Source: Chitinophaga caeni
GTDB taxonomy: Bacteria > Bacteroidota > Bacteroidia > Chitinophagales > Chitinophagaceae
Reading direction: 5' to 3'
Length of the DNA: 64,000 bases
Assembly (NCBI RefSeq): GCF_002557795.1
Contig: NZ_CP023777.1
Coordinates: 3,481,001-3,545,000 of the forward strand
The position numbers were made by a program, and so were the translations under genes. Positions 1 through 64,000 of this stretch are shown here, in pieces (the first letter of the stretch is position 1; every line of letters begins with the position of its first letter). The notes below the pieces were generated by a model. The model was not told the DNA's origin, did no database searches, and saw nothing but the letters and a program-made list of their open reading frames with translations.

Positions 1-2
1 TA

Positions 3-134
3 TACAAAACGATGCTTGACTTGGAAAGGCAGGCATTCGAAAATACTATAAGGGGAAAAGCATTGGATGAAGCGATCCAAACGACATTGCAACATTTTAC
101 TTCATTAACAAACGATTTATCTATCAAGCGATAA
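3..134 (+). CDS. C-terminal fragment of an unidentified protein (cut by window edge)
   Basis: One reading frame is open from the window edge to a TAA at 132-134 and encodes 43 residues ending in NDLSIKR. The other two forward frames hit stops within the first 51 bases. A good rho-independent terminator follows 21 bases later, which supports this as a real gene end. The peptide is mostly helical in character, with many charged residues, and shows no motif I recognise. No function can be given from this tail. Confidence 0.55.
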   Translation, partial: YKTMLDLERQAFENTIRGKALDEAIQTTLQHFTSLTNDLSIKR

Positions 135-155
135 TTGAGTTGGACGTACCAAACC

Positions 156-187
156 ACCACGGCTAATCTTGGCCGTGGTATTTTTTC
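156..187 (+). terminator. Rho-independent terminator of the upstream gene
   Basis: An 8-bp perfect stem (ACCACGGC pairing with GCCGTGGT, loop of 8) is followed directly by ATTTTTTT. It lies 21 bases after the stop of the partial gene. Confidence 0.85.
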
Positions 188-200
188 AAGCAAAAGCTAA

Positions 201-226
201 AAAGCCGCCATAGGAATGGTGGCTTT
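201..226. other. Second hairpin after the terminator
   Basis: AAAGCCGCCA pairs with TGGTGGCTTT across a 6-base loop, with one G-T wobble. It has no clear T-run on the + side. It has A/T-rich stem ends and may act as a backup terminator or as the first stem of the structured region that follows. Confidence 0.4.
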
Positions 227-240
227 CGGTTCTGTTATTT

Positions 241-538
241 GTTCGGTTTCCCCTTGATGGTTCGAGCTTCCCAGCTCGGCTCCACGGTCAATTGAGGAAC
301 TTCACAATTGTACCGTAAAGGAAGCGGTACTTACTTCTTGCACCGCGAACTGCCATTTGTTGGATCCCTAATGTTGCCGAACAGGCTGTTCTACCAGTAG
401 AACCTGGCGCCATATGGGAGTCCGAACAGGGAAGATCGAACTAGCGAGGGCTTCCGGTTGTTTTCAGTATAAAATTCGAAAGTCAAACACCCAAACACGG
501 AAAGCCAGGTTTCGAACCCCGTGCATTTAAGATGATTA
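241..538. other. Gene-free region dense in hairpins; possible structured RNA
   Basis: No reading frame of convincing quality covers these 298 bases. The stretch holds a run of local inverted repeats: 263-268/273-278 (6 bp perfect, CGAGCT/AGCTCG), 289-294/305-310 (CAATTG twice), 310-315/325-330 (GTACCG/CGGTAC), 388-394/397-403 (7 bp perfect), 430-434/451-455 (GGAAG/CTTCC) and 496-500/519-523. The 9-mer CCGAACAGG also occurs twice, near 377 and 422. This density suggests a structured transcript or the remains of a repeat, but I recognise no known RNA family: it matches neither RNase P, tmRNA, SRP RNA nor a tRNA by conserved core. Confidence 0.35.
496..523 (-). terminator. Possible weak terminator of prfC
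   Basis: Read on the minus strand, CACGG pairs with CCGTG around an inner GGTT/AACC stem and is followed by a T-rich stretch (TTTGGGTGTTTG). It lies 15 bases after the prfC stop. The tail is not a pure T-run, so this is tentative. Confidence 0.35.
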
Positions 539-2122
539 TTACTTATGTATCTCGGAACTAAAATGGAATTCGATATCCGGGTTGTTGCTGCGTTCCGTAT
601 TCAAATACCATTCGGATTGAGCGAGGTAAACCAGGTGTCCATCTTTATCTTCCACGATATTTTGACCCTTGAAGCGGATAAAATCTTCAATTTTTTGCTT
701 ATCGCCGGTAATCCAGCAAGCTTTATAGAAAGGCAAAGTATTAAATTGGCAGGCCGCGCCATATTCTTGTAGCAACCTGTACTGAATTACTTCGAACTGG
801 AGATCACCGACGCAACCGATGATTTTACGGTTACCATTGTGTTGGGTAAATAACTGCGCCACGCCTTCATCTGTTAATTGGCGGATACCTTTTTCCAGTT
901 GCTTGGTCTTCATCGGGTCTTTATTGACCAACTCCTTGAATAATTCAGGGGAGAAGCTCGGGATGCCGGTAAAGAAGAGTTCTTCCCCTTCGGTTAAGGT
1001 ATCTCCGATTTTGAAGTTGCCGGTATCAAACAAACCAACAACATCGCCCGGGTAAGCATCATCCACGATATTTTTCTCGCGTGCCATGAAGGTATAAGGG
1101 TTGCTGAAACGCATGTCCTTATCTAAACGTACATGGTGGTAAAATTTATTACGCTCAAATTTCCCGGAACAGATCCGCAGGAATGCAATCCTGTCACGGT
1201 GACGGGGATCGAGGTTCGCGTGAATCTTGAAAATGAACCCGGTGAATTTATCTTCATAAGGATCAATATCCCTTGTGCTGGCAGGGCGTGGTTTAGGTAG
1301 GGGAGCGATTTCCACGAAAGTGTCTAACAGGTCTTTTACACCGAAGTTGTTCACGGCGCTACCGAAGAAAACGGGAGCCAATTTACCCTCCAGGTAAGGT
1401 TCTTTTTCAAAAGGATCGTACACCCCTTCAATCAATTCTACATCGCTTCTCAATTGATCCGCATCTTTTTCATTGAAATTCTCATCAACGAAACTGCTGC
1501 TTAAATCTTTCAGCGGAACGATGTCATCGTCCGTAGCTTTTTTATTGGGGGAGAAGGAAACGTAACTTTTGTTATACAAATTATATACACCTCTAAAGTC
1601 CTTACCCATATTGATCGGCCAACTTAAGGGTCTTACCCTGATGGACAATTTTTCTTCCAACTCATCTAACAAATCGAAAGGCATCTTACCATCGCGATCC
1701 ATCTTGTTGACGAAGATGATTACGGGCGTGTCGCGCATGCGGCACACTTCCATCAAGCGCTCGGTCTGTTCTTCCACGCCTTTTACGCAGTCGATCACCA
1801 ATACAACGGAGTCTACCGCGGTTAAGGTGCGGTAAGTATCCTCGGCAAAGTCCTTGTGACCGGGGGTATCTAGCAAATTCACGATCGTGTCGCGGTAATC
1901 GAAACTCATTACGGAAGTGGCAACAGAGATACCTCTTTGGCGTTCGATCTCCATGAAATCCGATGTTGTATGTTTCTTAATCTTGTTGCTCTTTACCGCC
2001 CCCGCCGTTTGAATCGCGCCGCCAAACAGGAGGAATTTCTCCGTGAGCGTGGTTTTACCCGCATCCGGGTGGGCGATGATGGCAAAGGATTTACGTTTAT
2101 TGATCTCGTTAGCGTACTTCAT
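539..2122 (-). CDS. prfC: Peptide chain release factor 3 (RF3)
   Basis: This is a cytoplasmic translational GTPase that removes RF1 or RF2 from the ribosome after peptide release. The 527 residues match the usual RF3 length. The G domain is intact: P-loop AHPDAGKT at 17-24, switch RGISV near 63, DTPGH at 85-89 and NKMD at 139-142. The EF-Tu-like domain 2 and the RF3 C-terminal domain follow. The N-terminal sequence begins as RF3 does, a few residues before the P-loop, so the start is secure. A Bacteroidota-type -7 element lies 17 bases upstream. Neighbours are unrelated; it appears to be monocistronic. Confidence 0.96.
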
Positions 2123-2138
2123 ACATGTAAAATGGCTG

Positions 2139-2171
2139 CAAAGGTACGAAGAAGCAACGAAAATCGGGCAA
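2139..2171 (-). promoter_or_regulatory. Candidate Bacteroidota promoter of prfC
   Basis: On the minus strand, TACCTTTG (2139-2146) matches the TAnnTTTG -7 consensus of the Bacteroidota primary sigma factor. A TTG at 2169-2171 lies 22 bases further upstream as a -33 candidate. The expected transcript start is some 10 bases before the prfC ATG. Confidence 0.5.
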
Positions 2172-2266
2172 TTTGAAGGCTTCTTTTACTTGGAAACTTG
2201 ACAAGATATTTTACCTTTCAACGAAAAATAAATGTAAAAATTCATGATATACATTAAATTTGGTTT

Positions 2267-3517
2267 ATGCTTTCTACCCTGAAAATATTAACTAACAGCT
2301 TGTTGATGGCTTTGCAGGAGCTTCGCTCTAACAAGTTGAGAACGTTTTTGTCCCTACTGGGTATCACGATCGGTATCTTTTGTATCATCGCGGTGAAAAC
2401 AGCCACGGATAGCCTGGAAACTAATATCCGCAGCGAAGTGGCTGCATTAGGCAATAACGTTATTTATATACAGAAATGGCCCTGGGATGGTGGACCGGAT
2501 TTCCCTTGGTGGAAATATGTAAACCGCCCGGAACCGCGCTTCGAAGAACTGAAGCAACTTACGGATCGCTCTACCACGGTGGCAGCAGGTACCTTCGTGT
2601 TCGACGTGGCCAGGCGGAAAATTGAATACGGTTCCGATTATATCGAAAATATCAGCTTACTGGGCGTTACTTACGATTTCGACAAGATCCAGAGCATGGA
2701 TATCGTTGCCGGGCGCTATTTCACGCCAAGAGAAGCTACTGACGGTGGTAATGTCGTGATTCTAGGGGCCAATATTTGGCAACAACTCTTCCCCGAAGGG
2801 ATGACAATCGTAGGAACCGAAGTAAAGGTGGCCGGGTATAAATGTACCGTGATCGGTTTGTTGAAATACAAGGGAAGTGGTATGGTAGATGGTGTTTTTG
2901 GAGATAATACGGTGATTACGCCTTACAAGTTTCTCAGGAAACTGGTGGATGAACGCCGCTTCGGGGATCCGTACATCATGGTGAAAGCCAAGGATGGCGT
3001 TTCGCTAGAGGCTATGAAAGATGATATACATGGTAATATGCGTGCCATCCGCAGGTTAAAACCTACGGAAGATGATGATTTCAGTTTAAACGAAATCACT
3101 GCCGTGGATGATGATTTGAACGAGATGTTTACATTGTTAAATGTCGTGGGTGGAGTGATTGCCTTCTTCTCCCTTTTGGTGGGTGGTTTCGGAATTGCCA
3201 ACATCATGTTTGTGACGGTGAAGGAAAGGACAAATATCATCGGGCTAAAGAAAGCAATCGGGGCAAAGAAATCTATTATATTACAAGAATTCCTGTTAGA
3301 AGCCGTTATGCTTTGCCTGATCGGCGGTCTCTTCGGCCTGTTGATGGTATTAGGTCTTGCTGCCGTGCTTACGTCAATGGACATCACGGTGACCTTAACG
3401 CTTAAGAACGTGGTGTTCGGTTTGTCTATCTCGGCCTTCGTTGGATTAATCGCGGGTTTTGTGCCGGCATTTTCGGCGTCAAAATTAGATCCCGTTGTCG
3501 CCATCCGGGGAAATTAA
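2267..3517 (+). CDS. MacB/FtsX-type ABC transporter permease
   Basis: The 416-residue inner-membrane protein has the MacB layout: a first membrane helix at about 24-43, a large extracytoplasmic MacB_PCD-type domain to about 285, then three C-terminal helices forming the FtsX core. The stretch between the last helices reads like FtsX permeases (VKERTNIIGLKKAIGAKK). Such permeases pair with an ATPase to drive export of lipoproteins, peptides or drugs, or to transmit signals across the envelope. No ATPase or periplasmic adaptor gene lies beside it, so its partner must be elsewhere. The substrate cannot be inferred. A TAAATTTG motif sits only 4 bases upstream of the ATG. Confidence 0.9.
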   Translation: MLSTLKILTNSLLMALQELRSNKLRTFLSLLGITIGIFCIIAVKTATDSLETNIRSEVAALGNNVIYIQKWPWDGGPDFPWWKYVNRPEPRFEELKQLTDRSTTVAAGTFVFDVARRKIEYGSDYIENISLLGVTYDFDKIQSMDIVAGRYFTPREATDGGNVVILGANIWQQLFPEGMTIVGTEVKVAGYKCTVIGLLKYKGSGMVDGVFGDNTVITPYKFLRKLVDERRFGDPYIMVKAKDGVSLEAMKDDIHGNMRAIRRLKPTEDDDFSLNEITAVDDDLNEMFTLLNVVGGVIAFFSLLVGGFGIANIMFVTVKERTNIIGLKKAIGAKKSIILQEFLLEAVMLCLIGGLFGLLMVLGLAAVLTSMDITVTLTLKNVVFGLSISAFVGLIAGFVPAFSASKLDPVVAIRGN

Positions 3518-3549
3518 AAGTAAATAGTATTCTGAATATATTTTTATAC

Positions 3550-3574
3550 GGGGCGTCCAAACGGCGCCCCATTT
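3550..3574 (+). terminator. Terminator after the MacB-type permease
   Basis: GGGGCGTC pairs with GGCGCCCC around a 5-base loop (one G-T pair) and is followed by ATTTTC. It lies 32 bases after the permease stop. Confidence 0.7.
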
Positions 3575-3670
3575 TCATGCCCGTAGATCCAACGCATGCC
3601 TTGCATCCAAATCCCACCCAAATCAATCTAAACAAAAAAAATCCCGATCCGAACTAAATCCAATATATTT

Positions 3671-3700
3671 GCTAAATATTTGAGTATTCAAGTAATTAGC
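3671..3700. promoter_or_regulatory. Palindrome before the MarR gene; candidate autoregulatory operator
   Basis: GCTAA (3671-3675) mirrors TTAGC (3696-3700), and TTGA (3680-3683) mirrors TCAA (3688-3691). Both pairs share the same centre at 3685.5, giving a 30-bp interrupted palindrome that ends one base before the ATG. A -7-like TATATTTG lies at 3664-3671. MarR dimers commonly repress their own operon from such sites. Confidence 0.5.
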
Positions 3701-3701
3701 A

Positions 3702-4148
3702 ATGAGTAAAACAGCGTTAATCGTATTATTGAACATCCTGAAGGTGCAATCATTAATATCAAGAAAGTTTGATTCCCTGAGTGTACACGGCTTAGGATTA
3801 ACCGATTACATGGTTTTATACCTGTTGTCGGGATCGGCAGAACAGAAGTTGCGCCGCATTGATTTGGCTGAAAAAACGGGACTTACCGCATCCGGGATCA
3901 CGAGGGTATTAAATCCGTTGGAGAAAATTGGGTTGGTATCCCGGGAAACCAATGAAAGGGATGCGCGGGTGAGTTACGTGGTGCTTACCGAAACGGGGGC
4001 GAAAGTTTTTAAAGAAGCGAGTAAAACGGCGGAAAATGTCGCGGTTAAATTATTTCCCGGCGCAACTGCGAAATCGCTGAATAGCATCAACCAGCTTTTA
4101 AAATCGCTGGGTGGCGATATTGAACCATTAAAAGAACCAGGAGCATGA
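3702..4148 (+). CDS. MarR-family transcriptional regulator
   Basis: The 148 residues have the winged-helix layout of MarR proteins: an N-terminal dimerisation helix, recognition region KTGLTASGITRVLNPLEKIG around 58-78, and the wing RETNERDARVSYVVLTETG around 80-98, whose DxR-type motif is typical of the family. It is a cytoplasmic DNA-binding dimer, usually a repressor released by small phenolic, oxidant or antibiotic ligands. The stop overlaps the next start by 4 bases (ATGA), so the two genes are translationally coupled. A palindrome lies directly upstream. The ligand is unknown. Confidence 0.9.
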   Translation: MSKTALIVLLNILKVQSLISRKFDSLSVHGLGLTDYMVLYLLSGSAEQKLRRIDLAEKTGLTASGITRVLNPLEKIGLVSRETNERDARVSYVVLTETGAKVFKEASKTAENVAVKLFPGATAKSLNSINQLLKSLGGDIEPLKEPGA

Positions 4149-4489
4149 ATAAAGAAAAAAGAAAAATATTGCGTGAGCAATTCACTTCCATAAAACCTAC
4201 GATGGGTGTATTAACCGTTACAAATACCCGGAATAATAAGTTGTATGTAGAGGGAAGTATAAACATTGAAGCGCTGATCAACAGGACATTGTTCATGCTC
4301 AACAGCGGGCAGTTTGAATTGGTTGCATTGCAAAACGATTGGCTTGAGTTCGGGCAGGATGCATTTGTTTTTGAACAACCCGTGATTATAAAACATGAAG
4401 AAGATAAAATTATCAATTACCGGAAGGAGGTCGAAAGGGCGGAGGTGTTGTTGAAAGAGCAATTGAAAGGGAAAGCCGAGTTATATTGA
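4145..4489 (+). CDS. GIY-YIG-like small protein with degenerate motif, coupled to MarR regulator
   Basis: The 114 residues resemble a family of short proteins annotated as GIY-YIG nuclease family, which share an N-terminal stretch of the form KPxMGVxxxxN, a middle stretch of the form INxTxFxLN, and a QxDWxExG motif. Here these read IKPTMGVLTVTN (17-28), NRTLFMLN and QNDWLEFG. The GIY triad is MGV (20-22) and the YIG triad is YVEG (34-37), so nuclease activity is doubtful. It starts within the stop of the MarR gene and is therefore coupled to it. Family placement is from memory of the pattern; the role is unknown. Confidence 0.6.
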   Translation: MNKEKRKILREQFTSIKPTMGVLTVTNTRNNKLYVEGSINIEALINRTLFMLNSGQFELVALQNDWLEFGQDAFVFEQPVIIKHEEDKIINYRKEVERAEVLLKEQLKGKAELY

Positions 4490-4580
4490 TATTTATATAA
4501 GCGGACGCATTTTACCGGATCCGCGCAAATGTTAGAGACAAGGTATACCCTGTCTCCACACGAAGCATCGGTCAACCCAT

Positions 4581-4886
4581 TCAAGTATACACTACGAATA
4601 AATTGCCAGGTTTACTAAGGTTCTCGGCAATGCGCATTTCATCCATCATAAAATCCGCATTGCACTCATGGAGGGTTTTACCGATTTCGTTAAATACGGC
4701 CGCGATTTCCACTTGCTGTTCAAAGGAACAAATCGGTTGATTTTGGGAACGCATTTGTTCAAACGTTGCTTCATCAATATTCAAACGTTCACAAACTTCT
4801 TGCTTGAAAATCCCGGGAAGACTCTTTAATTCTTGATCTAAAAAGTCGATCAAATTTACATTTAACGCTTTCTTCTCATTTTTCAT
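4581..4886 (-). CDS. Unrecognised small cytoplasmic protein
   Basis: The 101-residue product has no signal peptide or membrane segment. Residues 10-60 are predicted helical and include a possible helix-turn-helix-like stretch (KQEVCERLNIDEATFEQM), but this is weak. The sequence is acidic overall. It has an ATG start and normal codon use, and stands alone between a convergent GIY-YIG-like gene and a long AT-rich gap. I do not recognise the family. Confidence 0.6.
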   Translation of the reverse strand: MKNEKKALNVNLIDFLDQELKSLPGIFKQEVCERLNIDEATFEQMRSQNQPICSFEQQVEIAAVFNEIGKTLHECNADFMMDEMRIAENLSKPGNLFVVYT

Positions 4887-5299
4887 AACAAAGATCTTTT
4901 TGAGGTAAAAAAAAATAATTATGCCGAGGCGGAAAGGATTCTTGGGAAGCGTAAAAAAGGTGCAGGTTAGTTCTTACCCTGATGAAGGATACAAACACGC
5001 TTAATTATATATTAAGAATCACGAAAATAATGAATCAACTCTAATTGAAATTGATTTTGAATTAAATCGAATGTATGAAAAATCCGTCGAGAAAAATTCA
5101 ATCGCTCAATAAAATAAACGAATATTTATTAATATAATTAATGTATCAATAATAAGTATAACAATAGAAGATTTTAAAACAAACATGATTATTAAAAAAC
5201 ATACAAGTTAAAAATATCCACCAAGCTTGTATATAATAAAAATCATCAATACAATCCTTCGTATATCATATATCAAATATTCAATATTAAATAAAGAAT
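4887..5299. other. AT-rich gap without a gene
   Basis: These 413 bases are much richer in A and T than the surrounding genes. Only a 27-codon reading frame (4921-5004, beginning MPRRKGF) appears, with no family resemblance and no clear ribosome site. I see no RNA gene. The stretch ends at the left terminal repeat of the first dispersed element. Confidence 0.6.
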
Positions 5300-5629
5300 T
5301 ATTATTGTCCGACTAAATTTTCAATGAAAAAATTATAATCGCCTTAAAAGTTCGATTCAATGTTCATCTGCTCGTTTCTTGTACTTTTTTGTTTACCCAA
5401 AAAAGCACGAAAAAAGGGCACAAATTGGCCCTTACGGCCGCCAATTTGATCGCTCGATCCGGCCTTTCTACTACTGTATGGCCAAGCTTCCCTTCGCTAT
5501 CAACAGTGCGAAGTTCCAGGGTTCTCTTGGCGGGGCACCCCGGATTTTGAATGTATCATCCTTCGCTTATATCCTTGACCAGGTAAGGAATTCAAGTATC
5601 TTTAAAGCATTTTTAGTCGGACAACAATG
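5300..5629 (+). repeat. Dispersed inverted-repeat element, copy 1 (MITE-like)
   Basis: This is one of three copies of a roughly 0.31-0.33-kb non-coding element (others at 20933-21250 and 61465-61773, both in the opposite orientation). It is bounded by terminal inverted repeats of about 17 bp: ATTATTGTCCGACTAAA at the left and the complement of ATTGTTGTCCGACTAAA at the right. Internally it has a GTACTTTTTT/AAAAAAGCAC stem and an AAATTGGC/GCCAATTT stem. The flanks ATAAAGAAT and ATAAAATAT differ at two positions and could be a decayed target duplication. Open frames inside are not supported as genes, because the copies differ by insertions and deletions. Confidence 0.85.
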
Positions 5630-5708
5630 ATAAAATATCAATAAAAAATACAAAGCATCCAATCAATCCCCCCTCAGTAAGCCCCGCAATCCAAAATAAA
5701 AAATAAAG

Positions 5709-5746
5709 AATCCGTGAAATCCCGCAATCCATAAAAATCCGTGAAC
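5709..5746 (+). repeat. Short ATCCGTG-type intergenic repeat, copy 1
   Basis: AATCCGTGAAATCCCGCAAT and a closing AATCCGTGAAC form one of five related 35-40-bp sequences in this window (others at 15061, 17519, 20841 and 53616). This copy ends just before the -7-like element of tsaD. Confidence 0.7.
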
Positions 5747-5753
5747 AGTTTTG

Positions 5754-5761
5754 TAACTTTG
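5754..5761 (+). promoter_or_regulatory. -7 element in front of tsaD
   Basis: TAACTTTG matches the Bacteroidota TAnnTTTG consensus and ends 8 bases before the tsaD ATG, implying a very short or absent leader. No convincing -33 TTTG is seen at the usual spacing. Confidence 0.4.
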
Positions 5762-5769
5762 CCGCGTTT

Positions 5770-6777
5770 ATGTCAATTAATATACTAGCAATAGAATCCT
5801 CTTGCGATGAAACGAGCGCCGCGGTAATCTCGGGGGGCAAGATTTTATCGAACATCATCGCCAACCAGACCGTGCACGAGCAATACGGGGGCGTGGTGCC
5901 GGAATTGGCATCGCGGGCGCACCAGGAAAATATCGTTCCCGTGGTGGAAGCAGCCCTACAAAAATCCGGGTTGCAGAAGTCTGATTTGCAGGCCATTGCC
6001 TTTACACAATCGCCGGGATTAATAGGTTCATTATTGGTAGGCGCCTGCTTCGCGAAAGCGATGGCCCTGGCCCTGGATATACCCTTAATCGGGGTACACC
6101 ATATGCAAGCACACGTTTTGGCAAATTTCATCGAAGATCCGAAACCCCGTTTCCCATTCTTATGCTTAACCGTTTCCGGTGGACATACACAGATTGTCCG
6201 CGTCGACGGCCCGTTGCAGATGACAGTCATCGGTGAAACGCTCGATGATGCTGCGGGGGAGGCATTTGATAAATCAGCGAAGATTTTAGGCTTACCGTAT
6301 CCGGGTGGACCATTAATTGATAAATATGCGAAAGAAGGAGATCCAAAACGCTTCAAGTTCCCCGAACCTCAAATTCCGGGCTTGAATTTTAGCTTCAGCG
6401 GACTGAAAACCGCGATCCTTTATTTTACGCAGCAACAAGAACAGGAGCAACCGGGCTTCCTAGCGGCTAATATGCCGGATATCTGCGCTTCTATTCAAGA
6501 CAGGATCGTGACTATCCTGATGAATAAACTGGTGAAGGCCAGCAAGGAAACCGGCATCAAGGATATCGCTATCGCCGGGGGAGTAAGCGCTAATTCGGGC
6601 TTACGTAACGCGTTGACCCATTACGGTGAAAAATACGGTTGGAGCACTTTTATCCCTAAATTTGAATATTGTACAGATAATGCTGCCATGATCGCCATGA
6701 CAGCACATTATAAATATATTGCAGGAGAGTTCGTGGGCTGGGATGCCATTCCAAGTGCCAGGGCTGTATTTGGTTAA
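5770..6777 (+). CDS. tsaD: tRNA N6-adenosine threonylcarbamoyltransferase
   Basis: TsaD transfers the threonylcarbamoyl group to A37 of tRNAs that read ANN codons, working in a complex with TsaB and TsaE in the cytoplasm. The 335 residues are the normal family length. They open with the family signature ILAIESSCDET, carry the metal-binding HxxxH (H111 and H115 in HHMQAH) and contain SGGHTQI and the C-terminal CTDNAAMIA. The ATG gives the standard N-terminus, so the start is secure. A TrmN6-like tRNA methyltransferase gene follows 6 bases later, suggesting a small tRNA-modification operon. Confidence 0.97.
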   Translation: MSINILAIESSCDETSAAVISGGKILSNIIANQTVHEQYGGVVPELASRAHQENIVPVVEAALQKSGLQKSDLQAIAFTQSPGLIGSLLVGACFAKAMALALDIPLIGVHHMQAHVLANFIEDPKPRFPFLCLTVSGGHTQIVRVDGPLQMTVIGETLDDAAGEAFDKSAKILGLPYPGGPLIDKYAKEGDPKRFKFPEPQIPGLNFSFSGLKTAILYFTQQQEQEQPGFLAANMPDICASIQDRIVTILMNKLVKASKETGIKDIAIAGGVSANSGLRNALTHYGEKYGWSTFIPKFEYCTDNAAMIAMTAHYKYIAGEFVGWDAIPSARAVFG

Positions 6778-6783
6778 TTTTTC

Positions 6784-7518
6784 ATGGGAAGAAAGGGCAA
6801 TTCATATTTTCAGTTCAAAAGATTTACCGTACACCAATCGCAATGCGCGATGAAGGTTTGTACCGATGCTTCGGTATTTGGCGCCTTTACCGCCAGGTTT
6901 GCCAAGGTATCTAACTTAGCGATGGAGAACGTGCTGGATATCGGCGCCGGAACGGGCTTATTGTCACTAATGCTGGCACAGGAAAGCCCCGCTCATATTA
7001 CGGCGATCGAGTTAGATCCGGCCGCTGCACAACAGGCGGAGGATAATTTTAAAAACTCTCCATGGGCAGATCGCTTGCATTTAATGGAAGGTGCCGTTCA
7101 AACGGTTGAACCCGGGAAAGCATTCGATTTAATCATTAGCAATCCGCCATTTTACGAACAGTCCTTGCAGGGGCCCTCAGCGGGCCGTAACCGCGCTATG
7201 CATGCCGTAACCTTAAGTTATCCTGATTTAATAGCGGGCGTGCTAAAAAACCTGTCGGAAGGAGGCGTTTTCGCATTATTATTACCATTTGCAGAATTTC
7301 AGCGTTTCCAGGAGCTAGCTGCCGGGCAGCATTTACATGTCCATGAGCTATTACACCTAAGGCAAACGCCCAAGCATGAATATTTTAGAACCATTGGCTT
7401 TTTTAGGAGGAATGTAGCGGAAATTATCGCGGTAGGTGACCTGGTCATCAAAAATAGTGATGATAAATACACGCCTACTTTTAGCAGCTTGATGGCCAAC
7501 TTTTATTTACACTTATAA
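6784..7518 (+). CDS. trmN6: tRNA1(Val) adenine-37 N6-methyltransferase family protein
   Basis: The 244-residue protein is a class I SAM-dependent methyltransferase of the YfiC/TrmN6 type. It has the SAM-binding motif VLDIGAGTG at about 50-58 and the N6-adenine catalytic motif NPPFY at about 119-123, followed by an RNxAMH segment typical of the family. YfiC in E. coli methylates A37 of tRNA1(Val). It lies 6 bases after tsaD on the same strand, so the two are probably co-transcribed, consistent with both acting on tRNA position 37. The exact tRNA target in this organism is inferred. Confidence 0.88.
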   Translation: MGRKGNSYFQFKRFTVHQSQCAMKVCTDASVFGAFTARFAKVSNLAMENVLDIGAGTGLLSLMLAQESPAHITAIELDPAAAQQAEDNFKNSPWADRLHLMEGAVQTVEPGKAFDLIISNPPFYEQSLQGPSAGRNRAMHAVTLSYPDLIAGVLKNLSEGGVFALLLPFAEFQRFQELAAGQHLHVHELLHLRQTPKHEYFRTIGFFRRNVAEIIAVGDLVIKNSDDKYTPTFSSLMANFYLHL

Positions 7519-7527
7519 ATAATAAAA

Positions 7528-7555
7528 ATGGCGGTTAACCGCAGTTAACCGCCAT
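7528..7555 (-). terminator. Shared terminator between converging genes
   Basis: A perfect 12-bp stem (ATGGCGGTTAAC pairing with GTTAACCGCCAT, loop CGCA) lies between the stops of trmN6 and the gene at 7577. Minus-strand transcripts meet TTTTTATTATT after the stem; the plus side has no T-run. Confidence 0.8.
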
Positions 7556-7576
7556 GGTTCATACATAACTTTCCTT

Positions 7577-8140
7577 TTAAACACCTAGGTTGTTTAAAGA
7601 AACAGCGTACAGTTGTTTTACTTTAGATGCACCGTCTTTCAAAATGTCCCGCTGCAAAGACCTGTCGGTCTTAAACTGCATGTCCAGCATGACATGGAAT
7701 CTTTCATTGCCCGGGAATGCTTTCTTCAAGTTTTCCTTGGTTAATAATTGTACTTGTGCGCCGGGTTCGGTGCTGAAGTAATACAATTTTTCCTTGGTAC
7801 GCTCTTTCCCGTTAGTGATGTTCACTACGCGGCTGTACATCTCGAAATGCGTGGTGTCAACCACCTGGTAGCTGTTGTTTTCATAAAAACGGAAAACCCT
7901 GTTCCGGGCATCCTTGAAACCGTACAATTGTCCTTTTTCGAACTGGTGTTTTTCGGTCCCGCTAACTTTCACGAGTTTTGGATGAAATGCAACATCGGCA
8001 TTGATTTTTGCGTCCTTATAGCTGAGCTTGGCTGCCTTGTAATCGTCCAAGGTCATGAAAAGACCGCTATAATCCTGTGCCCTTGCTGGAAGTGATGTAG
8101 TTGAACACGCTACTAGTAAGGCCATAAATAATTGCTTCAT
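7577..8140 (-). CDS. Unrecognised secreted protein
   Basis: The 187 residues begin with a clear signal peptide (about 21 residues, cleavage likely after PARA before QDYSG), so the mature protein is periplasmic or surface-located. There are no lipobox and no further membrane segments. The mature part is rich in lysine and aromatic residues, and I recognise no domain. It is single-gene, facing trmN6 with a shared terminator. Possible -7 CAAATTTA (reverse of TAAATTTG) at 8163-8170. Confidence 0.7.
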   Translation of the reverse strand: MKQLFMALLVACSTTSLPARAQDYSGLFMTLDDYKAAKLSYKDAKINADVAFHPKLVKVSGTEKHQFEKGQLYGFKDARNRVFRFYENNSYQVVDTTHFEMYSRVVNITNGKERTKEKLYYFSTEPGAQVQLLTKENLKKAFPGNERFHVMLDMQFKTDRSLQRDILKDGASKVKQLYAVSLNNLGV

Positions 8141-8456
8141 AACCGTTCTGTTTGGTGTACCGCAAATTTACGTCGAAATAAAATTTTATAAACTGCTTTT
8201 TGTCATCTTTCTACCGCTATAAATGGGTAGAGGAATAGCTCTTTCTTCCGATATAATTCGTATTGATTTTATTTGTTGTGTCAAATAACGCGTTTTGTTT
8301 TTCCGATCATCATAAAAATATTATCCTAAGGGTATTAAAATAATATATCTCCATAAATTTCATGTGTTTATGAGCAAAATCAATATCAGGTTGGGTTTTG
8401 GGCTGATTTGAAAAATGTGAATTATTTTCAAAATTGTTAAACAAATATTAATATAA
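8141..8456. other. AT-rich intergenic region with divergent promoters
   Basis: The region separates two divergently transcribed genes of unknown function and is AT-rich with no reading frame. It holds a minus-strand TAAATTTG at 8163-8170 that could serve the gene at 7577. No RNA or repeat is recognised. Confidence 0.5.
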
Positions 8457-8999
8457 ATGTCGTTCATCTTTAAATTCTACCGTTATTCAAGTATCGGTTT
8501 GAGTTTTTCAAATCAAACATTAGATTCGCAACCGAGCATGAAGAGTAGGTTTCATTTCATATTAAAAATATTTAGTTGTTTTCTTTTCCTGGCCATTCAA
8601 TTGGCCGCGGGATTGACCTGCTTATGGTCAAATTACCATCAATATGTTGATGATTTAGAAGAGGATGAATTTTATCAAATATCCCATACTTCTAAACATG
8701 AACAGCCAACAAGTTTTACCGCGCTCCTGCACAGCTCTTGGAATAGCAAGGATCGGTTTCATGATGTGAAGCCTATACAGGACCAGTTACATGTTAAATA
8801 CCCGAAAAAATCTAAGCTCAATTATTTTCTTTCCGCGTTGAATCAACAATATAACTTGGCCGCCAGGCTGGTTATCATTTTCAGCGACAGGTTTAACCGC
8901 GATATTTTTTTAACTGAAAATAAAAGGGGCGAATACAGTCGCCACAACTCTTTTTTACCGGCATATTATAACTTCCTATTTAGGTTGTATCCATTCTGA
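8457..8999 (+). CDS. Unrecognised membrane-anchored or exported protein
   Basis: The open frame gives 180 residues from 8457. A second ATG at 8538 would give 153 residues that start MKSRFHFILK and run straight into a hydrophobic segment (FSCFLFLAIQLAAGLTCLW), which looks like a normal signal or anchor sequence; I favour that start. The remainder is polar and ends in an aromatic-rich tail. No domain is recognised. It precedes the RND efflux operon on the same strand by 130 bases, but a functional link is not shown. Confidence 0.55.
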   Translation: MSFIFKFYRYSSIGLSFSNQTLDSQPSMKSRFHFILKIFSCFLFLAIQLAAGLTCLWSNYHQYVDDLEEDEFYQISHTSKHEQPTSFTALLHSSWNSKDRFHDVKPIQDQLHVKYPKKSKLNYFLSALNQQYNLAARLVIIFSDRFNRDIFLTENKRGEYSRHNSFLPAYYNFLFRLYPF

Positions 9000-9128
9000 C
9001 GGGTATCATTTCCCCAGGGTATTATTATCTCTTTTATTAAACATCATTTACCATTTATTAATTGACATGCAATAATCTTTATTGCGTGGCATCTTATCTT
9101 TTACTGGTTTCATTGAAACATTAATGTT

Positions 9129-10250
9129 ATGGCTATGCGCTTAGAACAAGTGATTTATGTATCCTTGGTAGGACTCGCTTTGTCCGGCTGTACTTCCAAG
9201 GCGGAGAAAAATCAAGCTAATTCGGAATTGAGAACTTTGCCTGTCACAACTTTGACGGTCAAAGACACGGTGCTGCACCGTTCTTACGTGGCCAGTATAG
9301 AGGCTGTTCAAAACGTGGAAATTCGCGCCCGCGTTGATGGTTTCCTGGATACGATCCATGTAGATGAAGGTAAGATGGTCAGGAAGGGACAGGTCTTATT
9401 TACCATCGGCAACGAGGAATACATTTCTGATTTGGCCAAGGCCAAAGCTGCTCTTAGTAACGTGATCGCGGAGGCTAAAGGCGCCGCGCTCGAAGTGGAA
9501 AGGGTAAAACTTTTAGTTGAAAAGAAGGTCATTGCCGGATCGGAACTGGACGTGGCCAAGGCTCGCTTGGCTGCCGCCGAAGCAAAAACCGACGAGGCGC
9601 GCTCCGCTTTGAATAACGCTGAGAATAAGTTGAAATACACCAAGATCAGGGCGCCTTTTACCGGTGTGATTGACCGAATTCCTTTGAAGAATGGTAGCCT
9701 TATCCGCGAAGGAACACTGTTTACGACTATTTCCGATGTTCACGCGGTGTACGCATATTTCAACGTGTCCGAAACGGAGTATTTACAGTATATAAAATCA
9801 AGGAAAACCGCCGATATGGATATGGAAAAAGTACGGTTGGTATTGGCTGACGAGACCTTGTATCCTTATCCCGGTACGATTGAAACCATCGAGGGAGAAT
9901 TTGAAGAAAATACCGGTTCAATCGCTTTCAGGGCCAAATTCCCGAATCCGAAGCACCTGCTGAAACATGGCGCCAGCGGCAAGGTGCTACTCTCGAATGA
10001 AGTATCAAACGCAATATTGGTGCCGCAAAAGGCGGTTTTCGAAATGCAGGATAAGAACTACGTGTTCGTACTGGACCAAGATAATAAGGTGCAGATGCGC
10101 AATTTCATCCCGCGTAACCGGATGAAGGATTGCTACCTGGTTGGATCAGGCTTAAAAGAGGGCGAAACAATCGTAGCGGAAGGCGTGCTCAACATCAGGG
10201 ACGGTATGACCATCGAACCGCTTAAAAGGAATGCAGAAAGCGCCCAGTAG
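9129..10250 (+). CDS. RND efflux periplasmic adaptor lipoprotein (AcrA/MexA family)
   Basis: This membrane fusion protein bridges the inner-membrane pump and the outer-membrane channel. The 373 residues start with a lipoprotein signal (lipobox LSGC, Cys near residue 20). Next comes a biotinyl-lipoyl half (IRARVDGFLDTIHVDEGKMV, about 75-94), a coiled-coil hairpin rich in Ala, Glu and Lys (about 100-165), the second lipoyl half (KIRAPFTGVIDRIPLKNGS) and beta-barrel domains. It is first in a three-gene operon, 39 bases before the pump. No regulator gene is adjacent. The substrates are unknown; the HAE1 type usually exports hydrophobic or amphiphilic compounds. Confidence 0.94.
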   Translation: MAMRLEQVIYVSLVGLALSGCTSKAEKNQANSELRTLPVTTLTVKDTVLHRSYVASIEAVQNVEIRARVDGFLDTIHVDEGKMVRKGQVLFTIGNEEYISDLAKAKAALSNVIAEAKGAALEVERVKLLVEKKVIAGSELDVAKARLAAAEAKTDEARSALNNAENKLKYTKIRAPFTGVIDRIPLKNGSLIREGTLFTTISDVHAVYAYFNVSETEYLQYIKSRKTADMDMEKVRLVLADETLYPYPGTIETIEGEFEENTGSIAFRAKFPNPKHLLKHGASGKVLLSNEVSNAILVPQKAVFEMQDKNYVFVLDQDNKVQMRNFIPRNRMKDCYLVGSGLKEGETIVAEGVLNIRDGMTIEPLKRNAESAQ

Positions 10251-10289
10251 TTACAGGATTTATTATTCAGATTGATTTAAAGGATTGCA

Positions 10290-13200
10290 ATGTTTGATAC
10301 ATTTATTAAAAGACCGGTATTATCATTGGTAATATCGTTGATCATAACCCTGTTGGGCTTATTGGCTTTATTTAGTTTGCCGGTAACCCAATTCCCGGAT
10401 ATCGTTCCGCCATCGGTTACGGTAACAGCCAAGTATACCGGCGCAAATGCGGAAGTATGCGTAAAAGCGGTGTCTACGCCTTTAGAACGCGCCATTAACG
10501 GGGTGCCGGGCATGACTTACATGTCGTCTGTATCGAGTAATGATGGTATGACGGTAATAAGCGTGTTCTTCGAGGTGGGAACCGATCCTGATCAAGCGGC
10601 GGTGAATGTTCAAAACCGCGTGGCTACGATTATCGATGAATTGCCGGAAGAAGTTATCAAAAGTGGTGTAACAACGGAAAAAGAGGTGAACAGTATGTTG
10701 CTTTACCTCAACATCATGAGTGAAGACACGACTTTGGATGAACAATTTATTTACAATTTTGCTGATATCAACGTGCTGCAAGAACTGAAGCGTATCAACG
10801 GCGTTGGTCGCGCTGAAATCATGGGTGCGAAAGAATACGCGATGCGTGTCTGGTTGAAGCCGGACCGGATGTTGGCATTAAATGTATCTGCCGATGAAGT
10901 GATCAATGCCATCCGCAGGCAAAATATTGAAGCGGCCCCCGGAAAAACGGGGGAGAGCTCCGACAAAGATCCTAACTTACAACAGTATGTATTACGCTAC
11001 ACCGGTAAATTCTTCGAACCGGACGAATATAAAAACATCGTGGTGCGTGCTAATGCCGACGGTAGTATGTTGCTGTTGAAGGATGTGGCTGATGTTGAAT
11101 TTGGTTCGCTTACTTATAGCATGGTTTCGAAAACGGACGGGAAACCTTCGGCGTCCATCATGTTGAAACAACGGCCGGGTTCGAATGCGCAAGATGTTAT
11201 CCGCGATGTAAAAGCAAAGATGGCGGAGATGAAGGCTACTTCTTTCCCGCCGGGTATGACTTATAACTTCAATTACGATGTATCCAGGTTCTTGGAAGCG
11301 TCTATTTCCAGCGTGATCCATACTTTATTCGAAGCCTTTATCCTGGTGTTTATCGTCGTGTTTATCTTCCTACAGGATTTCCGTTCCACGTTGATCCCGG
11401 CTTTGGCAGTTCCGGTGGCTTTGATCGGTACCTTATGCTTTATGCAGCTAATGGGTTTTTCGATCAACTTGTTGACCTTATTTGCCCTTGTTTTGGCTAT
11501 CGGAATCGTGGTGGATAATGCTATCGTGGTCGTGGAGGCGGTCCATGTGAAGATGAACGAAGATCATTTGCCGCCTTTGGAAGCAACCTTGGCGGCGATG
11601 CGGGAAATCAGCGGGGCCATCGTGGCTATTACCCTGGTCATGTCTGCCGTATTTATTCCGGTGGCTTTCCTGAGTGGCCCGGTAGGCGTGTTTTACAGGC
11701 AGTTTTCATTGACCTTGGCAATCGCGATCGTTATTTCCGGTGTAAACGCGGTAACATTAACCCCGGCGTTGTGCGCCATCATGCTTAAGCATCAGCACGG
11801 CAACAGGAAAGGCATGTTGCAGCGATTTTTCAACGGGTTTAACAAGGGGTATAATAAAACGGAGCGCGGCTACGCCAGCTTAATCGGAAAGATTGCCGGA
11901 AGAAGATTATTAACGGTAGGTTGCTTGGTATTTTTCTTCGTGGCTACCTGGGGAGTTAGCTCGGTATTACCAAGTGGTTTCATTCCTACGGAAGACCAGG
12001 GGATGATCTATGTAAATGTAACGACGCCGCAAGGTGCAACGGTAGAAAGAACGGAAGCGGTTTTAGATGATATTGATAAGATAGCGCGTGACATGGATGA
12101 AGTTGAATCTGTTTCTACCTTGGCCGGTTATTCCCTGGTGAATGAAGTGGCGGGAGCCTCTTACGGAATGGCCATGGTTAACTTGAAATCATGGGAAGAG
12201 CGCAAGGCTAGTGTACAGGATATCATGAACAGGTTGCAAAAAAAATCCAAGTATATTTCAGATGCCACGATAGAGTTTTTCCCTCCGCCAACGGTTCCCG
12301 GTTTTGGTAATAGCAGTGGTTTCGAACTGCGTTTGCTTGATAAATCAGGATTGGGTGAGTTGGACAAAGTAGGTGCTCAAACGCAGCGGTTTATCGAGGC
12401 TTTGAAAGATCGCCCTGAGATCGGTAGCGCGTTCACCAGTTTTGATGCCAGCTTCCCGCAATATTTAATTCACGTGGATCAAAAGATGGCTGCCAAGAAA
12501 GGGGTGAGTATTGATAATGCATTGTCAAACCTTCAAACTTTGATGGGGAGCTTTTATGCTTCTAACTTCATACGCTTCGGGCAAATGTACAAGGTGATGG
12601 TACAGGCGGACCCCTCGTACCGCAGGAAACCCGAGGACTTGCTGAAACTATATGTGAAAAATGACCAGGGACAGATGGTTTCTTACGCTGATTTTATCCG
12701 CTTGGAACGGGTGTATGGGCCGGAACAATTGACCCGTTACAATATGTACACCGCCGCGATGATTAACGGCGATGCAGCACCGGGCTATAGCAGCAGCGAT
12801 GCGATCAAAGCAGTTGAAGAAGTTGCTGCCAATTCATTGGCAAGGGGATATTCGATCGAGTGGAGCGGTATGACGCGGGAACAAATTCTATCTGGAAATC
12901 AAGCTGTGTATATTTTCTTGATATGCTTGGTATTTGTTTACTTGTTATTAGCGGCCCAGTACGAAAGTTTCTTATTGCCGTTGCCGGTGATTCTTTCATT
13001 ACCTGCCGGTATTTTCGGTGCGTTCCTCGCCTTGAAAGTGTTTGGATTGGAAAATAACATTTATGCGCAAGTTGCCCTGGTAATGCTCATTGGTTTACTG
13101 GGCAAAAATGCCATCTTGATTGTTGAATTTGCCATCTTGAAAAACAAGGAAGGGCTCTCCGTGTTGGAAGCCGCCAAGCAAGGCGCCGTATCGCGTTTAA

Positions 13201-13436
13201 GGCCCATCCTGATGACTTCTTTTGCCTTTATTGCGGGCTTGATTCCCCTGTGTATTGCCACGGGAGCAGGCGCTATGGGGAACCGTTCTATCGGTACCGC
13301 GGCAGCAGGGGGGATGTTGATAGGAACCTTGTTCGGGGTAATCGTGATTCCCGGTTTGTATGTATTGTTTGCTTCCATGGTGAAGCATCGGCCAGTAAAG
13401 AAAAATATCAAAGCACATGAATCAATCCTTAATTAG
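10290..13436 (+). CDS. RND efflux pump, HAE1 family (AcrB/MexB-like)
   Basis: This is a proton-driven inner-membrane exporter. Its 1048 residues match AcrB length, with twelve expected membrane helices and two large periplasmic loops. The N-terminus (MFDTFIKRPVLSLVISLIIT) is typical. The proton-relay helix 4 carries GIVVDNAIVVVE, containing the paired acidic residue region, and helix 10/11 carries GLLGKNAILIVEFA. Its end overlaps the outer-membrane channel gene by 20 bases, so translation is coupled. With its neighbours it forms a complete tripartite pump spanning both membranes. Confidence 0.96.
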   Translation: MFDTFIKRPVLSLVISLIITLLGLLALFSLPVTQFPDIVPPSVTVTAKYTGANAEVCVKAVSTPLERAINGVPGMTYMSSVSSNDGMTVISVFFEVGTDPDQAAVNVQNRVATIIDELPEEVIKSGVTTEKEVNSMLLYLNIMSEDTTLDEQFIYNFADINVLQELKRINGVGRAEIMGAKEYAMRVWLKPDRMLALNVSADEVINAIRRQNIEAAPGKTGESSDKDPNLQQYVLRYTGKFFEPDEYKNIVVRANADGSMLLLKDVADVEFGSLTYSMVSKTDGKPSASIMLKQRPGSNAQDVIRDVKAKMAEMKATSFPPGMTYNFNYDVSRFLEASISSVIHTLFEAFILVFIVVFIFLQDFRSTLIPALAVPVALIGTLCFMQLMGFSINLLTLFALVLAIGIVVDNAIVVVEAVHVKMNEDHLPPLEATLAAMREISGAIVAITLVMSAVFIPVAFLSGPVGVFYRQFSLTLAIAIVISGVNAVTLTPALCAIMLKHQHGNRKGMLQRFFNGFNKGYNKTERGYASLIGKIAGRRLLTVGCLVFFFVATWGVSSVLPSGFIPTEDQGMIYVNVTTPQGATVERTEAVLDDIDKIARDMDEVESVSTLAGYSLVNEVAGASYGMAMVNLKSWEERKASVQDIMNRLQKKSKYISDATIEFFPPPTVPGFGNSSGFELRLLDKSGLGELDKVGAQTQRFIEALKDRPEIGSAFTSFDASFPQYLIHVDQKMAAKKGVSIDNALSNLQTLMGSFYASNFIRFGQMYKVMVQADPSYRRKPEDLLKLYVKNDQGQMVSYADFIRLERVYGPEQLTRYNMYTAAMINGDAAPGYSSSDAIKAVEEVAANSLARGYSIEWSGMTREQILSGNQAVYIFLICLVFVYLLLAAQYESFLLPLPVILSLPAGIFGAFLALKVFGLENNIYAQVALVMLIGLLGKNAILIVEFAILKNKEGLSVLEAAKQGAVSRLRPILMTSFAFIAGLIPLCIATGAGAMGNRSIGTAAAGGMLIGTLFGVIVIPGLYVLFASMVKHRPVKKNIKAHESILN

Positions 13437-14841
13437 AAATATCATCTTGGCAGCATTGTTACTTTGTAGTGCATGCGCCACGCAAAAAACACTCACTTTA
13501 CCGGAAGCGGTAGCATTGCCGGCAACGCCGAGTTCTGAAGATACAGTATCAACTTTAAGCTTCAGGGAAGTGTTTCATGACGAGAACTTACGATCGTTAA
13601 TCGAGATTGCTTTGCAACATAATTTTGATTTATTGTCTGCACAGCAGCGCATTAACATCGCTGCCGCCAATTTGAATGTTGCGAAGAGCGCCTGGCTACC
13701 TAAAGTGGAAGGAGCTGTTAGTGCGGGCGCTGAAAAGTACGGTGATTATACGCAAAATGGTGTCGGTAATTTTGATACTAATTTTTCCGATAACATCAAT
13801 GGTAAACAGGAGATACCTTACCCGGTTACACCGAGTTATTTTATCGGCTTGAGGAGTTCATGGGAACTCGATGTTTGGGGAAAGTTAAAGCTGCAAAAGC
13901 AAGCCGTAAATGCCCGGTTTTTAGCTACGAAAGAAGGGAAGCACCTAATAAGAACGCAAGTGATCGCTTCCATTGCCGGGATGTATTACGAGTTGACAAC
14001 CTTAGACAACGAGTTACAGATTATTAAAAGCAATATCAAGTTGCAAGAATCTGCCTTGGCAACCGTGGAAATTCAAAAGGCAGGAGGCCGTGCAACGGAA
14101 TTGGCTGTACAACAATTCCGCGCGCAACTGTTGGGCACGAAGGCTTTAGAATTCAAGATCAGGCAGGATATCGCAGCGTTGGAGTTCCAGCTAAATGCCG
14201 TATTGGGACGGATGCCCCAAGCAATTGCCAGGACCAGGCAGAATGCTAAACAAACGGTATTGCCAAGCATTGAAAAAGGGATATCGGCGCAATTACTATT
14301 GAATCGCCCCGATGTACAGCAAGCGGAATGGGAGCTGGCGGCTACGAAGGTAGATGTACAAGTTGCTCAAAAAGCATTTTTGCCTAGCTTGACAATTACG
14401 CCCTACTTAGGGTTTGAATCCTTCAAAGCTAAGTTGCTTTTTGAACCGGCCTCCATTGCTTGGGGCGCCATCGGTGGATTGACTGCCCCGATATTTCAAC
14501 AAAAGAAGTTGAAAGCCAATTATGCGCAAAGGGAAGCGGCAGCCTACCAAGCATTTTATAACTACCAGCAAAAGTTGGTAAACGGCTACCAAGAAGTAGC
14601 GACCACGCTAAACAAGGTAGAAAATGAGCAGAAAGCCTACGATTTTAAATTACAGGAAGTGGCCGTATTACAACAAGCCGTTGCTACGGCCAATACATTA
14701 TTTACAACCGGATACGCCTCCTACTTGGAAGTGATAACCGCACAAAAAAGTGTACTTGAAGCGGAGTTGTCGCTCGTGAATACAAGGCGCCGTGTTTATC
14801 AAGGCATCGTGTCCTTGTACCGCGCTCTTGGCGGAAGTTGA
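13417..14841 (+). CDS. Outer-membrane efflux channel lipoprotein (TolC/OprM, NodT family)
   Basis: The 474-residue protein forms the outer-membrane exit duct of the pump encoded just upstream. It has a lipoprotein signal (lipobox LLCSAC) and two repeated OEP domains with the long alternating helices expected of this family; LLNRPDVQQAEWELAATKVD around 290-310 is a strong family signature. The ATG lies 20 bases inside the pump gene. It is the last gene of the operon. Confidence 0.94.
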   Translation: MNQSLIRNIILAALLLCSACATQKTLTLPEAVALPATPSSEDTVSTLSFREVFHDENLRSLIEIALQHNFDLLSAQQRINIAAANLNVAKSAWLPKVEGAVSAGAEKYGDYTQNGVGNFDTNFSDNINGKQEIPYPVTPSYFIGLRSSWELDVWGKLKLQKQAVNARFLATKEGKHLIRTQVIASIAGMYYELTTLDNELQIIKSNIKLQESALATVEIQKAGGRATELAVQQFRAQLLGTKALEFKIRQDIAALEFQLNAVLGRMPQAIARTRQNAKQTVLPSIEKGISAQLLLNRPDVQQAEWELAATKVDVQVAQKAFLPSLTITPYLGFESFKAKLLFEPASIAWGAIGGLTAPIFQQKKLKANYAQREAAAYQAFYNYQQKLVNGYQEVATTLNKVENEQKAYDFKLQEVAVLQQAVATANTLFTTGYASYLEVITAQKSVLEAELSLVNTRRRVYQGIVSLYRALGGS

Positions 14842-15000
14842 TATAAATGATAAGTGTTAATGAAATACCGGGGTATTTCCATATCCCGGTTTTTTCCCAA
14901 TTGAAGGAATGCAAGTGGAAAAATAGCATTCCCGAAGATGAACGGAGCGTCGCAACCACAGCCCCATAGTAATTATCCGCCGATTACAAAAAAAAATTAC

Positions 15001-15062
15001 AAAAAACAAAAAACAAAAAACAAAAAACAAAAAACAAAAAACAAAAAACAAAAAACAAAAAA
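15001..15062. repeat. Heptamer tandem repeat (AAAAAAC)x8
   Basis: Eight perfect copies of AAAAAAC plus a partial ninth lie between two converging genes. It is non-coding and directly abuts an ATCCGTG-type repeat. Its length is likely to vary between isolates. Confidence 0.95.
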
Positions 15063-15098
15063 TCCGTGCAATCCCTAAATCCAAAAAAATCCGTGAAC
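15061..15098 (+). repeat. Short ATCCGTG-type intergenic repeat, copy 2
   Basis: AATCCGTGCAATCCCTAAAT and a closing AATCCGTGAAC match copy 1 and copy 5 closely. It ends 2 bases before the topB stop codon. Confidence 0.7.
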
Positions 15099-15099
15099 A

Positions 15100-17223
15100 T
15101 TACTCAACCCCGAACCCGAAATCCGCGGTCAAGATAATCCTGCCATCTTGCGCATTGCCATTCACCACCAAACCTTTCAGCTTACCCGTTTTCTTCTTAG
15201 TAACCAGGTCCGCGATTTGCTTGGCCGTGAGCTTTTTGCCAAACAATTCAAATGGAACCTTGAACCCGCAAACGTTAAAGTTACTGCAACCGTAAGCCGA
15301 TTTTCCTTTCATCAGTGGATGTTGGGAGCATTTGGGACATTGCAAGGAACCGGGCTCGGCGCTTTCCTTTTTCTTAGTGGTTTTCTTGGGTACGGTATTA
15401 GTTTTCTGCGGCTCCGCCGCGATCGTGATCGGTTTATACTGGCTGTTTTTTACTTCGAGTGTTAAATCTTGCACCATTTGAATCAGCTCCGACTTGAAAG
15501 TATCCATGGCGTATTCGCCTTTTTCGATTTGCCGGAGCTTCCTTTCCCAGGTACCGGTAAGTTCAGCGCTTTTCAATAACTCGGATTGTATGGTATCGAT
15601 CAGGTCCATCCCCGTTTGGGTGGCAAAGATGTTTTTTTTCTTCTTCTCGATGTATTTTCTTTTGTATAAAGTTTCAATAATGTTGGCGCGTGTAGAAGGG
15701 CGACCGATACCATTATCTTTCATCAGCTCGCGCATTTCCTCGTCTTCGACTTGTTTTCCGGCGGTTTCCATGGCACGTAATAAAGTCGCTTCGGTGTAAG
15801 GTTTCGGAGGCGAAGTTTTCCCTTGATGTATTCTCGGTGTATGCGGACCACTTTCGCCAACCTCAAAATGCGGTAAGGTTTTTTCTTCTACCTCTTCGCC
15901 TTCTTTTTTGTCGGAGTTATCATCCTTTTCTTTTACATCATTAGCATACACCTCTTTCCATCCGGGTTCAATAATTTGCTTGCCGGTAACTTTGAAGGGG
16001 ACTTGACCCACGGTGCCGAATACGGTAGTTGTCGAGATTTTACATTCCGGGTAAAAAGCGGCAATGAAGCGCTTGGCAACCAGGTCGTAGATGCGTTTTT
16101 CTTCGTAAGGAAGATTACTGGGGTAAATACCTGTCGGGATAATAGCATGGTGATCGGTCACCTTTTTATCATCGAAAACAGATTTCAATTTGGGAATAGG
16201 TTGCTGAAGGATAGGGGCGGTCAGCGCGGCATACGGCGCCATGTCCTGCAATATCCCTGCAATCTTAGGATGTAAATCTTCAGAGAGATAAGTGGTATCT
16301 ACCCTTGGGTAGGTTACCAATTTTTTTTCGTACAAACTCTGAATATACTTTAATGTATCATCGGCGGTAAAAGCAAATTTTTTGTTGGCTTCTACCTGTA
16401 AACCTGTGAGGTCAAACAATTTCGGGTTCCCTTCTTTGCCATCCTTTTTCTCGAAAGAAGTAACCACGAAAGGATATTCTTTCAGATATGCTAAACCCTT
16501 ATTGGCTTTATCAAGCGTTTTTAATCGATCGATAGTCGCGGTAAATTCTACATCGCGGTAAATAGTTTTCAGCTCCCAGTAGTCTTCGGATTTGAAGGCG
16601 TTGATTTCCTTTTGTCTTTGAACGATCATGGCGAGCGTGGGCGTTTGCACGCGGCCGATAGACAATACGGCCTTCCCTTGGCCGAATTTCTTCGTAAATA
16701 AACGGGTGGCGTTCATGCCGAGAAGCCAGTCGCCAATTGCCCGCGCGCTACCGGCGGCGTAAAGGTTATCGAATTGTTCGGCATTTTTGAGTTGTTGGAA
16801 GCCGTTCTTGATGGCTTCTTCAGTCAGGGAAGATATCCATAGGCGTTTCACAGGCGCTTGGCATTTAGCTTTGAGCAAAACCCAGCGTTGAATCAATTCA
16901 CCCTCTTGGCCGGCATCCCCGCAATTAATCACTTCTTCACAAGCGTCGACCAGTTTTTCTATAATACCGAATTGCTTTTTTACGCCGTCGTTCTCGATTA
17001 GCTTGATGCCGAAGTTGGTGGGGATCATCGGCAAGTCTTCGAGTCGCCAAGCTTTCCATTGATCGAAATAATCGTGAGGTTCTTTAAGTGTGCAGAAATG
17101 ACCGAAGGTCCAGGTGACCTGGTAGCCATTACCCTCGAAATAACCATCTTTTCTTTGTTTGGCACCGATAACTTCGGCAATATCCCTGGCAACACTGGGT
17201 TTTTCGGCGATGCAAACTTTCAT
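15100..17223 (-). CDS. topB: DNA topoisomerase III (type IA)
   Basis: This enzyme decatenates and relaxes DNA through single-strand passage and usually works with RecQ-type helicases. The 707 residues start with the Toprim domain (KVCIAEKPSVA; acidic motif DAGQEGEL at 103-110). The catalytic tyrosine is Y305 in VTYPRVDTTYL, with GRVQTPTLAMI at about 190-200. A Lys/Glu-rich insertion sits near 440-460 and there is a C-terminal zinc-ribbon-like segment (CPKCSQHPLM ... YGCSNFNVCGF) followed by a topo C-terminal repeat. Typical of Bacteroidota TopB. It is flanked by a tRNA and appears monocistronic. Confidence 0.95.
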   Translation of the reverse strand: MKVCIAEKPSVARDIAEVIGAKQRKDGYFEGNGYQVTWTFGHFCTLKEPHDYFDQWKAWRLEDLPMIPTNFGIKLIENDGVKKQFGIIEKLVDACEEVINCGDAGQEGELIQRWVLLKAKCQAPVKRLWISSLTEEAIKNGFQQLKNAEQFDNLYAAGSARAIGDWLLGMNATRLFTKKFGQGKAVLSIGRVQTPTLAMIVQRQKEINAFKSEDYWELKTIYRDVEFTATIDRLKTLDKANKGLAYLKEYPFVVTSFEKKDGKEGNPKLFDLTGLQVEANKKFAFTADDTLKYIQSLYEKKLVTYPRVDTTYLSEDLHPKIAGILQDMAPYAALTAPILQQPIPKLKSVFDDKKVTDHHAIIPTGIYPSNLPYEEKRIYDLVAKRFIAAFYPECKISTTTVFGTVGQVPFKVTGKQIIEPGWKEVYANDVKEKDDNSDKKEGEEVEEKTLPHFEVGESGPHTPRIHQGKTSPPKPYTEATLLRAMETAGKQVEDEEMRELMKDNGIGRPSTRANIIETLYKRKYIEKKKKNIFATQTGMDLIDTIQSELLKSAELTGTWERKLRQIEKGEYAMDTFKSELIQMVQDLTLEVKNSQYKPITIAAEPQKTNTVPKKTTKKKESAEPGSLQCPKCSQHPLMKGKSAYGCSNFNVCGFKVPFELFGKKLTAKQIADLVTKKKTGKLKGLVVNGNAQDGRIILTADFGFGVE

Positions 17224-17331
17224 AATCTTTTCGGAATACCGGTTGAAATAGGCTTTGGTGAAAGTGCTAATTTACTGAATTAGATGAAAACCTCGCGGGG
17301 CGAAAATTTTTCAATCATTTTTAAAAATATT

Positions 17332-17362
17332 TTTGCTGAATTAAAATAATCGTCTACATTTG
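17332..17362 (+). promoter_or_regulatory. Promoter of tRNA-Leu copy 1
   Basis: TTTG (17332-17335) and TACATTTG (17355-17362) match the Bacteroidota -33/-7 consensus with 19 bases between them. The inferred start is about 28 bases before the mature tRNA. The second tRNA-Leu copy has the same -7 element and the same 19-base spacing, although the sequence between differs. Confidence 0.8.
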
Positions 17363-17397
17363 CAACCCGAACAGCGACAAATAGTTGCGAAGTTCAG

Positions 17398-17481
17398 GCC
17401 CAGATGGCGGAACTGGTAGACGCGCTAGACTCAAAATCTAGTTCTCGCAAGGGAGTGGGGGTTCGATTCCCCCTTTGGGCA
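17398..17481 (+). tRNA. tRNA-Leu(CAA), copy 1
   Basis: An 84-base cloverleaf with acceptor stem GCCCAGA/TTTGGGC and discriminator A. The anticodon arm is CTAGA-CTCAAAA-TCTAG, giving anticodon CAA (codon UUG). It has the long variable arm expected of leucine tRNAs and T arm GGGGGTTCGATTCCCCC. CCA is not encoded. A second identical gene lies at 53691-53774 on the other strand. Confidence 0.97.
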
Positions 17482-17483
17482 CT

Positions 17484-17518
17484 AAAGGGAAGAGGTTCAT
17501 GGATCTCTTCCCTTTTTT
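17484..17518 (+). terminator. Terminator of tRNA-Leu copy 1
   Basis: AAAGGGAAGAG pairs with CTCTTCCCTTT (11 bp, loop of 10) and continues into a T-run. It starts 3 bases after the tRNA and is duplicated along with it. Confidence 0.9.
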
Positions 17519-17552
17519 GTTCATGGATTTGTAGGGATTCCACGATTTCGGA
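17519..17552 (-). repeat. Short ATCCGTG-type intergenic repeat, copy 3
   Basis: Read on the minus strand it contains ATCCGAAATCGTGGAATCCC and ends AAATCCATGAAC, a slightly diverged form of copy 5. It lies immediately after the tRNA-Leu terminator and belongs to the duplicated block. Confidence 0.65.
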
Positions 17553-17581
17553 TCAAGTTGAAAAGTTATTTGAAGAGGTTA

Positions 17582-18826
17582 TTAGGATTTATTGAATAAT
17601 AGCTTTACATAGAACATTGGGCTGGCCAGTTTCTTCCTGATGTTTACTTCGTGGAACATCGAGATCATGAGTGCTTTTACTTGTTTGTTTTTTGATCCGA
17701 GTCTCAGCAGGAAATTAAATAGCCACGAAGAACGGGCCAACTTTTGTAGTTTATGGCTCAATTGTAATTCTGGCCACAATACCCGGTAAACTTCCCTGTC
17801 ATAACGTTCTAAGAAATTATCAGAATAATCATCCCGGGATATGGCTTCTGCCACCGTTATGGCCGCGATCCTTGCAGAATAAATTGCATTGCCGATGCCC
17901 TCCCCGCTAAATGGGTCGATGAGGAAACCGGCATCGCCGGTTAACACGTAGTGATCCCCGTGAAGTTTCCGTTTTTTACTACCCAGGGGGAGTCCATATC
18001 CTTGGATCTTTCCTAATAGGTTGGCTTTTGCAAAGCGATCCTTCAGTTCGGGGGTGTTTTGTACAGCATCGAGCAGCGATTTTTTCAAGTTGATCTTTTT
18101 CCTCGCAACGGATTTACTTAGCATTCCAATGCCAACATTTGCTTCACCATTTGGCAAATGAAATATCCACAAATAACCCGGTAAAACGTTTTCGAGGAAG
18201 TGTAATTCGATAAAATTATCATCATGGATTTCTTTGATCCCTGAATAATATGCCCTGATACCGGCGATATAATGTTTATGTTCTACTTTGAAACCGGCTA
18301 TTTCTTTAGTAAAAGGAGATTGTGCCCCGTTTGCTACGATGATCATTTTTGCTTGTACTTGGAAATTGCCGGAAGCATTTGAAAGTAAGTAACCATTCTC
18401 CGTCCGTACCTGTTTTACGATATCAATGCTTTCATAAACATGTATACCTGGATTCATTTTCATTTCTCGAAATAGGAAATGGTCAAAATCGATCCGCTTG
18501 CAGACGAAGCTTCCCGGGTCACCTTTCTTTTCCAAGTAGTTTGGCGCATAGGGAATTTCCAACGAAATATTATTCGGAGCTATAAAGGTCACTCCCCAAC
18601 TGTCTTTCTTAAAAATTGAAGATTGTAATCGCTTCGCGATATTTTCATCTATCTTTTTTAATTGCGTTAGCACTTTACTGCTTAAGGCATCGCCGCATAC
18701 CTTGTCCCTAGGAAAGCTTGCCTTGTCAACCACGATGCAGTCAATTCCCAACTTTGCCAATTGCAATGCTGCACAAGAGCCTGCCGGCCCGGCGCCTAAT
18801 ACGCAAACAGTAGTTTCTAATTTCAT
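17582..18826 (-). CDS. FAD-dependent oxidoreductase, geranylgeranyl reductase family
   Basis: The 414-residue flavoprotein has an N-terminal Rossmann motif (VCVLGAGPAGS, glycines at 11-16), the family's CGDALS segment near 45-50 and the second FAD-binding motif TGDAGFLIDPFSGEGIG near 285-300. Members reduce isoprenoid chains or act as halogenase/hydroxylase-like monooxygenases; the substrate is not predictable here. An in-frame ATG at 18853 would add nine residues, but the start at 18826 places the dinucleotide motif at its usual distance from the N-terminus. The AraC gene on the other strand is divergent to it. Confidence 0.85.
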   Translation of the reverse strand: MKLETTVCVLGAGPAGSCAALQLAKLGIDCIVVDKASFPRDKVCGDALSSKVLTQLKKIDENIAKRLQSSIFKKDSWGVTFIAPNNISLEIPYAPNYLEKKGDPGSFVCKRIDFDHFLFREMKMNPGIHVYESIDIVKQVRTENGYLLSNASGNFQVQAKMIIVANGAQSPFTKEIAGFKVEHKHYIAGIRAYYSGIKEIHDDNFIELHFLENVLPGYLWIFHLPNGEANVGIGMLSKSVARKKINLKKSLLDAVQNTPELKDRFAKANLLGKIQGYGLPLGSKKRKLHGDHYVLTGDAGFLIDPFSGEGIGNAIYSARIAAITVAEAISRDDYSDNFLERYDREVYRVLWPELQLSHKLQKLARSSWLFNFLLRLGSKNKQVKALMISMFHEVNIRKKLASPMFYVKLLFNKS

Positions 18827-18953
18827 AATCCAAGATTCAAGTTGAAGATACAAATTGTTTAACCCTGGTATAATCGAACTTTGGTAGCCGTGTTAAAAGT
18901 TAAATTTCAAGAAATATTATGGTTTGATTTTTATAATTTCTTATTTTCAGGGT

Positions 18954-19862
18954 ATGGATCATCGTACAGAAGGTTTAGAAAGTTTTTACCAGAGGAAAAT
19001 GAATTGGATTCCGGGTAACCTGAAAAACGGTATCGGTCATTTTAACGTATTCCACATGCGCGACTTCGTTGGCAAGCAACCTGGATCCGCACCGTACAGC
19101 CGCAAAGATTTTTATAAGGTCAGCTTGGTCATAGGGCGTAATAAGTATTATTATGCAGATAAAACCATCGAGATAGAAGAGGCTGCACTGCTATTTGGCA
19201 ACCCGATGATTCCTTATAAATGGGAACCTTTAGATGGGGAACAAGATGGTTGCTTTTGCATCTTTACCGAAGCATTCTTTAACCAGTTTGGTAGAATCCG
19301 CGATTACACCGTATTCCAGCCGGGCTCCAGCCCGGTGTTTTTACTGGGTAAGGAACAGGTGAAAGAAATGAAAGCGATTTATGATAGAATGTTCGAGGTA
19401 TTACGCTCGGAATATGCCTATAAATACGACTTGTTAAGAAATTTGATATATGAACTAGTCCATAAAGCGAATAGCTTACAGCCCGTAGAAACAAACTTAT
19501 ATAAAGATAGTCCTGCCAATACAAGGATTGCTGCTTTATTCGCGGAGCTGTTGGAAAGGCAATTCCCGATCGATTCCAGTAATCAGCGGCTTGAACTTCG
19601 CAATCCTGCTGCATTTGCAGCGTATCTCTCTATCCATACCAATCATTTGAACCGCGCGTTGAAATCGGTTTCAGGCAAAACTACTTCCCAGCTCATCGCG
19701 GAGAGGGTTGCCCAGGAAGCAAAAATATTACTGTTACATACTGATTGGAGTGTTTCTGATATAGCTTTTTGCTTAGGATTTGATGAACCTTCACATTTCA
19801 TAGCTTTCTTCAAGAAGAATACCCGGAAAACCCCACATGTTTTCCGTAAGGAAATTGTTTGA
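18954..19862 (+). CDS. AraC-family transcriptional regulator
   Basis: The 302-residue protein (ATG at 18954; an upstream in-frame ATG at 18924 is less likely) has a cupin-like N-terminal half and a C-terminal double helix-turn-helix. The second HTH, WSVSDIAFCLGFDEPSHFIA followed by FFKKNTRKTPHVFRKE, is the AraC signature. It most likely senses a small molecule and controls nearby genes. The SDR oxidoreductase gene starts 78 bases after it on the same strand and is the probable target. A geranylgeranyl-reductase-type gene lies divergently upstream. Confidence 0.92.
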   Translation: MDHRTEGLESFYQRKMNWIPGNLKNGIGHFNVFHMRDFVGKQPGSAPYSRKDFYKVSLVIGRNKYYYADKTIEIEEAALLFGNPMIPYKWEPLDGEQDGCFCIFTEAFFNQFGRIRDYTVFQPGSSPVFLLGKEQVKEMKAIYDRMFEVLRSEYAYKYDLLRNLIYELVHKANSLQPVETNLYKDSPANTRIAALFAELLERQFPIDSSNQRLELRNPAAFAAYLSIHTNHLNRALKSVSGKTTSQLIAERVAQEAKILLLHTDWSVSDIAFCLGFDEPSHFIAFFKKNTRKTPHVFRKEIV

Positions 19863-19940
19863 TTTTTATTATTTTTTGTTTGAACTGCGTAGCGGATAAC
19901 CGGTTCAAGTTTCGGAAATTTGTATTCTAAATTGATACCG

Positions 19941-20777
19941 ATGAAACAAAAAGTTTGGTTTGTTACAGGCGCATCCAAAGGTTTAGGCTTGGCGCTGGTT
20001 AAGAAGTTATTAACTGAAGGGCATAGCGTAGCCGCCACCTCAAGGGATGCCGATGTACTTGCAGCAGCGGTGGGGGATCCTTCAAAGAATTTTTTATCAC
20101 TACAGCTGGATTTGCGGAATGAAGCAGCTATTGGGTCCGCCCTCCGGGAAGCCCAGCAGCATTTTGGTAGGCTGGATGTCATAGTCAACAATGCCGGTTA
20201 TGGAATAGGAGGGACGCTCGAAGAGCTAAATTCGGATGAAATTGAGCAGGCAATTGATATCAATCTCAATGCCCCAATTTTTGTAATGAAATATGCCATC
20301 CCTTATTTAAGGGAGCAAAAATCCGGTCATATTATTAATATTTCATCTATTGCAGGGTTTGCTGGCGCCATGTCTTGGGGTATCTACAATGCTGCAAAGG
20401 CTGGTCTTATCGCCTTTTCCGAAGCCTTTGCTCAAGAAGTGAAGGAATTTGGTATACAGGTAACTGTTATTGCGCCTGGAGCTTTTAGGACCGAATTTAT
20501 TACCAGCGCTTACCAGGTACAAGCCGGCAAGGAAATGCCTGAATATAAAGCAGTGCGGGAAACGCAAACCAGGTATGCACAATACCATGGTAAACAAACT
20601 GGCGATCCCGCGAAGGCCGCGAAAGTGATGATGGATATCGCGAATCATCCCGATGCGCCGGTTTTATTGTTCCTGGGCTCTGATGCTTACAAGCGGGCAC
20701 TGGATAAAATCGAATCATGGACGGAGTCTATCAAACAATTGGAGACTTTAAGTACCGCTACCGACATTGTTGACTAA
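19941..20777 (+). CDS. SDR-family NAD(P)-dependent oxidoreductase
   Basis: A classical short-chain dehydrogenase of 278 residues: cofactor motif TGASKGLG at 9-16, NNAG at about 83-86, catalytic Ser in the NISSIAG stretch and YNAAKAG with the catalytic Tyr and Lys around 150-154. The Ala-Ser-Lys in the first motif suggests NADP(H). The start at 19941 places the cofactor loop correctly; the frame is open 21 bases further upstream. It follows an AraC regulator gene, a common regulator-target pairing. The substrate is unknown. Confidence 0.92.
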   Translation: MKQKVWFVTGASKGLGLALVKKLLTEGHSVAATSRDADVLAAAVGDPSKNFLSLQLDLRNEAAIGSALREAQQHFGRLDVIVNNAGYGIGGTLEELNSDEIEQAIDINLNAPIFVMKYAIPYLREQKSGHIINISSIAGFAGAMSWGIYNAAKAGLIAFSEAFAQEVKEFGIQVTVIAPGAFRTEFITSAYQVQAGKEMPEYKAVRETQTRYAQYHGKQTGDPAKAAKVMMDIANHPDAPVLLFLGSDAYKRALDKIESWTESIKQLETLSTATDIVD

Positions 20778-20840
20778 TTTGACAAGATGCAAGTATTTCA
20801 TGCATGGGTTAGATAGATTTAAGGGAATAATATTGATTTT

Positions 20841-20880
20841 GTTCACGGATTGAATAGATTTGTAGGATTAACACGGATTT
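20841..20880 (-). repeat. Short ATCCGTG-type intergenic repeat, copy 4
   Basis: On the minus strand it starts AAATCCGTGTTAATCCTACA and closes AATCCGTGAAC. It is the most diverged copy in the middle section but keeps both ATCCGTG ends. It lies between the SDR gene and repeat-element copy 2. Confidence 0.65.
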
Positions 20881-20923
20881 TTTGATGGGAATAGTGTGCT
20901 GAAATGTGGGTTATCCGTTTAAT

Positions 20924-20932
20924 ATTAGAATC
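20924..20932. repeat. Left target-site duplication of repeat-element copy 2
   Basis: ATTAGAATC here is repeated exactly at 21251-21259, directly outside the two terminal inverted repeats. One further C follows in both places, so the duplication may be 9 or 10 bp. Confidence 0.75.
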
Positions 20933-21250
20933 CATTGTTGTCCGACTAAAAATGCTTCAAAAGTACTTGGATTCCTTACCTGGTTAAGGACATAAGCGGA
21001 GGATGATCTATTCAGCCCCGCCAACAAAACCGTGGAACTTCGCACTGTTGATAGCGAACGGTAGCTGGGCTATACAGTAGTACAAAAGCTGGATCGCGCG
21101 ATCAAATTGGCGGCCGTAATGGCCAATTTGTGCCCTTTTTGGGTACTTTTTTGGGCAAGCAAAAAAGTACAAAGAAATGTGCAGGTGGACATTGAATCGA
21201 ACTTTTGAGGCAATGATAATTTTTCATTGAAAATTAGTCGGATAATAATG
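20933..21250 (-). repeat. Dispersed inverted-repeat element, copy 2 (MITE-like)
   Basis: The element is in the opposite orientation to copy 1. It opens CATTGTTGTCCGACTAAAA and closes GTCGGATAATAATG, and the interior aligns along its length with the other two copies. Strong internal stems are GTACTTTTTT/AAAAAAGTAC (21144-21171) and CAAATTGGC/GCCAATTTG (around 21103-21131). A perfect 9-bp direct repeat flanks it, which is direct evidence for insertion by transposition. It encodes no transposase, so movement would need an enzyme supplied elsewhere. Confidence 0.9.
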
Positions 21251-21259
21251 ATTAGAATC
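21251..21259. repeat. Right target-site duplication of repeat-element copy 2
   Basis: ATTAGAATC, identical to 20924-20932. Confidence 0.75.
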
Positions 21260-21293
21260 CTTAAAATAATCGCTGAACTTAATTTACCCTATA

Positions 21294-23456
21294 ATGAAAA
21301 AGCTTACTTTGATTTCTTTGCTTTTTTTGCTTTGCTGTTTAGTGCTGCCTTCATTTGGGCAAAATAGACTTACGGAGCAAGATTATAAAAATGCGGAGAA
21401 ATTCCTGTTCTTCAACACTTATAAGTTAGTTACGCATGGTACCGTTAGACCAAATTGGATCGATGGCGACTCTTTTTGGTATAATGTAAGTACCGCGGAT
21501 GGAAACTCCTATGTTTTAGTGGATGCCAAAACCGGTAAAACAAAATCTTCTACCAATAAGGCTGATTTGAAGCTGAAGGAAAATGGTCGTCCCGGTATCC
21601 GCGTAGGCAGGAACGAGATACTATCTCCCGATGGTAAGAAGGTCGTGTTTATAAAGGATTGGAATTTATATATGCGTAACCTGGAAACAGGGAAAGAAAC
21701 GCAATTGACAAATGACGGGGTTAAGGATTTTGGCTATGCCACCGATAATGCAGGTTGGACGCATAGTGATCGCCCGATCGTATTATGGTCGCCGGATTCG
21801 AAAAAAATTGCCACTTTTCAGCAAGATCAGCGCCATGTTAGCAATATGTACCTCGTGAAAACGAAGGTAGGCGAACCTGGATTAGAAGCTTGGAAATACC
21901 CCTTACCGGGCGATACCCAGGTTATCCAGATTCATAGGGTTATAATTGAAGTAGATCAACCGAAGGTGATCCGTTTGAAAATTCCGGCAGATCCCCGACG
22001 CGGTACCTTGTGCGACGATATTTCTTGTTCCGGCGCTTTCGATGATAATGAATGGAGCGAGGATGGCAATACCTTGGTATTCGTATCTACATCGAGGGAT
22101 CATAAAGTGGAGAAAGTTCGCATGGCAAATGCCAATACCGGTGATGTGAGGGAGATATTTACAGAAGAAGTTCCGACTCAATTTGAATCCGGGCAAGGTG
22201 AGATTAATTGGCACTACCTTTCTAAAACCAATGAAATCATCTGGTATTCGGAACGTGATAATTGGGGGCATTTATATTTGTATGATGCCAATTCTGGGCA
22301 GTTGCAACATCAAATAACCAAGGGTGATTTCGTGGTGACGCGACTGTTGCATATCGACCCTAAGCAGCGTAAGCTTTACTTTATGGCAAATGGTAAGGAT
22401 ACGAACGAAGATCCTTATTTCGGCCATTTCTATAGCATCGATTTCAGTGGAAAAAACTTAAAATCCCTGACGCCGGAAATTGGAAACCATAACATTTCCT
22501 TTTCTCCCGGTTTCAAGTATTTTGTTGATAATTACTCCCAACCGGATGTACCCAATGTAGCCGTATTGAGAAATATGAATGGTAAGTTGATTACCACATT
22601 GGAAAAACAAGATATTTCAGCTCTGGAAGCTACCGGTTGGAAAGCGCCGCAACCGGTGAAGGTCAAATCACGCGATGGTCGTTGGGATTTATATGGTTTG
22701 ATGTTTACGCCGAGCCATTTGGATCCTGGTAAAAAATACCCGGTTGTGAATTACATCTATCCCGGCCCGCAAGGCGGTGGTGTGGGAAGCCGCAATTTCA
22801 GTCCTTCGAGGGGCGACCATGCCGCCTTGGCAGAATTGGGCTTCGTGGTGATCGTCATTGACGGCACATGCAACCCGGACCGCTCCAAGGATTTCCATGA
22901 TGTATGTTACGGCGATATGGCTGATAATACCTTGGAAGATCAGATCTCCGGTATTAAACAGTTAGCTGCAAAATATCCTTACCTCGACTTGGATCGCGTT
23001 GGCATTTGGGGGCACTCCGGCGGTGGTTTTGCCACGGTGGATGCCTTGTTTAGCTATCCGGATTTTTATAAAGTGGGTATCGCCGAATCCGGCAACCACG
23101 ATAATAGGGGATATGAAGATGATTGGGGTGAACGTTACATCGGTTTGGAAAAGAAAATGAGCAACGGCAAAACCAATTACGAGATACAAGCCAATCAATA
23201 TAATGCTGCAAATTTAAAAGGTAAGCTATTGTTGGCCACGGGTAATGCAGATGATAATGTACCGCCATATAACACTTATCTCGTGGTAGATGCCCTCGTA
23301 AAAGCGAATAAAGATTTCGATTTGATCATCTTTCCCAATGCGAGGCATGGTTACGGGCAAGATAGTAATTACATGATGCGCAGGCGTTGGGATTATTTTG
23401 TCGAGAACCTGATGGGAGCCAGCCACCCTAAGAATTTTAAAATCGGTAGCTACTAA
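21294..23456 (+). CDS. Dipeptidyl-peptidase IV-like serine peptidase (S9B)
   Basis: A 720-residue exported peptidase that probably removes dipeptides from the N-termini of oligopeptides in the periplasm. It has a signal peptide ending SFGQ (about residue 22), a DPPIV_N-type beta-propeller (about 80-470) and a C-terminal alpha/beta hydrolase domain. The triad can be placed as S575 in GHSGGG, D653 in GNADDNVP and H685 in NARHGYG. The nucleophile motif is GHSGG rather than the usual GWSYGG. It converges with the susCD-redoxin operon and shares a terminator with it, which fits a peptide-use locus, but the link is by position only. Confidence 0.9.
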   Translation: MKKLTLISLLFLLCCLVLPSFGQNRLTEQDYKNAEKFLFFNTYKLVTHGTVRPNWIDGDSFWYNVSTADGNSYVLVDAKTGKTKSSTNKADLKLKENGRPGIRVGRNEILSPDGKKVVFIKDWNLYMRNLETGKETQLTNDGVKDFGYATDNAGWTHSDRPIVLWSPDSKKIATFQQDQRHVSNMYLVKTKVGEPGLEAWKYPLPGDTQVIQIHRVIIEVDQPKVIRLKIPADPRRGTLCDDISCSGAFDDNEWSEDGNTLVFVSTSRDHKVEKVRMANANTGDVREIFTEEVPTQFESGQGEINWHYLSKTNEIIWYSERDNWGHLYLYDANSGQLQHQITKGDFVVTRLLHIDPKQRKLYFMANGKDTNEDPYFGHFYSIDFSGKNLKSLTPEIGNHNISFSPGFKYFVDNYSQPDVPNVAVLRNMNGKLITTLEKQDISALEATGWKAPQPVKVKSRDGRWDLYGLMFTPSHLDPGKKYPVVNYIYPGPQGGGVGSRNFSPSRGDHAALAELGFVVIVIDGTCNPDRSKDFHDVCYGDMADNTLEDQISGIKQLAAKYPYLDLDRVGIWGHSGGGFATVDALFSYPDFYKVGIAESGNHDNRGYEDDWGERYIGLEKKMSNGKTNYEIQANQYNAANLKGKLLLATGNADDNVPPYNTYLVVDALVKANKDFDLIIFPNARHGYGQDSNYMMRRRWDYFVENLMGASHPKNFKIGSY

Positions 23457-23507
23457 CTGTAGCAACAGCAAATAATGAGCAACTGGAATTAAGCGAATGT
23501 AAAAAAG

Positions 23508-23540
23508 AACCCGGGCAATGAAAATTACCCGGGTTTTTTT
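23508..23540. terminator. Bidirectional terminator between peptidase and redoxin genes
   Basis: AACCCGGG pairs with CCCGGGTT (with an inner partly paired region); a T7 run follows on the plus side and TTCTTTTTT on the minus side. It serves both converging genes. Confidence 0.9.
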
Positions 23541-23576
23541 AGTATCACATTTACTTGGTTCAATGCGTAAAGCCAA

Positions 23577-24743
23577 CTACATTCCGAAGATTTTTTCTAA
23601 CTCTTTGTCTAAACCATCGCCGCCGGTACCTACTTCCTTGTAAATGATAGTTCCGCTTCTATCAACCAGGATTTTAGTAGGGAAACCCGTTACCGCAAAT
23701 TTAGCTACCAAGTTGTCCTTATCCTTATTGTAATTATTTAATACATGCAACCATGGCAATCCATCATCTTTAACAGCTTTGAGCCAGCTAGTTTTCGCTG
23801 CATCAAGTTCATCGCTTTTCTCATTGGCGATCCCTACAATTTCGAAGCCTTTTGATTTATACTTGGCATACAAATCTTTCAAATGCGGGTTGCCCGCGCG
23901 GCATGGTCCACACCAGCTACCCCAAAAGTCGATCAGCACGTATTTTCCTTTAAGTGAATTTAAGCTAAGCATATCACCGCCGGGCGTGGGTTTCGTAAAA
24001 TTGGGAGCTTTAAAACCGATCGCCGTATTCTTAGTGCCTTCTATTTTTTCGTGGATCGTTTCGGCCATGGCTGTTGCTTTCATCTCATCTGAAAGATGAT
24101 TATATGCACGCTCGTAATCTGCTAAACTATATTCTTCGTATTTTCCAGATAATATAAGTACGCTAACATAAGAGTTAGGATGTGATTTGATAAACTGCTT
24201 CTCATGGCGATCAATCTTATCACTATTATCCTTCATTTCTTTCATGATAGCCTTACGTTTCAAGCTATCCGATAGTGGCATTTTCGCTGATTTTTTCCTT
24301 AACTCCCAGTTCTCTTTGATTAAAGGAAGCGTTTTTTTCTTCAGCTTATTATATTCCTTGTTTAATTTCCCCCCGGTGACTCTGGCCATGAACAATTCAT
24401 CTGCATTCCCTTTAATTGTAATGGGCGCATCCTCTACGAAGAACTGTAACCTTGGGCTAGGCATAAACATCCCTCCTTTAACCAGCTCGAACTTCGAAGA
24501 AGGATGATTGGAGATTAAGAATCCAAAAGTCGGCCCCTGGAAGCTACCCCGGAATTGAATATGATCGCCGTTTACAACAGCGGGGCTATCGACATGCTGC
24601 TTGTTACCTTCCAACAGGTAAGCTTTCACGCTATAGCCCGATTGGTTCTTAATATCCGAATTAATCCTGTATTCTTTTTTTTGTGCCCGGGTCATGTTGG
24701 CCAGTAAAAAAGTACTGGCCAAGATCAAACTGATTCTTTTCAT
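23577..24743 (-). CDS. Exported TlpA-like thiol-disulfide oxidoreductase with DUF4369-type N-domain
   Basis: The frame is open from 24821, but the ATG at 24743 starts a normal signal peptide (MKRISLILAS ... TRAQ), giving 388 residues. The N-terminal part resembles the DUF4369 domain often fused to Bacteroidota redoxins. The C-terminal part is a thioredoxin fold with active site WGSWCGPC and cis-proline region FAVTGFPTKILVD. It likely acts in the periplasm as a thiol reductase or oxidase. It is last in a four-gene operon after susC, susD and a second tlpA, 13 bases after its neighbour. Its partner substrate is unknown. Confidence 0.88.
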   Translation of the reverse strand: MKRISLILASTFLLANMTRAQKKEYRINSDIKNQSGYSVKAYLLEGNKQHVDSPAVVNGDHIQFRGSFQGPTFGFLISNHPSSKFELVKGGMFMPSPRLQFFVEDAPITIKGNADELFMARVTGGKLNKEYNKLKKKTLPLIKENWELRKKSAKMPLSDSLKRKAIMKEMKDNSDKIDRHEKQFIKSHPNSYVSVLILSGKYEEYSLADYERAYNHLSDEMKATAMAETIHEKIEGTKNTAIGFKAPNFTKPTPGGDMLSLNSLKGKYVLIDFWGSWCGPCRAGNPHLKDLYAKYKSKGFEIVGIANEKSDELDAAKTSWLKAVKDDGLPWLHVLNNYNKDKDNLVAKFAVTGFPTKILVDRSGTIIYKEVGTGGDGLDKELEKIFGM

Positions 24744-24756
24744 GGTTGGTTTTTGA

Positions 24757-25986
24757 TTAGAAGCTTGACATGGAAGCAGAGCGAACCGCTTTCGGAGCCT
24801 TCTCCTTGTTTTTAATAGCATTTTCTATTTTTTCATGCGCTTCATCAGTGAAGCCCGTATATTTATTTATGATATTTCCTTCCGGATCAACGAGGTAGAG
24901 TGTCGGGATACCGCTGAACTGGAATGTTTTCATGGTTTCATCCTTATTGCTGGAGAGCATTTGTTCCCAGGGCATATTTTCATCTTTCATCGCTTTTCTC
25001 CAAGCTTTTTCATCCGTGTCGATAGATATACTTACCACGGCAAATCCTTTTTCTTTGTACGTTTCATATAATTCTTTGACTTTAGGGATGGCTTGCCTGC
25101 AAGGACCGCACCAGCTAGCCCAGAAATCAACCAGTAAATACTTTCCTTTATACTTTTCCAAGTTGGCAAGTTGTCCGCCGGGCGTGGGGTAGGAGATGGA
25201 AGGCATCGGTTTTCCAGCCTTCAGCTTTTGTGCCTGCTCCATGTTAAAGATGATATTCTTCTTCAGGTCTTTAGCCTCTGTCAACCAGGGATATTTACCG
25301 ATTAATACATCCAGCATCGACAATGCACGGTCATATTTCTCCCCGGCTTCTGTACCCGCCATACCGCGGATGGCATATATAGCCACGGGCCGATCTTGGT
25401 ACGAGCGGATCAATATTTCTTGCCTGGTTTCGAAATCCTTCGATAAAGGATTGTAAACCGTTCTTGTTTCGAGGTAATGGTTAAATGCAGAGTCAGTGGA
25501 CTTCTTAGCATAATATTGCATGTTATATTCGTCGATCATCCTGCGGTAATTCAATTCGGAATTCAACACGCTCATGTTGACGAAATTGTTATCATACGAT
25601 CCCTCTACATAATTATAATGCGGTACTTTTACTTTGTACCTTGCCGTATCGTAGCCGCGCATGGAAACTTTCACATCTGCATCGCTCCAAAAAGTGGCAT
25701 GATCCCAATGCAGGGCATCGATGGAATATACTCCCTGGTGGTCCTGTTTGAGTGTAAATGTGAAACTGTTATCCTCCTTGAGCAAACAACTGTCTACTGC
25801 TGTTGGTTTCCCAACCAGGGATTCTTTCATGAGCCAAATTTTTTGCTCCTTGGTCCTTGGATCTCTAAACTGCACTTTTCCTTTTACGGTGATCGATTTA
25901 ACGATCTTGTTTTGTTGTGCCAGCATGGTAATTGGACTCGCTAATAAGGCAAGCGGCATCCAAGATTTTAATACGAATCGTTTCAT
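24757..25986 (-). CDS. Exported TlpA-like thiol-disulfide oxidoreductase (second copy)
   Basis: A 409-residue protein with signal peptide (cleavage near MLAQ), a long N-terminal domain that differs from its neighbour and a C-terminal thioredoxin fold with WASWCGPC and cis-proline region FSGIPTLYLVD. It is similar to the next gene only in the redoxin part, so the pair looks like diverged paralogues, not a recent duplication. It starts 20 bases after the susD stop, which makes it part of the same operon. The tail after the fold is charged and Ser/Lys-rich. Confidence 0.88.
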   Translation of the reverse strand: MKRFVLKSWMPLALLASPITMLAQQNKIVKSITVKGKVQFRDPRTKEQKIWLMKESLVGKPTAVDSCLLKEDNSFTFTLKQDHQGVYSIDALHWDHATFWSDADVKVSMRGYDTARYKVKVPHYNYVEGSYDNNFVNMSVLNSELNYRRMIDEYNMQYYAKKSTDSAFNHYLETRTVYNPLSKDFETRQEILIRSYQDRPVAIYAIRGMAGTEAGEKYDRALSMLDVLIGKYPWLTEAKDLKKNIIFNMEQAQKLKAGKPMPSISYPTPGGQLANLEKYKGKYLLVDFWASWCGPCRQAIPKVKELYETYKEKGFAVVSISIDTDEKAWRKAMKDENMPWEQMLSSNKDETMKTFQFSGIPTLYLVDPEGNIINKYTGFTDEAHEKIENAIKNKEKAPKAVRSASMSSF

Positions 25987-26006
25987 TTTATTTTACTTAA
26001 CTGATT

Positions 26007-27353
26007 TTACTTACTATAATCTTCGTTTTGCTCCAAATCAGGGTTTACTAGGAACTCGTGACTTGGAATGGGTAACAAGGCATGTGTGGCAGGCTGCCCG
26101 AGGGAACTGAGCCAATTATCTAGTTTCCCGAACCGGCGCATGTCTTGCCAACGGAGTCTTTCCCCTACAAATTCCCTTCTTCTTTCCTTCTCAATTTCAT
26201 CTAGAAATTCTGCGGGGCTGCTGAAATCGAGCGCTTGTACCGTACTCGCATGGCGGGCTGTTCTTAAAGCATTATATTCCTGTACTTCCACGGCGCCTTT
26301 CCTGGCCTTGGCCTCGGCTATAATTAAATAAGCTTCACTCAACCTGCATACCGGGTATGAGGGGGTAGTTTCGGGGCTAAACTTCATGAGGAAATAAACG
26401 GTATCAACGATGCTAGCGCCTTTGGCTCTTAGGAAATAAGCTTTCCTAATATCATTGGATTCATACGATTTTACCAGGTTAGAATCAATCCAGTTATTGC
26501 CACTTCCGGGATAATCCGGGCCGACGGTTTTACCGGGACCGAAGATGTAGCTTAAACCGTATTGATCTGAAGTAGGCGTAGTTGTTTCATTGATCTTGTA
26601 AATAGATTCCTTACTATTGGCCATGGATTTAAAAATCGCGGGGAAGTCGGAACCTAGTTGTAACGGACTTTTCGAGGGATCCATCACATCTTTGGCGAGC
26701 AAGATCGCCTCATCATTTTTCCCTTGGTTAAGGTATAATCTTGCGAGTAAAAGTTGTGCCGCTTGTTTAGACCCGGTTCTGGCATCAGAATAATCCGGTA
26801 GTAAAGACGCTGCTTCTTTCAGATCATTCTCGATTTGATCCTGTACTTCTGCTAATGTATTTCTGTCACGGCGTACTTTCGGATCTTCATCACCGTATAC
26901 TAATACTACACCGCCGAAATGTTCTGATAATAACATATAGCTGTATGCCCTTATTAAATAAGCTTCACCTACGGTGGCGCTGATTTTTTCACTGATCGAA
27001 TTTTTTATACCGTACTTGATAATCATGTTGGCCGTAGCGATCGCTGTGTAAGGTTGGCGAAACATGAAGGTCAGCGTATTCTCCGTAGGCGATACATTGT
27101 TACTTTCCCAGGATGTGAGGGTAATCGACTCTACATCATCCGACATGATATCTTGATGGGAATAGTACAGGTAAAATGCGTTGTTGCTGGTCAGGGCGAG
27201 TTTAGCCCCGTTTAAAGCCAGGGGTAAATTATTATCATTTAATTGATCGAATGTAATTTGTGTGTCCGGCTTTATTTCATCGAGCTTTTGGCTACAGGAA
27301 GCCATCACTGCGAATGCGGGGACGAGTATGATATAGTTAAATAATTGCTTCAT
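26007..27353 (-). CDS. SusD/RagB-family surface nutrient-binding lipoprotein
   Basis: The lipoprotein (448 residues from the ATG at 27353; a second ATG two codons earlier is possible) forms the lid over the SusC-type channel and captures substrate at the cell surface. It has a lipobox (VMASC, Cys near 20), TPR-like helices in the first half and the typical RagB C-terminal stretch with ERRREFVGERLRWQDMRRFG, which is the clearest SusD signature. The gene starts 6-12 bases after susC. The partner genes encode two redoxins, not glycanases, so the imported substrate may be a peptide or a thiol-containing compound; that is inference. Confidence 0.95.
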   Translation of the reverse strand: MKQLFNYIILVPAFAVMASCSQKLDEIKPDTQITFDQLNDNNLPLALNGAKLALTSNNAFYLYYSHQDIMSDDVESITLTSWESNNVSPTENTLTFMFRQPYTAIATANMIIKYGIKNSISEKISATVGEAYLIRAYSYMLLSEHFGGVVLVYGDEDPKVRRDRNTLAEVQDQIENDLKEAASLLPDYSDARTGSKQAAQLLLARLYLNQGKNDEAILLAKDVMDPSKSPLQLGSDFPAIFKSMANSKESIYKINETTTPTSDQYGLSYIFGPGKTVGPDYPGSGNNWIDSNLVKSYESNDIRKAYFLRAKGASIVDTVYFLMKFSPETTPSYPVCRLSEAYLIIAEAKARKGAVEVQEYNALRTARHASTVQALDFSSPAEFLDEIEKERRREFVGERLRWQDMRRFGKLDNWLSSLGQPATHALLPIPSHEFLVNPDLEQNEDYSK

Positions 27354-27365
27354 GTACATTTGAGT

Positions 27366-30300
27366 TTAGAATGATAGATCAAGACCTAGAACCGTGGAAC
27401 GTGGATTCGGTAAATTGCTCGTGATAATTCCCGAGTTAGAGGCTGCTTCAGGATCGAAACCTATATAATCGCTGATGGTAAATAGATTTTGAGCAGCAAC
27501 ATAGAAACGCGCACTGTTCATTTTCAACTTGGCAACCAGCTTTTTCGGTACGGTATAACTAACACTCAGGTTGCGTAGTCTTACGTAAGAGGCATCATAC
27601 ACGAATTGAGTGGAAGGACGGTAGTTCCAATCGGTTGAATTTCCCGCGCCATGGGCGCCCGTGATAGCTCTCGGTACATCGGTTTTATCGCCGGGTTGGC
27701 GCCAACGCTTATTCACGATGTCGAACTTGTTGGGCATCACGCCGAAATAGTCGAGGTCATAATTTCTCAAGGTTTGTTCGTAGTAGTCATACACCTTGTT
27801 TCCTGAAACATAACTAAACAGCGCTTCCAATCCGAAACCCTTATAACCCAAGGAAATGGTTGTGCCGCCGATGAATTTGGGCATGGCGATCGGAACGGTA
27901 ATCATATCATTGGTATTCCATAAACCGTCCTTGTTGCGATCATTATAAATCATATCACCTGTTTGCGGATCTACGCCGAGGGATTCATAAACCAATACCG
28001 ATCCAACGGATTGACCGACCTTCGATTTCGACATCGGGCCGCCAAATGTGTACGTTCCGTAGTTCGTGAGGGAGTCTTTCATCGAGATGATGATGTTCCT
28101 GTTGATATTCATATTAGATGAAACCTTCCAGGTGAATGCGGCGCCCGCTTTGCTGGAAAATGCAACTTCGAGATCCAGGCCGCGGTTGCGGATATTACCG
28201 ATATTATCAGGAATGGCGGAAGCCCCGTATATCCAGGAAACTTCGTTCCTACTCACTAAACCATCCGTTAGCTTGTTATAAAAATCAACGGTGAAGCTCA
28301 AGCGGTTATTCAGTAACGCGGCATCCAGGCCTACATCAACCTGTTTGGTTCTTTCCCAGCGTATCTCGGGGTTGCCGATGATGCCGTTCAACTTTAAAGC
28401 GGATGTTCCCATGTAGGAACCCACGATCAATAAATTTTGCGCATCCCAGTAACCGACTGGTCGAATGTTTCCGCTGATGCCATAGCTGGCGCGTAATTTT
28501 AGTTGGTTGAATAAACCGTTGTTATACAGGAAATTTTCTTTCGCGATATCCCAACCACCGGAAATAGAGGGGAACCAACTATAGCGCTTGTCTTCCAACA
28601 ATTTTGATGAGCCATCGCGCCGGATAGAAGCATTCAGCATATATTTACCTTCCCAATCAAATCCTGTTCTCAAGAAATATGCATCGGAAATTTCCTTGTT
28701 ATAAGTATTCAAACTGGGGATCATGCCGCTACTACCATAGCTTGAACCCGCAGCAGGTCCCGAGATGCCGTCGATCTTGGGAAAACCGTTTATCTCGTAA
28801 CCGAAACTGCTAAATTCATTGCTATAATAAGTGTACCCCAAGGTTGCATTGATACCTAGCTTTGAAATACGCTTGTTATAAGTAAAATAGTTGTCGAAAG
28901 TATAGCTCAGGTTATCATAACCATTGGTTTCCTGTTCGCCACCGGAATAATAACCCAGGTAAGAAAACGGCGAGTAGAAATTCCTGGAAACCGTATTATA
29001 CTTGGTCGTGTTGAAAGCCGAACGGAACTGCAAACCGTCGAAAAGTTTAATGTCGGCAGAAAGATTACCAAGATACATGATGTTCTTATTCTTGTTCTTG
29101 TTATCCATGAGCACCCCGAAAGGATGTTGCTGGTATCCTACATAGTAACCCAGGCTTCCATCCGGTTTATATACTGGATCTTTCGGCGTATCAGGGCGGG
29201 CATTGAATGCCGACACCAGGTTGTTCGACATATTCTTGGTTGCGCCCTGGGTGATATTGATATTACCGTTCAGCTTTAACCAGTCGTTCACGATCTGGGT
29301 AATATCAATTTTCCCTGTATATCTTTCAAAAGTGCCGGTACCAATAGGGGCATCTTCACTATACCTGCCTATTGACATATAATAATTATTCTTACTGCCA
29401 CCGCCGCTCATACTAGCTTGAATATTATTGACCGGTGCATTTTTATTTTTTACGGCATTGATCCAATCGGTGCTCCTGTCTGCCAGCTGTAAAGCATCCA
29501 GTTGACCGTTCAACCGGTTTTTTTCGTTGTTTAATTGGCTGATTTGGCCCGGCGTCAGGTTGCCCGGGTTGTTTAACAGGTTGTCTATATCCGAAATCCT
29601 GTTATTGCGCGCGTCGTTGAAAGCAGATCTGTATTCTTCCGTACTTAGCATGCGCCTGTTAGTAGGTACATTATTGTACCCTGTATAAGCATTGACATTA
29701 AAGCTCGGCGCACTGTTCATCCTACCTTTTTTAGTAGTAATGATGATAACGCCGTTAGATCCCCTGGCGCCGTAAATTGCGGCGGAAGCTGCATCCTTCA
29801 ATACCTCGATATTCTCTATATCCTGTGGATTGATGGAGTTGAGGCTGATGGTATTTCCTTCAACAACTAGTCCGTCGATTACCAGTAAAGGTCCGCCAGC
29901 CGTAGCATTCACAGATTGAGTACCCCGTATTTGGATGTTCGGTGTACTACCCGGTGTACCGCTGGAATTGGCTACAAATACACCTGCTACACGCCCTTGC
30001 AAGGCTTTGCCCACGTCGGAGACGATATTTTTCTCTGGGCTGAGTGCGCTGCTATTCACGGTAGAGATAGAATTTGTTAGCGTCCCCCTTCTTTGGGAAC
30101 CGTAGCCCACTACCACGGTACTAGCCAATTCCAGCGAGCGCATTTTCATAAAAATGACATTCTTCCTGATAAAGCTCGCTTTGAGTATAACATTTTCGAA
30201 ACCAATGGATGAGATCTGGATTTGGGCATTAGCGGGAACGGTTAATTCAAACTCGCCGTTTTCATTTGTTACTACACCTTTGTTCGTACCCACTACTTTG

Positions 30301-30422
30301 ACTGTTGCCCCGGGTACCGGTTGTTGTGAAACAGAATCCTTCACCGTACCTTTTAGGACTTGCTGCGCGGTAGCTAATAGGCTGCCAGAGCAGAGTAGCA
30401 TTAATAAGAGTAATTTTCTCAT
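27366..30422 (-). CDS. SusC/RagA-family TonB-dependent outer-membrane transporter
   Basis: A 1018-residue outer-membrane channel that imports substrate with energy from TonB-ExbBD. It has a signal peptide, an N-terminal carboxypeptidase-regulatory-like domain (about 22-95), a TonB box/plug segment (VVVGYGSQRRGTLTNSIS) with the plug motif GARGSNGVIIITTKKG near 225, and a beta-barrel ending in a C-terminal Phe (LGLDLSF). There is no STN domain, so signalling is not through an anti-sigma factor; the divergent LytS/LytTR operon is the more likely controller. It is first gene of the operon susC-susD-tlpA-tlpA. Confidence 0.95.
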   Translation of the reverse strand: MRKLLLLMLLCSGSLLATAQQVLKGTVKDSVSQQPVPGATVKVVGTNKGVVTNENGEFELTVPANAQIQISSIGFENVILKASFIRKNVIFMKMRSLELASTVVVGYGSQRRGTLTNSISTVNSSALSPEKNIVSDVGKALQGRVAGVFVANSSGTPGSTPNIQIRGTQSVNATAGGPLLVIDGLVVEGNTISLNSINPQDIENIEVLKDAASAAIYGARGSNGVIIITTKKGRMNSAPSFNVNAYTGYNNVPTNRRMLSTEEYRSAFNDARNNRISDIDNLLNNPGNLTPGQISQLNNEKNRLNGQLDALQLADRSTDWINAVKNKNAPVNNIQASMSGGGSKNNYYMSIGRYSEDAPIGTGTFERYTGKIDITQIVNDWLKLNGNINITQGATKNMSNNLVSAFNARPDTPKDPVYKPDGSLGYYVGYQQHPFGVLMDNKNKNKNIMYLGNLSADIKLFDGLQFRSAFNTTKYNTVSRNFYSPFSYLGYYSGGEQETNGYDNLSYTFDNYFTYNKRISKLGINATLGYTYYSNEFSSFGYEINGFPKIDGISGPAAGSSYGSSGMIPSLNTYNKEISDAYFLRTGFDWEGKYMLNASIRRDGSSKLLEDKRYSWFPSISGGWDIAKENFLYNNGLFNQLKLRASYGISGNIRPVGYWDAQNLLIVGSYMGTSALKLNGIIGNPEIRWERTKQVDVGLDAALLNNRLSFTVDFYNKLTDGLVSRNEVSWIYGASAIPDNIGNIRNRGLDLEVAFSSKAGAAFTWKVSSNMNINRNIIISMKDSLTNYGTYTFGGPMSKSKVGQSVGSVLVYESLGVDPQTGDMIYNDRNKDGLWNTNDMITVPIAMPKFIGGTTISLGYKGFGLEALFSYVSGNKVYDYYEQTLRNYDLDYFGVMPNKFDIVNKRWRQPGDKTDVPRAITGAHGAGNSTDWNYRPSTQFVYDASYVRLRNLSVSYTVPKKLVAKLKMNSARFYVAAQNLFTISDYIGFDPEAASNSGIITSNLPNPRSTVLGLDLSF

Positions 30423-30450
30423 ACGATTTGTTGGTTGATTTTTTGGTTGT

Positions 30451-30464
30451 CAGATGGCCATCTG
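30451..30464. promoter_or_regulatory. Perfect 14-bp palindrome upstream of susC
   Basis: CAGATGGCCATCTG lies 29 bases before the susC ATG in the divergent region shared with the kinase operon. It could bind a dimeric regulator or form a leader hairpin. LytTR regulators usually bind direct repeats, so it is not clearly their site. Confidence 0.35.
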
Positions 30465-30628
30465 TTGGAATAGGTTTCCAAAGTACTTAGCTTCATTGTT
30501 CTTTTATCCGATTTTGGACAAGTCCCCGTTTTTCGAGTACAATCAAGGAATGGATAGGTATGAAAAAAAAATCCATGTTTTGATAATGTTTAGCTTGGAT
30601 ATTGTAGTAATTTCAAGTTGAATTAGCC

Positions 30629-31591
30629 ATGAATTATTACCGCGAAATCAACAGATACTTAATACATGGAGCCATCTGGATGGCCTTAATTTTCCTGTAT
30701 TCATTCCCATCGTTAAATGCATCTTGGGGATCGGGTAACGGTATGCGTTGGGTATTAGTAAGGAATGTATTATATGGATTTATAAATTTTAATTTGTTTT
30801 ATTGCTTGGTATTTGCCGTATTAGCATACCCGGTCAAACGCCGGAAATATGGCTTGGCTTTGTTACTGGCATTTTCGATGATTTTCATATTCGGCGTCCT
30901 AAAGTATCTCGCCGGGAAATACTTCTTCCCGGATATCATATTACAAAAAATGATCGCGTTAATCGGTATGCCCAAATCGTATTTTACTTTTTGGGAATAT
31001 ATGAGGCAAGCTATCAAAACAGGGTTAGGTGTAGGTTTATTGGCTTTCGGTTACCATTTATATTTGTATTACCGTAATAAACAGTCGGGCGAAGAAGATA
31101 TTGCAGAAGAATTGCAGCTTGCAAACTTCCGGTTTAAGCGGATGCAAAAAGGTTCCAGGTTTTTATTGCATCATATCAATGAACTGTCGCCGGTATTGGA
31201 AGATGATCGGCGCCGGATAGAAGCGGGCAGTGAAGCGATCCTTTTATTGTCGGAATTATTGCGGTATAACCTGTACGAAAAAATAACCGCAGACATGACC
31301 GTGGATATTAACAAGGAACTGTATTATTTTCAACAATATTTATCATTAAAAAAAATATTGCACCCGGAACAAACATTACACCTGCAAGTGCTGGGAGAAA
31401 CGGCAGGGTTAAAGTTAGAGCCGATGCATTTGCAGTATTCTGTAGAAGAACGGTTGCCGGCATTCCGGCAATACCAAGGTGATTTGGATGTGATTTTAAA
31501 ATGTCACGGCAACAGGGTAGGGATAAATATTTTGCAAACGCAAGCGCCGGGTATATTATTAGAGATGAAATCGGGTTTATTGCATGATTAA
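30629..31591 (+). CDS. Degenerate LytS-like sensor (probable pseudokinase)
   Basis: The 320 residues have four hydrophobic helices in the first 150 residues and then a cytoplasmic part that aligns in layout with His_kinase (LytS/YehU-type) proteins. Where these carry PHFLFNxLN, this one has SRFLLHHINEL, placing Arg at residue 177 where the phospho-acceptor His is expected. The ATPase N-box (ENAxKHG) and the GxGLxN loop are missing; the protein ends in an unrelated stretch. It therefore probably cannot phosphorylate and may act as sensor or regulator of the intact kinase encoded next, whose start overlaps it by 8 bases. Confidence 0.75.
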   Translation: MNYYREINRYLIHGAIWMALIFLYSFPSLNASWGSGNGMRWVLVRNVLYGFINFNLFYCLVFAVLAYPVKRRKYGLALLLAFSMIFIFGVLKYLAGKYFFPDIILQKMIALIGMPKSYFTFWEYMRQAIKTGLGVGLLAFGYHLYLYYRNKQSGEEDIAEELQLANFRFKRMQKGSRFLLHHINELSPVLEDDRRRIEAGSEAILLLSELLRYNLYEKITADMTVDINKELYYFQQYLSLKKILHPEQTLHLQVLGETAGLKLEPMHLQYSVEERLPAFRQYQGDLDVILKCHGNRVGINILQTQAPGILLEMKSGLLHD

Positions 31592-32645
31592 GTCGAGGTG
31601 GAGGCAATTTTTTGAACTGTTGATCTTGTTCATGCTCGTGATTTACGGAATGAACTTATTAACGCTTACCGTTTTCACAAGGGAAACGATCCGGTTTGTA
31701 AATGTACGCGCCGGCATTTTCGGTCTTATTAACTTTCTAGAATTTTATATATTTTTCAGGTGGGCAGTTTCCAAGTATTTCCCTGCAAAAGATTGGTTGA
31801 GGTTTAGCCTGGTAGTAAGTGGTAATGTAATTGTATTCAACCTATTCCGCTATGCAATGTCATTCCTGTTGTTTCCGAAAATTCAGTTATACCAAGGTTA
31901 CCGTTACGATTTGATCAGCAAGCAGAGAATCGAAGTGTACATTACGTTTAAACAATACTTCTTGATGGGGTTATGGACGGGCTTCGTGTTATTATTGGCT
32001 GCATTTGCATGGTATTATTTTAAACACTGGTTAGACGAAGATCACCGGAGGGCTTTATTGCAACAACAAAAAGCTAAGGCAGAATCTGGTTTTTTAAAGA
32101 TGCAACTCAATTCCCATTTCCTAATCAACAGCTTGAACAGTATTTACTCTCTCTCGCTCGTGGGTTCGCCCGAAGTAGTTTCTGCCAATAGAACTTTAGC
32201 GCAATTGATATCATATATGGTCAACCAACCGGATGATATTACTTACCGCTGTTCCATAAAAGAAGAGCTTGCATACCTGGAAGATTATATCAGCCTGCAA
32301 ACCTTGAGAACCGGTTGCCCGGAAGGGGTACAGGTAAATTTCCAGGAAAGCTTACCTGGCAAGTCAATAGCTCCCTTGTTGTTAGTACCATTTGTTGAGA
32401 ATGCATTCAAGCACGGGGTTACAAACCAAGCACAATTCCCGGTTGTTATTGAACTGGAAGCTGATGAGGCGTGCATTCTTTTTAAAGTAAGGAATAAGAA
32501 ATCAACTTCGCATAAAGATAAAGTGGGTGGTATCGGATTGGAAAATGTAAGGAAAAGGTTAGAGTTAATTTACCCGGGTAAACATGAGTTGGTAATTACG
32601 GAAACGGAAGTTGAATATTTTAGTAGTTTAATGATCAAATGGTAA
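31584..32645 (+). CDS. LytS-like sensor histidine kinase
   Basis: A 353-residue inner-membrane kinase with four hydrophobic helices (about 10-150) and a His_kinase plus HATPase module. The phospho-acceptor is H178 in LNSHFLINSLNSI; the N-box is PFVENAFKHG and the glycine motif GGIGLENVRKRL. It likely phosphorylates the LytTR regulator encoded 3 bases downstream. Its membrane part resembles that of the preceding pseudokinase in layout, so the two may form a mixed dimer. It is divergent from the susC operon. Confidence 0.9.
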   Translation: MIKSRWRQFFELLILFMLVIYGMNLLTLTVFTRETIRFVNVRAGIFGLINFLEFYIFFRWAVSKYFPAKDWLRFSLVVSGNVIVFNLFRYAMSFLLFPKIQLYQGYRYDLISKQRIEVYITFKQYFLMGLWTGFVLLLAAFAWYYFKHWLDEDHRRALLQQQKAKAESGFLKMQLNSHFLINSLNSIYSLSLVGSPEVVSANRTLAQLISYMVNQPDDITYRCSIKEELAYLEDYISLQTLRTGCPEGVQVNFQESLPGKSIAPLLLVPFVENAFKHGVTNQAQFPVVIELEADEACILFKVRNKKSTSHKDKVGGIGLENVRKRLELIYPGKHELVITETEVEYFSSLMIKW

Positions 32646-32648
32646 GTT

Positions 32649-33341
32649 ATGAGCTTGAAATGTATCGTGGTTGATGATGAACCTTTGGCGATCCAGGTAC
32701 TGGTTTCTTTTATTAAGAAATGCCCGGATCTTCAATTGCTTAGAAGCTTTACAAACCCGGTAGATGCCTTGGCTTATATGAAGGAGAACGTGGTTGACCT
32801 GGTGTTTTTGGATATCCAGATGCAGGAATTAAACGGTATCGAGTTCATGCAGCTACTTCAAAATACTGCCAAGGTGATTATTGTTTCTGCTTATGATGAT
32901 TACGCGGTGAAAGGTTTTGAGCAAGAAGCCGTCGATTATTTATTGAAACCGGTTTCATTTGATCGGTTCACGAAATCTGTCGCCAGGGTAGTTGCCAAAA
33001 ACAAGCCCGTTATAAAAGAGGCTGAGAAAGATAAGTATATCTTTGTCAGGACTGATAAACGTATTGTTCGACTAGATATCCGCGATATTTTATTCGTGGA
33101 AGCGCTTCGCAATTACGTGGCCATCCAAACTGGTAAACAGAAAATACTCACCCTGCAAAATCTTAGGAGTTTTGAAGATCTGTTAAACGATAACTTTATC
33201 CGGGTGCATAAATCATTTATCGTGGCCCTGGATAAAATCGACAGCATCGAAAGGCAACGGATATTTATCGGTACCCATACCATTCCTATCGGGGAATCTT
33301 ATATGAAACAGTTTATGGAAGCTTTGACTTTTCCCAAGTAG
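32649..33341 (+). CDS. LytTR-family response regulator
   Basis: The 230 residues consist of a receiver domain (1-120, phospho-acceptor D55 in VFLDIQMQELNG, acidic pair VDDE at 8-11, Lys in LLKPVSFDRF) and a C-terminal LytTR DNA-binding domain (about 130-228, with KIFVRTDKRIVRLDIRDILF-like start and FIRVHKSFIVALDKID). It is third gene of the kinase operon. By position it probably controls the divergent susC-susD-tlpA-tlpA operon. Confidence 0.93.
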   Translation: MSLKCIVVDDEPLAIQVLVSFIKKCPDLQLLRSFTNPVDALAYMKENVVDLVFLDIQMQELNGIEFMQLLQNTAKVIIVSAYDDYAVKGFEQEAVDYLLKPVSFDRFTKSVARVVAKNKPVIKEAEKDKYIFVRTDKRIVRLDIRDILFVEALRNYVAIQTGKQKILTLQNLRSFEDLLNDNFIRVHKSFIVALDKIDSIERQRIFIGTHTIPIGESYMKQFMEALTFPK

Positions 33342-33351
33342 CTTGCCGCGC

Positions 33352-34452
33352 TTATCGTGGCATTTGAATTACGGGTTTGATAACAGAGCCGTTTTGCATA
33401 TCTTCTATTGCTTGGTTGATTGCGGAAAGGGGGTAGTTTTTCATGATGGAATCATACGAAAACTCTTCTTTTTTAAATTGTGAAATCAATGCCGGTATAA
33501 ATAGCTTAGGTTGATAATTAGCCATCAACACAAATTCTAAGCTTTTACCCATGCTGCAAAAAGTATTATCTATTTCTAATGCGGGTGCTTGGTTGATGGC
33601 GCTACAGATGCACTTTCCACCGGTTTTTAGGCTGGCCATTGCCTGGGTAATCGTTTCATTATTCCCGGTCGTTTCCAAGCAGTAATCCACCCCGCCATCC
33701 GTAATTTCATTGAAAATAACTTCCCATGGACTCGACATGCTATTATTTATACTATGGCTGGCGCCCCAGGCTTCCGCGATTTTTAATCGGCTGTCCAGGT
33801 GATCCACAGCTATAATCGGTTCGCAACCCAGCAAGCTGGCCGTGAATATAGCGGACAAAGCCTGGGCATTGGTTCCGAAGACGGCGATTCCTTGCCCTGC
33901 CATGGGTTTGAAATGATGTGTCACGATGCCCGCACCGTTACTGAAACTATAACCTAATACCCCCGCGTGATCCAATGGGAACGAGGGCGGGATCTTCACA
34001 AGATTACGCGGGTAAGCGATCGCGTGATCTGCAAATGATGATTGGCTACAAAACGATGCCGCTACGTGCTTTTTACCATCTTTCATTGTAAAACTGCCAT
34101 CTTCGCGATGCCCCAGGAAATTTAACTGCATGAACCTCCGGCAATAAGCGGGTTGGCCGGCAAGGCAATTATTGCAAGTACCGCAAGAATTGAATGTCAT
34201 GATAACAGGATCACCAGGCTGGAACCCTTTTATATTGTATCCTACCGATTCAATGATCCCTGCACTTTCATGGCCCAGCACAATCGGGCTTGGCAGTGGT
34301 AAAGCTTGGCTGATTGCCGCCAGGTCAATATCGCTTATACCCGTAGCTACTACGCGGACCAGTATCTCGTTATCACCCGGGCTATCTAGTTCGAGTTCTT
34401 TTATTTCAAGCTTCATTCTCGGTTCAGGTAATACTGCGGCAGTAACTTTCAT
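33352..34452 (-). CDS. Zinc-type MDR dehydrogenase lacking catalytic-zinc cysteines
   Basis: The 366-residue protein has the medium-chain alcohol dehydrogenase fold, closest in pattern to aryl/benzyl alcohol dehydrogenases. The structural zinc loop is intact (CGTCNNCLAGQPAYC). At the catalytic site the usual GVCHTD reads GISDID and the usual LGCGIQTGAG reads LGYSFSNGAG, so both catalytic-zinc cysteines are gone; only GHE (LGHESAG) stays. The cofactor glycine motif, normally GAGAVG, reads GTNAQA. Activity as an alcohol dehydrogenase is doubtful. It converges with the LytTR gene and appears monocistronic. Confidence 0.85.
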   Translation of the reverse strand: MKVTAAVLPEPRMKLEIKELELDSPGDNEILVRVVATGISDIDLAAISQALPLPSPIVLGHESAGIIESVGYNIKGFQPGDPVIMTFNSCGTCNNCLAGQPAYCRRFMQLNFLGHREDGSFTMKDGKKHVAASFCSQSSFADHAIAYPRNLVKIPPSFPLDHAGVLGYSFSNGAGIVTHHFKPMAGQGIAVFGTNAQALSAIFTASLLGCEPIIAVDHLDSRLKIAEAWGASHSINNSMSSPWEVIFNEITDGGVDYCLETTGNNETITQAMASLKTGGKCICSAINQAPALEIDNTFCSMGKSLEFVLMANYQPKLFIPALISQFKKEEFSYDSIMKNYPLSAINQAIEDMQNGSVIKPVIQMPR

Positions 34453-34677
34453 GGCCTAAATATTTGCTATTCCGTTAGTAAACTTCATATTGGGAAAACA
34501 GGCATCTATAGAGAATGTTCAATCTTTATGCCATCAAATACGGCGAATAGTTAAATGGCATTACTTTTTAATATGGTAGGCGTTATCCATTTGAATAATC
34601 AGTATGTATATCGGAACCATGGTTTTTAGTGGATGGAATCGTAATTTTAAAGATCGTTAATCTTATAAATTTTGAAG

Positions 34678-36057
34678 ATGTTTAGCCAAAACACTTATGT
34701 TGAAAGAAGAAAACAGCTTGGAAAATCGCTGGGAAAAGGACTGATCCTATTACTGGGTAATAGTGACAGTAGCATGAATTTTAAAGATAACCTGTATCAT
34801 TTCCGTCAAGATAGCACCTTTTTATATTATGTAGGTATTGATCAGCCCAACTTGGCTTGCGTGATAGATGTTGAGAAAGGAACAACGACATTATTCGGCA
34901 ACAAGGCCTCCATGGATGCTATCATATGGACCGGGGCCATTACCTCCCTGGACAGCTTGGCCGAAAAGTCCGGTATAACGAGCGTATTACCTTTGTCCTC
35001 ATTGGAAAGCATTGTTAAGGCTAATGCTTCGCAGGCTGTACATTACTTGCCGCCATATAGACCGGAGCAAAAAATTCAATTAGCTGCTTTACTGGGAATA
35101 TCTATAGAAGAAACGCCGGTTAAGGCATCGGTAGGTTTAATAAAAGCAGTAGTTCAACAACGCTCTATTAAATCTGCGGAAGAATTGCTGCAAATCGAGG
35201 AAGCTGTCAATACTTCCGGGCAAATGCACTTGGAAGCCATCCGCTTAGGCCAACCTGGCATTACGGAAACCTATATCGCCGGAATCATCCAGGGAATCGC
35301 GGTTAGTGGTGGCGGTGATTTATCATTCCCGTCAATTGTTACTCAAAATGGTCAATATCTTCACAATCATGCGAGTATGAACGCGTTGGAAGATGGTAAA
35401 TTGTTATTAGTGGACGCCGGCGCCGAAAACCATATGCATTACGCGGGCGACATCACCCGCACTTCTCCGGTAGGTAAGAAGTTCAGCGCTTTGCAACGGG
35501 AGATGTATCAAATTGTACTCGATGCTCAACTGGCAGCGATAGCAGCATTAAAACCGGGTATTACTTATAAGGAAGTACATACCATAGCTGCAACACACCT
35601 GGTATCCGGGTTGATCGCGCAGGGAGTCATGAAAGGAGATGCCGCTGAAGCCGTTGCGAACGATGCCCATACCTTGTTCTTCCAATGTGGCCTTGGGCAT
35701 ATGATGGGATTAGATGTGCATGATATGGAAAATCTCGGTGAACAATACGTTGGTTATACGGACGAAATGAAAAAAGGCACGGCCTTCGGCTGGAAGTCAC
35801 TCCGCTTAGGTAAAGCTTTAGAGCCCGGCTTCGTTATAACCGTTGAACCGGGTTTGTACTTTATTCCTGAATTGATGGACGCTTGGAAATCCGAAGGAAA
35901 ATTGGAACAATTCATTAATTACGATGCTGCATTCAAGTTGAAAGACTTTGGCGGCATTCGTATCGAGGATGATTTCTTGATTACTGAATCCGGGTCGCGC
36001 TTGCTAGGTAAGCCTATTCCAAAGAAAATCGAAGAAATTGAAGATTTGAAACAATAA
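34678..36057 (+). CDS. Xaa-Pro aminopeptidase (M24B family)
   Basis: A 459-residue cytoplasmic metallopeptidase that cleaves the residue before proline. An aminopeptidase-P N-terminal domain (about 1-165) is followed by the pita-bread catalytic domain. The metal ligands can be seen as D in LLLVDAGAE, D in HYAGDITRT, H in GLGHMMGLDVHD, E in ITVEPGLYF and E in GGIRIEDDF. The ATG at 34678 is the likely start; the frame could be opened two codons earlier only at a TTG. It is followed by a strong terminator. No signal peptide is present. Confidence 0.94.
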   Translation: MFSQNTYVERRKQLGKSLGKGLILLLGNSDSSMNFKDNLYHFRQDSTFLYYVGIDQPNLACVIDVEKGTTTLFGNKASMDAIIWTGAITSLDSLAEKSGITSVLPLSSLESIVKANASQAVHYLPPYRPEQKIQLAALLGISIEETPVKASVGLIKAVVQQRSIKSAEELLQIEEAVNTSGQMHLEAIRLGQPGITETYIAGIIQGIAVSGGGDLSFPSIVTQNGQYLHNHASMNALEDGKLLLVDAGAENHMHYAGDITRTSPVGKKFSALQREMYQIVLDAQLAAIAALKPGITYKEVHTIAATHLVSGLIAQGVMKGDAAEAVANDAHTLFFQCGLGHMMGLDVHDMENLGEQYVGYTDEMKKGTAFGWKSLRLGKALEPGFVITVEPGLYFIPELMDAWKSEGKLEQFINYDAAFKLKDFGGIRIEDDFLITESGSRLLGKPIPKKIEEIEDLKQ

Positions 36058-36063
36058 AAAATT

Positions 36064-36098
36064 AAGCCCGGTTGCGTAAGATGCAACCGGGCTTTTTA
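36064..36098. terminator. Bidirectional terminator after the Xaa-Pro peptidase
   Basis: A perfect 12-bp stem (AAGCCCGGTTGC/GCAACCGGGCTT, loop of 7) with a T-run on the plus side and AATTTTTT on the minus side. It serves the converging VOC gene as well. Confidence 0.92.
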
Positions 36099-36488
36099 TT
36101 AAGATGTAATTTCGATATGATTTCCTTCGGGGTCTAATACAACACTTTCGTAATAACCATCTCCCGTAAGTCTCGGCTCCCCCTCGATTGTAAAACTATC
36201 TGATCGTAACCTTTCGGTGAGTGCATCGACCTCGTTTTTGCCGCCAACAGCCATGCTGAAATTCGTAATGCCCTTAGTAAAGCCACGCGGTGTAAGCGGT
36301 GAATGAACCGTAGGTCTGGACATTAACTCTAACCTTGTTTCACTCCCCGGGAAAGATAGGAAATAGGATTGAAATTCCTTTTTTTCGTTGGTGTATTTTT
36401 CGTTAGCTATTGCCTTAAAATACCGGGTGTAAAATTCTTTCATCCCTTCCAGGTCATCCACCCAGATTGCCAAGTGATCAATTTTCAT
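36099..36488 (-). CDS. VOC-superfamily (glyoxalase/bleomycin-resistance-like) protein
   Basis: A 129-residue protein made of two paired beta-alpha-beta-beta-beta modules. The first opens MKIDHLAIWVDDLEGMKEFY, with the metal-ligand His at position 5, and the second ends DPEGNHIEI with the last Glu ligand. Such proteins are metal-dependent lyases, dioxygenases or binding proteins. The specific reaction is not predictable. It is single-gene, converging with the peptidase. Confidence 0.88.
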   Translation of the reverse strand: MKIDHLAIWVDDLEGMKEFYTRYFKAIANEKYTNEKKEFQSYFLSFPGSETRLELMSRPTVHSPLTPRGFTKGITNFSMAVGGKNEVDALTERLRSDSFTIEGEPRLTGDGYYESVVLDPEGNHIEITS

Positions 36489-36544
36489 GCTTATAAGATG
36501 TTATGGTTGCTATGCAATTAACAACATCTTTTCTAAAGAATAAG

Positions 36545-37552
36545 TTAATTCGATGATAATGGCAATGGCTTCACGCCGCTAAACGTAATCTTAACCGGCA
36601 AGATATTCCCCTTGGCATCGAAATGCATCTCATCAATACAGGTAGCCCTGTGGTTGGCGTGAGTTTCCCCTAAAGGACGGCGGTGGTAAATAATAAACCA
36701 TTTGTCACTTTTTTCTTCATGCAGTATTGAATGGTGACCGGCGCCCGTCGCGATTTTAGGATCTTGTTGTAAAATTTTCCCGATCCTTTTGAAGGGCCCC
36801 ATTGGGGAGTCCGCGATAGCGTAAGCGACAGAATAATCCGGGCCGCCCCAGCCACCTTCCGACCACATGAAATAGTATTTACCGCCACGTATGAACATGA
36901 AGGGGCCTTCCACGTATTTTTCAGGGGTGATTTCCTTGAAGTAGCTCCCATCTTCAAAAGGTTCGAAACCGGTAAAGTCATTATTTAGCTTGGCAACATT
37001 GCAATGTCCCCAACCCCCGTAGTAAATATAATATTGCCCATCCTTATCATGGAACACGAACTGGTCGATCGGTTGCGCACCGTTGTATAACTTGTCGATT
37101 AGCGGTTTGCCGAGGTAGTCCTTGTATGGACCGGCAGGTTGATCTGCCACGGCAACCCCGATGCCCCCGTAATCACGGCTGGGGTCTTGTATGTCGTTCG
37201 CACCGAAAAAGAAGAAATATTTTCCGTCTTTTTCAATAACAGCCGGCGCCCACATGGCCCTATTGGCCCATTTGATGGCGCTGGAGTCTAAAATTCGGGG
37301 ATGCTTATTCCAATGCACGAGGTCTTTAGACGAGAAAGCATCGAAAAACACTTGTTTTTCGTAAATATCAGAGTAGGTAGGAAATATCCAGTAAGCAGTA
37401 TCGAACTTAGCTACCTCGGGATCAGCGTACCAGCCTGGAAATAAGGGATTGCCCGATGTTTTTTGTTGCGCTGAGCTATCTTGGATAGTGCAAGACAGCA
37501 GCATGGTGCCGGCAAGACCTAATATTATTTTTTTCTTTATTATTTGGATCAT
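36545..37552 (-). CDS. Glycoside hydrolase family 43 lipoprotein
   Basis: A 335-residue five-bladed beta-propeller glycosidase, of a family acting mainly on arabinose- or xylose-containing glycans. The catalytic residues can be placed as Asp in GWYADPEV (base), Asp in QPIDQFVF (pKa modulator) and Glu in YVEGPFMF (acid). The N-terminus has a lipoprotein signal (MLLSC, Cys near 21), so it is probably anchored in the periplasm or at the surface. It is not in a polysaccharide-use locus here: no susC/susD lies beside it. Confidence 0.9.
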   Translation of the reverse strand: MIQIIKKKIILGLAGTMLLSCTIQDSSAQQKTSGNPLFPGWYADPEVAKFDTAYWIFPTYSDIYEKQVFFDAFSSKDLVHWNKHPRILDSSAIKWANRAMWAPAVIEKDGKYFFFFGANDIQDPSRDYGGIGVAVADQPAGPYKDYLGKPLIDKLYNGAQPIDQFVFHDKDGQYYIYYGGWGHCNVAKLNNDFTGFEPFEDGSYFKEITPEKYVEGPFMFIRGGKYYFMWSEGGWGGPDYSVAYAIADSPMGPFKRIGKILQQDPKIATGAGHHSILHEEKSDKWFIIYHRRPLGETHANHRATCIDEMHFDAKGNILPVKITFSGVKPLPLSSN

Positions 37553-37830
37553 GGGTACAAGATAAATAATCAGGAGGATACTTAATACTTTTTTAGGGCA
37601 AAGAATTTTTGCAAAATCGATTTTTTAAAGGGTTGTGTAATTAAATTAGACTAACCGGTGAACCTTTTTTATCATCCCGTTTAAACAATATTTGTAAAAC
37701 TCTTGGCTTGAAATTTCGCCGTGTCAGCGTAGCTGATTATTTTTATGATAGGCGGAGCATTTTAATCAAGCGAATCCAAAACAATTGCACCATTTCCAAT
37801 GAAAAATAATCACCGCCGGTGAAAGAGATT

Positions 37831-40800
37831 ATGCAAAAATTCCCGATTCCCAAAAATGAGAAGGAGCGTTTGAAGGCTTTGAGAAGCTATAATATCTTGT
37901 ATTCTAAAATGGATCCTTCATTTGATAAATTAACCGAATTGGCTTCCTTGATTTGTAAGATGCCCGTTTCGCTAATTACGTTGATCGATGACCAAGTACA
38001 GTGGTTGAAATCGAAAATAGGCATCGATGTCGAATCTACGCCAAGGGATGTGTCTTTCTGCCAATATACCATCATGGGAAAAGAATTGATGGAAGTCGGG
38101 GATACCCGGGAAGATCCAAGGTTGAAAGATCTGCCGCCCGCCAAGGGAAAAAAAGCGATCCGCTTTTATGCCGGGGTGCCCTTGATTGACCCGCAAGGAT
38201 TCGCTTTAGGATCATTTTGCGTGATGGATTATAGTCCCGGGCAATTAAGCAGCGAACAACGAAGGCAACTGCAATTGTTGGCCGACCAGGTAGTGGCATT
38301 GATCGTGGCGGGTAAGCAAAGGGACGAATTACTGAATTATACCAACCTGTTCGAACAAGCGGATGATATGATCTGCGTAGCTAGTTTTGACGGCTGTTTC
38401 CAAAAGGTAAACCCCGCATTCAGCCGCATCCTTGGTTGGCCGCTATCCGAATTTTTTAAAAAATCATACCACGATTTTATTCACCCGGTTGACTCGCACA
38501 AGGGTGAGCAGGTTTTCAAATTTTTGAAGGAAGGGAAGACTTTAAATAACGTGAGAGTTAGGTTTAAAACCAAGTCGGGTGATTATAAGCTGCTGCAATG
38601 GGTTTTAACACCAGAACCTAAAGTGGGTAATATATACGGTATTGCCAGGGATGTAACGGATGAGCAACGTAAAGAAGAGCAGTTAATTGATAGCAAGCAA
38701 AAATTAAAGATATTCTTCGAGCATTCTCAAGGGCTCATGGCTACACATGATCTCGAAGGCAGGTTCATATCCGCAAACCTTGCCGGGGCTTCCTTGTTAG
38801 GTTATACCCTGAAAGAAATATTGAAGATGAGCCTTTTTGATATTGTTCCGGCCGAACTTCATGCTGAAGTGGTTGAGTACCTCCGCGTGATCCAGGAAGA
38901 AGGGACTGCTAAGGGCCAAATGATCACCTTGCACAAGGATGGAAGCCGCAAAATTTGGTTATATAACAATATATTGGAAATTAAGCCTGGGAGCGACTCC
39001 TATGTTATCGCGAACGCTATCGATATCACGGAACGGTTTTATCTCCAGAAAGAATTGGAAAGAACCGGTGAGTTATTAAAATTGACCAATAAAATTGCCA
39101 GGATAGGCTCATGGATGGTCGAATACCCGGGAGGTAAAGTTTATTGGTCGGAAGTAACGCGTGAAATACACGAAGTGCCGGAAAATTATGTGCCCAGTAT
39201 CGAGTCTGCCATCAACTTTTATAAACCTGCCAGCGCATCCCAGTTAAGCACCGCGATTAATCAAGCCATCATGCAAGGGTTGCCTTACGAACTGGAGCTG
39301 CTCATGGTTGATGCCTTGGGAGAAGAAAAATGGGTCAGGGCGAAGGGGGAAGCAGAGTTTGAAAACGGGGTGTGTAAAAGATTATATGGCACATTGCAGG
39401 ATATTGACCAGCGTAAACGGTCCGAAATAGCGATGGCTGAATCCCGGAAGTTGCTGAATGATGTATTGGATGCGGCCATTTCTGTTAGTATCATCGCTAC
39501 GGATACGGAAGGAATCATCACGGTATTTAATAGTGGGGCCGAAAAAATGCTCGGCTATAAAGCCGATGAAATGATCGGGAAGCATTCGCCGGCCTCGCTG
39601 CATATGGAGTCGGAAATATTGATGGAAGGCGCGGAGATGTCGAAAAAATATAAAATGGATATCAAGGGCTTCGACGTGTTCGTATACGAGGCCATCCTGA
39701 ACGGTATCGCTGAAAAGGATTGGACTTTCATCCGCAAAGATGGTAGTACCTGCGATGTCACCTTGGTAATAACAGCGATCAAAGATACCCAACAGAATGT
39801 GATCGGTTACCTCGGTATTGCAACCGATATCACCGAGAAGAAAAAAGCGCGGGAAGAGTTGCTGTCGGAAAAAGCTCGGCTCATGGCATTCGTAGAACAC
39901 GCGCCTGCAGCCGTTGCAATGTTCGATAATGACTTAAAGTACCTTGTTGTCAGTGATCGTTGGTACGAAGATTACCAAATTACCGGGGATATCATCGGTA
40001 AGTCGCATTACGAAGTATTTCCGAATATAGAAAATCGCTGGAAGGAGATTCATGCGCGGGCTTTACAGGGCGAAGTACTGCAAAGCCGTGAAGATCGCTG
40101 GAGGCCATTGGGATGGGATCAAGATCAGTACTTGCGCTGGGAAGTTAGACCCTGGTATCAACTGGATGGTAAGATAGGGGGGATCATGATGTTTACGCAA
40201 GATATCAGCCTAATCATCAAGCAGCGGGAAGAATTGCGTTTGGCGAAAATGAATGCCGAAAGGGGGAGCCAGGCCAAATCGGAATTTTTGGCTAATATGA
40301 GCCATGAAATCCGCACCCCGTTAAACGGTATAATCGGGTTCACGGACCTGGTGCTTAAAACACAGTTAAGTCCAACGCAAAAACAACACTTGGCTATCGT
40401 GAATCAATCCGCAAATGTCTTGATGAGCATCATCAATGACATCCTGGATCTATCGAAGATCGAAGCCGGGAAGTTCGAGCTGGACGTGGAGAAAGCCGAT
40501 ATTTTTGAATTGGGGAGCCAGGCGGCAGATATCATTGCTTACCCGACGCAGAAAAAAGGAGTGGAAGTATTGCTAGACATCAGCGCTACTTTGCCGAGGT
40601 ATATTTATGTCGATTCGTTAAGACTTAAACAAGTACTGGTGAACCTGCTAAGCAACGCTGCCAAGTTTACAGAGAAAGGCGAGATTACCTTGAGCATTCA
40701 ACCGTTAAAAGAATGGGACGGATCGAGTTTAGAATTACGTTTCGAAGTGAAAGACACCGGTATCGGTATTCATGAAGATAAATTGGAGAAAATCTTCGAA

Positions 40801-42180
40801 GCTTTCTCCCAAGAAGATCCTTCCACTACCAAGAAATACGGGGGAACCGGCATTGGACTGACGATTTCAAATAAGCTGCTCGCATTGATGGACAGCCACT
40901 TACAGCTTGAAAGTACCGTTGGAAAGGGGAGCCGGTTTTATTTTGACCTGGCAATAAAAGCCGAGGCCGGGCAGCCGTTGACCTGGATCGACCCGCTACC
41001 GGTTCAACGGGTGCTAATCGTGGATGATAATCCGCATAACAGGGAACTTCTCCGGGAGATGTTTGCGTACAAGCAGATTTTATCGGATCAAGCGGAAAAT
41101 GGATTGGAAGCTTTACGGTTGTTTTCAAACGGTATGAATTATGATATTGTTGTCATGGACTACCACATGCCATTGATGGATGGTTTAGAAACCATTGAGA
41201 AAATCAAGAAGCATTTCCCCGGTGCTTGCCAACATTTCATCTTGTTACACAGTAGCGCCGACGATGAGGGGATTATTAAAAATTCAGAGCGGCTGGGACT
41301 GAAACACCGCTTGGTGAAACCGGTTAAAATGCAGGAGCTTTTTGGAATATTGCCCAAGTTGTTCCGCCAAAATGAAGACGAAGCTAAGGCGGAAGTTAAA
41401 TCGGCAGATTCCACCAACAGCACTTTCACGGTGATGGTTGTTGAAGATAATGAAGTCAACATGCTGTTAACCAAGGCGATCATTAACAAGTTTGCCCCGC
41501 ATGCTAATATAATTGAATCCACCGATGGTATCGACGCATTGGCTCAATATAAAAGGTTGGTACCTGATATCATCCTGATGGATATCCAGATACCCGGCAT
41601 GAACGGTTATGATACTACGAAAGAAATTCGTAACATTGAGGGCGCTAAGAAAATCCCTATTATTGCACTAACTGCCGGAAGTATTGCCGGGGAAAAAGAA
41701 AAATGTTTGTTAGCTGGTATGGATGACTTTTTAGCCAAACCCGTCGTGGAAGAAGAAATTGCCAACATGTTTAAAAAATGGTTACCCGGGACAACCCTAA
41801 GCCAAACAAGCACTCAAAAAACAATGGAATTACAGGATTCAATATTTGACCTAAATGTATTGATACAATACATGGGTGAAGAGAATGTCAGTAAGGATAT
41901 GCTGGAACTTTCCAAATCGGAAGTAGGCAAGTCTATGGAACGGTTAAATGAATTTGTGCATGCCGGCGATTTTATAAACGCCAGGGCAGTTGGGCACAAG
42001 TTGTTCGGGACTGCTTCCATGGTAGGTATGCCCGACCTGGCCAAGGTAGCTAAACAAATTGAAACACAGGAAACAGAGGATCCCGGGCAATTCCAGGCTT
42101 GGCTTCAACAGGCCAATGATATCGCGGCAGCTGCTTTGGCAAAATTGCAAGAAGTAATAGATAGCGGCCGTTTTCAATAA
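37831..42180 (+). CDS. Hybrid sensor histidine kinase (GAF-PAS x5-HisKA-HATPase-REC-REC-Hpt)
   Basis: This 1449-residue cytoplasmic kinase carries a full phosphorelay. Domains in order: GAF (about 15-160), five PAS-type modules (about 165-800), HisKA with H825 in [11 protein letters not shown], HATPase_c (about 930-1045), two receivers with D1110 (VVMDYHMP) and D1251 (ILMDIQIP), and a C-terminal Hpt with H1389 in [12 protein letters not shown]. No membrane helix is seen, so it senses internal signals. The ATG at 37831 is used; the frame can also open at a GTG 12 bases earlier. No response regulator lies beside it, so the output partner is elsewhere. Confidence 0.93.
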
Positions 42181-42300
42181 TTCAATTTAATCCCGTTCTT
42201 AATTTTTATTCAAATCCTAGTAGTTTTTGCGAAAATAGTAGTCCTCCGTACGTTCTATAAAGTGTAATTTGTACGCATAAAGAATTTTAAAGTACAAAGC

Positions 42301-43575
42301 ATGATCAACTTTAAGAATGTATTATGGCTACTCTTTTGCATCGTAATGATGCGAACCGTTGCTTTTTCCCAAAAGAAGAACAGGGCAAGAATAACAACAT
42401 CATCAGCCGTGCCCAGCCAAACAACCGGTAGTGAAGACAGGGCTTACTGGTGTAAAATATTATACAAAATGGCATCGCCAGTCGTGTTTAACTTGGCCAA
42501 GGGGACATTAAAGCAAAACATGCCGGTTGAAACACCGAAAGGTTACGCTAAAAAATACGAAAGGGTTACTTACTTGGAAGCAGTTGGTAGAACCATGGCA
42601 GGGATTGCTCCCTGGTTAGCTTTGCCAGATGACAATACGGCGGAAAGTAAGATGAGAAAGGAATTAAGAGATGCCCTATTAAAAGGCATCGCCAAAGCGG
42701 TTGATCCGCAAAGCCCGGATTATTTGAATTTCAGAACCGATTACCAACCTATCGTGGACGCTGCATACATGGCATTAGGTTTCCTACGCGCCCCGCAAGC
42801 CTTATGGGAACCGTTGGATTCATTGACGAAGTTGCGCGTGATTGAAGAGTTTAAAGCGCTTCGCACCCGTTCCGGCGCTTATAATAACTGGTTACTTTTC
42901 GCGGGAATCAACGAGGCGTTCTTATTAAAAGTAGGCGCCCAGGAAGATCCCTCCAGGATAGAATTTGCCCGCAGAAAGATCGAAGAATGGTATGTAGGGG
43001 ATGGTTTTTACAGCGACGGTCCTGCCTTTAGCATGGATTATTACAATTCATACGTGATACACCCGATGCTGGTAGAGATGTTTAAAGTGTTGCTGGATAG
43101 GAAAAAGATCGGTAAATCTGAATACGACCAAGCTTTGAAACGCATGATACGGTACGCGGAGTTTAATGAAAGGATGATTTCCCCGGATGGTACCTATCCT
43201 GCTTATGGCAGATCCATTACTTACCGTACGGGTGCCTTCCAAGCATTGGCTCAAGTAGCGCTGATGCAGCAGTTGCCGGAACATATTTCCCCTGCATCCG
43301 CCCGCTGCGCCCTGACAGCGGTATATCACAAGATGTACGATTACTGTAATAATTTCAACGAGAAAGGATGGTTGGTGCTGGGCTTTTGCGGAAGTCAACC
43401 CAATATCGCGGATTATTATACATCTACCGGTAGTTTATACATGGCAACTTTAAGTTTCTTACCATTGGGTTTACCTGCCGATAACGAATTCTGGACCTCG
43501 CCCGCTGAAAAATGGACCAGCGTGAAAGCATGGAGCAGCGAACCGTTTAAGAAAGATTACCACGTGGAATATTAA
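42301..43575 (+). CDS. Exported DUF2264-domain protein (possible glycoside hydrolase)
   Basis: The 424 residues start with a signal peptide (cleavage near AFSQ) and then show one long DUF2264 domain of the alpha/alpha-barrel type, with WLLFAGINEAFL, YVGDGFYSDGPAF and ISPDGTYPAYGRS as family-like stretches. From general knowledge, DUF2264 members include CAZy-listed beta-glucuronidases (GH154, as I recall), so polysaccharide breakdown in the periplasm is likely. The substrate is not shown. It is single-gene, ending in a good terminator. Confidence 0.82.
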   Translation: MINFKNVLWLLFCIVMMRTVAFSQKKNRARITTSSAVPSQTTGSEDRAYWCKILYKMASPVVFNLAKGTLKQNMPVETPKGYAKKYERVTYLEAVGRTMAGIAPWLALPDDNTAESKMRKELRDALLKGIAKAVDPQSPDYLNFRTDYQPIVDAAYMALGFLRAPQALWEPLDSLTKLRVIEEFKALRTRSGAYNNWLLFAGINEAFLLKVGAQEDPSRIEFARRKIEEWYVGDGFYSDGPAFSMDYYNSYVIHPMLVEMFKVLLDRKKIGKSEYDQALKRMIRYAEFNERMISPDGTYPAYGRSITYRTGAFQALAQVALMQQLPEHISPASARCALTAVYHKMYDYCNNFNEKGWLVLGFCGSQPNIADYYTSTGSLYMATLSFLPLGLPADNEFWTSPAEKWTSVKAWSSEPFKKDYHVEY

Positions 43576-43598
43576 ATTGATAATACTCAAAACAGATG

Positions 43599-43628
43599 CG
43601 CCCGCTGGTTTTCCAGTGGGCGTTTTTT
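43599..43628 (+). terminator. Terminator of the DUF2264 gene
   Basis: CGCCCGCTGG pairs with CCAGTGGGCG (10 bp with one wobble, loop TTTT) and is followed by T6. Confidence 0.92.
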
Positions 43629-43740
43629 ATTGATATGTAAATTAATGTGTTGATTGGAATAAAATTTGCTGTGTTTGTAAGCCTTTCGGAAATTACCAAG
43701 GCGAATGCCTCATTGGCTTAACTAACAAAGACATAAAAGC

Positions 43741-44097
43741 GTGTACTATATATTTATCCAGGCAGTTGATCTATTCGATGAACTGTCTAATTTGCTGGGC
43801 GCTAAGTTTCAGCATCAGACGGAACCGTTAACAGAATTTTTAAGGAACGAGAAAAAATATGCCGAATCTTTAGGAGGTGAATACCAACAGGTAGATCTTT
43901 CAGACATCAGCATGTGCCTGGTTAAGAATAAAGAGAGCATGTTGCAGCCCAAGTACGCTGCTTACCCCTTTTATTTATTGGTAAAATGCGAACCAGGTAT
44001 CTCCATTGCCAAGGAGATGGAGCTCATCAAGTACATGTTATCAATATTGAAAGAAGCCGGTTGGAAGCCAGTACTTACAACGGAACTAGGTTTGTAA
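43741..44097 (+). CDS. Unrecognised small protein with GTG start
   Basis: A 118-residue soluble protein. No ATG lies between the upstream in-frame stop and the GTG at 43741, and the next in-frame ATG is far inside, so a GTG start is needed. It has no signal peptide or membrane helix, alternates helices and strands, and shows no family resemblance that I recognise. It converges with the AI-2E-type gene, 3 bases apart. Confidence 0.6.
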   Translation: MYYIFIQAVDLFDELSNLLGAKFQHQTEPLTEFLRNEKKYAESLGGEYQQVDLSDISMCLVKNKESMLQPKYAAYPFYLLVKCEPGISIAKEMELIKYMLSILKEAGWKPVLTTELGL

Positions 44098-44100
44098 CTA

Positions 44101-45168
44101 TCATGTTTTCATCGGGTTCCTTTCCGGCCTGTCATCGCCTAATAATAGTCCCCAATGTTTGAACTTCTCCGAGTTACTGAAGATGATTTTCAGGATAGCA
44201 AGGACAGGTAGTGACATGAACATGCCCGGAACCCCGGCGATCGCCCCGCCGATAATTACACCCAGGATGGTAGCCAAAGCATTGATCTTAATTTGCCCGC
44301 CCACGATCTTGGGCATTAATATATTATTGTCTATAAGCTGCACAACGTATATGATCGCGATTACTTTCAAAATTGCCCACAAGTCATCTGTCGTGGTGAG
44401 CGTCAACAATATAGCGAGAACATTGCCAATAAACGGGCCTATGTAAGGGATTAAATTGAGGATCGCAACAATGACCCCTATGAGTAAGGCATGTTTAAAT
44501 CCGAAGAAATATAAAAGGGCCCCGATCAGGACCGTCATGTAAATAATTTCTATCGATAATCCAACCAGGTAGCTTTTCATGACATTTTCCGTTTCTTTGA
44601 TCGTTTTTGTTAGTGTGCCATGACGCTCCAGTGGGAACCACATATAAAGGAATTTGAGAATTAATATCCTGTAATACATCATCAGGAAAACATACAATGG
44701 TACGAGGCCAAGTAAAACGACCAAGCCACTGATAGACGAAGCGGCGGTACCCAGGATATTCCCGGCGTACCCGACGAGGTTACGGCTTTCATTGTTAATC
44801 ATTTCCAGCTGTTTCTCCGTCGTAAAATCTGTTTTCTCATTAATCCACGCGCTGATAGAATTGATGTAGCCGGTAATGTTGGATTGTAACTTCGGAAAAT
44901 CCCTTGCCAGGGCCGCAATTTGCGAGGTGAAAAACCAAATCAATAAGGCCAGCAACATTAAAAGGAAGATAATACAGATCAAGATACTCAGCACTTCGGG
45001 TACTTTCCATGAACGTAACTTCCTAAATATTGGCAAAATAACAAGGCATAGGAAAAAGGAGAGCAAGATCGGGGTGATGATACCATTTCCCACTATCAGG
45101 ATATAGCATAACAATGCTAATCCCATCAGTTCAATTGACCTGCGGACTGTAATTGGCAAATTATTCAT
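44101..45168 (-). CDS. AI-2E family transporter (YdiK/PerM-like membrane protein)
   Basis: A 355-residue inner-membrane protein with about eight helices: paired helices at the N-terminus (residues 10-90), a central amphipathic region of about 80 residues, and the conserved C-terminal block with LNLIPYIGPFIG and PKIVGGQIKINALATILGVIIGG. Despite the name, members include proteins for sodium/proton exchange and other exports, so a signal-molecule role is not implied. It lies downstream of three small genes of the envelope-stress type on the same strand. Confidence 0.9.
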   Translation of the reverse strand: MNNLPITVRRSIELMGLALLCYILIVGNGIITPILLSFFLCLVILPIFRKLRSWKVPEVLSILICIIFLLMLLALLIWFFTSQIAALARDFPKLQSNITGYINSISAWINEKTDFTTEKQLEMINNESRNLVGYAGNILGTAASSISGLVVLLGLVPLYVFLMMYYRILILKFLYMWFPLERHGTLTKTIKETENVMKSYLVGLSIEIIYMTVLIGALLYFFGFKHALLIGVIVAILNLIPYIGPFIGNVLAILLTLTTTDDLWAILKVIAIIYVVQLIDNNILMPKIVGGQIKINALATILGVIIGGAIAGVPGMFMSLPVLAILKIIFSNSEKFKHWGLLLGDDRPERNPMKT

Positions 45169-45217
45169 ATAGGTTTTTTACATTAAGGGGTTCGTAAGTA
45201 CTGATAATTGGATTAAT

Positions 45218-45469
45218 TTACGAGGATTTTAATTTTTTTTCAAGGTTATCTGCCAATTCTTTGTACTTGTTCATGGTTTGTTGCTGCATTTTTTCAAGGC
45301 GGGCTATCGATTTTGAAATATCGTTTCCGTTCATTCCTGCGAAGCCGATCCACTGTTTTAACTTCTTGATGGCTTTCTTATGATCGCTTTGCGTGCATGC
45401 ATAGCCGATCAAGGTTCCTACCGCGGTGCCTACTAATGCGCTTGCTAAAATTTTTGCTTTCGTGTCCAT
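45218..45469 (-). CDS. YtxH-like small membrane protein
   Basis: An 83-residue protein with one N-terminal glycine-rich hydrophobic helix (ILASALVGTAVGTLIGYA) and a charged, probably coiled-coil C-terminus. This layout is that of YtxH-type gas-vesicle/stress proteins. It lies 18 bases after a second, similar gene. Function is not established. Confidence 0.7.
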   Translation of the reverse strand: MDTKAKILASALVGTAVGTLIGYACTQSDHKKAIKKLKQWIGFAGMNGNDISKSIARLEKMQQQTMNKYKELADNLEKKLKSS

Positions 45470-45487
45470 AATTAAAATACTTTGGGT

Positions 45488-45706
45488 TTACGGTATATGT
45501 TCCAGGGGGGTATCAACATGAATCTCTTTGTCATCAATGGGGTTGGCGAACTTTTCTAATTCATCTGCCGCCATCCCGGGCAATTTCTTCATTTTCCGTA
45601 CCATGTTCCGGCCTTTATCACAGGAAAGCAGGAAGCCGATAAAAGCGCCTACGGAGGCTCCCAGGATAATTCCGGCGATCATCTTTTTTCTTTCGCTTGA
45701 TTTCAT
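45488..45706 (-). CDS. YtxH-like small membrane protein
   Basis: A 72-residue protein starting with a short basic segment and one hydrophobic helix (MIAGIILGASVGAFIGFLLS), then DKGRNMVRKMKK, which is the basic stretch typical of YtxH proteins. It is the middle gene of a tight cluster: 18 bases both to the DUF1269-like gene upstream and to the next YtxH-like gene. Confidence 0.75.
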   Translation of the reverse strand: MKSSERKKMIAGIILGASVGAFIGFLLSCDKGRNMVRKMKKLPGMAADELEKFANPIDDKEIHVDTPLEHIP

Positions 45707-45724
45707 GGTTGTATCGAATGATTA

Positions 45725-46483
45725 TTATTTAGAATTGGATCCAGGTAAGAATCTTTCTTTTTGGCGATGCCATTTTTCCAGCGCGTTGCCGGGTGTTTTT
45801 GCAATTTTATTCTCTACCTGGGATAATTTGTAACGGGTGTCCTTTCTCAAGCCTTCGAGGTATTCCATCTTTTCCTGTAATTCGGGGCTCGCCTGTGTTT
45901 TCAAGCTCACCCGGTTTTGATCATCCACCTCGCTGTCATCCCTTCTTAATGCTTGTTTGAATTCCTTTTCTGCTTGTTCCACTAGGTTTCTTTCCTCTTC
46001 TTCCGATTTGGCTATATACTCGTCATAAACTTTGTCTACCGGCATCCGCACTACATTTTGTGCCCCTTTCTCCAAATAGCTATCCAGGAAAACGGGCTCC
46101 TCTTCATCGGCGTCCAAGATAATGATGTAGCTCCCCGGGTTCGCTCTTTTTTTTAATTCAGAAACAAATTCCTCTGAAATATCGAAAGCCTGTACCTCTC
46201 CGTAGGCTCCAACAAGCATGCCGAAGGTAGCGCCGATAACAACGCCAATCGGGCCTCCTAATAATCCAACTAAACCACCTATGGCAGTACCGGTAATCGT
46301 ACGCCATCCTTCCTCCGGATCATCGGTATCCGTTAATACTTTTATTTCCTGGCCGTCAAGAACTTTTAACAATACTTTCCTGTAGATGATGATATCATGA
46401 ATTTCCTGTAAATCTTTTAAATGTTGCCAGGCGTCGTGGGCAGATTCCTTCTTGGCGTAGGAGGCTACTATTACATTTTCCAT
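45725..46483 (-). CDS. DUF1269-like membrane protein with glycine zipper
   Basis: The 252 residues open with a ferredoxin-like strand-helix pattern (ENVIVASYAKKESAHDAWQH), then a glycine-zipper membrane hairpin at about 88-117 (GTAIGGLVGLLGGPIGVVIG). A second alpha/beta part and a long, highly charged coiled-coil tail follow. The first 170 residues fit DUF1269 proteins, which are often stress-induced; the charged tail is an extension. It is first gene of the cluster with two YtxH-like proteins and the AI-2E-type protein. Confidence 0.7.
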   Translation of the reverse strand: MENVIVASYAKKESAHDAWQHLKDLQEIHDIIIYRKVLLKVLDGQEIKVLTDTDDPEEGWRTITGTAIGGLVGLLGGPIGVVIGATFGMLVGAYGEVQAFDISEEFVSELKKRANPGSYIIILDADEEEPVFLDSYLEKGAQNVVRMPVDKVYDEYIAKSEEEERNLVEQAEKEFKQALRRDDSEVDDQNRVSLKTQASPELQEKMEYLEGLRKDTRYKLSQVENKIAKTPGNALEKWHRQKERFLPGSNSK

Positions 46484-46654
46484 TGCTAAAGGTTTTTACA
46501 CTTAAACTATCTGTATTATAACGTGTTGCAAAAGGGGATTGTTCAATAATGCGGGCTGTATAAAGTGTAAAATTTATTAGCATATGACATAAGTCGTTAA
46601 ACATCAAAACATTTACAAAGCGGCCTTTGTTAATATCAAATAAAACAATGCGCC

Positions 46655-47170
46655 ATGGGAAAGTTAGTTTTTCTGTCGGGGATATTATGCATGTTGTTGA
46701 TCCCCAATTGGGTATCGGCCCAACAATCTTCCAGTGGGAGCGAGGATGAACTCGCTATTGTACAAGCGATATAGAAGAAAGCGAAAAGAGACCTTATCAA
46801 GGAGTATATGAAGTTGGATTCCACGAAGGGGGGCGCTTTTTGGAAAGTCTATGATAAATATGAAAATAGCCGTAAAGGAATTATCAATAACCGGTTGAAT
46901 ATCTTGAAGGACTATGCAGATGAATATAAAACATTAAATGATGCCGAGGCAATCAACTTGGCCAACAGGGCCATCAAGAATAAGCTAGCCGCCGAAAAGC
47001 TGAATAAGAAATACTTAAAGCGTTTTAGTAAAGCGATCGGGGGTAAAGGAGCCGCCAAATTCATGCAATTAGAGAATTACATTCAAACCGTTATCAGTAG
47101 TTCGATCCAGGAACAATTGCCTTTCATCGATGAATTGCAAGAAGCACAAGCGGCGGCCCTGGATATGTAA
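46655..47170 (+). pseudogene. Secreted protein gene split by an in-frame amber codon
   Basis: From the ATG at 46655 the frame encodes a normal signal peptide (MGKLVFLSGI ... VSAQ, about 23 residues) and 16 more residues, then a TAG at 46772-46774 (codon 40). The same frame goes on, without another stop, for 131 codons that include helical, Lys-rich sequence (KKAKRDLIKEYMKLDSTKGG ...). An intact product would be 171 residues. A restart at the ATG at 46808 would give 120 residues without a signal peptide. The family is unknown; the pattern resembles small helical exported proteins. One point mutation would explain the stop. Confidence 0.75.
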
Positions 47171-47172
47171 TA

Positions 47173-47628
47173 TTATTTTTCGCCGGAATTATTGTAATAG
47201 GTAAAGTCATTGGTGATCTTCCCGTTCTCTATCTTAAATATTGAGCAGATAGGCAGTGTAAACGTGGTACTGTCAGGTAATGTGCCACGGGAGATAAATT
47301 CTACGATCATATAATCATCGCCCGATGGATACATATTGATGATAGTATCATTTACATCGGGTATGCCTTGTTGTAACGCCGTGTATTTGTGTATAATTTG
47401 TTCATGTGTTTGATACACTAATCCCTGGCCCAATGATGGGTCCTTGAAAGCCGCGGTGTCACTGTACATAGCTGCCATACTTTTCCAATCATGTTGGTTG
47501 AAGTTATCGAAATATTCATTGATCAATGCAGAATGCGTGTTCACGGTATCTTCTGCCGGGATACGATCTTGATTACATGCACAAAACGTAAGCGTCATCC
47601 CGAATATAGGGGCAATGAAGTATTTCAT
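47173..47628 (-). CDS. SnoaL/NTF2-like lipoprotein
   Basis: A 151-residue protein with a lipoprotein signal (lipobox LTFCAC, Cys near 18) and an NTF2-like alpha+beta cone domain: LINEYFDNFNQHDWKSMAAM near 36-55 and DPSLGQG are typical of SnoaL-like folds. Members bind small ligands or act as isomerases; none can be specified. It converges with the interrupted gene, two bases apart. Confidence 0.8.
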   Translation of the reverse strand: MKYFIAPIFGMTLTFCACNQDRIPAEDTVNTHSALINEYFDNFNQHDWKSMAAMYSDTAAFKDPSLGQGLVYQTHEQIIHKYTALQQGIPDVNDTIINMYPSGDDYMIVEFISRGTLPDSTTFTLPICSIFKIENGKITNDFTYYNNSGEK

Positions 47629-47675
47629 GGGATCATGATTTTATAAAAGATAAATAATTTTTCGAATTTAAATGA

Positions 47676-48206
47676 TTACCAACCTATGTAGGGAGGTGGT
47701 TTGATTCCTTTTAACCTTAAATAAACGATCACTTGCCCCAAGTGATGTGATTGGTGGTCGTGTAAGAGTATCAGTATCTGCCGCTTTGTTTTAGGTCCCG
47801 CGAAGAACTTCACGATGTCATCAAGTTCGGAGGCTTGCAATTGTTGATGTGCTTTCAGTCCGCTGGCATAAGCATCTTTCAACACTTGGATCACACCGGC
47901 TTTATCAAGATTTTCGGCATCGAGTTTAGGAACAGTCCCGCCATTCATTAAATAACTGTTGGAAAGCCATTGTATATTTTGGGCGATATGTACCATTTGT
48001 TCTTTAAAGCTCATTTGTTCTGGCACCGGTTTGAAATCGTAATATTCCTCCGGCATTAATTCCGCCATTTTTAACGCGTAACCCGTTGCGTTTTGCCACT
48101 TTACGGAAAGCTGGCTCAATAGGCTGTCTTTTTGCTGCGCCTGCGCCTTACTACTGCATAAAAACGTAACAAAGGCGAGTAGGAGACTTGTATAAATGAT
48201 CTTCAT
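47676..48206 (-). CDS. Exported DinB-family protein
   Basis: A 176-residue four-helix-bundle protein of the DinB/YfiT type, which commonly binds a metal through three His residues. Candidates are H in MVHIAQN (near 92) and the pair in HDHQSHHLGQVIVYLRL (near 150). A signal peptide (about 23 residues, ending AQAQ) puts it in the periplasm, unlike most DinB proteins. Possible roles are thiol transfer or hydrolase activity; none is shown. Confidence 0.85.
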   Translation of the reverse strand: MKIIYTSLLLAFVTFLCSSKAQAQQKDSLLSQLSVKWQNATGYALKMAELMPEEYYDFKPVPEQMSFKEQMVHIAQNIQWLSNSYLMNGGTVPKLDAENLDKAGVIQVLKDAYASGLKAHQQLQASELDDIVKFFAGPKTKRQILILLHDHQSHHLGQVIVYLRLKGIKPPPYIGW

Positions 48207-48341
48207 AGAATTTGAATGTAGTTATAAAAAATGGCATTATATTGAAAGTAACGTTATTCGAATATAAGAAATCATTGTTGATCAACTTACAACTTTCGAG
48301 ATTTGCCATTTTATTGACCGTAGTAAAATCCCTAAACCTGT

Positions 48342-49394
48342 TTAAGAACAGATTCCCAGCCTGTAATATTGTCCCCGCGTCGCTTGCTGCAAAGCTTCGT
48401 CAATTTGCTCCAAAGGAAATTCCTTGCCTACTAAGCCGTCAAAAGGATATTTTCGTCGATGTTTTTTTATAAAGTTTATGGCTTGGGCCAAGTCATCCGG
48501 CGTGTAGTTATGAAGACCTTTAATAGTTAATAAATTTTTAACGATCATTTCAGCATTTACAAGGGTGGCAGGTTGGGAATATACAGCGCCCACCCAAACG
48601 GCGGTTCCCCCTGTATTTAAACACGATAAGCCTCTTTCCATTACGGCGGGAACGCCGGTTGTATCAATTACGATATCAAATTCTTTGGTAACCGGGGTGT
48701 TTTCTGCACCGAATCTTGTAGCCATTTCCAATCTTCCCCGGTTAATATCCATCGCTACCACCTTGGCCGCCGCAGCTTCTTTGGACATTGCACATGCTGA
48801 AAGGCCAAGCATGCCGCATCCGGTAACCAGCACATTTTTGTTTTTCACATTTCCTGCAAGGCGAAGGGCCCCGGCTATAGTAGCATGGGTGCAGTTGATC
48901 GGGGCCGCCTCCCGGGGTGTTAGGCTCCCCGGTAATTTGAAAATGGCCGTCCCTTTTTTCAATACACAATGCGTTGAGAAACCCCCGTTCAATCCATCTT
49001 CCAAGGTAAATTCTTGATGTCCATATTTATATAAGCCCGGTGATTTTTGCGGCATGCCCCTCAAGGCCATCGTGTTTCCATGGGGATCGAATGCATACAC
49101 GCACCAGGTAACCAGGTCGCCAACCTGCAAATTTTCACCTGCGAAGTCGGTATCTATGCCCGTTCCTTTCGCGGTAATTCTACCGATAATTTCATGTCCC
49201 AAAACGCAAGGCATGGGGCCATGACGTCTTCCGAGGTAAGTATGGACATCGCTCGTGCAGATCGTGGTGTATTCTATTTTAACCAGCACTTCTTCGTTCG
49301 AGGTGGTTGGGATGGGTATCGTTACCGCTTCTAATGGTTTTCCTACGTCGCTAAATACCATCGAGGTTGCATATGCAGGGCTTGGATTACACAT
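48342..49394 (-). CDS. Phosphonate-catabolism-associated alcohol dehydrogenase, lacking structural zinc
   Basis: This MDR dehydrogenase (350 residues from 49394) matches in pattern the family called putative phosphonate catabolism associated alcohol dehydrogenase (TIGR03366). Catalytic-zinc residues are present (TICTSDVH, LGHE, APINCTHA) and the cofactor motif is VTGCGMLG. In the structural-zinc loop, relatives carry four Cys before and in GLPQKC, whereas here the stretch reads DPHGNTMALRGMPQKS, with none. The frame is open to 49424, but a -7 element overlaps that ATG, so 49394 is preferred. It is divergent from the transporter-hydrolase operon of the same pathway. Confidence 0.82.
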   Translation of the reverse strand: MCNPSPAYATSMVFSDVGKPLEAVTIPIPTTSNEEVLVKIEYTTICTSDVHTYLGRRHGPMPCVLGHEIIGRITAKGTGIDTDFAGENLQVGDLVTWCVYAFDPHGNTMALRGMPQKSPGLYKYGHQEFTLEDGLNGGFSTHCVLKKGTAIFKLPGSLTPREAAPINCTHATIAGALRLAGNVKNKNVLVTGCGMLGLSACAMSKEAAAAKVVAMDINRGRLEMATRFGAENTPVTKEFDIVIDTTGVPAVMERGLSCLNTGGTAVWVGAVYSQPATLVNAEMIVKNLLTIKGLHNYTPDDLAQAINFIKKHRRKYPFDGLVGKEFPLEQIDEALQQATRGQYYRLGICS

Positions 49395-49421
49395 ATTGAT
49401 AAGTCTTGAAATTGATTGAAT

Positions 49422-49429
49422 CAAAGGTA
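49422..49429 (-). promoter_or_regulatory. -7 element of the phosphonate-type dehydrogenase gene
   Basis: TACCTTTG on the minus strand matches TAnnTTTG and lies 27 bases before the ATG at 49394. No clear -33 TTTG is seen, which would fit a promoter that needs an activator. Confidence 0.45.
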
Positions 49430-49460
49430 AAATATTGAGCCCCTAATTGAAAATAAATTT

Positions 49461-49489
49461 ACTAATAGTAAAATTATTTAACTATTAGT
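49461..49489. promoter_or_regulatory. Palindromic operator candidate in the phosphonate-type divergent region
   Basis: ACTAATAGT (49461-49469) and ACTATTAGT (49481-49489) form a perfect 9-bp inverted repeat with 11 bases between, giving a centre-to-centre distance of 20 (two helical turns). It lies between the divergent dehydrogenase and transporter genes, 32 bases upstream of the -7 element of the former. The XRE-cupin protein encoded at 51613 is the natural candidate to bind it. Confidence 0.6.
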
Positions 49490-49549
49490 TCATATTCAGT
49501 TAACATGCTTTGTGCTTTGTAGTATTAATTTTATGGCTGTTAAAAGGAA

Positions 49550-50854
49550 ATGGAAGAAATGTTCAATAAAATATTTAATTTTACAAATAGTAAAAATTGG
49601 TCGAGTGCATATTTGATAATTGCCGTATTTATTTGTTATACGGGAATGTATGCCGTTAGGAAATCCTTCTTGGCAGGTCAATTTACCGGGCTGGACTTTG
49701 GGTATGGTTTGGATGCCAAGACGATCTTGGTGTTAAGCCAGGTATTAGGGTATATGCTGTCGAAGTTTTTCGGGATCAGGATCGTGTCGGAAATGAAGAA
49801 GGAGCATAGGGTTTCCTGGTTGACCGGGCTGGTCTCATTCGGCTTGTTGATGCTCGCGGTATTTGCCTGGGGCCCGGGGCTTGTTAAAGTAGCAGCTTTG
49901 TTTCTTAATGGCTTATCATTGGGAATCGTATTCGGAATCGTCTTTTCATTCATCGAGGGAAGGAAGAATACCGAGCTGCTGGCAGCTGCCTTGAGCGCGA
50001 CATTTATTTTTTCCACCGGATTGGTAAAAACCACGGGCTTGGTATTGATGCAAGATTTTAACTTGGGTGAGTACCAGGTGCCCTTTTTGACGGGTTTACT
50101 ATTTTTTCCACTTTTCCTGTTATCTGTTTGGGTGTTAAATAGGACAGGGGCGCCGGATGATTCCGATATCCGAGAACGTGTGCAAAGGGTACCCATGTAC
50201 CGTGAAGATCGCAGGCAATTTTTGATCCAAAATGGCACCGGTTATTTCGGTTTGGTCGCGATATATATCGTGCTAACCGTGGTACGGGATTTCAGGGATA
50301 ACTTCGTAGTTGAATTTTGGGCCGAGCAAGGTTTTTCGAAAGCGCCGCAAGTAGTAACATTAACAGAAATTCCGGTGGCTGTTTCCGTACTGCTGGTAGC
50401 ATCGGCCGGCGTATTAATCAGGAACAACAAAACTGCTTTTAATGTGGGCATGTGGCTGATGATGTTGAGCGCCCTGTTGATGTTATGCTCCACGATGCTG
50501 TTTAATTGGGGTAGGATGAACGCGGTTGTATGGATGATCGTGAGTGGCATCGGGGTGTATTTGCCTTACATATTGTTTCATTGCCTGGTGTTTGAGCGTT
50601 TGGTAGCCCTCTTGAAATTTAAAGGGAATGTAGGCTTCTTGTTTTATATGGCTGATGCCTTCGGGTACCTGGGGAGTGTTGCCGTGTTGGTTTTAAAAGA
50701 GGTGTTGGGATTCCATCAATCCTGGTCTGTTTTTTTCGTAAACATGAACCTTGAAGCGGCTTCCTGTATCTTGTTGATTACAGTATTCGTGACTTGGTAT
50801 TTTAATAAAAAATTTGCTAAGAAAAGTGCTGCAGGAGTATTGAATTATACTTGA
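49550..50854 (+). CDS. DUF5690-type major-facilitator-like transporter
   Basis: A 434-residue inner-membrane protein with about twelve hydrophobic helices and a charged central loop (APDDSDIRERVQRVPMYRED, near 205). Its first helices (VFICYTGMYAVRKSFLAGQF) resemble the organophosphate:phosphate antiporter branch of MFS and the DUF5690 family. It is followed 20 bases later by a phosphonatase-like hydrolase gene, so it may import a phosphonate or phosphate ester. The substrate is inferred from context only. Confidence 0.8.
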   Translation: MEEMFNKIFNFTNSKNWSSAYLIIAVFICYTGMYAVRKSFLAGQFTGLDFGYGLDAKTILVLSQVLGYMLSKFFGIRIVSEMKKEHRVSWLTGLVSFGLLMLAVFAWGPGLVKVAALFLNGLSLGIVFGIVFSFIEGRKNTELLAAALSATFIFSTGLVKTTGLVLMQDFNLGEYQVPFLTGLLFFPLFLLSVWVLNRTGAPDDSDIRERVQRVPMYREDRRQFLIQNGTGYFGLVAIYIVLTVVRDFRDNFVVEFWAEQGFSKAPQVVTLTEIPVAVSVLLVASAGVLIRNNKTAFNVGMWLMMLSALLMLCSTMLFNWGRMNAVVWMIVSGIGVYLPYILFHCLVFERLVALLKFKGNVGFLFYMADAFGYLGSVAVLVLKEVLGFHQSWSVFFVNMNLEAASCILLITVFVTWYFNKKFAKKSAAGVLNYT

Positions 50855-50874
50855 GCGTTTAAATTAAATACATA

Positions 50875-51576
50875 ATGAAAGACATTAAGATGGTCGTTTT
50901 CGATATGGCTGGAACGACGGTAGATGAAGATAATATTGTTTACAAAACAGTACATAAAGTTTTAGTGGATGAGGGCTGCCCGGTGTCATTGCAGGAAGTT
51001 TTGAAACATGCTGCCGGTAAAGAGAAGTTTCAAGCTATTAGGGATGTAGTGGCTTCCGTTAGCGGGCTGCCAGATCCGGAAGGGATCGCTTGCCGTGCAT
51101 TCGCTCAGTTTAAAATTACCTTGGAGCAACAGTATGATCATGTACAAATAAAGGGTTTCGATGGCGTGGAACAGTTATTTGCGAAACTGCGGGCGGGCGG
51201 CGTAAAAGTTGTTTTGAACACGGGTTATAGCAAGATGATTGCCCATAAATTATTGACAAAACTAGGTTGGGAAACCGGTACTCACATCGATGCATTGGTA
51301 ACCGCGGATGATGTGGCGCGCAGCAGGCCCTACCCGGATATGATCTTCAAGGCGATGGCATTATTTGACATAAATAACCCGGCTTTAGTTTTAAAAGCCG
51401 GCGATTCTGATGTAGATATCATGGAGGGTAAGAATGCCGGTTGCGGTATGACGGTTGGGGTATTGAGCGGGGCGCAGGGTAGATTGCAATTGGAGGCCGC
51501 GGCTCCTGATTATATCTTTGACAAGCTAACAGGTATCGAAAGTCTTTTGCATGTTCACGGGCTACCCGGGATTTAG
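50875..51576 (+). CDS. Phosphonatase-like HAD hydrolase
   Basis: A 233-residue HAD-superfamily enzyme with nucleophile Asp in VVFDMAGTTVDE (D9; the AGTTVD stretch is the phosphonatase-like signature), Thr/Ser motif LNTGYS near 113-118 and motif III/IV with AGDSDVDIMEGKNAG near 182. The pattern matches the family called phosphonatase-like hydrolase (TIGR03351), which acts on phosphonate-derived substrates. True PhnX uses a cap-domain Lys; I cannot place that here. It lies 20 bases after the transporter gene in one operon. Confidence 0.88.
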   Translation: MKDIKMVVFDMAGTTVDEDNIVYKTVHKVLVDEGCPVSLQEVLKHAAGKEKFQAIRDVVASVSGLPDPEGIACRAFAQFKITLEQQYDHVQIKGFDGVEQLFAKLRAGGVKVVLNTGYSKMIAHKLLTKLGWETGTHIDALVTADDVARSRPYPDMIFKAMALFDINNPALVLKAGDSDVDIMEGKNAGCGMTVGVLSGAQGRLQLEAAAPDYIFDKLTGIESLLHVHGLPGI

Positions 51577-51612
51577 GTGTTGCTAGGATTTCTAATTTTG
51601 TTTTCGGAAGTT

Positions 51613-52197
51613 TTAGGTTGTCGAGAGGGTGTTATTGAAAAAATATATTACTAGCATTTTGCAGGGTATTTTCCCGTTGTTGACAGGGACATGGGGAACC
51701 CTGCCGTCGAAAAATAAGGTATCTCCTTCGTGCAACAATACTTCGTCATCACCGATTTGATAAGAACAATCGCCGGAAAGGATGAGTTTCATTTCATAAG
51801 CATCGGTTTCGACTTTTTCCCTTTTTGATCCCGGTTGAATATCTAGCAGGATGGCTTCGAAGCCTATGGAGATGAATTGTTTGCCGAAAAGGTACCTGTA
51901 TTCAAAACCAATGGCTTCGTCTTCCTTTTCAATGACGCTATGCTCAGATTTCCGCGTTATGATATATTTCTTTTCTTCATGCTGCGGCAAGCCCTGGAAA
52001 AATCCAGGGACATCGATTCCCAAAGAATGAATAATGCTGATTAATACGGGTAGGGAAGGGATGGTTCTCCCGTTTTCTACCCTTGAAATCAAGCCGTTGC
52101 TTACACCGCTACTACTAGCGATATTGTGGATCGTGAGATTGTTTTTCTTACGCAATTCCTTGATACGCTTGCCTATGCCAACGATGTAATCTTCCAT
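51613..52197 (-). CDS. XRE-family regulator with C-terminal cupin domain
   Basis: The 194 residues have an N-terminal helix-turn-helix (8-65; NLTIHNIASSSGVSNGLISR is the HTH core) and a C-terminal cupin barrel (about 105-190; VLLHEGDTLFFDGRVPHVPV). The cupin probably senses a small metabolite. It converges with the phosphonatase-like gene, so it is likely the local regulator; the palindrome at 49461-49489 is a candidate binding site. Confidence 0.93.
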   Translation of the reverse strand: MEDYIVGIGKRIKELRKKNNLTIHNIASSSGVSNGLISRVENGRTIPSLPVLISIIHSLGIDVPGFFQGLPQHEEKKYIITRKSEHSVIEKEDEAIGFEYRYLFGKQFISIGFEAILLDIQPGSKREKVETDAYEMKLILSGDCSYQIGDDEVLLHEGDTLFFDGRVPHVPVNNGKIPCKMLVIYFFNNTLSTT

Positions 52198-52275
52198 GGT
52201 GGTTGGTGGTTTGAATACTTAACAAATTTCTACAATGATGGGGAAAGTTCAAAATGCGGGCGCTGAAACAGGGGA

Positions 52276-52310
52276 TAAAAAAAGTGCCAATCCATAGCAG
52301 GAATTGGCAC
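52276..52310 (-). terminator. Terminator of the tRNA-Arg pair
   Basis: On the minus strand GTGCCAAT pairs with ATTGGCAC (8 bp, loop of 11), followed by T7 and A. It lies 11 bases after the second tRNA-Arg. Confidence 0.88.
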
Positions 52311-52320
52311 CGTATTTTCG

Positions 52321-52394
52321 TGACTCCGTCAGGATTCAAACCTGAAACCTTTTGATCCGTAGTCAAATGCTCTATTCAGTTGAGCTACGGAGCC
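52321..52394 (-). tRNA. tRNA-Arg(ACG), second of the pair
   Basis: A 74-base cloverleaf with acceptor GGCTCCG/CGGAGTC, discriminator A, D arm AGCTCAACTGAATAGAGC, anticodon arm TTTGA-CTACGGA-TCAAA (anticodon ACG, read as ICG) and a T arm with GGTTTGAATCC. CCA is not encoded. It lies 13 bases after a near-identical gene and shares its promoter. Confidence 0.96.
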
Positions 52395-52407
52395 ATCTTA
52401 ATTTTTG

Positions 52408-52481
52408 TGACTCTGTCAGGATTCAAACCTGAAACCTTCTGATCCGTAGTCAGATGCTCTATTCAGTTGAGCTACAAAGCC
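52408..52481 (-). tRNA. tRNA-Arg(ACG), first of the pair
   Basis: A 74-base cloverleaf with acceptor GGCTTTG/CAGAGTC, discriminator A, anticodon arm TCTGA-CTACGGA-TCAGA (anticodon ACG) and the same D and T arms as its neighbour. The two differ mainly in stem pairs that stay compatible with pairing (acceptor and anticodon stem). Confidence 0.96.
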
Positions 52482-52502
52482 ATTCGTTTCAATAACGGAG
52501 TG

Positions 52503-52533
52503 CAAATATAGTGGGAATGATTTAATTTCCAAA
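52503..52533 (-). promoter_or_regulatory. Promoter of the tRNA-Arg pair
   Basis: On the minus strand, TTTG (52530-52533) and TATATTTG (52503-52510) match the Bacteroidota -33/-7 consensus with 19 bases between. The -7 element ends 21 bases before the first tRNA. Confidence 0.85.
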
Positions 52534-52550
52534 CATTTATAAAAAAATAT

Positions 52551-53438
52551 TTACGCCATTTCTTTTGAAATCGCCATGATCGCCGTATTCAATTCCCTTT
52601 TAATCGTCCTAGCCAATTCCTTATTTTGATTCGGTAATAATAATTGCACTTTAAACTTGACCAGGTCCTTCTTGATATCAAGTGTTTTTAGCGAGAAGCT
52701 CTGTTCCGAAATATTATTCTTGATAGATGGTGCAATTGCTTTTTTCAATTGCAGCTCCAGCTCTTCCGGAGATTGTGCATGCTTGATATCCAGTTCAAAT
52801 TCTATCGAAAGCTTCTTGATGTTTTGTTTGGATTGGTTGGTGATAATGCTCGTGAAGATGACAGAATTGGGCAACAATACTATATCATCGTCATCATTTT
52901 GCAACACGATATTGACCAGGGTGATATCCAAGATTTTCCCTTTATAATCATCTATCCTGATATGATCTCCCAATGATAATTGATCGCTGAACATAATGAT
53001 CAAACCATTAATCATGTTGGCAATATAATCCTTCGACAAGATCGCGATAGCTGCCGCAACGATTGTAATGCTGGTAATAAACTGCGATAGGTCATAGCCA
53101 AACACAATTATTAAGCTCAGCACGATAAACGTAGTATTTAATACGGACGATATCCTGTTTAGACCGAGTACAAAATTGTCTCTTGTCAAAGGTGGGAGAT
53201 TATGTTTCCTGGTATACCAAGAAATTAATACTAACCTGCTCAGGCTTATAACCAGGTTAGCTCCCAGGAAGAACATCAAGCCATCCATTACCCTGGTTAC
53301 CCAATTGTATTTGGCAAACCAATCAACATGATTCAACTTGACATACACCAACGCGATGTACACGATAAGTTTTACAATAAAAATAAGCCTATCATTCTTG
53401 GTTTGTTTCTTATTATAAGTTGCCTGATCTTTTGCCAT
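52551..53438 (-). CDS. MscS-family mechanosensitive ion channel
   Basis: A 295-residue inner-membrane protein with four hydrophobic helices (about 20-150) and the MscS core: the pore helix region SKDYIANMINGLIIMFSDQL (near 133-152), the beta domain (HIRIDDYKGKILDITLVNIV) and the cytoplasmic alpha/beta part. Members release solutes upon osmotic downshift. It appears monocistronic, with a -7 element TAACTTTG at 53486-53493. Confidence 0.93.
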   Translation of the reverse strand: MAKDQATYNKKQTKNDRLIFIVKLIVYIALVYVKLNHVDWFAKYNWVTRVMDGLMFFLGANLVISLSRLVLISWYTRKHNLPPLTRDNFVLGLNRISSVLNTTFIVLSLIIVFGYDLSQFITSITIVAAAIAILSKDYIANMINGLIIMFSDQLSLGDHIRIDDYKGKILDITLVNIVLQNDDDDIVLLPNSVIFTSIITNQSKQNIKKLSIEFELDIKHAQSPEELELQLKKAIAPSIKNNISEQSFSLKTLDIKKDLVKFKVQLLLPNQNKELARTIKRELNTAIMAISKEMA

Positions 53439-53485
53439 GCATGAATAGGATTAATGGTATTACAAATGGAAGTATCGATATTTTA

Positions 53486-53517
53486 CAAAGTTAATCATTC
53501 CAAGTTCGGGCGGCAAG
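53486..53517 (-). promoter_or_regulatory. Candidate promoter of the MscS-type gene
   Basis: On the minus strand TAACTTTG (53486-53493) matches TAnnTTTG, with CTTG (53514-53517) 20 bases upstream. It gives a leader of about 40 bases. Confidence 0.55.
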
Positions 53518-53615
53518 TTTTATAACGGGTAAGCGATGAAAAGAAAAGTGCGGGTAGTAAAAAAACGGAGTATACCCGCTTTAAACAAACAATGATCCTG
53601 AAAATTTTTTAATCC

Positions 53616-53653
53616 AATCCGTGAAATCGCGGAATCCCTACAAATCCGTGAAC
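53616..53653 (+). repeat. Short ATCCGTG-type intergenic repeat, copy 5
   Basis: AATCCGTGAAATCGCGGAAT and a closing AAATCCGTGAAC match copies 1 and 2 closely. It abuts the tRNA-Leu copy 2 terminator, as copy 3 abuts that of copy 1, and so belongs to the duplicated block. Confidence 0.7.
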
Positions 53654-53688
53654 AAAAAAGGGAAGAGATCCATGAACCTCTTCCCTTT
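53654..53688 (-). terminator. Terminator of tRNA-Leu copy 2
   Basis: The same 11-bp stem and T-run as at 17484-17518, on the other strand. Confidence 0.9.
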
Positions 53689-53690
53689 AG

Positions 53691-53774
53691 TGCCCAAAGG
53701 GGGAATCGAACCCCCACTCCCTTGCGAGAACTAGATTTTGAGTCTAGCGCGTCTACCAGTTCCGCCATCTGGGC
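53691..53774 (-). tRNA. tRNA-Leu(CAA), copy 2
   Basis: Identical in all 84 bases to the gene at 17398-17481, with the same anticodon CAA and long variable arm. Upstream sequence to the -7 element and downstream sequence through the terminator are also nearly identical, so the block was duplicated as a unit. An open frame across this block is not a gene. Confidence 0.97.
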
Positions 53775-53809
53775 ATGAACTTCGCAACTATTTGTTGCTG
53801 TTCGGGTTG

Positions 53810-53840
53810 CAAATGTAGAAAGCTTTTTGGAATTTACAAA
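53810..53840 (-). promoter_or_regulatory. Promoter of tRNA-Leu copy 2
   Basis: On the minus strand, TTTG (53837-53840) and TACATTTG (53810-53817) with 19 bases between. The region from the -7 element on is duplicated from copy 1, whereas the -33 side is not, yet the spacing is the same. Confidence 0.8.
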
Positions 53841-54011
53841 TTTTATTTCTCTTATGAATGAGAAAAATGTAATATTTAAATTGTTTGTCAATAGGTAGTA
53901 GCATTGAAATGCGTAACTATAAAGGATTTTCTCCCTCTTTTTGCCGTGAATGAAAATTAACTTATGTTGCACTCCCCAATTGGTTTAACTAAACTTAAGT
54001 AGGAAATCATT

Positions 54012-55223
54012 ATGTCTATGATCACTCATATCGGTTTGATCCGTGAAGGGAAAGTGCCTTCCGACAACCGCGTAGCTTTTACACCACAACAATGCGCCTG
54101 GATTATGGAGAACTACCCGCAAGTAAGTTTCACGGTACAGCCTTCGCCGGATAGGTGTTTCTCTGATGATGAATACCGGCAGGAAGGCGTTCCGCTGTCT
54201 GAAGATTTAAACCATTGCGATATCCTGATGGGCATCAAGGAAGTGCCGGTTCAGCAATTGATACCCGGAAAGAAATACCTCTTTTTTTCCCATACAAAAA
54301 AGCTCCAGGAACAAAACAAGGATTTACTGAGAAGTATTATCGATAAGAAAATCACGTTGATCGACTATGAATGTTTGGTTCATGATGATGGACAAAGGAT
54401 CTTGGGCTTCGGTTTTTTTGCCGGGGTGGTGGGCGCCCATAACGGCTTGCTTGCCTATGGGCAAAGAACAGGTTCTTTTACTTTTAAAAGGGTACATCAA
54501 TGCAAGGATTTTCAAGAGCTGATTACCCATTATTTCGGTGTGAAACTACCACCGATGAAGATCGTGGTTACCGGCTCTGGTCGCGTTGCCGCTGGGATTT
54601 TAGAGGTGATGGGCTTGCTGGGTATCAAGTATGTAACACCGGATGAGTTTTTGATCTGCCAATATAAATACCCCGTTTACACGCAGTTGAAGGCAGGTGA
54701 ACTTTATCTAAAGAAAACCGACAAATCATATAGCCGCGAAGATTTTCACCGTAACCCGGGCGCTTACGAATGCAAATTTCTTCCTTTTGCTACCGTGAGC
54801 GATGTCTTAATGAACGGTATCTATTGGGATAAAAATATCCCGCAGCTTTTTACCTGGGAAGACCTGGCATTGGACAATTTCCGCATCCAGGCAATCGCTG
54901 ATATTACGGACGATAAGTTTGGATCTGTTCCTTGCAACCTGGGCGATACTAGCATCGATGACCCTATTTACGGTGTTCATAAACGAAAGCGTGAAAAGAC
55001 GGAAGACCCTTTCGACCCGGATAGCATCACGATGATGTGCGTTGGTAATTTGCCAAACGAATTACCCAGGGATGCAAGTCAATATTTCGGGGATCAATTG
55101 ATGAAATATGTGTTCGATGACCTGCTGATGGAAAAAAGCGAATTGATAAGGAGAGCCACGATCATCGATGCTGGGAAGTTGACGAAGAAATATAGTTATA
55201 TGCGCGATTATGCGGGCGTCTAA
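54012..55223 (+). CDS. Saccharopine-dehydrogenase-like / AlaDH-PNT-fold NAD(P)-dependent oxidoreductase
   Basis: The 403 residues start with an alanine-dehydrogenase/transhydrogenase N-terminal domain (IGLIREGKVPSDNRVAFTP, about 7-25; the Arg and Lys are substrate-binding in relatives). Next comes a Rossmann part with VVTGSGRVAAGILEVMGLLG (near 186-205) and a C-terminal catalytic part (QAIADITDDKFGSVPC). The layout fits NAD-dependent saccharopine dehydrogenase of the lysine-forming type. No lysine-pathway gene lies nearby, so the substrate is unproven. It has a clean ATG start and appears monocistronic. Confidence 0.82.
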   Translation: MSMITHIGLIREGKVPSDNRVAFTPQQCAWIMENYPQVSFTVQPSPDRCFSDDEYRQEGVPLSEDLNHCDILMGIKEVPVQQLIPGKKYLFFSHTKKLQEQNKDLLRSIIDKKITLIDYECLVHDDGQRILGFGFFAGVVGAHNGLLAYGQRTGSFTFKRVHQCKDFQELITHYFGVKLPPMKIVVTGSGRVAAGILEVMGLLGIKYVTPDEFLICQYKYPVYTQLKAGELYLKKTDKSYSREDFHRNPGAYECKFLPFATVSDVLMNGIYWDKNIPQLFTWEDLALDNFRIQAIADITDDKFGSVPCNLGDTSIDDPIYGVHKRKREKTEDPFDPDSITMMCVGNLPNELPRDASQYFGDQLMKYVFDDLLMEKSELIRRATIIDAGKLTKKYSYMRDYAGV

Positions 55224-55255
55224 ACCTAGCGAGATTTCCAGGTTCTCAATATTTT

Positions 55256-55295
55256 TATTTGCTGGTTCTGGCTTTTAAGCCCGAACCAGCAAATA
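55256..55295. terminator. Long hairpin between converging genes
   Basis: A 13-bp perfect outer stem (TATTTGCTGGTTC/GAACCAGCAAATA) encloses a further GGCTT/AAGCC stem. It lies 32 bases after the plus-strand gene and 78 bases after the minus-strand gene. Neither side has a true T-run, so it may stop transcription poorly or stabilise 3' ends. Confidence 0.6.
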
Positions 55296-55372
55296 AAATT
55301 GGGCATTGGGACAAACATTCAAAAACCGAACCCGGGTTTCGTACACCAATCGATCGGATGAAATGCTACGGT

Positions 55373-56056
55373 TTAAAACGGGCTGGAAGGCATTAAAAAT
55401 TCCGCGGCCAGTTTACCGGTAATATAAAACGCAAACATAATCGCGATAGGCGAAATATACCAACTGATCGTTTCCTGCGTTCCACTTGCCCTTAATGATT
55501 GTTGGAATATATTTATCATGAACAGGAAGATATAAACAATAAATACCATCATAAATCCTATACTCCTGATAATTCCTGCGGGGTTCATCATATCGTAAAC
55601 ATTCACTGAACTACCGAACATTTTAACCAATAAAACTACCACTAACAGCAGTACCAAGCCAATCCCGCATAAAGCGCCGGTCAAAAGTTCTTGCTTGAAT
55701 ACAGGTTTGCCGCTAATGGATTTAATGCCGAAGGAAAGCGTCGAAATAATAAGCATGAATAACCCTGCAACCAATCCGCATTTTAATAGCATGCCGAAGG
55801 ACAATATCTCCCTTAAATATTTCCCCGCTAAAATGTACGGCGTTAAGAAATACAATATCATCGTACTTAACATCAAGAGTAGCGCGTTTCCATATACGCC
55901 TTCGCCGGGCTGTTTAAATAGGTCATAAGTGCCGTTGACCGGTTTCAGGAAAACTGTTTTCAGGATGCCCGGTAATTGCTTTTTATAAAAGGACTTCAAA
56001 TTTTCCTTATCCATGATACCGGCGGTCGCCCCGGAACTTTGATTACTCGCTTCCAT
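55373..56056 (-). CDS. Multi-helix inner-membrane protein, possibly Yip1-like
   Basis: A 227-residue protein with about five hydrophobic helices (near 60-80, 87-108, 127-150, 160-182 and 198-220) after a soluble N-terminus that includes a TVFLKPVNGTYDLFK stretch. The layout resembles Yip1-domain proteins of bacteria, but the match is loose. A later ATG (MDKENLK, residue 15) is an alternative start. Function is unknown. Confidence 0.65.
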   Translation of the reverse strand: MEASNQSSGATAGIMDKENLKSFYKKQLPGILKTVFLKPVNGTYDLFKQPGEGVYGNALLLMLSTMILYFLTPYILAGKYLREILSFGMLLKCGLVAGLFMLIISTLSFGIKSISGKPVFKQELLTGALCGIGLVLLLVVVLLVKMFGSSVNVYDMMNPAGIIRSIGFMMVFIVYIFLFMINIFQQSLRASGTQETISWYISPIAIMFAFYITGKLAAEFLMPSSPF

Positions 56057-56221
56057 ATGTACTAGGGTTTTAATTGTTTACATCTAAGTTAGGATGCCTG
56101 CTAAAGGCTTACAATATGGAATGATTACCCGCTCAATCCCGGTTATTTACTGCTGCTGAATACTTATTTTTTGCTAATAGCGCTATATTTGGTAACGATT
56201 CTTTACCCTAATACCCCCGCC

Positions 56222-58246
56222 ATGAAATTCTTATTGCTATTCCTGGTAGCATTTTACATGATATTCCCGCTTGAAGCACAGCAGTTGCAGCGGTCAATTG
56301 ATTCATTAAACTATTTGCTTTCCAGGCATACGGAACAAGATACCACAAGGTTGAAACTGTTGAATGAGCTGGCGTTTAACTATTATTCAGTAAGTCCCGA
56401 TAAGGGCTTGGAGCTTGCCATGGAAGCGGAACAGCTCGCAAAAAAATTGCATAACATCAACGGTATGGCTGTCGCCAACAGCAGGATTGGCGTTAATTAT
56501 TGGGCTAAAGGTGAATATGGTAAGGCGATGGAATATAACAATAGGGCCATCGCGATATACAAGGAATCAGGGAACCGCCTGAGTTATGCCAAAAACCTGA
56601 ACAACCGGGGAATCAGTCATTTTGCCTTGGGGGATTACGTGGCTTCACTAAGGGATCATGAAGAAGCTTTGGCTGCATTCCAGTCGCTGTTCTATCAACC
56701 GGGTGTGCAACATTCTTATAATAATATGGGGACTGTTTTCCTAACCCTCAATGACTACCCCAAAGCCCTCGATGCATTCCTTTCGGCATTAAGAGTTAAA
56801 GGTAACGATGATCCCTATTTGCAAGCCAGCGTATTGAGCAACATCGGCTTAGTATATAAAAATTGGAAACAATATGATAAGGCCCTGGCATATGAACAGG
56901 ATGCTCTAAAAATTTATACCGATTTCGGTAGCAAGCGGGGAATGGCTTCTTGTTATTCCAACATAGCGTCCCTGTATGACTTTATGCATCAGCCCGGTAA
57001 GGCGATCGAACAATTTAGAAAATCTCTTGAGATCAATACCGAAATTGGAAACCGTGAAAAGGTGGCGAGCGACTTAACTAATTTGGGTATGGTTTACCGC
57101 GATCAAAACAAAAAAGATTCAGCAGTTCAATATTTGAAACATGCGATTGAATTATACCGTGAACAAGGCAATAAAGGGGACCTGTCGATTGCTCAAATTT
57201 CCCTGGCAAGTGCTATAGGCGGCCCCCCGGCTGAAGTGCTGAAGATCCAAGAAGCGGCGCTAAAAAATGCCCGCGAAAGTGAAATTCCGCTGAGAATCAG
57301 TGAAGCCTTGCTTGCCATCAGCGAAACTTATGAACACGGCGGGCAATGGGCCGCGGCGATGAAAGCTTTCAAGGAACATGCTGCGTTGAAGGATTCCATA
57401 TACAACCAGGAAAAAGACCGGGAAATTACCCGCAAACAAATGAGCTTTGATTTCGAAAAGAAAGAAGCCGCTGCGAAGGCTGAAATACAACGCCAATCAA
57501 CCATGAGAAAGGCTACAATGTTGGCTGGCGGTGGATTGCTTTGCGCTGCCATGCTGGGATTTATCTTGTATAAAAGAAGGAGGGACATGATCTCTATCAA
57601 GAAAGAAGCAGCATTTAAAACGCTGGTAGCCGAAACGGAGTTGAAAGCTTTGAGATCCCAAATGAACCCGCATTTCATCTTTAACTCGTTAAACTCAATA
57701 GGCGATTATATCCTTAAAAACGATACGAAAGCGGCCAGGGATTACTTGGCTAACTTTTCCAAACTTATGAGGTTAACTTTGGAGAACAGCCTTTATCCTG
57801 AAATATCTTTACAAGAAGATCTCAAGTTTGTAGAAATGTACTTGGCCGTTGAACGAAAACGCTTACAAGGTAAGTTTGATTACAGGATATCGTGTAGCGA
57901 AGCGATTGACGCCGAGAATATCTTGTTGCCGCCGATGCTCTTACAGCCTTTTATTGAAAATTCTATCTGGCACGGCTTCCATGGTGATTTTGAAAATGGG
58001 ATGATCGAGATCAATATCGCTATGCAGGGTAATAAACTGCTTTGCAGTATTGAGGATAATGGCCAGGGGCGCAGGCATGCCGATACGGTAGGAAAACCTG
58101 CTTCCCTTGGTATGAGCATCACCAGGAGCAGGCTCGATATATTGAATGCGCAACATACATCGGGAGCGCTGGCCACTTTACAAATAATCGATAAGTTAAA
58201 GGGGGTTAAAGTGGAATTATTATTGCCGCTAATCCAAAAGTTTTAA
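56222..58246 (+). CDS. TPR-containing LytS-like sensor histidine kinase
   Basis: The 674 residues (ATG at 56222; the frame opens earlier only at a TTG) have a signal peptide (AMKFLLLFLV ... LEAQ). About seven TPR repeats lie in the periplasm (60-380), then a coiled coil, one membrane helix (MLAGGGLLCAAMLGFILYKR, near 435-455) and a cytoplasmic His_kinase/HATPase module. The phospho-acceptor is H484 in MNPHFIFNSLNSI, the N-box PFIENSIWHGF. It likely phosphorylates the LytTR regulator encoded 5 bases downstream. The TPRs would sense a periplasmic protein or peptide. Confidence 0.93.
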   Translation: MKFLLLFLVAFYMIFPLEAQQLQRSIDSLNYLLSRHTEQDTTRLKLLNELAFNYYSVSPDKGLELAMEAEQLAKKLHNINGMAVANSRIGVNYWAKGEYGKAMEYNNRAIAIYKESGNRLSYAKNLNNRGISHFALGDYVASLRDHEEALAAFQSLFYQPGVQHSYNNMGTVFLTLNDYPKALDAFLSALRVKGNDDPYLQASVLSNIGLVYKNWKQYDKALAYEQDALKIYTDFGSKRGMASCYSNIASLYDFMHQPGKAIEQFRKSLEINTEIGNREKVASDLTNLGMVYRDQNKKDSAVQYLKHAIELYREQGNKGDLSIAQISLASAIGGPPAEVLKIQEAALKNARESEIPLRISEALLAISETYEHGGQWAAAMKAFKEHAALKDSIYNQEKDREITRKQMSFDFEKKEAAAKAEIQRQSTMRKATMLAGGGLLCAAMLGFILYKRRRDMISIKKEAAFKTLVAETELKALRSQMNPHFIFNSLNSIGDYILKNDTKAARDYLANFSKLMRLTLENSLYPEISLQEDLKFVEMYLAVERKRLQGKFDYRISCSEAIDAENILLPPMLLQPFIENSIWHGFHGDFENGMIEINIAMQGNKLLCSIEDNGQGRRHADTVGKPASLGMSITRSRLDILNAQHTSGALATLQIIDKLKGVKVELLLPLIQKF

Positions 58247-58251
58247 ACTAT

Positions 58252-59010
58252 ATGGGTATGAATATCGCGATCGTGGATGATGAACAACATTGTATCGACG
58301 CATTATTGGAATTGTTGAATCATTATAGTGAACATATTGCCTCGATCAAGACTTACGGCAATGTCGAAGCTGCCGTAAAAGGTATCAACTCCTTTAAGCC
58401 GGATATTTTGTTCCTAGATATCCAATTGCAGGATCAAACAGGTTTCGACGTGTTAAAACAGTTGAGGTTCAAGGATTTTAATCTCGTATTCTGTACAGCC
58501 TTTGAACAATACGCGATAACTGCCTTTAAATTCAGCGCGATGGATTATTTGCTCAAGCCTATCGCCGGGGAAGAGTTTAATGAAACGATGGAGAAGCTTT
58601 TGGCAAAGTCGGAGAAAGATGCGCTCAACGGCAAAATGCAAGTGCTGATGTCGCATTTAGAATCATCGGGACAGCAACATAAAAAAATCTGCATCCCGAC
58701 CATAGATGGGTACGTGTTTCTGAAAATGCAGGAAATCATCCGCTGCCAGGCAGATGTGAATTATACCTATATTTTCACGGCAGATCAACAGAAATTCGTT
58801 GTATCGAAAACGTTGAAGCATTTTGAAGACCTGTTGAAACCCCCTCATTTTTTCCGCGTCCATAATTCCCACCTCGTAAACATGGATTATATACAAAAAT
58901 ACACCAAGGGTAAAGGTGGATTCGTTACACTTTCCGATCAAACAGTGTTGGAGGTATCCACCAGGCGGAAAGATGAATTTTTAAGATTATGTAAATTGCT
59001 GGAAAAGTAA
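58252..59010 (+). CDS. LytTR-family response regulator
   Basis: The 252 residues consist of a receiver (1-120, phospho-acceptor D56 in LFLDIQLQDQTG, acidic pair VDDE at 8-11, Lys in LLKPIAGEEF) and a C-terminal LytTR domain (about 150-250, with FFRVHNSHLVNMDYI). The first two ATGs are two codons apart; either is possible. It is second gene of the TPR-kinase operon. The lipoprotein gene 247 bases downstream is a possible target. Confidence 0.93.
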   Translation: MGMNIAIVDDEQHCIDALLELLNHYSEHIASIKTYGNVEAAVKGINSFKPDILFLDIQLQDQTGFDVLKQLRFKDFNLVFCTAFEQYAITAFKFSAMDYLLKPIAGEEFNETMEKLLAKSEKDALNGKMQVLMSHLESSGQQHKKICIPTIDGYVFLKMQEIIRCQADVNYTYIFTADQQKFVVSKTLKHFEDLLKPPHFFRVHNSHLVNMDYIQKYTKGKGGFVTLSDQTVLEVSTRRKDEFLRLCKLLEK

Positions 59011-59196
59011 TAATTCCATCCAAAGGAAATAGGTGTTGTACCAAATTGTTAAAATTCTGTGAAAAGAATATATTTCGTTATTTATTATATTTAATTGAAA
59101 GCCACGTAATTATAACATATTGATATAATGCTGGCTTTGGGCCTCAAAAACTGGTTCGGGAAATATTGACAACTTTTAGGGAAAAGCAGGTACCAT

Positions 59197-59226
59197 TTAC
59201 AACTTCGTAGTCAGCTAGTTTTGTAA
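59197..59226. promoter_or_regulatory. Inverted repeat upstream of the Spondin_N-like gene
   Basis: TTACAA (59197-59202) and TTGTAA (59221-59226) are 24 bases apart start to start, 32 bases before the ATG at 59258. It might bind a dimeric regulator; the match is short and could be chance in AT-rich sequence. Confidence 0.25.
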
Positions 59227-59257
59227 TTCATTTATAAACCAAACACGGGGTACGATT

Positions 59258-60547
59258 ATGAACTACAAAAACTTTAAATGGCTGAGCTTTGGATTATTAC
59301 CTTTTTTCTTGTTGTCATGCGATAAGGACGACGATCAGCCCAAGCAACAAAAGGTAACTATCTCGATTGAAAATATTCTAGATTCCCGCCCACTGGTAGA
59401 ATCAGGTACATTCAAAAATGACGGCGCCGCTCCTGTAGTGATGCCTGGAGAATCCATCTCTTTACAGTTTTATGCTGCCAAGGGACAGGCGATTAGCTTT
59501 GCAACGATGTACGGTTGGTCTAATGACTTATTCTTCGCACCGGAAAACCCCGGTATAAAATTATACAGTGAAGATGGTACGCCGATCGAAGGCGATGTGT
59601 CAAGTCAAATTAAGTTGTGGGACAATGGAACACGCATCAACCAAACTCCCGGTGCCAGCGTTACACATCCCGGTACCGCGGAAACATCCCCTAAAAATAT
59701 TATGCAAATATCCGGCATGGATGAACAGGGCAATAAATACGAAGCGGCATCAAACCTGATGAAAGCCAGTTTACACTATGATGGAAACTCTCAATTTACA
59801 CTGACAATAGAAAATATATCGGGGGGAACGATGAATGAAACGCCATTCAGTCCGGGTGTTTGGGCAGTCTCTTATATCGCCGGTGGAAATTTATTAATGC
59901 CCAATCCATTATACGTAAATGGAGAAGTGTCCAAAAACGGCTTAACAAATATTGCGGAAATGGGTGATAACTCCGTATTGGGCGATTATATCGCTGGTCA
60001 AACTGGAATCTTTACCCCGTTATCGCCTGTTCTCGTGGTCGTGTACAACGGTATCGATAACCCGATCTATAAGACAGGGGAAAATGATCGCGGCAAAGGG
60101 TTGAAAAACTTGGCTCAAAAAGGTGATGCCAGCGTATTGGCTGCTTACTTGGAAACTTTGCCGGGTGTGAAAAATGTGTACGTATTGCCAGCAGAAAGTT
60201 CTACTGTTTTATTGCCGATGATTAACGGTGCTGCGGGTAGCAAGGTAAGCCAAGACTTAAATGTAAGCAAAGGGGATCGTGTTGCTATTGCTACAATGTA
60301 CGGTTTGTCGAATGACTGGTTTTTTGCCAGCAAGGATAATGGTGTTGATGCGATGGAAAAAGGAGATATATCCAATACGATAGGTTTGTATGATGACGGC
60401 ACAGCCGTAAATCAATTCCCGGGGGCGGGCATTACCCAATTTAACTTGGCAGGAACACCGTTGGATGAAAGTAAAGCCATTGAAGCGGTACCTAATCCAA
60501 ACGAATTCACCACCTTGCCAAGTATAATTAAAGTAACTCTCGAATAA
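59258..60547 (+). CDS. Two-repeat Spondin_N-like surface lipoprotein
   Basis: The 429-residue lipoprotein (lipobox FLLSC, Cys21) contains two related units. Unit one has SFATMYGWSNDLFFAP (near 80-95) and KLWDNGTRINQTPGA; unit two has AIATMYGLSNDWFFAS (near 343-358) and GLYDDGTAVNQFPGA. This pattern is the Spondin_N domain as found in many bacterial lipoproteins, and here it is present twice with a spacer of about 110 residues. Members are likely to bind partners or calcium at the cell surface; no enzyme activity is suggested. It follows a TPR-kinase/LytTR pair. Confidence 0.85.
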   Translation: MNYKNFKWLSFGLLPFFLLSCDKDDDQPKQQKVTISIENILDSRPLVESGTFKNDGAAPVVMPGESISLQFYAAKGQAISFATMYGWSNDLFFAPENPGIKLYSEDGTPIEGDVSSQIKLWDNGTRINQTPGASVTHPGTAETSPKNIMQISGMDEQGNKYEAASNLMKASLHYDGNSQFTLTIENISGGTMNETPFSPGVWAVSYIAGGNLLMPNPLYVNGEVSKNGLTNIAEMGDNSVLGDYIAGQTGIFTPLSPVLVVVYNGIDNPIYKTGENDRGKGLKNLAQKGDASVLAAYLETLPGVKNVYVLPAESSTVLLPMINGAAGSKVSQDLNVSKGDRVAIATMYGLSNDWFFASKDNGVDAMEKGDISNTIGLYDDGTAVNQFPGAGITQFNLAGTPLDESKAIEAVPNPNEFTTLPSIIKVTLE

Positions 60548-60633
60548 TCCAACCATCATTAGCCATGGTACCGGGGAAATTTGATGTATTTAGTACAGCC
60601 CCGGTATCTAGGCTTTAAGCTGAAAATGGAAGT

Positions 60634-61302
60634 ATGTTATATAAGCTAATAAAAATGAACATGTTAAAAGGAATTCTAACAAAGGGGGTGCCGGTGCTAA
60701 TATTGCTGTTATGCTCATTAATGCCGTCTTTAAAAGCTCAACAGGTGGATCAATATCCAAGCATGCCTGAAGATATAAGCCCGTTGCTGAATGGTGAAAA
60801 AATCCCGGCATTAATGTTAAGAGATATGGCAGGTAAAAGCGTTGATCTTAATGCTGAATTTATGAATAAGCCGACCGTCTTGGTTGTTTACAGGGGTGGA
60901 TGGTGTCCGTTTTGTAATAAACAGCTCTCGGCATTGCAAGAAGCGTTTCCCGCATTAAAGGAGATGGGATACCAATTAATTGCCGTTAGCACCGACAGCC
61001 CCGGTAATCTGAAAATGACCGCCGAGAAGGATCAGTTGGAATACACTTTATTATCGGATGCAGATCTACACGCAGCTAAAAGCCTAGGTATTGCTTACAT
61101 GGCGCCCAAAGCATACCATAAATTACTACCTAATTCAACGGGAGGGCTTGATAAAGATTTGCTATTACCGGTGCCCTCCGTATTTATCCTGGATAAAAAA
61201 GGAGTGATTCATTTTGAATATATCAACCCCGACTTTAAACAACGATTGGATGCCGGGTTGTTAAAAACCGTCGCAGCCGGTTTGTATAAGGATTTAATGT
61301 AG
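60634..61302 (+). CDS. Exported peroxiredoxin-like (AhpC/TSA) protein
   Basis: A 222-residue protein (in-frame ATGs also at 60655 and 60661) with a signal peptide ending SLKAQQ and one AhpC/TSA-type thioredoxin fold. The active site is YRGGWCPFCNKQL, a CxxC like those of peroxiredoxin-like proteins of the PRX-like2 group; VSTDSPGNL and VFILDKKGVIHF are further family stretches. It likely reduces peroxides or thiols in the periplasm. It follows the Spondin_N-like gene by 86 bases on the same strand and may be co-transcribed. Confidence 0.88.
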   Translation: MLYKLIKMNMLKGILTKGVPVLILLLCSLMPSLKAQQVDQYPSMPEDISPLLNGEKIPALMLRDMAGKSVDLNAEFMNKPTVLVVYRGGWCPFCNKQLSALQEAFPALKEMGYQLIAVSTDSPGNLKMTAEKDQLEYTLLSDADLHAAKSLGIAYMAPKAYHKLLPNSTGGLDKDLLLPVPSVFILDKKGVIHFEYINPDFKQRLDAGLLKTVAAGLYKDLM

Positions 61303-61366
61303 TTTAATACGATTTATAAGTTTTGTTTTAGAGAAGTATTGACAACCCGTGATGTGAAAGGAATCT

Positions 61367-61394
61367 CCCCGGGCCGATCTTTTGATCGCCGGGG
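61367..61394 (+). terminator. Terminator after the peroxiredoxin-like gene
   Basis: CCCCGG pairs with CCGGGG and CGATC with GATCG around a TTTT loop, with a 2-base bulge between. The following tail is only T-rich (TATTCCTAATTTTATT). Confidence 0.65.
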
Positions 61395-61464
61395 TATTCC
61401 TAATTTTATTGTATAGTTTTCAGGAAAAACTCTATCGGTGGAATACTAAGTTTTTATAAAGAAT

Positions 61465-61773
61465 CATTGTTGTCCGACTAAAAATGCTTTAAAGGTACTT
61501 TAATTCCTTACCTGGTAAAGGATATAAGCGAAGGATGATCTATTCAAAATCCCGGGTAGTCCCGCCAAGAATACCCTGTATCCACGCACTGCTGATAGGG
61601 AAGCCATCCAGTGGTAGAAATGCCGGATCGAGCGATCAAATTGGTGGCCGTGATGGCCAATTTGTGGCTTTTTTGGGCAAGCAAAAAAGTACAAGAAACG
61701 AGCAGATGAACATTGAATCGAACTATTGAGGGATCAAATTGCTCCCCGGTTAAAATTTAGTCGGACAACAATG
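61465..61773 (-). repeat. Dispersed inverted-repeat element, copy 3 (MITE-like)
   Basis: It opens CATTGTTGTCCGACTAAAA and closes TTTAGTCGGACAACAATG, an almost perfect terminal inverted repeat of 17-18 bp, and aligns with copies 1 and 2 along its length. The internal AAATTGG/CCAATTT stem and the AAAAAAGTAC half are kept, but the opposite GTACTTTTTT half is lost. No clean target duplication is visible. A 64-codon frame inside is not supported as a gene. It lies between the peroxiredoxin-like gene and an AT-richer propeller gene. Confidence 0.88.
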
Positions 61774-61839
61774 TATAGAAATATGTTTAATTTTATCATA
61801 CATATAAACGAATTGTGCGTCAATTTATAAAAACCCGAA

Positions 61840-62901
61840 ATGAACAAAAGCGTAAGATTGATTTTCTTAGTGCTCATATTGACACTGAACCTTTCTTGTT
61901 CTGAAAGGATATCAACAAGGAAAGAAGCAAACAAGCCAGGATTGGTAGCGACTTCAAAAACCGATACCTTGAAATTTACTTCGGGAATACGTGCTATCTT
62001 TCAAGATCGTGAAGGTAATTATTGGTTTGGAAGTCATGAAGAAGGTGTAAGTGTTTATAATGGGATATCATTTGAATACTTTACCACCCATGACGGTTTA
62101 CCAGGTAATCAAATCCGTTCAATCCAGGAAGATAATAATGACAAAATTTGGATTGGAACTTCAAATGGAGCAAGTGTGTATGACAAAGGAACTTTTACTA
62201 ATTATTCGACTAAAGCCAACGAACCAAAATATGACTGGAATAAAACCATTGGGGATTTGTGGTTTTATGCTGTCGAAGAAGGCGGGATAAACCGTTTTGA
62301 TGGAAACAATATGAACTATCTGATTTTTCCAAAACCTAAAAATGAAACCCCTGATAATTCTTATGGCGTAACGGGTATCTCGAAAGATAAAGACGGTAAC
62401 GTTTGGATTGCAACCTATGCAGCACTATTTAACTATGATGGTAAAATGGTAACTATTTTTGACCATAAAACCTTAAAACTTAAAGATAATGAGCTTCTGC
62501 ATATAAGAAGTGTATTAGCAGATTCAAAAGGTCGAATTTGGATAGGAAATAATGGGATTGGCGTTTTGCTAATGGAAGGTAATTCAATCATAAATTTTTC
62601 TGAAAAGTATAATTTAATCCATCCGGCAAGCACAAGAAGAGGAGATAAATCACCACGGGGCACTCTTGAACACGTTTTTGCCATTGAAGAAGATTCTGAA
62701 GGAAACATTTGGTTTGGAGATCGAGATTCAGGAGCTTGGAAATATGACGGTAAAAAGTTGACAAACTATTCAATTAGTGAAAAACTATCTAACCCGATGA
62801 TTTGGAGCATTTATGAAGACCAAGACAAGAACTTGCTTTTTGGAATGGCAGCAGGAGGTGTTTATAAATTCAACGGGAAAACTTTTGTTAAACAATTTTA
62901 A
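61840..62901 (+). CDS. Beta-propeller sensor-like lipoprotein (Reg_prop repeats)
   Basis: The 353-residue lipoprotein (LNLSC, Cys near 20) consists of about six to seven propeller repeats of the kind found at the N-terminus of Bacteroidota hybrid two-component sensors: IFQDREGNYWFGSHEEGVSV, IQEDNNDKIWIGTSNG, ISKDKDGNVWIATYA, VLADSKGRIWIGNNG, IEEDSEGNIWFGDRD and IYEDQDKNLLFG. Here no kinase is attached. The gene is AT-richer than its neighbours and favours AAA, GGA and TCA codons, and it lies beside repeat-element copy 3, so it may have been gained by transfer. Confidence 0.82.
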   Translation: MNKSVRLIFLVLILTLNLSCSERISTRKEANKPGLVATSKTDTLKFTSGIRAIFQDREGNYWFGSHEEGVSVYNGISFEYFTTHDGLPGNQIRSIQEDNNDKIWIGTSNGASVYDKGTFTNYSTKANEPKYDWNKTIGDLWFYAVEEGGINRFDGNNMNYLIFPKPKNETPDNSYGVTGISKDKDGNVWIATYAALFNYDGKMVTIFDHKTLKLKDNELLHIRSVLADSKGRIWIGNNGIGVLLMEGNSIINFSEKYNLIHPASTRRGDKSPRGTLEHVFAIEEDSEGNIWFGDRDSGAWKYDGKKLTNYSISEKLSNPMIWSIYEDQDKNLLFGMAAGGVYKFNGKTFVKQF

Positions 62902-63088
62902 AAATACGAGCGCACAATAGCAGTTTGACATAATTACCATACTAATCCTTGCCAATACCCAACGGCAGCGGCATACAACATTGAAACATATTACGCAAAT
63001 GCCCCGGATGTTCCCAAGCAATTGCATCATTGGCAAAGAATATTCAACAATATATTTTTCGACAAATTTGAAATAAGGACACGATATC

Positions 63089-63928
63089 ATGATCAGGGAG
63101 TTTAACGATTCAAATACCGCGGGTAGATTTATCATGCATGTAAATAATGAATTTTTACATGGGCTGGGGATGCGCGATGAAGTACCGCAGACGATCAATA
63201 CATTCGTTTATAACAAGGGGGAGGAGCAAACGGTTACCATTGATGAGATAAATTATAAAATGCCATCTAAATCCATTTTACCCTTAGTCTCCAACCAGCA
63301 TTTTTCATTCGAGCACCCGGCAGCATTATTAGCTTGGCAGTTTAACCGGGAATTTTATTGCATCTTGGATCATGACGCGGAGGTAGGTTGCGTCGGCTTC
63401 CTGTTTTACGGGATACATCACCCGATGTTCATATTGCTAGGGGAGAAGGAAGTCCGCGACATGGCGCAGTTGGAACAAACTTTTGGCGATGAATGGCAAT
63501 TCAAGGATAAGTTTCAAGGGGAAATGCTGCGTACCCTGCTGAAGCGCCTCATTATAAAAGCCACCAGGGTAGCGAAAGAGCAATGTGACGATTACCGTGA
63601 TTTACCAGATGATAAGTTGGATATTGTCAGGAAGTTTAGTTTAATCCTGGAAGGGAATTTCCGCAAGGAGCACGGCGTTAAGTTTTATGCGGATGGTTTG
63701 AATAAATCCCCGAAAACATTGACCAACTTATTCGCTTTACTGAACCAACAATCTCCCTCCAAATTGATTCAGAACAGGATTATACTGGAAGCTAAAAGGT
63801 ACTTGCATTACACGGATAAATCTGCGAAGGAAATCGCCTATGAATTAGGCTTTGAAAGCCCGGCACATTTCAGTAAATTTTTTAAATCATATGCCGGGGA
63901 TAATATTTCTTCTTTCAGGAAAAAGTAA
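63089..63928 (+). CDS. AraC-family transcriptional regulator
   Basis: The 279-residue protein has a sensor-like N-terminal half without recognised domain and a C-terminal double helix-turn-helix. The last part, DKSAKEIAYELGFESPAHFS then KFFKSYAGDNISSFR, is the AraC signature. It probably controls nearby genes, but the target is unclear: the propeller gene lies 187 bases upstream on the same strand, and the next gene beyond the window edge probably points towards it. Confidence 0.92.
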   Translation: MIREFNDSNTAGRFIMHVNNEFLHGLGMRDEVPQTINTFVYNKGEEQTVTIDEINYKMPSKSILPLVSNQHFSFEHPAALLAWQFNREFYCILDHDAEVGCVGFLFYGIHHPMFILLGEKEVRDMAQLEQTFGDEWQFKDKFQGEMLRTLLKRLIIKATRVAKEQCDDYRDLPDDKLDIVRKFSLILEGNFRKEHGVKFYADGLNKSPKTLTNLFALLNQQSPSKLIQNRIILEAKRYLHYTDKSAKEIAYELGFESPAHFSKFFKSYAGDNISSFRKK

Positions 63929-63946
63929 CGGGCTAAGGTCATAAAA

Positions 63947-63969
63947 TATCCCCCGGGGAGCGGGGGATA
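63947..63969. terminator. Hairpin after the AraC gene
   Basis: TATCCCCCG pairs perfectly with CGGGGGATA (9 bp, loop GGGAG). On the minus strand it is followed by TTTTATG, on the plus side by CCGGTTAG, so it suits a minus-strand gene better. Confidence 0.65.
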
Positions 63970-63973
63970 CCGG

Positions 63974-64000
63974 TTAGTTCCTGTTTTTAATATGCAACGG
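63974..64000 (-). CDS. Possible end of a minus-strand gene (cut by window edge)
   Basis: On the minus strand an open frame enters at the window edge and stops at a TAA at 63974-63976, four bases before the hairpin at 63947-63969. Only eight residues (PLHIKNRN) are visible. The hairpin position is the main support. Confidence 0.25.
   Translation of the reverse strand, partial: PLHIKNRN

Follow-up and report, generated by a model that had tools for sequence, protein, structure and literature searches.

A SusCD locus with an unusual switch lies in the 64,000-nucleotide stretch of Chitinophaga caeni DNA analysed here at its full length (the window). The importer genes susC and susD and two redoxin genes diverge from an operon encoding a LytS-type histidine kinase (HK), its catalytically dead paralog (psHK) and a LytTR response regulator, and the constant partner of this switch across the genus is the redoxin TlpA1, not SusCD. 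The locus appears to be a switchable unit, joining import to redox handling, that has gone undescribed: no description of TlpA1/SusCD paired with LytS/LytTR was found in the literature searched, and a literature search combining Chitinophaga with LytTR returned no papers. The features of the locus are as follows.

23510..23533, no strand: hairpin between the DPP-IV gene and tlpA2, A and T runs on its flanks, read by eye
23577..24743, minus strand: tlpA2, DUF4369-TlpA redoxin
24757..25986, minus strand: tlpA1, redoxin with a beta-sandwich (weak DUF4369 match), a helical domain and a thioredoxin domain with CGPC
26007..27359, minus strand: susD, lipoprotein with lipobox Cys22 and one other cysteine, Cys338
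27366..30422, minus strand: susC, TonB-dependent SusC/RagA importer with an N-terminal CarbopepD_reg_2 domain
30479..30485, minus strand: probable susC promoter -7 box, reading TACTTTG on that strand
30516..30524, plus strand: predicted operator repeat 1, GGACAAGTC
30537..30545, plus strand: predicted operator repeat 2, GTACAATCA
30558..30566, plus strand: predicted operator repeat 3, GTATGAAAA
30608..30615, plus strand: probable psHK promoter -7 box, TAATTTCA, 50 nt past the start of repeat 3
30629..31591, plus strand: psHK, LytS-like pseudokinase
31584..32645, plus strand: HK, LytS-type histidine kinase with His178, FVENAFKHG, GGIGLxN and four hydrophobic segments
32649..33341, plus strand: LytTR response regulator, receiver residues Asp9, Asp10 and Asp55

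Gene content of the two operons

The seven-gene layout proposed in a preliminary description of this DNA was recovered in full at the coordinates listed above, and the spacing of 20 bases or fewer claimed for susC-susD-tlpA1-tlpA2 was likewise found. The gaps are 6 bp between susC and susD, 20 bp between susD and tlpA1, and 13 bp between tlpA1 and tlpA2, the last provided that the ATG at 24743, ahead of a signal-peptide-like stretch, is the start of tlpA2 (the listed open reading frame begins at 24821 and would overlap tlpA1). On the other strand psHK runs 8 bp into HK, lytTR follows HK after 3 bp, and 206 bp (30423–30628) separate susC from psHK.

SusC scored 731 bits with TIGR04056 (cut-off 368), without an STN domain among its listed hits at E <= 0.001, and SusD exceeded the cut-offs of PF14322/PF07980 and showed the lipobox pattern in 24/26 rows; the locus thus has the SusC-type TonB-dependent receptor and adjoining SusD lipoprotein of a SusCD locus. 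Both proteins match solved glycan importers and solved peptide importers alike, and these matches therefore do not single out a ligand. Cys338 of SusD is present in 25/25 alignment rows and 25/25 orthologs, as against 1/23 of the SusD proteins from other loci compared. Open reading frames and the family search revealed no glycanase or peptidase in the window's susCD operon, only redoxins following susD. TlpA1 and TlpA2 both have signal-peptide-like starts, as judged by eye. TlpA1 has the thioredoxin fold with CxxC of the TlpA/ResA type (Foldseek E 1.4e-13), retains Cys293 and Cys296 in 37/37 alignment rows, lacks the lipobox pattern in 37/38 rows, and is most likely a periplasmic CGPC redoxin acting as a reductase. 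The best 50 matches listed in its structure search cover the thioredoxin domain only.

The divergent operon had been described as encoding two LytS-like proteins and a LytTR regulator, and family searches agree, returning PF06580 twice (25.5 bits for psHK with a cut-off of 25.2, and 57.2 bits for HK) and PF00072 with PF04397 in the regulator, whose Asp9, Asp10 and Asp55 are conserved in 36/36 rows. The regulator scored below the cut-off of the BtsR model (137 bits vs 246) and does not belong to BtsSR by that measure. The HFLxN motif with the phospho-acceptor histidine, the N-box and the G-box occur in 38/38 HK and 0/38 psHK sequences, which upholds the earlier pseudokinase label and gives HK the phospho-acceptor histidine and ATP-binding boxes of a LytS/LytTR kinase. 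The structural model of psHK (pLDDT 66.6) comprises four N-terminal helices, two long helices and half an ATPase domain; hydropathy marked three of four membrane helices. A protein search with psHK returned 6 proteins, including the window's own. No HK alignment column before residue 245 has cysteine in 30% of its rows, and the psHK alignment has a single column that reaches this level, Cys89 (17/37 rows); this scarcity makes it less likely that TlpA1 passes a thiol signal directly to the kinases.

Conservation within and beyond the genus

Orthologs of TlpA1 (E <= 5e-140), psHK (E <= 4.5e-31) and LytTR (E <= 1.2e-76) were found in an identical set of 38 of the 79 genus genomes surveyed, a recurrence that rules out chance as the origin of the gene block. 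The three lie side by side in 37/38 genomes, and LytTR adjoins HK in 37/38, being located on another contig in one (G217). SusC orthologs (61–73% identity) occur in 26 of these 38 genomes and are absent from the remaining 41, and within the 38 loci tlpA2 is present only together with susCD, giving 26 full loci and 12 minimal ones composed of TlpA1 and the switch. Since TlpA1 and the switch co-occur in all 38 and SusC only in 26, TlpA1 is the constant partner, and susC, susD and tlpA2 form a module that is absent as one block in 12 species. The expectation that all seven genes recur together is consequently borne out in 26/38 loci and fails in the 12/38 that lack these three genes. The treatment of the divergent operons as one unit fared better: all 26 SusC orthologs adjoin the kinase operon, and the common gap has conserved LytTR-type repeats.

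On the tree of 37 loci the full and minimal architectures require 5 changes (bootstrap 5–95% range 5–5), the starred branches alone forcing at least 4; a tree of LytTR only gives 7, with poorer support. Pairwise SusC distances track those of TlpA1, HK and LytTR (r = 0.90–0.93, 24 full loci), a correlation from which the susC-susD-tlpA2 module was probably co-inherited and lost. The DPP-IV-like peptidase, which had been suggested as a partner, was rejected as a member of the unit: it lies on the opposite strand beyond the hairpin, a probable two-way terminator, and has no blastp homolog (E <= 1e-5) in the stretches retrieved for the other 37 loci, of which two are only short contigs.

Outside the genus, 8/10 TlpA1 relatives (E <= 1e-85) belong to operons directly divergent from HK-LytTR, and 5 of these 8 loci also have SusCD and a second redoxin. 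No psHK was seen in the outside-genus loci, the LytTR proteins there are 40–53% identical, and looser relatives in other genera of the family have one kinase. Pairs of repeats but no triple were found in these loci, with period 21 best or tied-best in 8/14 gaps by autocorrelation, a weak sign. Among 25 loci of LytTR relatives, 9 have no SusCD, TlpA1-like or large-receptor genes directly opposite. The genome of the window holds 56 SusC matches and 19 PF06580 stretches, and by position this susC alone stands immediately back-to-back with a LytS operon. Two other susC genes are about 5 kb or less from an HK-LytTR pair, with other genes intervening (L050 and L051). A 275-aa gene before the kinase at L050 was considered as a pseudokinase and rejected as an Rce1-like protease.

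The earlier view that redoxins as the sole downstream genes of a SusCD locus under LytTR control are less usual is in line with a survey of named records, used solely as a base rate, which gave 80 loci among the matches listed, mostly of distant TlpA and non-random, 79 of them usable. TlpA with a SusC-like gene and LytTR was found in 1/79 usable loci of this non-random set of listed matches, as against 13/79 for TlpA with SusC and FecR/ECF. Among the matches listed, L130 alone is both close and nearly full-length (46% identity across most of the query).

The divergent gap and a proposed mechanism

A triple direct repeat of GKAYNW with period 21 is present in 38/38 divergent gaps and at every other period from 12 to 35 in 0/38, counted in the same gaps in which the motif was first spotted and controlled only by the period, the box spacing and its scarcity elsewhere. 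A CAANNTA box precedes repeat 1 by 36–37 nt in 33/38 gaps and by 15 nt (36 minus 21) in 3 more, against a mean of 0.09 loci with the box at 36–37 nt in shuffled flanks. The repeats mostly keep a constant distance from the promoter boxes on either side, and across the 38 loci period and box spacing are constant although much of the gap sequence varies. These predicted sites have the direct repeats about 21 bp apart that are a feature of LytS/LytTR systems, and the likely DNA target of the switch can be read from the sequence; LytTR control of susC-tlpA is a well-supported prediction. In the available part of one account, LytTR sites are 9-bp direct repeats with 10–13 bp separating them; three repeats are bound by CoxC, at 18–21 bp intervals, and by RcoM, whose 8-bp repeats have 12–13 bp in between (PMC11347149). 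Promoters of LytTR regulatory systems with a membrane inhibitor (LRS) mostly have 12-bp spacers according to part of another (PMC6193735).

We lean modestly towards the view that the divergent operons are one regulatory unit whose switch drives TlpA1, together with SusCD-TlpA2 where present, for a disulfide or thiol ligand. An envelope signal would reach a membrane sensor made up of HK and psHK, HK would phosphorylate the LytTR regulator, and the latter, judging from the footprint of three 21-bp-spaced repeats, may bind the gap and drive both operons, in which case the switch would also feed back on itself. The constant output would be TlpA1 and, in most species, also the outer-membrane importer SusCD and TlpA2, which would most likely take up a ligand bearing a disulfide or thiol, for instance a peptide, and reduce it, the weakest step of the scheme. 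A more elaborate version, quite unlikely in our estimate, is a four-part envelope redox-sensing circuit of TlpA1, psHK, HK and LytTR, in which psHK would be the signal receiver gating HK, TlpA1 both output and feedback, and SusCD-TlpA2 a plug-in importer of a disulfide ligand read via Cys338 of SusD. If true, it would represent a novel LytTR circuit class as well as the first redox-linked SusCD system.

Alternative readings and comparison with known systems

An ordinary SusCD glycan or peptide locus under a LytTR switch, its redoxins being co-expressed general folding or repair helpers, is a possible but unlikely explanation. The window's operon is without glycanase or peptidase, and TlpA1 is retained with the switch in the 12/38 loci where SusCD is absent, so its role is not confined to helping this importer; the explanation draws on a SusC-like gene within six open reading frames of TlpA in 30/79 usable loci among the matches listed, on the paralogous SusCD loci with two redoxins in four genus genomes (L106–L109), and on LytTR control of a glycan locus outside Bacteroidota, namely one Roseburia locus with HK, LytTR and an ABC importer in the accessible part of its description (PMC5320581). 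Uptake of a metal, heme or metallophore, with redoxins that free or reduce the metal or cofactor, seems improbable, the analysed data giving no sign of a metal, with the neighbours that lack window homologs mostly untyped by family. TlpA/ResA relatives act in cytochrome maturation, and the xenosiderophore system xusABC resembles SusCD. The existence of xusABC in Bacteroides, known here from part of its source (PMC10434189), is the precedent for this reading.

The barely significant PF06580 score of psHK and its fast divergence (orthologs 35–51% identical to the window copy) are what a decaying duplicate without a role would show, a reading nevertheless decidedly improbable: psHK is kept in 38/38 loci, its place between the gap and HK never varying, in matches free of internal stops (only a partial match in G209), and its alignment has 27 invariant residues in 37 rows, SxLLRYxLY among them. 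That the operons are functionally unlinked neighbours through shared inheritance is very improbable indeed. All 38 loci come from one genus, and adjacency can persist by descent; yet TlpA1 and the switch were retained through each of the five architecture changes on the tree, repeat period and box spacing hold steady in gaps that differ over much of their length, and the pairing is found again in other genera. Across half of the genus, and more loosely beyond, a LytTR switch that includes a conserved dead kinase is tied to a redoxin that outlives the importer, which makes the locus a ready target for the role of redoxins beside SusCD and the purpose of a LytS pseudokinase.

The usual interpretation of a SusCD locus is a sugar or peptide importer controlled by a hybrid sensor or a sigma/anti-sigma pair, and such loci usually, though not strictly, carry a glycanase or peptidase in the operon. 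The present locus resembles SusCD/RagAB loci in its SusC past the curated cut-off, its SusD recognised by Pfam, and the order susC-susD followed by periplasmic proteins; it differs in having two redoxins instead of a glycanase or peptidase, a SusC without a listed STN domain, and LytS/LytTR in place of a hybrid sensor or ECF/FecR. L106, the only one of the four paralogous loci typed by Pfam, reads ECF/FecR-SusC-SusD-DUF4843-PKD_2-TlpA-TlpA and shares SusCD and tandem TlpA with the window (redoxins 36–38% identical to the window's in L106–L109), but it has sigma/anti-sigma genes (an ECF sigma factor and FecR), two extra proteins and no LytTR alongside. With TlpA/ResA reductases TlpA1 shares a CxxC-bearing thioredoxin fold, its best matches among solved structures being 3gl3, 4grf and ResA, and it differs from them in a long N-terminal beta-sandwich and helical domain outside those matches.

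LRS are not known to have a receiver domain or a kinase. As described in part of their literature (PMC6193735), they resemble this locus in a LytTR regulator and a non-kinase membrane protein encoded in one operon with probable self-control via direct repeats; here, however, a receiver domain forms part of the regulator and an active-type kinase with intact motifs is present, which places the locus outside the LRS definition of no receiver, no kinase and an inhibitory membrane protein. The operators of CoxC and RcoM, as far as the available part of the source describes them (PMC11347149), are similar in having three direct repeats at a spacing of about two helical turns, whereas the locus of C. 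caeni combines a two-component receiver-LytTR protein with a different half-site, GKAYNW, and a divergent promoter pair.

Conservation of the locus within Chitinophaga

All seven genes named in the preliminary description were confirmed in the window at the positions it had assigned to them:

23577–30422, minus strand: tlpA2, tlpA1, susD and susC (two redoxins and an importer)
30423–30628: intergenic gap of 206 bp
30629–33341, plus strand: psHK, HK and lytTR (LytS-like pseudokinase, active LytS-type kinase and receiver-LytTR regulator)

Pfam and NCBIfam assign two of the genes to susC and susD, two to TlpA-type redoxins, two to PF06580 and the last to a receiver-LytTR regulator. The start of tlpA2 is probably 24743, leaving a 13-bp gap to tlpA1; between tlpA2 and the adjacent DPP-IV peptidase gene, reading of the sequence by eye revealed a GC-rich hairpin with A and T runs on its flanks. 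A GH43 glycosidase gene (36545–37552, minus strand) is situated about 3 kb past lytTR, outside the operon. The window also contains two inverted copies of tRNA-Leu(CAA) (17398–17482, plus; 53690–53774, minus), about 36 kb apart, each inside a copy of a 197-bp block that is 98% identical.

Among 79 Chitinophaga genomes, TlpA1 orthologs (E ≤ 5e-140; 54–69% identity, the window's own excluded) were found in 38, the next match listed below them being only 38% identical. LytTR at 1e-72 returned the identical set of 38 genomes, and psHK at 1e-15 the same 38 plus genome G194 with a 23% match (39/79). SusC was detected at 1e-200 in 32 of the 79 genomes; true orthologs (61–73%) occur in 26, all among the 38, and the six remaining genomes hold only paralogs of 41–44% identity. 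When the sequence around each of the other 37 loci was fetched and its genes placed by tblastn, the full order tlpA2-tlpA1-susD-susC // psHK-HK-lytTR was seen in 26 of the 38 loci, window included, and the minimal order tlpA1 // psHK-HK-lytTR in 12, where the TlpA2 probe matched the tlpA1 gene only and no separate tlpA2 was found. One genome (G217) has lytTR on a different contig; in another, G209 (65% complete), the SusC ortholog is a partial match only, and with its broken frames this genome was excluded from the tree.

The motifs HFLxN, ENA[FI]KHG and GGIGLxN-type are present in HK of all 38 loci and in psHK of none, LLRYxLY being found in psHK of all 38. The psHK model, of moderate confidence (pLDDT 66.6, 6 sequences), shows four helices at the N terminus, two long ones and half an ATPase domain; by hydropathy, three of these four N-terminal helices are membrane segments, and HK has four.

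The tree of 37 loci, built from concatenated TlpA1, psHK, HK and LytTR alignments, needs five changes of architecture (bootstrap range 5–5), at least four of them imposed by its starred branches, and gives no distinction between gain and loss; a LytTR-only tree, with poorer support, needs seven. Since SusC and SusD distances track those of TlpA1, HK and LytTR (r 0.87–0.93, 24 full loci), the minimal loci are read as joint losses of susC, susD and tlpA2, in which tlpA1 would have been retained and shifted up to the shared promoter.

Redoxins, importer and related loci

The TlpA1 model (pLDDT 86.8) comprises a beta-sandwich, a helical domain and a thioredoxin domain, and the Foldseek matches listed include ResA, DsbE and Bacteroides TlpA domains. 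Both CGPC cysteines are present in 37/37 alignment rows, and no further column has Cys in 30% of these rows. The solved relatives of SusC and SusD are SusC/SusD homologs and RagAB proteins. Besides the lipid cysteine, Cys338 of SusD is found in 25/25 orthologs and in one of 23 other SusD matches of the fetched loci (two of the 23 being gaps), Ile or Leu being usual there; some orthologs additionally have Cys87 or Cys106. Cys338 may point to a thiol ligand, as a lead and not a proof.

Twenty-five loci of LytTR relatives (45–53%) were inspected, 20 chosen from matches in 394 family genomes and five from another search, three of the 25 (L117, L121, L129) being from the same genus or own genome. 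Directly opposite HK-LytTR stands a SusC-SusD operon in eight (L110, L111, L112, L113, L120, L055, L056, L057; several with two SusCD pairs in tandem), a TlpA1-like gene in four, a divergent gene of 775–821 aa in four (L114, L117, L121, L122) and another gene in nine. The only 775–821 aa gene typed with Pfam, that of L114, encodes an OMP_b-brl_3 beta-barrel receptor.

Beyond the genus, ten TlpA1 relatives were obtained at E ≤ 1e-85 in the 394 family genomes. For eight of them the operon diverges directly from HK-LytTR; SusCD is absent from this operon in three (L060, L063, L116) and present together with a second redoxin in the other five (L210, L211, L212, L214, L216). The two others are L213, whose kinase is not directly opposite, and L215, which stops at a contig end. 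Because SusC of the five is only 28–31% identical to that of the window, and LytTR of the eight 40–50%, these outside loci are, judged by identity, the same theme and not strict orthologs. No psHK-like truncated kinase was seen in related loci outside the genus; the L213 kinase ends at the contig edge, yet HFLxN is present.

In L211, L212 and L214 the kinase-adjacent gene is the second redoxin and a 271-aa gene, in L211 a thioredoxin, follows susD. By Pfam, the SusCD operon of L211:4042–13937, which runs divergently from HK-LytTR, also contains tlpA and tlpA1 along with a Kelch/DUF6242 and a Thioredoxin_7 protein, making three redoxins in a single importer operon; L212 and L214 are similar, with Pfam typing for L211 only. 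Paralogous SusC-SusD-(~254 aa)-(519 aa)-TlpA-TlpA loci occur in four Chitinophaga genomes (L106:2808–14137, L107, L108, L109), L106 having Pfam matches to ECF sigma, FecR, DUF4843 and PKD_2. The own genome carries another SusCD locus with HK-LytTR nearby (L050:7666–11659, fetched from 4764001–4784000), in which the start of the kinase lies inside the gene of an Rce1-like protease.

Putative operator and promoter boxes

The gap left of psHK measures 166–308 nt and, whether its left gene is susC or tlpA1, carries three direct repeats GKAYNW with a 21-bp period (30516, 30537 and 30558 in the window; consensus GTACGTACNGGC-N9-GTACGATCCGGC-N9-GGACGAAAAAAA), 12 of the 38 gaps having two or three such triples. 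The motif was first seen in the same gaps where it was later counted; the real controls are therefore its period, its spacing to promoter boxes and its scarcity elsewhere. The triple occurs at period 21 in 38/38 gaps, at each of the 23 other periods between 12 and 35 in 0/38, and on the reverse strand at period 21 in 1/38. Outside the gap sites, 1.23 Mb (window plus L050–L109, both strands) yielded 14 matches. Twelve are antisense, at one homologous place in the lytTR coding sequence of 12 loci (e.g. L104:13843, minus strand); of the other two, one is in a gap (reverse strand) and the other lies elsewhere. This antisense triple may be a chance of the code, as 21 bp equal seven codons.

A CAANNTA box (TANNTTG on the minus strand), which is close to the Bacteroidota -7 box, precedes repeat 1 by 36–37 nt (counting from its second base) in 33/38 gaps and by 15 nt, one repeat unit less, in three; the remaining two have CGAAAATA at its place. 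Shuffled flanks gave the box at 36–37 nt in a mean of 0.09 loci (maximum 2). Towards psHK, a TANNTT box follows the start of repeat 3 by 49–50 nt in 26/38 gaps and by 37–39 nt in 11, the one gap of the 38 without it being that of G209. Because the repeats lie upstream, we infer that LytTR would act by activation, including self-activation.

Comparison with known systems

In a non-random base-rate set of named records (79 usable of 80 TlpA loci among the matches listed), a SusC-like gene was within six ORFs of TlpA in 30/79, SusC with FecR or ECF in 13/79, a LytTR-probe match in 12/79 and SusC together with LytTR in 1/79. No description of LytTR-controlled SusCD-redoxin loci was found in the portions of the literature searched. 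Nutrient loci under LytTR control have a precedent in PMC5320581, which lists HK and LytTR at a Roseburia arabinoxylan locus; we class the present locus as known parts in a new combination, with an unusual switch and a strong footprint. In PMC11347149 and PMC6193735, LytTR sites are described as direct repeats of 9 bp separated by 10–13 bp; three repeats at 18–21 bp intervals are bound by CoxC, and three 8-bp repeats with 12–13 bp between them by RcoM. The candidate repeat array is a close fit to these sites.
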